Position numbers and translations under genes: made by a program
Shown: positions 1 to 64,000 of the stretch, in pieces
Layout of the letters: every line of letters begins with the position of its first letter
Position numbering within the stretch: position 1 is the stretch's first letter
Assembly: GCA_963681505.1 (NCBI GenBank)
Contig: OY811985.1
Coordinates: 4,795,183 to 4,859,182 of the forward strand
Length of the DNA: 64,000 nucleotides
DNA from: Eunapius fragilis
Lineage: Eukaryota > Porifera > Demospongiae > Spongillida > Spongillidae
Direction of reading: 5' to 3'
Notes under the pieces: model-generated
What the model was told of the DNA's origin: nothing
Databases searched by the model: none
Seen by the model: only the letters and a program-made list of their open reading frames with translations

Positions 1-1117
1 GACCGCTCGCGCAAACCAGGGCCAGCGTCGTACCAGGCTGAACTGGTAAGCCGACCGCACACACCTGCGTGTTGTATGTGTATGTGTGTAGAGTGTATGC
101 GCGTGTGTGTGTGTAGTGTATGTTGTGCATGTGTGTGCAGGCATACTATGTCAAACAGCTTATCCCATTCCCATTGGGGAAATGTCTCACCGTACGGAGA
201 TATTAAGCCAGCATACACGGGTCGACTTCAGGATGGCTTGTTGCCTGCAAACTCAAATGAATATGACCTTTTGCCCATATGCTCATTTTGAAGTTGCTGT
301 TGACAAATCTGGTGGGGGGGGGGGGGGGGGGATCCAACACGTGGTATGCAGAGGAAGGGAGCTATGAATTATAACAGGGTGTGACATCTATGTAACCTAA
401 GTGAGGTCGTGGTCTGTGGGTGGAGATGGCCATAATTCCACTCCTTTTGATCCGTTTACTGCAAGAATGTGATTGATTAAAGATCAAGAACTTTTCACAT
501 GATAGATGTGTGCTGTTTTTCCTGATTCCTTGTGTCACTGTGTAATTAGTTGTGTGTGTGTGTGTGTGTGTGCGTGTGCGTGTGTGTGTGTGCGTGTGCG
601 TGTGTGGTAAGCATAGGCGAACGTGTGCTGTTTTTCCTGATTCCTTGTGTCACTGTGTAATTAGTTGTGTGTGTATGTGTGTGTGTGTGTGTGTGGTAAG
701 CATAGGCGAACGTATGTAGGTGGTGCATCATTGAACAATGCAGTACAAATTGGCACCACATGCAAATGCAAAACGTGTGCATTGCAAAATAAACTGTACC
801 TAACCAGTAGCAACCTAACCATTACTAACCACATATGGAAATGTTGGGTGTATAGCGCTGTATTCATGTTCAATTAAACCTGACCCGTGGCTGTTATTAT
901 TGTGTGTGATCTATTTAGTTTGGAATGTTCACTGTTATGGAATGCGATCAGTAGTTAAGGGGGCTCAAATAAACATCCCATTTATAACCTTTTCTCTGTG
1001 ACCTCTCATTTGCTGTTCGCTCTCAAGGTGACTGTGGTTCACCGCGACGCCCCTGCCTACAGCTTTGGTGTTCGCCACTCAGAGGTCATCACTCCGGTTC
1101 TTGACATGGTCATCTGA
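1..1117 (+). CDS. ODF3/CIMAP (SHIPPO)-like ciliary microtubule protein, 3' end
   Basis: Partial gene entering from the left edge. Exon 1..45 reads [15 protein letters not shown] and ends at a GTAAGC donor. The last exon, 1028..1117, follows an AG acceptor in the same phase, reads [20 protein letters not shown] and ends at TGA 1115-1117. The PGPASY motif is the PGPxxY signature of STPG/SHIPPO repeats, and a C-terminus of the type 'FG.RHSE..TP' is typical of ODF3/CIMAP proteins, which coat axonemal and sperm-tail microtubules. The 982-bp intron holds TG repeats and a ~117-bp local duplication. The upstream exons lie outside the window. The family call rests on two short exons, but both carry family signatures and the splice phase fits (0/0). 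Confidence 0.7.
507..730 (+). repeat. ~117-bp tandem duplication with TG microsatellite
   Basis: The block beginning gtgtgctgtttttcctgatt occurs at about 508 and 625, each copy followed by a TG tract and then by gtggtaagcataggcgaacg (about 604 and 695). It is a local duplication inside the ODF3-like intron, with TG tracts of different length. Confidence 0.8.
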
Positions 1118-2580
1118 CCACACACCCTGAACTCCCATAAACATTGTGGTCATTCGTGTTTGCTAGTCTGTATGTGTGCATTGCGTTTGTGTGTTTGTGT
1201 TGTGTTGTCATGTCCTTGTTAGCAGTACTGGGAATTAAGGTTGGAAATTGTCACCTGCTTGCAATGAGTTTATTGCACCTGCTATGTGGCGCCATCATAT
1301 GACTTGACTGGTCATTTGAGAGGGGTTTATGTTGCCTGGCTACGGGAACAAAGTCTGCGCTGTTGTAACCATTGTTCTAGCTTTGTCTGCTTCCTCCAGA
1401 TATGGGCGTCGCACCAGTAGAAGTGTTCAGCTGGGGCCAGGTCAAGAGGTGTATTCCACTTCTCGTTACCCAGCCCAGTGCTATTTCTCCAGTAATGGGT
1501 ACCAAATCTTGCCTCCCTTAATGAAATCTGTTCCTTTAGATTTGTTTTGTCCCCAAAGAGAGCTAAAGTGGCCTTCGCAAAGGTACCCTCTTCGGTCCTA
1601 AAGGAGATTGTTGCTGAAAATTCAGTGACATCTGGGTTGAAGGTCATGATGCTTCCAAAGTGTGTTTTACCAAGCTGCCAACCCAGAGGTCGTCACTATA
1701 GTACCAATTGAGTTCCTTTGTGACCTTTGGTTGCAGGACCAATTCAGTGATCTATGGAACATGGCATTGTCTCGAGCCTTGAGCACAAATAAACAACATC
1801 GTATCAAGGACACTTCATTGAAACAGCAAATCACATCCTAATGCTATGGCTGTCGGCTAGTTGCATTCCTAAATGCTATGGCTGTCAATTAGTTGCATTC
1901 CTTGTGTACTAATCGTAAAACTACACTCAAATGTGTGGTTGAATGAATTTGAAGTCTTAAGGCAGTGTTATTAGTCATGTATCAGGAATGCATGGCTACA
2001 TCACACACTGCCCAAGCAGGAAGGAAATGATGTCTTTGTAACCTTCCCACCAGGAATGGCATGTCTCTTGTGTATTCTGTTGTGCCATTTTGCCCTTGAT
2101 ACAGTCCCCATCCACTCCTGGGGTTGTTTTTTCCAATATGACCTACAAGCAACAATAATCCTGCAATCCCCACCTTCACACAACAAAGCACTTACATGGC
2201 AGCTGCTCTGTTATGCCTGGCTGCTGCTTAGTTACCACATGCACAAATAGGGTGTTGCCTATCTCACTCATCAACCAGGAAAACTACTTTGTGATGACAC
2301 AAATATTATATAACTTCCCTCCGTACTGAAGCGATGGGCCTGGGTACAAGACTACCCTCCTCCCTTCCACCTCCGCTGGCTATATTCCCTTGCCTAAGAT
2401 GGGTTGCACGGCAAAAACTTGCCAAGACACTGGTATCACCTGGTCTTGCACCTAAATAGGAAGAAAACTGGAGGCTTTTGGCATCTAAACGCCCCAAGAG
2501 TGGGTGCCCCACAGCTCCAATCCCAACTGATATATCAACATCAATCCCTGTAGAGATCAAGCTCATGGCAATCTTGCAAT
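1118..2580. other. Intergenic, no supported gene
   Basis: This stretch follows the ODF3-like stop codon. Short open frames exist on both strands (for example around 1327-1647), but none has recognisable domains, a good start context or splice support. A ~32-bp unit (aatgctatggctgtc...gttgcattcct) is duplicated at about 1841-1903. Confidence 0.5.
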
Positions 2581-2589
2581 CATTTCCCC

Positions 2590-4515
2590 AAGCTAACTGC
2601 TGCTGGGCCTTCTGGACTCTGTATTCAACATCTTATAAATGCAGCAGAAGTGCCTATGCAGACCCCGATTTTGCACTCACCCAGGGCAGTTGTAAACCTT
2701 TTTGCTGCTGCAGGCAAGGCACCCAGTGAAATCACAGCATATTTGGCACAGGAAACCTAACTGCTTTGAATAAGTCCAAGCCAGAGTACGCTTTTGATGT
2801 CCGGCCAATAGCAGTGGGAGAAGCTCTGCACTGGTTGGTTGGAAAATGTCTCTGTGCCACAGTCAAGGTAAAGGCTGTAGCATGCTCCTTGCGGGCAGAA
2901 AAAATGGTTCACGGACTAAGGGACTCTATTGACCAACATTAGTTGGAGAATGACTTTGTTGTTTTAAAGGTGGACCTAAAAGATGCCTTTAATATGGTTT
3001 CTCGCCAGGCGGTCTTATCTGAGTGTGCTAAGCACTTTTCAGAACAGCTCCATTGGGCTAACTGGTGTTATGGCCATCACCCATTCCTTTGGGTTGCCTT
3101 ACCTCAGAGCTGGGCATTCAGCAGGGTGACCCTCTGGGGCCATTGTTGTTCATTTTGGTCCTAAGCATCCTGGTGTCAGCAATTTCAACCAGAGAGACGA
3201 TTGTGCTGGCCTCAGTTGCCATGCCTGGTACTTGGATGATGGTGCTCTGGTAGGTCCAAGGTCATCTGTGAGGAACATCTTGACTTTTCTTCAAGAGTTG
3301 GGCCCACCACTCCGACCTCCATGTTAACATCCGTAAGTGCAAGGTGTTCAGCCATAGCTCCCTCGTCATTTTCCCAGTTGGCATTAAAAAGTCCCACAAT
3401 TCGAACATCGAAATCCTGGGTTCACCACATTGCAGATGCCGACTTTTGCCAACAATTTTTTACCACAAAACGGTCTGAAGCCCAAAACCTCCTTTCAAAG
3501 CTTGTGGACGCTAGCTTGGTTGATCCTCAGGTCGCCCTAACCCTGCTCCGCATGTGTATGGTGGTTTCTGCCGGCTTGTCCGTCTTGCTCGTACCACACC
3601 TCCATCATTATCTCGTGCAGCTCTGCTGGGTTTGGTTCGCAGACAAATCCTCACCTCCGTTCTGCAGTTGCAGACTTTAATTCTGCTGTTCCTCCCAATA
3701 AAGCACTGCACATAGACTCCCTTCTCTCTGTGTCGTCAATCTCTCAAAAAGAGCTTTCATGCATATTAGATACCCACATGTTTGGACGCTTTCCTCCACT
3801 GCTAACAGAGCGCGGTTGCTTTCAGTTTCCTCACCCAATGCAACCTCCTGGCTGTCAGTTGTACCATCACAGGGGTTGGGTTTAAACCTTGATCCACCAG
3901 TACTTCAAGTTGCCATAAAGTGGTGGCTTGGTACATCCCAGGGGTCCCAGTCTGCACTTTGCCCTGGCAGTGCCCTGGACCCTCTTGGACATCATGCCAC
4001 CACTCTTGTAAGCATGTGGGGGTGATGTGGTGGCACGACACAACTCCCTTCATGATGTTCTGGCCGAAACGTGCCATCGGGCCCATCTTGGTGTCCAGGT
4101 GGAAGCTGGCAATGACCTCACGCTGACATAGCCACACCCACCCCGGTGACCTTCTGTTGACAAACTGGGCTACAGGCAAGCAGCTGCCTTTGATATTTCT
4201 GTAACCTCTCTGCTTAACACACATACTTTGATGAAAGCGGGAGTGTCTGCAGGATCAGCTGCCCCAGCCACTGAAGGACAGGGCCAGTGATGCCAAATGT
4301 GGAGAACTTGACTGGTTATGTGTTCCCCTAGCAGCAGAGACCTATGGTGCTTGGGGAAATGAAGCTATTGAACCCTTCTCTCAGCTGGCATCTCGGCTTA
4401 CTACCCTTACATGCAGGCCCAAGTCAGCTGTACTTGTGGATATCTGATGGCAGGCTCAACCTCCATCTAGTGAGGGCAAATGCTATTGCCATTCTCACCA
4501 AAAATATTGTGAATT
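2590..4515 (+). mobile_element. Decayed non-LTR-type retrotransposon (reverse transcriptase relic)
   Basis: Several frames together give the outline of a reverse transcriptase broken by frameshifts and stops. In order: GPSGLCIQHLINAAEVPMQT (about 2606), DVRPIAVGEALHWLVGK (about 2798), FVVLKVDLKDAFNMVSRQAV (about 2953), QQGDPLGPLLFIL (about 3118), and the catalytic box WYLDDGAL (3226-3249), followed by a helix continuing to 'IRKCKVFSH'. Further downstream are AAFDISVTSLLNTHTLMKAG (about 4170-4230) and AETYGAWGNEAIEPFSQLAS (about 4334-4393). Reverse transcriptases with a YxDD box copy element RNA. This copy cannot encode an active enzyme. I cannot assign the clade from this evidence; the same tail block recurs at 12460-13310. 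Confidence 0.75.
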
Positions 4516-4519
4516 GACC

Positions 4520-6160
4520 ATAGCAATTACTTTTTGTTTGGCAAGTCACCTACATGTGGTGGTTAAATCACTGCATCCTAGCATTTGATGGTACCTTCTA
4601 AAAGACCATTTGAGATCACACTGTGTTATGTCTAAGAGTTGTAGCGGACAATGGATAAGATTGTGTTCACAATTGACAGCTAAACGTTTATAGGCCAACA
4701 AAAAATATATAAATGGTGTGGACTTTAGTATCATCCATCGGCTTGTCCATACCAGCATGGGCTGCAGCTATGCCTCATGTATTTCACAGCGCACCCTTAT
4801 GACATGCATATGTTAGCGCGTGAAAGATGCATGTATTTGTATTGCTGATGATTTACTGCAAGATGGTGACGGGACATGTCAGCAAAATGCAAGTATTTTG
4901 GAGACAATATATTGTCCCTGTCAGAGTAGTGGACTTGGACTCAATACTGGCATGCCTGGTTAATGTGCCTTCTGCTTCAGCACAGTGTACATGCACCAAT
5001 GGGTGGCTTTGGCTCATTCATTGTGCTGGCTTTAATTTTAAGCCTATGCACCCAAAAATAGCTTTCTTTGTCCACCATGTGCCTTAACTTTGATAATATT
5101 AAATTAATGAATAATAATAACAATGAATAATAATAACACAGAGCACACTTGTACCATGTTCATCACATGTCCTGTACCATAAGAGATCCATGTTGTACTG
5201 TGCAGTACTGTGCAAATTTTTCATTTGTGAAATGCTATCCATTGTTTCCTGTAACTTTTTAACCTTGTTTCGATCACGGATTTAACAAAATTAAGGTTAC
5301 ATGTCATAGTTATAGATCTTATTAAAATTCATGATCAAGACGAGGTAAAAATTAAAGAGTTGCTATGGTATATATGCTCTTAACGCAACCATGGTGAAGT
5401 ACAAAGGTCATATGAGTCATCAATTCAGAGGTCTGGTACAACACATAATATGCCTATTGCCTTGCCACATGGGTCCAATTATGGTCCGAAATATTATATA
5501 CATGTCCATTATGTCTGTTACATCAGGGTTGAGCTTTAGAAGAGATTGTAACTACACCCCACCCGCTATAATCATTGTTATTGGTGTTAATCATAGACTG
5601 ACAGATATGTCTACATATTTAATTAAATGCGTTAGACTAATCAGAAAGCAGTTATCTGTTTTAGTTGATGTCAAAAAGGTTGGGGGGTGTGTACAACACA
5701 TAATATGCCTCCACATTACTGTGGGTGGTTGTGTGTTTGGATGGGTTGTGTGTGTTTGTTTTGCTTGCATGGGTTGTGTGTGGGGGGCAGCAATGCACCA
5801 ATGACATCATCTGTTGAAGAAAGCCAATAGCATAGACGCAGCACAAGGTTAGGTCTCATCAGCCAAGCAAGTGAAGGAAGCGCACACGCACTCTAAACGG
5901 CTGTCTTCAAAAATTTACATGCTTTCATGTCACCTCCCCTTACCCCAATTAAGTTAATAATATCCCGCCACTGTTTTTTCAACATCGCTCTCAGACGTAA
6001 CATCATTTACCCAGTTACACATCTTATGTGTGCACCTTTTAAGATCTTCCCACCACTATTATGACAAACACCTGTACGATATTCTCCCCTGATCAATAAC
6101 TTAAAACACACACCAGTTGACGCAAAAGTTGGGGTATATAGGGTTTCGGGGTTGGAGGGC
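4520..6160. other. Intergenic, AT-rich, no supported gene
   Basis: The stretch holds open frames up to 137 codons (5391-5804) but no domain or splice evidence. A 20-bp direct repeat, gtacaacacataatatgcct, lies at 5436-5455 and 5691-5710, exactly 255 bp apart. Together with the T/A-rich surroundings it may mark an old non-autonomous element, but I see no clear terminal inverted repeats. Confidence 0.4.
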
Positions 6161-6164
6161 GGAT

Positions 6165-6977
6165 TCAGTGGTCTATTTTCAGCACGGCAATGCGATTGTT
6201 ATCTACGTCGCACACATAGACACAGTCATCCTTGTCGACTGCGAGACCAACCGCGTACCCGTTGTTGTTGAACACGGTCACGAACTCCCCCGTCGTCTTG
6301 AACACCGACACGCGGTAATTACGTCCTCCCTCTGCAATGTACAGGTACTGTTGCGACGGGTCCAGGGCGATTGATTGAGGGCAGTGAATGAGTCCGGGCT
6401 TGTCGCCTTCGGACCCAATGCATCGGATCGGTTCGTGGTCCGAGTTGAACACCTGGATGCGGTGGTTAAAGTGGTCCGCGACGTACAGGTTCCCCGCATC
6501 GTCGGCCGTGATATCGAACGGCACGTTGAATGCTCCCAGACCGTCCCCGCGGGAACCGAACGTGTCCAGAAACTGGAGCGAGTGGCGGCTGAAAACCTCC
6601 ACTCTGTGGTTCGGCCCGTCGCACACGTAAACCTTGTCTCTGACCACCACGACCCCAAGGGCCTTTCGGAAGTCCCCGTGCGCATAGCCGCTGCGCGAGT
6701 GAGTGGAGCTAATAAGAACTCCATGCGGATCAAACTTTGACAAGCCGCTGTTTTTATCCGTTACGTATATGTTGTCATCCGCGTCGACAGCCACGCCACT
6801 CGGGTAGGTGAGCGGGGTATCGAGGACCAGCAACACGTCTCCTCCTTCCTTTTCGCGAAGGGTGACCTTGTTGGTGTTGCACTCCGTGACCAGCATCTGT
6901 CCCTTGTGGGTGAAGGCAATCGCCTGGGGTCTAGAGAGGCCCGTGATCACGTCCCTCTGCGAGTCGTTTCGAATCAT
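6165..6977 (-). CDS. NHL-repeat beta-propeller protein (copy 1)
   Basis: A 270-residue intronless frame made almost wholly of NHL repeats, the six-bladed propeller known from TRIM/LIN-41 proteins. Each blade shows the usual pattern of hydrophobic strand, 'G.....D..NIYVTD..N', and next strand, for example NIYVTDKNSGLSKF, KVYVCDGPNHRVEVF, NLYVADHFNHRIQVF and CVYVCDVDNNRIAVL. NHL propellers bind RNA or proteins. There is no RING, B-box, coiled coil, signal peptide or membrane segment, so it is either a stand-alone propeller or the last exon of a longer gene. The start ATG (6975-6977) opens directly onto the first blade. It is a diverged paralogue of the gene at 9773-10600 in the same orientation, and its start faces the AKIP1-like gene 555 bp away. 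Confidence 0.85.
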   Translation of the reverse strand: MIRNDSQRDVITGLSRPQAIAFTHKGQMLVTECNTNKVTLREKEGGDVLLVLDTPLTYPSGVAVDADDNIYVTDKNSGLSKFDPHGVLISSTHSRSGYAHGDFRKALGVVVVRDKVYVCDGPNHRVEVFSRHSLQFLDTFGSRGDGLGAFNVPFDITADDAGNLYVADHFNHRIQVFNSDHEPIRCIGSEGDKPGLIHCPQSIALDPSQQYLYIAEGGRNYRVSVFKTTGEFVTVFNNNGYAVGLAVDKDDCVYVCDVDNNRIAVLKIDH

Positions 6978-7142
6978 TCTTAAACCTATATATTATTATA
7001 CTACTACTAAGTATGGCCACCGTGCGAACTTATATCAATCGAATAGGGGCGTGGCGTTACTATTGACCACCACAAGCACATGATGTACATGTGTTGCAAA
7101 TGCCACGTACGTCATCTGTATATGTATGTCTGTATAATAAAG

Positions 7143-7179
<37 letters not shown>

Positions 7180-7189
7180 TGTGTGCGTG

Positions 7190-7388
7190 TGTGGGCGGAT
7201 ACAGGGGGTTGGGGCAAACCCCTTTCATATAAAGTTCCTCCCCTTCCCCCTTTTCCACTATGCACCACCCCCTCCCCCCCCCGTTCACTTTTCATATCGG
7301 GACACAAGCGGACAGCACCCCCTCACATTTCGCATGAGGTCTGACCTGAAACCCCACCTTTTCGAAAATCCTGTATCCGCCCCTGGTG
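7190..7388. mobile_element. Small non-autonomous DNA element with GGGCGGATACAG ends
   Basis: The left end gggcggatacag (about 7193-7204) and the right end ctgtatccgcccctgg (about 7370-7385) are inverted copies. The inner sequence continues the symmetry loosely (ggttggggcaaacccc against gaaaccccacctttt). Ends of this CAGGGGCGGAT-type are common in hAT-like MITEs. It sits in a TG/TGCG tract. A related element lies at about 59507-59798. Confidence 0.5.
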
Positions 7389-7532
7389 TGTGCGTGTGCG
7401 TGCGTGTGCGTGCGTGTACGAGCGTGCGTATTTAAAAATAAAAAGAGCGGCGTATTTCCGGTACGATAATAATACGTTATGCTTAAATTTGATTATAATA
7501 TTATTATTATTTGAACGACCATACAAACTTCC

Positions 7533-9444
7533 ATGGAGGTACGTGTTTTCGTTGCGACTGTGAAATATTACACAAATCTCTCTCATATTTCTAGCATCAG
7601 CTGGATACTATTTGCACACTTTGCAGGGTCGGACGACTAGGCAGTGATACACTTAGGAGGGCCAGAGAGAGGAACGCAATAAACTGGCCTCGCCAGCACT
7701 CGACCGTAGTTGCCAGTGCCCGCGACGTACGTGAGCAGGGGGCTGGCGCCTTGCCACTGTGCGTAAATATGCTAGAAAAATTTTTTTTTGCTTTGCAGGA
7801 GTCAGGTCCTCATGTGAGTATTGACGACGCGTTTGCGAGTTTGGAGCGTCTCATGGTTACAAGTTCAAGGGCATGTAAGGTGAGCTGCCTCGCTCAGACC
7901 ATAGATATTATGCTGAGACCTTTGGTACAATAAAAGAAACACCTATGCAACTACATTAATCGCCTCCTTACACCTGTACTGTGATCACTGACACCTCGTC
8001 TGTTACAACATACACACACCTCTCCTATTCAATCAACTCCCTCCATTTCCGTAGCACTTTCGTAACATTCAAAGACCTCCCCCCCCCCCCCCCCCTCTCA
8101 CCCCACCTGAGCGCTTTGTTCACATTGTGTGCACCCTACTGCCCCCACCCAGCAATACCACAACAGCTGCAGGCCTTTACGTGAGGGGTCTTGTGAGGAC
8201 GTGCACTGGCGCAGATACCACTCCTCTTCACGCCAGCATGCTGTCATCTCAAATCCGGTCAGACATCTGTCAATCTAAATTTTAAAATACACTTGGGGGG
8301 GGGGGGGGGGGTGCATGTGCATTCTAAATAACTACTTCTCTGCACATATGGTCTTTGGCCGTGTTTCCCTGTAAACACCGGGTTGATGTAGGTAGGTGGC
8401 TTCAGTGATCTGGTCAGTCATATCAAAATAACACCTGGGGGGGTGCATATGTACATCTGAACAAAACAACGTATGGTCACTCGTATGGGCACAATACTTC
8501 CCTCTGTGGGTTGTGCCCTCTTGCCATGCACGCAGATGCTTTCATTTGTTTGTGTCTTTGAACGTGTTTCACATAAACATTGATTTGATGTAGGCTGTCC
8601 GTGATTAGTCTTGGAAGTAGTAGACAGGCAAAGCAATATTACCTCTTGTCTGCATTTGAGTGGTTGCTCATTGTACTTGTTGTGGGGAGCATACTGCACT
8701 CATTAACTGATATGACTGGACCTTTTGTCCTACTTTAACTGGGCCTTTGATATGCATCGTACAGGTTTCCACAAGCAAAAGTAGTAATGGTAGTATTTCA
8801 AGTGCTTGTGTTATCAGTCGGGGGGAAGGGGGGGGGGGGGGGGGGGGGGCAGGGAAGCAGGTGTACAGGATTCCCACAGTGAAAATAAAAGAACGCCTTG
8901 ATCACTTGTTGAAGGGGAAAATCATAAGGTGACATATAAGTGACACATTGCTTGACAACAAAGATGTATTGATGCCAAAAGGTTTCCCAAAATAGTCAAC
9001 TGACTAGCACAATCATACTGTGGCATGTTTTGGTGCTGTTGCAGTTTCTTTTTGGTTGATAAATTTGTTACAGGTACATGAACACATGGCATCTAATGGG
9101 AGATGCAAGCATTCTTTTGTTTTTTGTTTGTGGTCAGGGGTGTTGGGCAAAGCGCACAAGAAGCTTGCATCATCATGGTGCCGTCTGCATGCATGTGTAT
9201 ACAAGTGCCGTCTGCACGCATGTGTATACACATTACACACTACAGTTGCTACATACATGCCTCCCCACCCATGCACTGATGTCCTCCCCTCCTCGTACAG
9301 TTGTCAAAACCCTCAGCTGTCCATATAGAGGCTGCCCCTGGAACGTACACAGTAACAGCTGCTCAGCCGGACGGCAGCAAAGAGACAAAGCTGAGAGTGC
9401 AGCTGGAACCAGGGAAATCAGTTGTCTTAACATTCTCTGTATGA
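7533..9444 (+). CDS. AKIP1: A-kinase-interacting protein 1 (AKIP1)-like
   Basis: Exons supported by phase: 7533..7538 (ATG GAG), 7595..7726, 7799..7879 and the last exon 9301..9444, stop TGA 9442-9444. The N-terminal helix VGRLGSDTLRRARERNAINW resembles the AKIP1 helix ending in 'ERAKRRAVDW'. Exon 3 gives DDAFASLERLMVTSSRACK, like the 'F..MAEFMDYTSSQCGK' block. The last exon gives IEAAPGTYTVTAAQPDGSKE and ends LEPGKSVVLTFSV, matching the conserved AKIP1 beta-rich C-terminus 'IEVYPGTYSVTV...VDSGQSVDLVFPV'. In vertebrates AKIP1 binds the PKA catalytic subunit and NF-kB p65. One or more middle exons between 7880 and 9300 are unresolved; 8862-8929 (reading VYRIPTVKIKERLDHLLKG) is a candidate, but its phase does not close alone. 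The family call comes from remembered family motifs, not from a search. Confidence 0.7.
8080..8850. repeat. Poly-C and poly-G runs in the AKIP1-like intron
   Basis: A C-run (about 8079-8095), a G-run (about 8295-8311) and a G-rich run (about 8820-8850) lie in the large third intron. No other element is recognisable in this intron apart from the candidate middle exon. Confidence 0.8.
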
Positions 9445-9772
9445 GAAGAGCCTAATGTAGACCAATTATTCTGTTATTGTGTCTTGATTTTTGTTTTGTT
9501 CTTTGTTGGGAAATTACGACAAGAGCAGCATTGTTTGGCTGCCATGTTTATTTGGCTTCTTCCATGAAAATCCGCGCGTCGTAACGCGCGTTTCCGTTGC
9601 CTGGCACTCTGCTATAGACAACACTTTTAAGGGGGGGGGAGTATTTTTTTTTTTCTCTTTTAGGAAGGTCAAACTAGACTTTGTGTGGAGCAACATATTT
9701 GGCAGATGGTCACTGACAGTGCAAGACAACGGGCACATTTTTTTTTTCTTTCTAAAATGAACAATAAATAGA

Positions 9773-10600
9773 TCAAAAATCACTAATATCTGATTTTAGA
9801 ACAGATATTTGGTTGTTCCCGTTGTCACACACATACACATAGCCATTCTCGTCGACAGCAACGCCGGCCGCATACCCGTTGCCACTAGTGAAGTCCCCAA
9901 ACGCTGACACAAACTCTCCCGTTATCTTGAACATCGATATACGACAGTTTCTTCCCCCCTCGGCGATGTACAAGAACTGACTGGTGGGGTCCAGGGCGAT
10001 GACTTGTGGGAAGTGGAGTCGGCCCGGCTTGTCTCCCTCACACCCGAACGTCCGCACACACTCCAGCTTCGAGTTGAAAACTTGGATACGGTGATTGTAG
10101 TGGTCGGCGACGTACAGATTCCCCGCCCCGTCGGTAGTGATGTCGAAGGGCACGTTAAAGGCTCCCGGACCGTCTCCGCGGGAACCGAACGTGACCAAGA
10201 ATTTGAGCGAGTGACGGCAAAACACTTGGATCCTGTGGTTGGGGCCGTCACACACGTAGACCCGGTCGTCCACAACCACGAGACCCAGGGCCTTCCTGAA
10301 GTCCCCTGGGACGCAGCTGTTGTTGGAATCAGTGGATTTTAAAAATTTGCCGTGCGAGTCAAACTTTGACAGCCCTTTTGTGCTGTCGGTGACGTAGATG
10401 TTATCGTCTTCGTCCACCGCGACGCCACTCGGGTAGAAGAAAGGATGGTTTAGCTCGGTCACCACATCACCCTGCTTGTCTCGGAGGGTGACCTTGTTCG
10501 CGTGCCACTTGCGCTCGGTAACAATCATTCCGCCCTTGTTGGTGAAGGCAATGGCTTGTGGCTTGGCTACACCGGTTATTACTTTGATAGGGCTTTCCAT
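9773..10600 (-). CDS. NHL-repeat beta-propeller protein (copy 2)
   Basis: A single-exon frame of 275 residues, counted from ATG at 10598-10600. The frame stays open a further 18 bases upstream but only to GTG. Blades include NIYVTDSTKGLSKFDSHGKF, RVYVCDGPNHRIQVF, NLYVADHYNHRIQVF and YVYVCDNGNNQISVL. It matches the copy at 6165-6977 blade by blade, so the two are tandem-type duplicates now separated by the AKIP1-like gene. No RING, B-box or membrane segment is visible. It ends 328 bp downstream of the AKIP1-like stop, in convergent orientation. The sequence before the ATG (ggtgacaggatgg) also looks like a possible 3' splice site, so a longer spliced protein cannot be excluded. Confidence 0.85.
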   Translation of the reverse strand: MESPIKVITGVAKPQAIAFTNKGGMIVTERKWHANKVTLRDKQGDVVTELNHPFFYPSGVAVDEDDNIYVTDSTKGLSKFDSHGKFLKSTDSNNSCVPGDFRKALGLVVVDDRVYVCDGPNHRIQVFCRHSLKFLVTFGSRGDGPGAFNVPFDITTDGAGNLYVADHYNHRIQVFNSKLECVRTFGCEGDKPGRLHFPQVIALDPTSQFLYIAEGGRNCRISMFKITGEFVSAFGDFTSGNGYAAGVAVDENGYVYVCDNGNNQISVLKSDISDF

Positions 10601-10618
10601 CCTGTCACCCGCGCGCAC

Positions 10619-11780
10619 ACTGGTTCTCTGTCAACTCGTGGTTACGGCGAAATATAATCTTTTACCCGCCCACCCCGTGTCCAGAACCAGTTAAACCTGT
10701 GTGGCACGTGCGGCATCAAGTCGAACAAGAATCGTAAATGACGTATTATCACGTGTGGTCCCCCCCCCCCCCCCATTACAGCATTTTCTTTGTACCATAC
10801 AACATGTGACAGTGTTGCATGGCTTTGGCTTTGGCACAGTACCCCCGACAGAAACTAAATTTCTCGAAATGCACCATTTTGTAAATAAAATTAAAAAGCC
10901 ATGACGTGTGGACGTTAAATGCTGCACATAGTATATATTATTTGAATCCGGTTCCATATTCAGCAATGGTTCAAAAAAGTATGGCATCCCACAGTGAAGA
11001 TCAACATATCACTCACTGCTATTAATTCCAAGGCAAAGGTAAAGTGACACTGCTACTCCTCAGTACCCATGCTAAGGAGGGTGCTCACCAAAATTACATC
11101 ATTCCATCCTCTAGCACACTGTCTCCAAGCCCACAACAGTCCTTGACAAGCCTGATTTTTTAAACACCCACCAGGCCAACCTGTTGCTTCCACCCTTCTG
11201 AGGAGCCACACTGGTGCCTTTAGACTGTATCACTGCAGTAATAACAATCAAAAAGTACAGCCCTTCATACTGAAGGCGCTGGTCTATCTGAGATTGCTGC
11301 TGCTGGCTAGAAAAAAAATTATGTACCTCATTTCATGCTGAATCAAATAACTCAGTCATTTTCTTGCTTTATTTGCAGAAAGCTATCTACCTTGTCTAGT
11401 TTGTCATTCGATTGCACTAAATAAAAATCATGGTGTTTGTCCTATATGTAGGATTTGTGAGACCTCAAGATGAATCATTGCATGCCAGGATATACAGCAA
11501 GTGGTCCCTTGAATTGATATATATGTATATATATAATTAACATATATATATATATATATATCATGTCCCATGTCCCATTGATGCCACTGACACAGTTCTT
11601 CTGGTTGATGCAAACAATGCTTTCACTCTACTCAACCACCAGACTGCCCCCCCCCCCCCATCCCCAAAATATCCGACATATGTACCATTCTATTGCTCTT
11701 CAATACATACAGGGAACACACTTAGCTGGTCGACACCACGATACTGTTCCAAGAGGGAAAATACTCAGGGTGATGCACTC
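10619..11780. other. Intergenic, no supported gene
   Basis: Contains a C-run at about 10760-10774, an AT-rich stretch with TA repeats (about 11515-11562) and a C-run near 11646. No open frame with recognisable protein features on either strand. Confidence 0.5.
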
Positions 11781-11781
11781 A

Positions 11782-12357
11782 CCATGTGGTGTCTTTGCTA
11801 CCCTCCCCCTGTGGTGCCCTTGCTACCCTCCCCCTTCATTCACCATGTGGTGCCCTTGCTACCCTCCCCCTTCATTCACCATGTGTGGTGCTCTTGCTAC
11901 CCTCCCCCTTCATTCACCATGTGGTGCCCTTGCTACCCTCCCCCTTCATTCACCATGTGGTGCCCTTGCTACCCTCCCCCTTCATTCACCATGTGGTGCT
12001 CTTGCTACCCTCCCCCTTCATTCACCATGTGGTGCCCTTGCTACCCTCCCCCTGTGGTGCCCTTGCTACCCTCCGCCTTCATTCACCATGTGGTGCCCTT
12101 GCTACCCTCCCCCTTCATTCACCATGTGGTGCCCTTGCTACCCTCTCCCTGTGGTGCCCTTGCTACCCTCCGCCTTCATTCACCATGTGGTGCCCTTGCT
12201 ACCCTCCCCCTGTGGTGCTCTTGCTACCCTCCCCCTTCATTCACCATGTGGTGCCCTTGCTACCCTCCCCCTTCATTCACCATGTGGTGCTCTTGCTACC
12301 CTCCCCCTTCATTCACCATGTGGTGCCCTTGCTACCCTCCCCCTTCATTCACCATGT
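11782..12357 (+). repeat. 36-bp minisatellite
   Basis: About 17 copies of a 36-bp unit (start caccatgtggtgcccttgct, then accctcccccttcatt), with several copies shortened to ~22 bp by loss of the 'cttcattcaccat' part. All three forward frames stay open because the unit lacks stops and is a multiple of three. This is a repeat artefact and not a gene. Confidence 0.95.
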
Positions 12358-12459
12358 AAACCATGACATCATTCACATTTGGTTGTGCCACCATCCTGTA
12401 GCCCTGGCTGCCTTCCATGACACCCAGATCACTATCACAGCAATGTGATACCAATCTGT

Positions 12460-13320
12460 ATTGTATGTCTGCAAGTTGAGAGCTATGAGGCCTGGGAACC
12501 AGAGGCATTGAGGGCCTTCTCACAGGTGGTTGCTTGGTTAGCCATTTGTGGTAACACACCCAAGTCAAAGGTTGTAGCAGAGCCATACGGCCACCTTAGC
12601 TTGTTAATGGTTAGAGCTAACGCCTGACCCATCCTGGTATGCTCCTATCCACAAACACTCCATCAAGAAAATGAACGGTACACGTAGTTGTTTTGTGTGT
12701 ATGTGTGTTTGTTGCTAATAATTGCCTGAGGTCACAGACTATCAGCCACAACCTCTCCTCTTACCCCCAGCCACCCTGAATGAAGCCAGCATCCATGAAG
12801 GAGCAGCTGCCTTAGCTGCTGAGACTAGGAAGCATGCAGCCAATGATGCTAGATGCCAAGCACTTGGATGGACTTGCATTCCTCTTGCAGTTGAAACATT
12901 TGGGAATCGGGGAAAAGAAGCACAGTGTTTTTTTCTCAAGCTTGGCTACTTTGTTAGCTTTAAGACAAGGTCAATCAAAGTCTTCAGTTGTTAGCAACAT
13001 TTATGGTTGTCTCAACCTCTCTCTAGTCAGGTCTGTGGCAAGTTCCATAATGGGAAGAGAGGGAGTTAATTAGAACTTTTGTAGTGTTTAGTTGTATTGG
13101 TTTATGTTTGAGGTCTGCATCCCACTTGTGGTCGAGACCTATGGGTGTTGGGGTGCTGCAGCAGTGGCGGCCTTTTCTAAGCTTGCCGGTTGCCTTTCCA
13201 CTGGGCTAAACCAACCCAAGTCCAAGACCATCTTCGGACTATACAGCCCTCTAGGCTTGGCCTTAGTGAGAGCCAACTGCAGAGCCATCCTGTCTAGGTT
13301 AACTGCCTCTTCTGTATGTA
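12460..13320 (+). mobile_element. Three further relics of the retroelement 3' tail
   Basis: Three separate pieces show the same block as the element at 2590-4515. 12475-12625 reads ESYEAWEPEALRAFSQVVAW then KSKVVAEPYGHLSLLMVRANA. 12770-13055 reads NEASIHEGAAALAAETRKHA, then LGWTCIPLAVETFGNRGKEA, with frameshifts. 13110-13310 reads PLVVETYGCWGAAAVAAFSK then KSKTIFGLYSPLGLALVRAN. The shared pattern is 'VE(T/S)(Y/F)G.WG.EA...FS.LA....L.....PKS.....Y..L...LVRAN'. They look like nested or 5'-truncated insertions. Confidence 0.7.
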
Positions 13321-13469
13321 TGCCTTCTATGTTGAATAATGATTAGACTGGTATTCATGTATCCTTTTATAATTCCACGTATTCATAAATATTGATGTGT
13401 AATATTCTAACAACAATCCAATAATGAATCAGTACAATGTATGTTAGTTAATTTTTAATAGTTAATAAA

Positions 13470-14363
13470 ATGGCTACCTCCTCCAATGTTGACAAGGACG
13501 CAGCAGCATACGAATACTTGTGTAGGCTAGAAGAAGCAAAGAAGTAAGCTGCTTATGTTGCATGCCGAGGTGGTTGAATCCAGTGCGCAGTTTCATGGTG
13601 CTATATATACGCAGTGAAATAATTCGTCGTAAAATGCGGGCGAACGACACTATATGTGAAGGAGAATTTCCTAGTATTGTTCGGGCTGTACTTAATATTC
13701 TTCTCTTCAGATGGATGGAGGCAATACTAATGGAGACCCTCCCTCCTGTAACCGAGCTTGAAGATCGCCTTTCGAACGGCGTTTTACTGTGCGCTCTGGG
13801 AAAGAAGCTGCTGCCGAATGATCCCATGTGGAAAAAAGTTTTCGATCAGGATCAGGCGAAATTCAAAGTAAGGTTTTCTTCCCTCCCGTTATTATTCATG
13901 TAATGAAGCCGAACAATTTTTCTGGCTGCACTGACCGCTGCGAAACTTTATAGTGTGCATGTGTACATAAGTGGCACTACCTAGCTAGCAGAACGTGCGG
14001 CTGTAGTGTGTGCCATGTTTGCAACACACAGGTGGGACAATAACATCCGTGGTAATGTGTCAATGTGTGTTCGTATCGTTATTTGTTTTGAAGAATTTTT
14101 TCCCCTGTTATCAAATACAGGCGAAGGGTCTAGACTATAGGCACACAGATAACGTGAACTTCTGGATAACTGCGCTCAAAATGGTTGGACTTCCAAGAGT
14201 AAGTGTCTGGTATGTGGATTGAAATCGTTTCGTCATTGTGTAAAGAAATAGAGTGTGGTGATATTTATAAATGATTCGTCCACTGACTCAGTATTTTGTA
14301 CATGCCTGTCCAACCATTTAAAACATCACCCCTTTCTCTTTTCCCTTGTTTGTCTGTGTGTAT

Positions 14364-14435
<72 letters not shown>

Positions 14436-17400
14436 CTCCAGTTCTTCTTGCCGTCAGTAGAAGACATCTACCATAAAAAGAACATTCCCAAGGTGATCTA
14501 CTGCATCCATGCCCTGAGGTAAGTCACAGTGTTTTTCCCAAGGTGGGAAGTATGCATTGCTTGACTATTGCCCTTTAGTTTGTTTCTAAACATAGTTATT
14601 GTACTGTGTGCACTGTGGTGTTTGTATGCACATGCACACTCACTTACCACACATGCACTCACTCACCATACATGCACACTCACTCGCCACACATGCACAC
14701 TCACTTACCACACATGCACTCACTCACCACACATGCACACTCACTCGCCACACATGCACACTCACTTACCACACATGCACTCACTCACCACACATGCACA
14801 CTCACTCGCCACACATGCACACTCACTTACCACACATGCACTCACTCACCACACATGCACACTCACTCGCCACACATGCACACTCTCCACACATGCACAC
14901 TCCACACATGCACACTCACTCACCACACATGCACACTCACTCACCATACATGCACACTCCACACATGCACACTCACTCGCCACACATGCACACTCACTTC
15001 ACCACATATGCACAATCACTTCACCACACATGCACTCTCCACACATGCACATTACCTCACCACACATGCACACTCAACACACATGCACACTCAACACACA
15101 TGCACACTCACTCACCATACATGCACACTCAATGCACACTCACTCACCACATGCATACTCAATCACCACACATGCACTCACTCACCACACATGCACACTC
15201 ACTCGCCACACATGCACTCACCACACATACACACATGCACACTACATGCACACTCACTCACCACACATGCACTCACTCATCACACATGTTCATACTCACT
15301 CACCACACTTGCACACTCACTCACCACACATGCGCACCACACATGCACTCACCACACATGCACACTCACTCACCACACATGCACACTCACTCACCACACA
15401 TGCACTCATTCACCACACATGTTCACACTCACCATACTTACCACACATTTACCCAATCTTACGTGAACACTCATCACACCCACACATTCCCCTTGCTCCC
15501 TCCCATGCTCACACACATACCCACTTGCTATTATGCAGTTACTTCCTCAAGAAGCAGAATCTTGTTGGCTTTTCTGTGAGGGACCTAACAAATGGCAAAC
15601 TGACCTTTTCCAGTATGCATGATTGTGTGTGGGTGTGGACTGGTGTGTAAGTGTGGACTGGTGTGTAGGTGTGGACTGGTGTGTAGGTGTGGACTGGTGT
15701 GTAGGTGGACTGGTGTGTAGGTGTGGACTGGTGTGTAGGTGTGGACTGGTGTGTAAGTGTGGACTGGTGTGTAGGTGTGGACTGGTGTGTAGGTGTGGAC
15801 TGGTGTGTAGGTGTGGACTGGTGTGTAGGTGTGGACTGGTGTGTAGGTGTGGACTGGTGTGTAGGTGTGGACTGGTGTGTAGGTGTGGACTGATGTGTAG
15901 GTGTGGACTGGTGTGTAAGTGTGGACTGGTGTGTAGGTGTGGACCGGTGTGTAGGTGTGGACTGGTGTGTGGGTGTGGACTGGTGTGTAAGTGTGGACTG
16001 GTGTGTAGGTGTGGACTGGTGTGTAGGTGTGGACTGGTGTGTAGGTGTGGACTGGTGTAGGTGTGGACTGGTGTGTAGGTGTGGACTGGTATGTAGGTGT
16101 GGACTGGTGTGTAGGTGTGGACTGGTGTGTAGGTGTGGACTGGTGTGTAGGTGTGGACTGGTGTGTAGGTGTGGACTGGTGTGTAGATGTGGACTGGTGT
16201 GTAGGTGTGGACTGGTGTGTAGGTGTGGACTGGTGTGTAGATGTGGACTGGTGTGTAGGTGTGGACTGGTGTGTGGGTGTGGACTGGTGTGTAAGTGTGG
16301 ACTGGTGTGTAGGTGTGGACTGGTGTGTAGGTGTGGACTGGTGTGTAGGTGTGGACTGGTGTGTAGGTGTGGACTGATGTGTAGGTGTGGACTGGTGTAG
16401 GTGTGGACTGTGTGTAGGGGTGGACCGGTGTGTGGTATGTAGGTGTGGACTGGTATAATTTGTGGGTGTGAACTGGTCTAGCGTGTATGTGTGGACTGGT
16501 TAGTGTGTAGTATGCATGGATGTGGATTATGTGTGGGTGTGGACTGTGTGAGAATGGGGACAGGATGGCGACTGTGAAGATGTGGATTGAGTGAGAATGG
16601 GACTGAGAATGGTACTGTGAGAATGGTACTGTGAGAATGGTACTGTGAGAATGGCACTGTGAGAATGGCATTCTTGTTTGTTGGAAACATTTCTGTGCCG
16701 CATTGAGATATTGAAAACAGATATAACTATTTGGGGAGAAATGCATAAACATCTACATTCTCTGATCTCATAAATAATTGTATGGTTAAACATCTTATTT
16801 GTAGCACCCCCTTCCCAAGAAATTCTCCAATACTTATAATTTGATTGCCTGAGTCATAGAATAGACCAGCATACACCATGTATAGAATAGACCAGCATAC
16901 ACCATGTATAGAATAGACCAGCATACAAATAGAATAGACCAGCATACACCATAGAATAGACCAGCATACACCATGTATACAATAGATCAGCATACACCAT
17001 GTATACAATAGACCAGCATACACCATGTATACAATAGACCAGCATACACCATGTATAGAATAGATCAGCATACACCATGTATACAATAGACCAGCATACA
17101 CCATGTATACAATAGACCAGCATACACCATGTATAGAATAGACCAGCATACACCATGTATACAATAGACCAGCATACACCATATAATGGTTGTCATCTCA
17201 CAGGTGAGGAGATCAAGCAGACTTCCCAGAACCTAAGCAAAGTTGATACCCTTCCTTCTTTCAACTCTCTGGGAGACCTTGTGGAGGAAGAGGTAGGATC
17301 ATATAAGTGCTTCAGTGCCTAAGTCCTTGTGAGCATGCGTGGGTCCTTGGGTGATTGAATGCTTGCATGGGTCCTTGGATGATTGTGTAAGTATTTTTTA

Positions 17401-18124
17401 TTGCATAGCTGCATGTATGGAGTGTCAGGTCTCCAGAAAAAAATCCCTAATTTTGAGGGGCATTCATTAGAATAAATATGGCTTTGCTTTCTGTGTCAAC
17501 CACCAGCTCCAGTACAAGGCATTGGGGCTTGTGGAGAGCGTGCACGTGGAGGAAAACAAACCAGATCCCGGGTCACGCGATTTGCCACCCCCCACGCCTG
17601 AATTCGATGATCCTCAGTACATTCCCATCTCAGCGGTACCATTGCTCTATCTGCCCTGCAAGACAGCGGGTATTTATGTTTCTCTGTATGCTAAGAAGCC
17701 GTCTGGGGTGCAGAAGAACGGACTCAACACTGAGTGTGAGTTGTGAAAGAGTGGGGAGTGCTCTAATTGGGATGTGCTGTGATAGCAAAATCTGGGCGTA
17801 AAAGTTAGATGCCAGACCTGTTTCGCTTGGCGGTGATGTGATTCATCTTTCAAACGGGTCTGGGGCCGAGACTAGTGTTGGTGGTGGTGATGGTAGTGTG
17901 GATTCAAGTATGCAGTGTGGCCATCTTGGTTGTGGGGGAAGGAGAGGGGATGATGTCAGAGTTTGGTGGTGAGGTCATTCCCCAAAGGGCATTCCTACAG
18001 GAAACAGAAACTATACAGGACCTTGCCTCTGGGCTCAGGAAGTAGGGCATTGTTCATGGTGTTGTGGTTGTACATTGTGATGAACTTATTTTGCAAATAA
18101 AATGTGACCTTGTTCTTGCTCATT

Positions 18125-18155
<31 letters not shown>

Positions 18156-21149
18156 GAGAGGGGTATGAGGGTTGTGTTAGTGGGTTGTGTGTGGTGCAAA
18201 ATAAAAAACCCTGTTCCCTTGTACATAAGGACATAAGGTAGAATGTATAGGAAATGGAGGGAGGTGTAGGGAGGGATGGAGTGAGGAGGTGTAGGGAGGG
18301 ATGGAGTGAGGAGGTGTAAGGAGGGATGGAGAGGGGAGGTATAGGGAGGGATGGAGAGGAGGTGTAGGGAGGGATGGAGAGGGGAGGTGTAAGGAAGAAT
18401 GGAGAGAGGAGGTGTAGGGAGGGATGGAGAGAGGAGGTGTAGGGAGGGATGGAGAGAGGAGGTGTAGGGAGGGATGGAGAGTATTAATTCTTAACTAAGT
18501 CATAACTCATCCCATCACTACATGAAGCAATGAACACCTTACCTCGTTTTCCCTCAGTGGGGAGGATGCTGGAGAAGATAAATGAAGCAGTCGACAGGGG
18601 AGATGTCCTTGGAGCCTTTGAGGGTCTTAGGAGCAAGGCCCTCAACCTTCCCTTTGTGTTCAAGGACCACCCTAGTACCTACTTTGCTGCTTTACTGGAG
18701 GAGCAAAGTAATGGCATTCCCAACAACGTCCTGGTTAGTGGTGTGTGTGCATGGTGACTATGTGTGTGTGACTATGTGTATGTGTGTGTGTGTGACTTTA
18801 CGTGTGTGTGTGCATTAATATTTATGGCACGTGCATTGTGCATTCTTGAGGGGTGCGAATGGGTGGGTAGAAATCATGCATCAGAATATAGATGTCGGTC
18901 CCCCTCCCTCTGAAGTCTGACTGTGTGTATCCATATGAGGAAATTTCTTGATCTGTCTATGTTTGATACATGTACATCTTCTTTCTCACCCTCCCCCCCC
19001 CCCCCCCCCCCCCAACCCTTCCTGTCTACTGTTCTGTTAAAATTTGGGCAGTGTGTATACTCTGGTATGACTCGTGAGAAATGTGACGCAATACTGGAGG
19101 TGCAGAGGTCAGTTAATTAACCCCATTCATCTCCACCCTCTCACATCCTTTCCCTAACAACAGTTACGGTGCCTATCTTATCTGCGAAAAAAAGACAGAG
19201 CCAGGGACCACCATCTGTGCATTCAGGTGCATTTCCTCTTTACTTTCATCTTTTTAAATATTTTAACTCTTGCACAGAGAGTTGTACCACTAGGGGCAAC
19301 TGATGAGTATCAGACACGCATGTGAAGTGACTTCTGCATGTTCATAGGCACACATGCACTATGTGTACATGAAATGTGTGCCTATCCACTCCCTCCCCAT
19401 GCCTCTTACAGCCCCCACTCCCTCCCCATGCCTCTTACAGCCCCCACTCCCTCCCCATGCGTATTACAGCCCCCACTCCCTCCCCATGCCTCTTACAGCC
19501 CCCACTCCCTCCCCATGCCTCTTACAGCCCCCACTCCCTCCCCATGCCTCTTACAGCCCCCACTCCCTCCCCATGCCTCTTACAGCCCCCACTCCCTCCT
19601 CATGCCTCTTACAGCCCCCACTCCCTCCCCACTCCTCTTACAGCCCCCACTCCCTCCCCATGCCTCTTACAGCCCTCACTCCCTCCCCATGCCTCTTACA
19701 GCCCCCACTCCCTCCTCATGCCTCTTACAGCCCCCACTCCCTCCCCACTCCTCTTACAGCCCCCACTCCCTCCCCATGCCTCTTACAGCCCCCACTCCCT
19801 CCTCACTCCTCGTACAGCCCCACTCCCTCCCCATGCCTCTTACAGCCCTCACTCCCTCCCCATGCCTCTTACAACCCCACTCCCTCCCCATGCCTCTTAC
19901 AGCCCCCACTCCCTCCCCATGCCTCTTACAGCCCCCACTCCCTCCCCATGCCTCTTACAGCCCCCACTCCCTCCCCATGCCTCTTACAGCCCCCACTCCC
20001 TCCTCATGCCTCTTACAGCCCCCACTCCCTCCCCATGCCTCTTACAGCCCCCACTCCCTCCCCATGCCTCTTACAGCCCTCACTCCCTCCCCATGCCTCT
20101 TATAGCCCCCACTCCCTCCCCATGCCTCTTACAGCCCCCACTCCCTCCCCATGCCTCTTACAGCCCCACTCCCTCCCCATGCCTCTTACAACCCCCACTC
20201 CCTCCCCATGCCTCTTACAACCCCCACTCCCTCCCCATGCCTCTTACAGCCCTCACTCCCTCCCCATGCCTCTTACAGCCCCCACTCCCTCCCCATGCCT
20301 CTTACAGCCCCCACTCCCTCCTCATGCCTCTTACAGCCCCCACTCCCTCCCCATGCCTCTTACAGCCCCCACTCCCTCCTCATGCCTCTTACAGCCCCCA
20401 CTCTCTCCCCAAACACATGACACATCATTGGTTTAGCATCGTTGTAAACATACGACCACATAGACGTGCACAAACACTTGGCTGAAGTGCCACACCCACT
20501 CCTCCCCCCCCCCCCTTTTATACCTGCCACCACATGGCCATCACGTACTGTAAAGCCAATCACAATGGAGGGAGCTTAGGTTCTGTCTAATTAACTCTGA
20601 GTACAAATGACAGAAACGTGTATTGTTTGAAATGTCCTGTTTTTTTTTTGTTGTTGTTGTTTTGTTGCAGGAGCCAGAGTGGAGTGAAGCACTGGAAGAT
20701 GATGAGTGAGAATGGTTACTACTTTTGGAATGGAGCAACATATGTTTTGAATGAGTTTGTGGAGGTATGTGTGTGTGCATACGTGTGTGGATGTGCATAT
20801 GTGAGTGTACGTGTGCATATTGTGTGTGCGTGTGCATATGTGTGTGCGTGTGCATGCATGTTTGTGGTCATGTGTGACATGGGTGTGTGTGTGTGTGTGT
20901 GCAGGGGTGGGGGCATTGTTATGCTGCCTTGCATAGCTCGCACGCCCTAAGATCCTCTCGTTCATCAACTAGCATTTCCTAGCGTCCATCTCCAATGCTG
21001 CCAAAGTTGATACCTTCTCTGCTGTCAGCTCAACGCTCCAAATGGTGGTGGACAGTGAAGATGTGAAGGCAATCAAGGTACAGGTTGATGGAATAAGCAG
21101 TGGTTTTTGAACCTTAAAGGACGAGTATTCCCTGTGAGACCATAACTGC

Positions 21150-21214
<65 letters not shown>

Positions 21215-21609
21215 TCTGTGTATTGTGTGTGTATGTGTGTGATGATAGTGGATCTGGCAGTTCCTAAACTAATGATAGCTGTGGGTGGTGGCTTGGCTTC
21301 CTTCACATAAAGGAGCATTGCAAACAAGAGGTGTGCACTCCTCTGTCAATGGGTTGGTGTAAGGTGCAGAGACTCCACACTCTTTCGCTTATGGTTATAG
21401 TGGGAGGGGGAAAGTATGGAAACTGTTGTGTGTGTGTGTGTACTGTGTTAATGTTACCTCTCCTGAAAGGTTCTTGAAGGTCTTCGTAAAGACAAAAGGC
21501 TTACCTATGGCCAGCTTTTCTCAGTGGTCAGGGCTGTAAACTCTACCATCAGAGAGAGCAAGAAGATACCTGCATCTGGTGTGAGTGTACTTCCATTGGG
21601 TGTGTGCAT

Positions 21610-21673
<64 letters not shown>

Positions 21674-24600
21674 CACACACATGCGCACACACACACACAC
21701 ACACACACTGTAACATGATGTGCTCATGTGACTAACGATGATCTGCCTCTCCCAGCAGCCCAAATACCCCAATTGGGATTGCTCAGTAAGACTCCTTATC
21801 CAATGTGACGTGCACCATGTTCACTTGGATATTTTCCCTGCAGAAGGTAGTCTCCATGAACAGGATTGATGCAGAGAGTGTTTTGAACAAGGAAGGAGTG
21901 TAAGTTGAGCATGATGGAGATACTGTGGTGAGGTCGTGTCCCCATCCTCAGTGAAGGTTGTCACTTTGGTTAGTGTGCAAGACATCATTGGCATCATACT
22001 ATGTATTTCACTGGAAATATCGTGTTAACCTTTTGGTTACTAATGGCACAGTCTTTAGAATAGTGCTGTTTATTCTTTGGCTGGCAACAGTGTAGGGATA
22101 TTGTTTTAACCCTTTGAACCCCTCTAATGTGGACACTGTCGGGACCCACCTCAGTTGTCCTGATTATTGAGGTGTCTGCATTTCAAGGGTTCATAATGTA
22201 TGTCAAACAATGAAATTTTTGGGATTATGGTCTTAGTGCAGGAACATGCTACATATCCTTACATGTATCTGCTTACCTCCTTGCAGACCTGGTTCCTTTC
22301 TCTTACGTAAGAGTGATACGACTCTTGGTGACTTCGCCCTAGCTTTCAGAACTGCGAAGGAAGTTCGTCACTGGAAAATAGTCAGCAAAGAGCAGAAGTA
22401 CTTTGTCTACCCGAGACCCAACCCTTACAATTCATTGGAAGAAATTGTAGCAGTATGTTGTGTGTGCGAGTGTGGTATGTGTGTGTGCATGGTGTGTGTG
22501 TGCATGGTATGTGTGTGTGTAGTATGTGTGTGCATTGTGTGTGTGTGTGTGGTATGTGTGTGTGTAGTATGTGTGTGTATGTATGTGGTATTTGTGTGTG
22601 GTATTTGTGTGTGCGTGTGTGTGTGCATGTGTTTGAACTGTGTGGTTGTGCTTAGTGATACATTTTCATAGAATATTTGTATGATCCCATTGTGAGCAGT
22701 TATATAGGGTTAGCATCAGTTTACAGATGTCTGTGACTTCGTTAAAGTCATAGCAGCTTGTAAAAGTGTCCTAGTACATGTCACCATCATGCTGTAGGTC
22801 ATGTAAAAGTGTCCTAGTACATGTCACCATCATGCTGTAGGTCATGTAGAAGTGTCCTAGTACATGTCACCATCATGCTGTAGGTCATGTAGAAGTGTCC
22901 TAGTACATGTCACCATCATGCTGTAGGTCATGTAGAAGTGTCCTAGTACATGTCACCATCATGCTGTAGGTCATGTGGAAGTGTCCTAGTACATGTCACC
23001 ATCATGCTGTAGGTCATGTAGAAGTGTCCTAGTACATGTCACCATCATGCTGTAGGTCATGTAGAAGTGTCCTAGTACATGTCACCATCATGTTATAGGT
23101 CATGTAGAAGTGTCCTAGTACATGTCACCATCATGCTGTAGGTCATGTAGAAGTGTCCTAGTACATGTCACCATCATGCTGTAGGTCATGTAGAAGTGTC
23201 CTAGTACATGTCACCATCATGCTGTAGGTCATGTAGAAGTGTCCTAGTACATGTCACCATCATGCTGTAGGTCATGTAGAAGTGTCCTAGTACATGTCAC
23301 CATCATGCTGTAGGTCATGTGGAAGTGTCCTAGTACATGTCACCATCATGCTGTAGGTCATGTAAAAGTGTCCTAGTACATGTCACCATCATGCTGTAGG
23401 TCATGTAGAAGTGTCCTAGTACATGTCACCATCATGCTGTAGGTCATGTAGAAGTGTCCTAGTACATGTCACCATCATGCTGTAGGTCATGTGGAAGTGT
23501 CCTAGTACATGTCACCATCATGCTGTAGGTCATGTGGAAGTGTCCTAGTACATGTCACCATCATGCTGTAGGTCATGTAGAAGTGTCCTAGTACATGTCA
23601 CCATCATGCTGTAGGTCATGTGGAAGTGTCCTAGTACATGTCACCATCATGCTGTAGGTCATGTAGAAGTGTCCTAGTACATGTCACCATCATGTTATAG
23701 GTGTTATGAAACCTTGCTCACAGTTAAACTGACAAGCTTGGGTAGTGGTGGGTTGGAAAAAATATCTGATTACAATAAGATTCAATGTACGTCTTTACTC
23801 TTCCCCATTGCATCACCACTTTGCCCTCTGTACGTGCTGCAGCATTTTCAAGAAGCTGTCGGCTTGGAGACAAAGCTTGTAATGACTCCTCTGGAACTTA
23901 AGAATGACAAGTCACCAATGCCAGCATTACCAGTATTGGCACCAGAGGCAGAGAGACGACACAGGATACCAGAGAGGGCACCAGAGAGGGCACCAGAGAG
24001 GGTACCTGAGAGGGCACCAGAGAGGGTGGTACCAGAGAGGGCACCAGAGCGGGTGGTACCTGAGAGGGCACCAGAGAGGGTACCTGAGAGGGTACCAGAG
24101 AGGGCACCAGAGAGGGCACCAGAAAGGGCACCAGAGAGGGTACCAGAGAGGGTACCAGAGAGGGTGGTACCAGAGAGGCCAGATAGGCTATCAGAGTTGC
24201 TAGATAGGCAAAATGCACCATCATTGTTCTCTCCTGTAAAGAGTAAGTGTGCTGGACTGTGTTTAATTAATGGTGTCATGAACACATGAAGTATTAATCT
24301 CCGAATTGTGACCAGACCAAGCAATTTAGTGTTATTATTAAAGTGATTTTATATCGTGACCAGTTATTAATAGTATTATGACCATGTATTAGAGTTACCC
24401 CAGCATGTAGTGGTGCTATGCCTTTGGCCCTATATTCTTTCATCAAATATTTCTACATTGCCCACAGTGGAACCCACTCCATCATTGTCAAAGCTGAACC
24501 CAGCCAACCTCACCAGTTGGACGGTGAACGATGTGTGCCAATGGCTGCTGGAACAGGACTTTGGCCAGTACATAGACGTCTTCAGACACAATGCTATAGA

Positions 24601-24721
24601 TGGAGAGTGTTTGTTGACCCTGGACAATGAACTCCTCAAGACGGACTTGGGTATATCCACGCTAGGCCATCGCTCTAAAATAGTCAAACGTTTAGACGAG
24701 CTTAAAGCGCGTGGCAGGTGA
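13470..24721 (+). CDS. IQGAP-like CH / tandem SH2 / SAM multidomain adaptor
   Basis: Seventeen exons whose phases all close: 13470..13543, 13711..13867, 14121..14198, 14442..14518, 15539..15612, 17204..17292, 17507..17735, 18558..18733, 19052..19107, 19164..19226, 20671..20764, 20973..21077, 21470..21580, 21844..21899, 22287..22452, 23843..24242, 24468..24721; 752 residues. Residues 1-153 match the IQGAP N-terminus and CH domain (AAAYEYLCRLEEAKKWMEA, GLDYRHTDNVNFWITALKMV). Residues 150-183 keep its next block (FSSEEIKQTSQNLSKVDTLP). Residues 262-315 are one IQGAP-type repeat (INEAVDRGDVLGAFEGL). SH2-1 is about 319-392 (YSGMTREKCDAIL, GVKHWKMMSENGYYFW), SH2-2 about 465-545 (GSFLLRKSDTTLGDFALAF, EVRHWKIV), PER-rich repeats about 575-645, SAM about 680-752 (WTVNDVCQWLLEQDFGQYI). 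No WW, IQ, GAP or RGCT region remains. SH2-1 has Cys for the FLVR Arg. Likely a cytoplasmic phosphotyrosine adaptor linked to actin (inference). Confidence 0.85.
14352..14434 (+). repeat. (TG)n microsatellite next to an exon
   Basis: An almost pure TG tract of ~80 bp in intron 3 ends only a few bases before the 3' splice site at 14440-14441 (tggctccag). It therefore stands where a polypyrimidine tract would be expected. Confidence 0.95.
14630..15440 (+). repeat. CACACATGCACACTCACTCA-type minisatellite
   Basis: Some 800 bp of imperfect units built from cacacatgcacactcactca/ctcgc/ttac variants fill intron 4. Open frames across it are repeat artefacts. Confidence 0.95.
15630..16500 (+). repeat. 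18-bp minisatellite
   Basis: About 44 copies of gtgtggactggtgtgtag in intron 5, beginning only ~25 bp after the exon 5 donor. Long frames are open on both strands because the unit is a multiple of three. Confidence 0.95.
16855..17185 (+). repeat. 26-bp minisatellite
   Basis: About 12 copies of a 26-bp unit (accagcatacaccatgtata plus gaatag/caatag) in the same intron 5, ending just before the exon 6 acceptor (17202-17203). Confidence 0.95.
18238..18482 (+). repeat. ~23-24-bp purine-rich minisatellite
   Basis: About ten copies of a unit like ggaggtgtagggagggatgg agag in intron 7. The strand is G/A-only over long stretches, so triplex or G-quadruplex folding is possible. A G-run lies just upstream (about 18139-18156). 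Confidence 0.9.
19386..20410 (+). repeat. 29-bp minisatellite resembling repeated 3' splice sites
   Basis: About 35 copies of a 29-bp unit (actccctccccatgcctctt then acagccccc) in intron 10. Each copy contains a pyrimidine-rich run followed by CTTACAG, so it resembles a 3' splice site. The true exon 11 acceptor follows at 20669-20670. Confidence 0.95.
21152..21240 (+). repeat. (TG)n microsatellite
   Basis: A TG tract of ~60 bp in intron 12, continuing into less regular TG-rich sequence. Confidence 0.9.
21611..21712 (+). repeat. (CA)n microsatellite
   Basis: About 95 bp of CA in intron 13, starting ~30 bp after the exon 13 donor. Confidence 0.95.
22453..22640 (+). repeat. TGTG(C/T)ATGGTATG-type degenerate repeat
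   Basis: A GT-rich, loosely repeated tract starting at the donor of exon 15. Confidence 0.85.
22760..23703 (+). repeat. 43-bp minisatellite
   Basis: About 22 head-to-tail copies of a 43-bp unit (gtagaagtgtcctagtacat, gtcaccatcatgctgtaggt, cat) in intron 15. Copies differ at only one or two positions (gtaaaag/gtagaag/gtggaag; one gttatag variant near each end), which points to recent homogenisation. Confidence 0.97.
23967..24178 (+). repeat. Coding minisatellite (PER repeats)
   Basis: In exon 16 a ~12-bp unit, ccagagagggca/gta (Pro-Glu-Arg-Ala/Val, with occasional Val-Val insertions), is repeated about 17 times in frame. It gives a linker of alternating acidic and basic residues between SH2-2 and the SAM domain. 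Confidence 0.95.
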
Positions 24722-26494
24722 TAGGTCCAATGGAAGGTTGTTTATTTTATTCTGTTTTAAAAATATTATTTTGTTTTTATTTTTGTCTGTCTTCTCACGA
24801 ACCTTCATTAATATGAGTGTATTGGTGTGTCATTTGCAAATTAATGTTTGCATTTGTGTATTCCATCAATAGTTGATTTTCTATACTGGATGAGAAACGA
24901 TAACTGTCTATATAAAAAAAGTTTTCAGAACAGAAAATTGGAAATTGCTGGCAGAATCTTGATTAATTGGACTCTGTCACTACTGCAGCTTTCAACCTTT
25001 TTTAAAGTCATTAATACATGTAGCAAGTATGATTTCAGGTTTCGCTGCAGAGAAGGGCAAAGAAACATACACCTCCAGTTATGTGGTCTGGCAGGATAGA
25101 GACAGTAGACTTGCACTGGATGTGTTTGGAACGACACCCCCTCTCCCCCCTTAATTGCAACATGTGCACAACACTTAATGTGCACACCTCCATTTAAACG
25201 TGGTAGCCTCAAGTGCTATATAGCCAACTGCATTTTGGGAGAGAGCTAAATTTTCATAAATGACATTATTTTCAAAAAGATTTTGATCTTTGAGAATAGA
25301 CAACTTCATGATCTGATTATTTTGTAGTGATGTCACGTAGACATTACAAAGAAGTCTGCTGTTGTCTCCAGTATGTACTGGGTCCCCACAACGATACAAC
25401 TATACAACTATGTGGGGCCCAATAAAAGATAGACAACGGACTTCTTTGAAATGTCTAGGTGACATCACATCCGGAGTACAAAATAATCAGATTGTGAAGT
25501 TGTCTATTTATGTATCATGCAAGTGTATGTGTCTTTTGTACTGTGCTTTCATATTTGCATTTCCAAAACAATTTTAAATTTAAAAAAAAACAACTATTTT
25601 TGAATATTGTGTCCTTGATTTACTGGATACAATATGGATCAGCAAAAACTACATGCATAATTGCAAATCCATAGCCATTGTAATGCAGTTACAAATGTAA
25701 AAAAATTAATACATTAATAGACTGAGTACAACTGGGAGGAGGAATGCCAGGGGTAGAGGGGGGTTTTTGTGGGAAAGCTTTGTCAAAGTATTCAGTATAA
25801 TTATACCCGCCCGTCCCCACCCATTATACCCGCCCCCCCCCCCCCCCATTATATTACATCCTATCACTACAGGTATTCTTGTTAAGAGAGATGTGAGATG
25901 TGGTTAGGCATGTATATTATCTCTTAATTAAAATTGCTAGCATCTCTTTGAGCACCTGCGTTCTGATACACCTGTCACAAAATTTATTAGATGCTTTTCC
26001 GTTTATATTTGTGGTGGTGATGTTCCAAGTAGCTGCTGATCACCTGGCTGCAAACTGCTCTAATAATAGTTTTGGAAGAGTTAATCACATCAAATTTGTG
26101 GCTTAGCCACAGTTTGAACCATCATCAAGTTCTCCTTGTGGTTTGCAGCCATAATTAATCCTAATCGTGTAAGTTTCTTGCTACATAAGGGTGTGCCTAT
26201 TGGGGCATGGTTGAGGAGGCCATGCTCTGGGATGAATTAGGGTAATATGTAATATGGATACAAGCACAAATCATTAAATCGAGGATTCAATTCAAAAACA
26301 ATCCTAACTGATTATAGTTGCAAGCTGGCAAGTCTGAATAAGTTGTAGGATTGTGGGGAGTATCACTAACACCCCCCCATTCCACCTTCCAATTTTTAAT
26401 GCCCATTCAAGTGCTAGCAAGTAGTGCATTTGGAAGAGTACAGGTCCTCTCTAACAGTATAGGTGAACAAAAATCAGTATACACATCCACAACA
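24722..26494. other. Convergent intergenic region
   Basis: Lies between the stop of the adaptor gene (+) and the stop of the ankyrin-Roco gene (-). AT-rich, with a MITE-like inverted repeat at 25296-25507 and a C-run at about 25831-25847. No open frame with protein features on either strand. Confidence 0.6.
25296..25507. mobile_element. MITE-like inverted repeat
   Basis: The left arm starts atagacaacttcatgatctg (25296) and the right arm ends gattgtgaagttgtctat (25507). About 75 bp of the left arm, through the 'gacattacaaagaagtc' block, pairs with the reverse complement of the right arm (gacttctttgaaatgtc) with few mismatches and a short indel. The spacer is ~60 bp. No transposase is present, so it is a non-autonomous foldback element. 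Confidence 0.75.
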
Positions 26495-29372
26495 CTACAC
26501 ACAGTTCTGTTCAAAAGAGAATAGATGAGGTTGAACAGAGTTAGGTGGGGGAGTAGATAACCACACCTCCTGATCCCCTGACAGCACCTGAAATTGAACA
26601 CGCATCAAGATTAGAACATCCTCGCATACCATAAATACACCACCCCCACATATTCAGTGTACATTCCATTGCACAGGCACGCAAACACACACCAATGCAG
26701 GCGCATGCGTGCGTGCACACCCACTCACACCTTCCACTCACCAGTGGATTTCTCCCAGCAAAGACACTGAATTGGTTCAGCCTTTCCCTGAGGTGCTCAT
26801 AGCTCGAGAGGTTGGCCCCATCAAGTGGCACATACCCAGCCACCTTGCTGCTCACTTCTGAAGACACGCTCAAACACGACGAAAGGTGGTCAAAGATGCG
26901 CCTGATGATAGCCAGCCCTAGTCCGCTGTAAGGCTCAAAAGGAATGATGTCCTTGAGTCCAACCGTGGCCCCTTTGTGGCTGAAGGTGACTCCATCCATA
27001 CCAACCACCGCCTTGGCAATATCTTTGATAGGAAACAGGCTAGAACTTGATCTGAGGGGGTGGTATTTGACATCCGAGGGGTGGAGGAAAAACTCGTGAA
27101 CCTGGGTAAGGGAGGAGTAGTCCTCTTTGGTTTTCAAGGACACCTGAAGGAGTGAGGAGAGAGTGTGTGCCATCTGAACTATAGAACCAGGGTGAGAGGC
27201 AACGAGGATCACCAGCTGGGTGCACTGCGGTGACAGCTCTACCAGGCACTTCACTCCCCTTGGGTTCACCAAAAAGACCCCATTCTTCCAAACGGAGCAC
27301 TTCTCTTGTATAAAAGAGAGCGTTTTAGGGCCGCCAGGTTGGAGGGAGTCATCAGTCGGGGCAAAGAAGAAGGAGACTAAGATTCTTATGATGAGGACAT
27401 GAAGGAACAGCAGCGTGAACGGCTGCTTCTCATCAGCGCACACGAGCGTCCACCCAGCAGAGCAGGTCAACTCTTCATCATGCTCGCACCAAACGGTGCC
27501 TGAGTCTTCGACATTCACCAAACCGGGGAAGAACAGAGAGCCCCCGTTGCCCGTGGGTGGTAGGTCCTGCCCTGGCTCGTTGGACGTGAATGGGCCCTTT
27601 GGGGTCAACACCTCCAGGCAACACTCCATGCTCGTCAGGATGTGGACCAGTATCTCGTCTGGGTAAGCGCTGAATTCGTGCGCAAACTGTTCCAAGGCGA
27701 TCACACCCACGGGCGTCGCCAGGTAACGGTGCTGCCGGTACCCTAGCGGGGCAAATATCGCGCCGATCACGTCTTCCAAGAAGCCCCTCTGGTCGATCAC
27801 GATGCAACTCTTTGCCGAGTGGCTGTAGAAAAGGATGTGACCTTGGTCGGCGAGCTCGACACAGATGTCACACAGGTCCGCCTCGCTTTCAGGCAAAATG
27901 CTGGCCAGGTAGGTGGTACGCTTCTCTTCCGACGAGTGGTGACCCTTCATCAGCTCAAACAGCTCCATCTTCTCCCTGGCCAGCACCTTATCGGCACGGA
28001 GCTGCTCCCTCAGCTTTGCAAGGGTGATGGCCCCACAGCCTTCAAAGGTGTTCGACAGCCACAGCCAGAAGCAGTGGCTGTAGTAGTAGCGCTGGGAGGT
28101 GAAGCCCGCTCTCACCTCCTCGCAGGCCACCTTCAAGCACTGGCATAGGAGGTCCAGGCCACTAGACGAGGCCTTCCGACAGTCCATGGGGATGAACTCG
28201 GTCACGCGCAGCACTGCCGAGGAAGGGTGCGCGCGACCGAGAGATTCCAAATCGAGCCACCCGCAGGGGTCCACTCCCTGCGCCTTCGCGGTATCGCCGC
28301 GGCTCCCGACAACGATCACGCGCGCTTCCCCGCTGGGCAGGCTGAAGGCGTTTGACAGGAAACCGAGCCAGTAGAACACGTCCCTCTCTACGGCTTCTTT
28401 CCCGCTGGATAGGTCCGTGACGACGACAAACACGGGGAGAAGGGAGCAGATGGCGTTTCTGAGGAAGGCGGCTTGGACCGCGTGGAAGTCGGTGTGTCCT
28501 GCAAAGTCGTATAGGGCCACGTGCCCCACCTGCTTGTTGACGAGCGTGTGGTGGGCAATGCCCACAGTGGCGGGGTCCCAGGACTGCACCACCCTCACCC
28601 CCGTCGTCCCCCCCGAAGAGGAGGAGGAAGAGGAGTCCGACTTCCCGAGCGTCTCCTTCTTCAGGGCCCTGATGAGGCTGGTCTTACCGGCTGAGGCGCT
28701 GCCCACGACGAAGAGCTTCACGGGGAGAGAGCTGGCCGCGGACGGTTTGGGGAGGTACTTCTTGTACGTCTTGTGCAGGTACGTCGGGTCGGCGCCGTGT
28801 TTCAGCAGCTTCCCGATCATGCTGGGCTTGTCCGTGAGCGACAGGGGTGCGTCCCCGCCGCCGTCGGGCGTGTTGGGGTTACAGTGGCGTTCGGCCAGGA
28901 GGTAACCGGCCGTGTCCAGGTGGTTCATGGCCACCGCGGTGTGGAGCGGGTTGCGACCGATGTTGTCAGTGTATCCCTCGGGCGCGCACCCGTGGTCCTC
29001 GACCAGGTACTGCGCTATGGTGGCCCGACTGGCCAGGTGGAGCGGAGTCTGGCCCTTCTGGTCGGGGCAGTTGGGCTCGCACTGGTACTTTTGCAGGAGG
29101 AGGCGGACCACGTTGAGGTGGCCCGTCTCGCAGGCAAGGTGGAGCGGGGTCTTGCCCTGTTGGCTCTTGCTGCGCGGGTCGCACCCGCCCTTGTCGACGA
29201 GGTACTGGACCACGTCGCAGTGGCCGCCGGAGGTTGCGTAGTGGATGGGGGAGAAGTGGAGGACCCCTCGCTTGGTGTTCAGGTCGACGTTAGCGGCGTC
29301 AACGGAGGTGACCAGTTTCTGAACGGTGGCCAGGTCGCCCGTCATGCACGCATTCAGAAGACGGTAGTCCAT
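26495..29372 (-). CDS. Ankyrin-repeat Roco (Roc-COR) GTPase
   Basis: Two exons: 26742..29372 (877 codons, ending Asn-Pro-Leu before GTGAGT) and 26495..26587 (acceptor AATTTCAG; reads VLSGDQEVWLSTPPPNSVQP to a TAG stop), about 907 residues. Residues 1-205 carry ankyrin repeats (KTPLHLACETGHLNVVRLLL, QTPLHLAS, RNPLHTAVAMNHLDTAGYLL). Residues ~216-400 form a Roc GTPase with a P-loop GSASAGKTSL (~224-233), DFAGHTDF (~289-296) as the DxxG switch, and VVGSRGD in the base-recognition position, as in DAPK1-type Roc domains. The remainder is COR-like. No kinase, LRR or recognisable death domain is visible. Roco proteins are GTPase switches that dimerise through COR. There is a poly-Ser stretch (~246-253). 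The exon is much more GC-rich than its surroundings. Confidence 0.88.
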
Positions 29373-30337
29373 TATCTATGCACTGCAGTGCGGGGGAGGC
29401 GGTCGTTGAAAAGCAGTATACATCACACGGCTGATGCACACTTAAATATACACTTAGTAAGAGTGGGTTTTGACGTTATAGATTTTGCCTTGTGCCAACG
29501 AATGGGAGGTGCCCTTAAGGATAGAACCACCCTTCTTCGAAGAAACTTGTAAGCATGGGAATTTTCGAGTCTACCCTTATTAGTAACTGCGTGCAACTGC
29601 CTCAAAAGACTTACCTTCGTTAGGATCTTAAGCTAGCTTACTATCATGCAGTCACGTGATCTAAGCCCAAACAAAGTTCACCAGGCTATAAAGATTTAAA
29701 ATGTATGGCTGTTCGAACCGATACTCAGAAATTTGGTTAGGTCCAATGCCAGAGCCATCCTTTAACCTTAGCAGGTCCAGCTTCCCTTTTCAAGCGATCT
29801 CAGACGATGTTACAGCCATTAGGTCATACCATTATTCTTAGCATTATATTGTATATTGTTTATTATTTTTGACACCTACTAGATAGTGAATAATGTGTAC
29901 TTATTGATCTGCCATGATCAATTATCCTGTAACTTGTTTTAAAAATAAATTTAAAAAATCATGCATTCTGCACAACACGTGCTCATAAAACTTGTAGCGT
30001 TCTACGGTGCAGTGACGTCAATCTATAGCGTCTAATAAGGTGCGACCAACATAACACCAGATGACATCATATGGATGGTACGAACCAATTGGAACTAAGC
30101 TTAATTAAATTCATCGTTGACAAATGTTGCTCTCCTCCAAATAGGAACACGGGCAACGATATTCATTAATCAGCTGGTTAGCCTCTGGTGGCATTGAGTT
30201 GCTGTGCATAGTACTCCCCCAAGGTTTGCATTGACCTGGTTAATTAAATGATGTAACTGTTCACTTGAACTGTTTATCTGTTGATTGTGGTAACAAATGC
30301 ACTGCACATAAAACGTTACATACTGTCTAGCAATTAG

Positions 30338-30377
<40 letters not shown>

Positions 30378-30456
30378 CACACTGTGCATTGCAAAAAACG
30401 GCACTACTACACAATATTCACATAATGATATGATAGATTTGTTGGCCAAACTTCGA
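29373..30456. other. Intergenic: ankyrin-Roco upstream region and phosphatase 3' flank
   Basis: Both neighbours are on the minus strand, so this stretch holds the phosphatase 3' UTR and the Roco promoter. It includes a CA microsatellite (30341-30375). No further coding evidence. Confidence 0.5.
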
Positions 30457-57391
<26,935 letters not shown>

Positions 57392-57603
57392 CTTAGCTCC
57401 TTATGCAGGGTGAAGTTTAAACGAGAAGCAAACCCCGTGTAACACCAAGCAGTCTACGATGGATGATGTGGGCGGAGTACTAGTTAACAATGTGTAAAAA
57501 GTAAAAGTTATGACCGCCGCTCCATTTAAGCATAGCGCATGCGTGAATCAAGTCTTTTCCCCTCCCCATCCGATTGCTCGTGGCTGAGCGTGTGCGAACG
57601 AAA
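57392..57603. promoter_or_regulatory. Bidirectional promoter of the phosphatase and RPL10A
   Basis: Only 212 bp separate the two start codons, which point away from each other. The segment contains GCGCATGCGT (57536-57545), close to the palindromic NRF-1 site GCGCATGCGC, and a pyrimidine tract cttttcccctcccc (about 57554-57567), which could be the 5'-TOP start of the ribosomal-protein mRNA. No TATA box is evident. Confidence 0.6.
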
Positions 57604-60600
57604 ATGAGGTATGGAAATCCTTTTCCATCTGCGAAACCGTTTGTTGGTTTTTTAGTTCTTCACCCTTACTATATAGAACTAGTTTATCTGTAGCGTTTGA
57701 TCAGCGCCACTGTTCAATTTTCACTTGGTTCTTTGTCCGCAGTAAAATCCCGCGTGATACCCTTTACGATTGTGTCAGAGAGGTTCTGAAAGGATCTAAG
57801 GAGAAGCAAAGAAAGTTCAACGAGACGGTGGAATTGCAGATCTCCTTGAAAAATTATGATCCTCAGAAGGACAAGAGGTTCAGCGGCACAGTTCGGTAAG
57901 CAACCAAGCAAATGCTTGGAAGGGTTAATCAATACCCGGACCACCACCCAAGGTCTTAAAATAAGTGGGGAGAAGGACCTTGCCCTTTTGTGGGCAGGTG
58001 CTTCGAACCAATACATTCTTGCGAGGACTTGCCGGACCATTTGAGAGCGTACGTACGTAAGGGTAAGAGGCCCCATCATGGTTCTTATGGAAAACGGATG
58101 ATACTAATATCTATTGTGGGAGGGCAGAGATACTAGTTGCATGTGGTGTATGTTGTGAATCAGCTAGCAGATCCTTGTTACAAGAGCAGGAATAATGGGT
58201 TTTCCAATGATTCTTGTCTTCGTAGTTGTAACAGCCTATAAGATATTTTGGCCTTCTACTCTCACACTCTTGCTCCTTGAGTGTGTAGGTCAGGTGATGG
58301 TGCTCTTGTCCTGACGGAATCGGATAACCTTTTCCACCCTCTCTTGTGCACACACTTTAGATTCTTTCAGTTTGCCATATTATTTAGAGGTTAGGTTCCA
58401 CATAGAGGTCAGTTAGGATGAAATAGCAGAGCAAGGATGTAGTATTGAAGTTCTCTAATACCCAAATATCTTACTGGTTGACAATATCAAAGTACTCGCA
58501 ACCATTATTTTGACAGCTATCTTCGTATCTATTGTACAGCATAGGCAAGTGACAACAAACCACTTTGGTTGTTTGTGTAAGACATTTTTGTGGACATACC
58601 AACCCTTTGAGTTTGGAAGAATTCTATGCATGTATTCAGAGCATTAGTCCAATGCACATGTAAAAATATCTCGTAACACCTCATACAACTGCCTTGAATA
58701 TATCAGTTTTTTATGGTTGGCAGATTGCTAAGAAAGCTTAGTACTCCAAATGATGTACTTCTAGTGCCCTGACTTCATGTAGTTGAAATGTGTACAGTTT
58801 TGCCATCTGGTTTATATCTAAACCCCATGGGACATAAGGCCTGGCACATATGGGGCAATATCTCTGGCAGCTAGTCAGCAGGAACAGTCGCCAGCGATAT
58901 TGTCTTAATGTGTGCATGTTAGTCGCTGGCATTGCGTCACCCGAAGTCAAGCACTGCTTTACTTCCAAGTGACTACTTCAAACAAACTGCAACCACCACA
59001 AAATAAATGGTTAATAAGTGTCTAAAATTGCATCTACAACGAGCAGCTGCGTGTGGAACCATGAAAACATTTAAAGGACTAATTGAATTGGGTGAGGAAA
59101 GGCCGTGTCTTTACAAAACGAAGCTCCTGCACTAATAGGTGGTATGCTCCCTGAGTACTGCTCCTGCACTAATAGGTGGTATGCTCCCTGAGTACTGCTC
59201 CTGCACTAATTGGTGGTAAGCTCCCTGAGTACTGCTCCGGCACTAATTGGTGGTAAGCTCCCTGAGTACTGCTCCTGCACTAATTGGTGGTAAGCTCCCT
59301 GAGTACTGCTCCTGCACTAATAGGTGGTATGCTCCCCGAGTACTGTGACACTAAAGCCAAGATTTCACCCATTTCAATCTTCTGCCATCTTTTCATCAAA
59401 ACAGCTACTACTACCATGTGAGCTCCAACAATTTCAGCCATTTTAATAATCGGTATAGGGCCATAACCGGTTAACCACACCTAATGTTGCTGGTGACTAT
59501 ATAGCAGGGGCGGATACAGGAATTCTAAAAGGGGGGGGGGTCCAACATGAATAACTAATAAGGGGGAGGGTGCGGGAGGGGGATGTGCCCCCTCCCGCGC
59601 TTTGAAGCTTTTGGGGGTCCGTGACACAGACTGTCTGAGTATCTACGAAGTACGCTTTGTGGCCATGTGCACCTGATATTACGATTAAGGCACGCAATGA
59701 GGGTTAACTGTACACGTCTACACGTCACGTGGTATAGGCGGAGGGGGGGGGGGGGGGGGTCCGGACCCCCCCCCCCCCCCCCTGCGTCAGCCCTTGTATA
59801 GTAATCTGTACCCCACCCTCCACAGTGATATATCACTAGCGACGACTGTATATACTATGAATTTAATCAATGGCTCCATTCCTTGGATGTGTTTAATGAT
59901 TAATTCATTTATATTTCTCTGGCTAAGGACATTGCCTGTTAGCGATAAATTCTGTATGGCAAAAAATTTTATATATGGACACATCATTGACATTGTCCAT
60001 ACTGATGCCTGAAGGGTCTAAACTTCATTCTTAAGTGAGGTGTGGATGTACTTCATTTGAGCATTATCTGTGTTCTGTGTGTACAGGCTACGTCACATAC
60101 CTCGTCCAAAGATGAAGATCTGTATTCTTGGTGATGCTTCTCACTGTGATCAGGCGAAGGCTAATGGCATACCATATATGGATGCTGAAGCACTGAAGAA
60201 ACTCAACAAAGATAAGAAGCTGGTGAAGAAGCTTGGTATGTCCTTTCTGGCAGCATTATGTGTTTGTACTGTACCCTACACTTGCAACATTCTACACCTT
60301 GAAAAATTTATCCACTACTTCAGTGTTTGGTAATCCAGTTTCTTTACAAGCATTTTGTGAATAAGCCATTTAAAAACTTACAATGTAACCTGCAGTTGGC
60401 TGTTATAGTTGAGTCATAGCTTGCATCCACAAATTTGAATAGTTGCAATGGATAATTTGCATTATTTAAAGCTATACTGTTCATCACTCAACATTTTATG
60501 GAATATTCAAATTTATTTGGGTGGCACTAATCTGTTTAGTGTGGGCGATAATTAGTGTGAAGTACAGTTATTTGTGTTAATTTGCATATGCTTCCAATGC

Positions 60601-62022
60601 TGAGAGTCTGATTCTTACACAAACAAAAAAACTCTTAACCTCTGTAGCAAAGAAGTATGATGCATTTCTGGCTTCTGACAGTTTGATAAAGCAGATCCCC
60701 AAGCTGCTTGGGCCAGGGCTCAGCAAAGCTGGCAAGTTCCCCACCATCCTCACCCATGCTGACAACATGGTAGCAAAGGTTGATGAAATCAAGTCCACCA
60801 TTCGATTCCAGATGAAGAAGGTAGGTACACCAGGTACCTTGGTAGCATAATATCTACCAATTTTGCTAATAGAATTTTATACTTGAATTTTTATTTGTAA
60901 AAAGGTTTTTGCTGTTTTGACCAATACATGTAATGCACCTATCAATGTCAACCCTGACCCCCCCCCCCCCCTGTAACGGGCTTAGGTGGGAGATCTGGGG
61001 ATTTGATATGTGTCATTTCAAACTGCCCGACCCTGGGGGCAATTTGACTATCATATGGATGGACCTTACCTCGTGGTATTTGGCAAAAGAAATATTTTGT
61101 AATGCCATACTCTTAATGTCTATTGTCCTGGGAGTTGTGGGGCACGTTTGTCCACCAAGGAGTACAGGAAACAAATTATTTGGCGATTAGTCAATGCAGC
61201 TTTCCAGTGTCGTTTAATGGCTTGGCTACGTTGTACAAGTTCTTATCTATTTGGGTCAAAGCTTTGAAGCTCTAAAGTGTTTAGCTGTTCTTGTAGCAGC
61301 TTGTCTCAGCTGAATCACCCGGTATGTAACACACTCCCAGACACAGTTGGAAAATGCACCGCGTACCTTAATAACCGAGGACCAAAGATCACATATTTAG
61401 CTAGAGCAAGGACTATGTACCCCAGGTGGCTATTTAGAAGATTTGTTTTTGAAGGCGAGAGCTTATAACAAGTCGCTTTTTCCGCTGAGCTATATATAGC
61501 TGCCATTTACGGGCCAGTTAAAAGATTTATTTATGTGCGTCAAACATATTGGGTATCTCCAATTTGGCAAGCTTTTATATTAACAGCGAATATAGTTAGG
61601 TCTTCAAAGCTTCAACCCAAACAGATAAGGACTTGTACAAAGTGGCAAAACCATTAAATGTCACTGGAAAGCAGAATTGACTAATTGCCAAACAATTTGT
61701 TTCCTGTGCCCCTTGGTGGGCAAACGTGCCCCGCCGGGGACACCTTGGGCAATAGACATTGAGTAGACTATCCTGCTTCCTAGGGGGTCAGCTTGGTTAA
61801 TATTTGCAATTGCCAAAGGCTTTCACATTAACTAACGAGGTGTTGTCTCCTTGGTAGAATGAACTTGGGTTCATGTAACCAGTTGAACTCATATTTGCTT
61901 TATATATAAACAAAACAATGTGGTCACATGACATATGAAACTAGCAATTGCAACTATAAAATAAAGGATAATAATGGAAATTGAACCTCATAATGTTCCA
62001 TGCAACAGATCCAGTCAGTAGC

Positions 62023-62066
<44 letters not shown>

Positions 62067-62356
62067 AGCTTGCTTTGTACCTTGAATGTGTTTGTGTGTG
62101 GGACAAAGATGAGCAGGCTTTATGACAACTGCTGTTCTTTTATTATTCATATGGGGGGATATTCATTGATCTTGCCTTGTTACAGGTTTTGTGCCTTGCT
62201 ACACCAGTTGGCCATGTTCAGTTATCGGAAGATGAACTAGCTGCAAATGTTGGCCTCTCTGTCAATTTCCTTGTCTCCTTATTGAAGAAAAACTGGCAGA
62301 ACGTCCGTGCCTTGTACATCAAGAGTACTATGGGGAAGCGACAACAGTTGTATTGA
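57604..62356 (+). CDS. RPL10A: Ribosomal protein L10a (uL1)
   Basis: Five coding exons with closing phases: 57604..57608, 57743..57895, 60087..60235, 60648..60820, 62186..62356 (TGA), 216 residues against 217 in human RPL10A. It starts [20 protein letters not shown] and ends [16 protein letters not shown], both typical of eukaryotic uL1, the L1-stalk protein of the large ribosomal subunit that helps release E-site tRNA. Other recognisable blocks are [20 protein letters not shown] and [20 protein letters not shown]. The first exon carries only ATG AG. The gene is intact and serves as an anchor for the rest of the annotation. Confidence 0.97.
59130..59345. repeat. 37-bp minisatellite
   Basis: About five copies of a 37-bp unit (ctcctgcactaataggtggt, atgctccctgagtactg) in RPL10A intron 2. 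Confidence 0.95.
59507..59798. mobile_element. hAT-like MITE candidate
   Basis: The left end is CAGGGGCGGATACAGG; the right end is a long G/C run followed by ctgcgtcagcccttg, an imperfect inverted match. Flanks share tatag on both sides, compatible with a target duplication. The end sequence matches the element at 7190-7388. It lies in RPL10A intron 2. Confidence 0.55.
61115..61760. mobile_element. Large foldback element in RPL10A intron 4
   Basis: The left arm (about 61115-61275) and the right arm (about 61601-61760) are inverted copies over ~160 bp. The blocks aatgtctattg, ggggcacgttt, aggaaacaaatt, ttagtcaat, ctttccagtg, ttgtacaagt and tatctgtttgggt recur in both, with roughly 15-20% mismatch by eye. 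The spacer is ~325 bp without a recognisable transposase. Confidence 0.75.
62028..62063 (+). repeat. (TG)n microsatellite
   Basis: A TG tract of ~35 bp in RPL10A intron 4. Confidence 0.95.
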
Positions 62357-63733
62357 AACTGTTGAACCTGTCTTGTTATGAAGATGCATTTTCCTTGTAC
62401 GCAAGTGCTTTGTGGAAATTCGAATTAATTGGGCATATTAGAGGTGTGTTTGTGGATCCAATAATTCTGTTCAGTGCCACAAATTTGTGGCACCAATCAG
62501 AATGCAGGCTTGTCTTGTTACTAGGCCTCAAAAGCGGGGGGTGGTCGTGGTAGCATTAATAGCGTAACACTTCAATAAGTAAAGGCGATGGGACCGCTTC
62601 TGATCATAGAGGGGTTGAAACGCATCACGGGAGCTGGCAATCCTCGGGGGGGGGGGGGGGGGGGAGGAGCTAATGAACAAGAGGCAGTGCAACTGTCCCG
62701 TCTATTAGAAATAGTCTGCAGCGCTAATTGAGATACATGTGAAGTTACAATTTAGCTATTCTGCGGGACAATGTACGTTGCGGCGAAGCCTTCGTTATCA
62801 TCGACCTGTGTTTGCTGTGGGCATGAGCGCGATTCTGTGAGACAGGACATTATCCTTGGTGGTGTGATGCCAGGGATTGAAACTTTGCCATGATGCCAGC
62901 GGAGTGAACTCTTGCCACCAGTTGTTAAATTCACCTACTCTCAGAAAGCCAAAGCAACTATTGAGTTGTGAGTGCTGCATTTGAGCATAGATTATTTAGA
63001 GGAAACGGATCACGTGATACAATCATATTGTGCACCCTTCGGCCCGTCAATGTAGTATCAATAACACTTACTTAGCGACCAGGTTACTGGAACTTTTTTG
63101 AGAAAACGTAACACAGGTCTTTGTCTAGTTTGAGGCTTTCTCTTGTGTCCTGCGACTTGCTTCAGAGGTATGGATATTAGGAAACGTGTGTTTCTGACTG
63201 GAAATGTATTTAGACGCGAGTTTTTCATCAGACCAGCGTTCCGTGTGTTAGAGATGCTTTTGTGGGCGTGTAGGAAACGTTATTATTCTCATATTGACTA
63301 TTTTTGTGTATAATCGAGTGGCGCTTACTAAGACCAGAGATAATATATTAGATAGTTTTGTCTACTTGTAACAGAGTCGCCAATAACCTTTTGGACATGT
63401 GTACGGTTGTGGGCGTACAGCGTGCGCTGATATGTAAAATACAACAAAGTTGAAAATGGTTCAGCATGGCTGACATGCCAACCTTACCTGAAGCCCAAAT
63501 GGTTACTGCTAACTGAAGATGGGGTTAAAAAAGGCTCCCAGTTAATAGTCTGATGCTCAAATCATAGATTATTTAGAGGAAACGGGGCTTGTTAACACCA
63601 ATCAACAGGTTACTGAGTAGTAGGAAATAAAATGGCGGAATAAAGGGAGGGCGATGCTGTAACTGCTTTAGGCACTTTCTTAAACAAAGAGTCCTGCGTA
63701 GGGGTGACAAATGCATTTCCTATATCTATATAG
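62357..63733. other. RPL10A 3' flank and intergenic region
   Basis: Holds a G-run (62647-62664) and a direct repeat, catagattatttagaggaaa, at about 62987 and 63562. No gene recognised. Confidence 0.5.
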
Positions 63734-63991
63734 ACGGAAAGTACATCCCATCAAGTTTTAGAAGACGCTTCATTTCGAACGAAATCACCTGTTGCAATAC
63801 AAGCGTGGCAAGCGGCTGTACAGATGAATGAATGGTGCAAAAAGGACGCCAATGAATCCATTTTGCAACAGTTTTCTCAGAAACTAGTCACAAAGCTAAC
63901 GAAGACTTTGCGAATCGACGCGCACGGAATCCCGAATAGATACGTACAAACTGTGGGAGCTTTCAAACCTAAAATGAATAATTATCATTAG
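63734..63991 (+). CDS. Unidentified open terminal exon
   Basis: After an in-frame TAG that is also a possible splice acceptor (ctatatag, ending 63733), 85 codons stay open to TAG 63989-63991. The frame reads TESTSHQVLEDASFRTKSPV, then MNEWCKKDANESILQQFSQK, and ends VQTVGAFKPKMNNYH. Composition is that of a normal soluble alpha-helical protein, unlike the repeat-driven frames nearby. It may be the last exon of a gene on the plus strand or chance. I do not recognise the family. Confidence 0.3.
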   Translation, partial: TESTSHQVLEDASFRTKSPVAIQAWQAAVQMNEWCKKDANESILQQFSQKLVTKLTKTLRIDAHGIPNRYVQTVGAFKPKMNNYH

Positions 63992-64000
63992 TAACAATTA

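Follow-up and report, generated by a model that had tools for sequence, protein, structure and literature searches.

A predicted IQGAP-derived gene with two SH2 domains and a SAM domain in the freshwater sponge Eunapius fragilis

IQGAPs are conserved actin and GTPase scaffolds. The seven IQGAP domains listed in PMC13299636 include neither SH2 nor SAM, and human IQGAP1 is reported to recruit SH2 proteins in trans through phospho-Tyr1510, which brings it into contact with tyrosine-kinase signalling (PMC10120595). The joining of an IQGAP to foreign modules has been published for the Dictyostelium chimera IqgD, which, according to PMC13299636, keeps the GRD-RGCt-CT region and carries borrowed fimbrin-type CH domains in front. 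No fusion of IQGAP with SH2, or of CH with SH2 and SAM, is described in literature titles and abstracts among the matches listed.

Here we report a predicted gene on chromosome 15 of Eunapius fragilis that, unlike IqgD, retains the IQGAP front and has exchanged the back, and that, unlike human IQGAP1, carries SH2 domains in cis. It resembles the metazoan IQGAPs (human IQGAP1 and the sponge's own, on chromosome 22) in its single IQGAP-type CH domain, its linker, its one repeat and its intron positions and phases. It differs from them in having two SH2 domains and a SAM domain and in lacking WW, IQ, GRD and RasGAP C-terminal parts, none of which appeared in a Pfam scan of the 752-residue product at E<=1; because these parts are absent, it is not an IQGAP by architecture. 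An early-branching animal seems to hold SH2 domains in the same chain as IQGAP-type sequence, with the GTPase half dropped. We consider it likely that this is one gene, derived from an IQGAP copy by exon shuffling, and that it encodes a phosphotyrosine-recruited actin adaptor.

The gene spans positions 13470-24721 on the plus strand of the window, by which we mean the whole 64-kb stretch of DNA analysed. An earlier sequence-only reading had proposed 17 exons with closing splice phases and 752 residues over this span, and the rebuilt model reproduced it exactly, with a CDS of 2259 nt, no internal stops, GT-AG in 16/16 introns and all phases closing. Because the exon ends were placed by visual inspection, the model is a re-derivation and not the output of an independent gene finder. 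The domain order, too, is the one given in that reading: CH, IQGAP-like linker, one IQGAP repeat, SH2, SH2, PER repeat, SAM. The exons are as follows.

Exon 1, 13470..13543, + strand: start codon and N-terminus to LEEAKK, followed by a phase-2 intron that matches canonical IQGAP
Exon 2, 13711..13867, + strand: IQGAP-type CH domain (Pfam, PDB search)
Exon 3, 14121..14198, + strand: IQGAP-type CH domain (Pfam, PDB search)
Exon 4, 14442..14518, + strand: IQGAP-type CH domain, with VIYCIHALS (Pfam, PDB search)
Exon 5, 15539..15612, + strand: end of the CH block and IQGAP-like linker (alignment, intron comparison)
Exon 6, 17204..17292, + strand: IQGAP-like linker, SEEIKQ...LVEEE; the human IQGAP1 alignment runs to residue 184
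Exon 7, 17507..17735, + strand: proline-rich linker with several tyrosines (QYIPI, LYLPC, IYVSLY)
Exon 8, 18558..18733, + strand: IQGAP repeat, 176 nt, phase 1 in and 0 out
Exon 9, 19052..19107, + strand: first part of SH2a, 56 nt, phase 0 in and 2 out
Exon 10, 19164..19226, + strand: SH2a, YLICEK, Cys at the FLVR arginine position
Exon 11, 20671..20764, + strand: last part of SH2a, VKHWK...NEFVE
Exon 12, 20973..21077, + strand: HF end of SH2a, then inter-SH2 linker
Exon 13, 21470..21580, + strand: inter-SH2 linker
Exon 14, 21844..21899, + strand: first part of SH2b, 56 nt, phases equal to those of exon 9
Exon 15, 22287..22452, + strand: SH2b core, FLLRKS, FLVR arginine present; 44.8 bits when the whole genome was searched for SH2
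Exon 16, 23843..24242, + strand: HF end of SH2b, linker and PER repeat (12-bp units)
Exon 17, 24468..24721, + strand: SAM domain and stop codon

An in-frame stop at 13449 lies upstream of the exon 1 start codon, and we infer splicing of the 17 exons as a single transcript. Two adjoining genes, with exons 1-8 as a truncated IQGAP N-terminal gene and exons 9-17 as an SH2-SH2-SAM adaptor, would be compatible with Met324, which sits at the start of SH2a and could in principle initiate a shorter SH2-SH2-SAM product, and with the short, repeat-rich intron between exons 8 and 9. We regard this division as improbable, however: the two parts are only 318 bp apart with neither AATAAA nor ATTAAA between them, the phase-0 join is in frame, and exon 8 ends in the same donor phase as its IQGAP homologue, which calls for a downstream partner.

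The CH domain (residues 21-130) scored 49.6 bits against a cut-off of 26 in the Pfam scan of the 752 residues. The sequence-only reading had held that homology runs beyond a generic CH domain and reflects IQGAP descent, and this is supported by three observations: the CH block has five PDB matches at E<=0.001, every one of them an IQGAP-family sequence (three IQGAP1, two rng2 type); introns agree in residue position and phase at 6/6 comparable sites (2,0,0,2,1,0) with those of the canonical full-length IQGAP of the same genome (chromosome 22, about C22:1909700-1930210); and exon 8 matches the canonical repeat-1 exon, 176 versus 179 nt, with equal acceptor and donor phases. Residues 11-184 align with human IQGAP1 (2rr8, E 5.4e-48), extending the IQGAP character past CH. 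Scored as an IQGAP repeat, exon 8 reached 21.6 bits with a profile of sponge and presumed human repeats, where 2000 shuffles gave at most 5.3, and 13.9 bits with a profile of sponge repeats only, where they gave at most 6.6. Its pairwise scores were reached by 1/2000 shuffles against sponge repeats 1-2 and by 0/2000 against the presumed human repeats. Exons 1-6 and 8 of the fusion gene descend from IQGAP.

Homology was not detected for exon 7, and its reading as diverged IQGAP sequence was not supported, 1360/2000 shuffles scoring as well against a presumed human IQGAP1 sequence; a PDB search with residues 154-318 gave only two matches, both at chance level (E 0.9 and 1.1). Exons 12-13 look by eye as if they might hold a second IQGAP repeat, with KVDTFSA against KVNTFSA in the presumed human IQGAP1 sequence. 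This candidate was rejected, the profiles giving -4.0, -2.2 and 1.8 bits and shuffles scoring as well in 121/2000 cases against the presumed human repeats and in 91/2000 against sponge repeats 1-2; no homologues of these two exons were detected. A genome-wide RasGAP_C search, with four candidates scored, gave two matches, both on chromosome 22. No fusion paralogue was present among 28 genome matches to the first 557 residues, a scan of prokaryote contigs with 557 residues yielded 37 pattern matches of which none was confirmed, and NCBIfam gave no match.

The age of the gene duplication was addressed by a quartet test with human IQGAP1 and Rng2, in which the fusion gene was placed preferably outside the pair of sponge IQGAP and human IQGAP1, a placement that may be open to long-branch attraction. 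The AU test left all three topologies standing (p 0.86 for the outside position, 0.21 with sponge IQGAP, 0.10 with human), and bp-RELL alone excluded the grouping of the fusion gene with human IQGAP1.

Both SH2 domains read in exons 9-11 and 14-15 exceed the Pfam cut-off of 21 bits, SH2b clearly (61.7) and SH2a as a weak match (25.7), with 78.4 bits for the pair. The FLVR arginine (betaB5) is kept in SH2b (FLLRKS) and is a Cys in SH2a (YLICEK). The proposal that the protein reads phosphotyrosine accordingly has good grounds only in SH2b, the one of the two with that arginine. By our own assignment on an SH2 alignment, the SH2b pocket has R at betaB5, R at alphaA2, H at betaD4 and K at betaD6, positions whose importance is set out in PMC7530234; compared with RASA1 as described there, SH2b has this His at betaD4 and an Ala where the RASA1 C-SH2 has a blocking Tyr.

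In the PDB, SH2b has its highest-scoring match in p120RasGAP (RASA1), with 62.6 bits in two stretches. It is 33.8% identical to the C-SH2 of RASA1 over 71 columns, and each protein has two SH2 domains; unlike RASA1, the fusion protein has no RasGAP part in the Pfam scan. The longest PDB alignments of SH2a were to GADS and GRB2, at about 28 bits. The fusion protein has the logic of a non-catalytic SH2 adaptor in common with proteins of the GRB2/GADS type, but without SH3 (none in the Pfam scan) and with CH and SAM instead.

The SH2a and SH2b cassettes are akin. They have three exon boundaries in common (a start in phase 0, phase 2 after 56 nt, and phase 0 before HF), and in a tree of 27 domains, comprising the two from the fusion gene, 20 others from the genome (of 70 SH2 matches) and five human ones, they stand apart from the other 25 with SH-aLRT 87.3 and UFBoot 95. 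Twenty SH2 stretches were extracted, 12 of which entered the tree and eight of which were left out (L060, which looks non-coding towards its end, together with the partial stretches L062-L068). The cassette was apparently duplicated; the case for this rests on the intron positions and the tree, because identity between the two is low (31.9% over 72 columns), SH2a has one more intron than SH2b, and SH2b scores slightly better against certain Src-type SH2 domains encoded in this genome (35.5%) than against SH2a. Among 15 genome stretches matching SH2b, two are SH2b itself and the 13 others are 28-44% identical, with four that on visual reading look like Src-type kinases; no donor of the cassette was found among these 13. 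In the partial domain L064, judged by eye, an intron seems to fall near the same place, one nucleotide off, and a stop to follow the core of the match.

The C-terminal end carries the expected SAM domain (SAM_1, residues 685-748, 63.6 bits against a Pfam cut-off of 23). Its nearest solved relatives by bits in the PDB sequence search were liprin-beta1 (57.2), SARM1 (44.7) and Shank2 (38.0), whose host proteins are different. An AlphaFold2 model of exon 17 alone, from a single sequence, had a mean pLDDT of 53.9, too poor for judging SAM polymerisation or pairing with partners; its best Foldseek match was the SARM1 SAM at E 0.057, with none at E<=0.001, and we place no weight on it.

From the intron record one can read off the intron and the phase at which the apparent exon shuffling took place, together with a duplication that probably came later. 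In the order of events that we infer, an IQGAP gene copy would have kept exons 1-6 and 8 (CH, linker and first repeat), with exon 7 between; a symmetrical phase 0-0 SH2 cassette would have been added at the phase-0 intron downstream of the repeat-1 exon and then been duplicated to give SH2a and SH2b; and the downstream WW/IQ/GRD/RGCt region would have been swapped for a linker with PER repeats and SAM.

The protein would most likely function as a phosphotyrosine-recruited actin/SAM adaptor. SH2b would dock on a phosphotyrosine site, whether in a receptor, in an adhesion protein or in a Src-type substrate, while SH2a, with Cys for the FLVR arginine, might either strengthen docking or bind without phosphotyrosine. 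The IQGAP-type CH domain would attach F-actin, and SAM would pair with SAM partners or with itself. The resulting protein would be an actin adaptor that kinases recruit and that has neither the GAP-related nor the IQ parts of IQGAPs. Such a fusion may wire tyrosine-kinase signals directly to the cell skeleton and, if expressed and conserved, would be a clear example from sponges of domain shuffling that redirected phosphotyrosine signalling to the cytoskeleton.

The same fused gene could instead act as a competitor of canonical IQGAP, having CH ligands in common with it and no GAP-related part. Its retention of only CH and one repeat beside a complete canonical IQGAP in the genome fits this role, but a pure decoy would not need the phosphotyrosine-pocket residues kept in SH2b, and we think it unlikely. 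As a phosphotyrosine-recruited adaptor, the protein might, much more tentatively, be the founding member of a separate class of sponge scaffolds, conserved beyond this species, in which the small-GTPase/calmodulin half was exchanged for phosphotyrosine reading. SH2b would then bind phosphotyrosine, possibly also at the protein's own exon 7 tyrosines (QYIPI, IYVSL) as an on/off latch for CH. The partner of SH2a would be unphosphorylated, and SAM would form higher-order assemblies where kinases activate actin sites.

Least probable of all is a decaying IQGAP duplicate that captured SH2 and SAM exons and lost its function: the CH block is identical at 84/171 positions to both sponge and human IQGAP, as against 119/172 between those two, SH2a has lost its FLVR arginine and minisatellites swell the introns, but the 752 codons run without a stop, codon usage is best in the model frame in 15/17 exons, and the exon 16 unit of 12 bp is a multiple of three, whereas intron arrays with periods of 26, 29, 43 and 61 are not, though one of 18 is. 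The two exons that miss in codon usage are exon 13, a near tie (0.20 in the model frame, 0.21 on the opposite strand), and exon 16 with its PER repeat, where the model frame is unfavoured.

By its architecture, the window gene is best classed as an IQGAP-descended SH2-SAM adaptor. On the whole 752-residue protein, Pfam scored CH at 49.6 bits (cut-off 26), SH2 at 78.4 bits in two stretches (cut-off 21; 25.7 for SH2a, exons 9-11, and 61.7 for SH2b, exons 14-15, each scored by itself) and SAM_1 at 63.6 bits (cut-off 23), so that the CH, SH2, SH2 and SAM domains claimed in the sequence-only reading all lie above their cut-offs. Four IQGAP features are missing, namely the WW, IQ, GRD and RasGAP C-terminal regions; WW, IQ, RasGAP and RasGAP_C gave no match in the protein in a Pfam scan at E<=1. 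At E<=0.001 the CH block hit five distinct PDB sequences, IQGAP1 in three cases and the rng2 type in two (one bearing the rng2 name), and the alignment to IQGAP1 2rr8 extends past the CH domain, through residue 184. The SAM domain is nearest to liprin-beta1, SARM1 and Shank2 in the PDB search.

The window corresponds to C15:4795183-4859182 in an assembly of 218,937,333 bases and 24 contigs. Rebuilt from the sequence, the gene has 17 exons from 13470 to 24721 (2259 nt, 752 amino acids plus stop), with GT-AG at 16/16 introns and closed phases, exactly the numbers proposed earlier. Because exon ends were anchored by eye, the rebuild shows the model to be consistent but does not amount to an independent prediction. 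Support that is independent of it comes from an in-frame upstream stop at 13449 and from codon usage, for which the model frame scores best of six in 15 of the 17 exons; the misses are exon 13 (0.20, against 0.21 for the reverse strand) and the PER-repeat exon 16 (-0.18 vs a best of -0.11). Division of the exons between two separate genes is disfavoured, as the donor of exon 8 is conserved and the 318-bp gap carries neither AATAAA nor ATTAAA. A pseudogene is likewise disfavoured by a reading frame without stops and codon usage favouring the model frame. A model for this gene may already exist in the Ensembl annotation of the genome. The PER repeat arises from a coding minisatellite (23968-24164) of 12-bp unit, whose length may differ from one individual to another; the arrays in introns have periods that include 26, 29, 43 and 61, and in one case 18.

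The same genome encodes a full-length, canonical IQGAP, in which WW, IQ and GAP-related blocks, located with human IQGAP1 as query, lie between the CH exons and RasGAP_C.

Canonical IQGAP of the sponge
C22 about 1909700-1930210, minus strand: canonical IQGAP
C22 1910580-1911078: its RasGAP_C, a genome profile match

Introns 1-6 agree in residue and phase (2, 0, 0, 2, 1, 0) between the two sponge genes, 6/6 of those comparable; for intron 7 the comparison covers the acceptor side, the canonical exon preceding repeat 1 not having been located. Exon 8, 176 nt long and entered in phase 1 and left in phase 0, is the counterpart of the canonical repeat-1 exon (179 nt, same phases), and the repeat's IN lies equally far into both exons. 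It scored 21.6 bits against a profile of sponge and human repeats (best of 2000 shuffles 5.3) and 13.9 against a sponge-only profile (best of 2000, 6.6); its pairwise score was reached by 1/2000 shuffles for sponge repeats 1-2 and 0/2000 for the human repeats. The shared introns and the repeat match indicate more than CH-domain resemblance, and the earlier claim of IQGAP descent holds. As to the age of the IQGAP duplication, identity of the window gene is 84/171 to sponge and 84/171 to human IQGAP, and 119/172 between the latter two, and an AU test rejected none of the quartet topologies.

The two genes diverge downstream of the repeat-1 exon, starting with the intron that follows it. SH2a and SH2b both start and end in phase 0, have a first exon of 56 nt, share an internal phase-2 intron and stop just ahead of residues HF in the next exon; SH2a has one intron more. 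They are set apart from the other 25 domains in a 27-domain SH2 tree (SH-aLRT 87.3, UFBoot 95). Against their kinship speak their identity of just 31.9% (72 columns) and a Src-type SH2 of the genome that is 35.5% identical to SH2b. The simplest reading of the fusion is that a phase 0-0 SH2 cassette would have been inserted in a phase-0 intron and later duplicated. Searched with the first 557 residues, the genome gave 28 matches but no second copy of the fusion; the matches comprise the window gene itself, canonical IQGAP, further SH2 stretches and a weak stretch on C1 (E 0.45). Within SH2a, intron 10 (19386-20411) holds ~35 copies of a 29-bp unit with CCTCTTACAG, resembling a splice acceptor, at 29 places; such decoy acceptors could lead to alternative splicing.

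SH2b carries FLLRKS, alphaA2 Arg, betaD4 His and betaD6 Lys (positions we assigned on an SH2 alignment), and PMC7530234 describes these positions and the FLVR arginine for phosphotyrosine binding. SH2a reads YLICEK, with Cys replacing that arginine, which the same paper gives as conserved in all but 3 of >120 human SH2 domains; JAK-type domains, TYK2 among them, are said there to mediate interactions in its absence (PMC7530234). The best PDB match of SH2b is RASA1 (62.6 bits), followed by SHP2 (about 55); those of SH2a are weak (RASA1, GADS and GRB2, about 28 bits).

From the domains and pocket residues observed, we infer a phosphotyrosine-recruited, actin-linked adaptor: SH2b would dock on tyrosine-phosphorylated sponge proteins, the CH block would bind actin and SAM would pair. 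Human IQGAP1 carrying phospho-Tyr1510 is reported to recruit SH2 proteins and to bind PTPmu, a receptor phosphatase (PMC10120595); more speculatively, tyrosines of the proline-rich exon 7 (QYIPI, LYLPC, IYVSLY) are candidate phosphorylation sites. Three SH2-kinase frames, Src-type by eye, lie close together at C9:163945-171628 (minus strand) and are possible kinase partners. Among the titles and abstracts listed in literature searches, we found no description of an IQGAP-SH2 or CH-SH2-SAM fusion; Dictyostelium IqgD shows that chimeric IQGAPs of another kind are known (PMC13299636).

Facing the adaptor gene, about 32934-50440 on the minus strand, is probably a receptor tyrosine phosphatase gene, with a long fibronectin type III array (by eye) leading to the start of a phosphatase domain; of three stretches scanned with Pfam, two matched and the third, 34683-35183, gave no match.

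Pfam matches in the putative phosphatase gene
32934-33266, minus strand: Y_phosphatase, 37.1 bits
36491-36928, minus strand: fn3, 51.7 bits

Array blocks recur in 36592-46126 and 46393-50057 roughly every 2.24-2.78 kb and 0.83-0.88 kb; identity is 94-100% for many copies and 66-87% for others, a pattern that suggests partly recent tandem duplication. Also on the minus strand are an unbroken frame of ~940 codons (26541-29372) with Pfam ankyrin repeats and a Roc GTPase domain, and two NHL beta-propeller frames (6168-6992 and 9776-10630; Pfam 93.6 and 101.7 bits).
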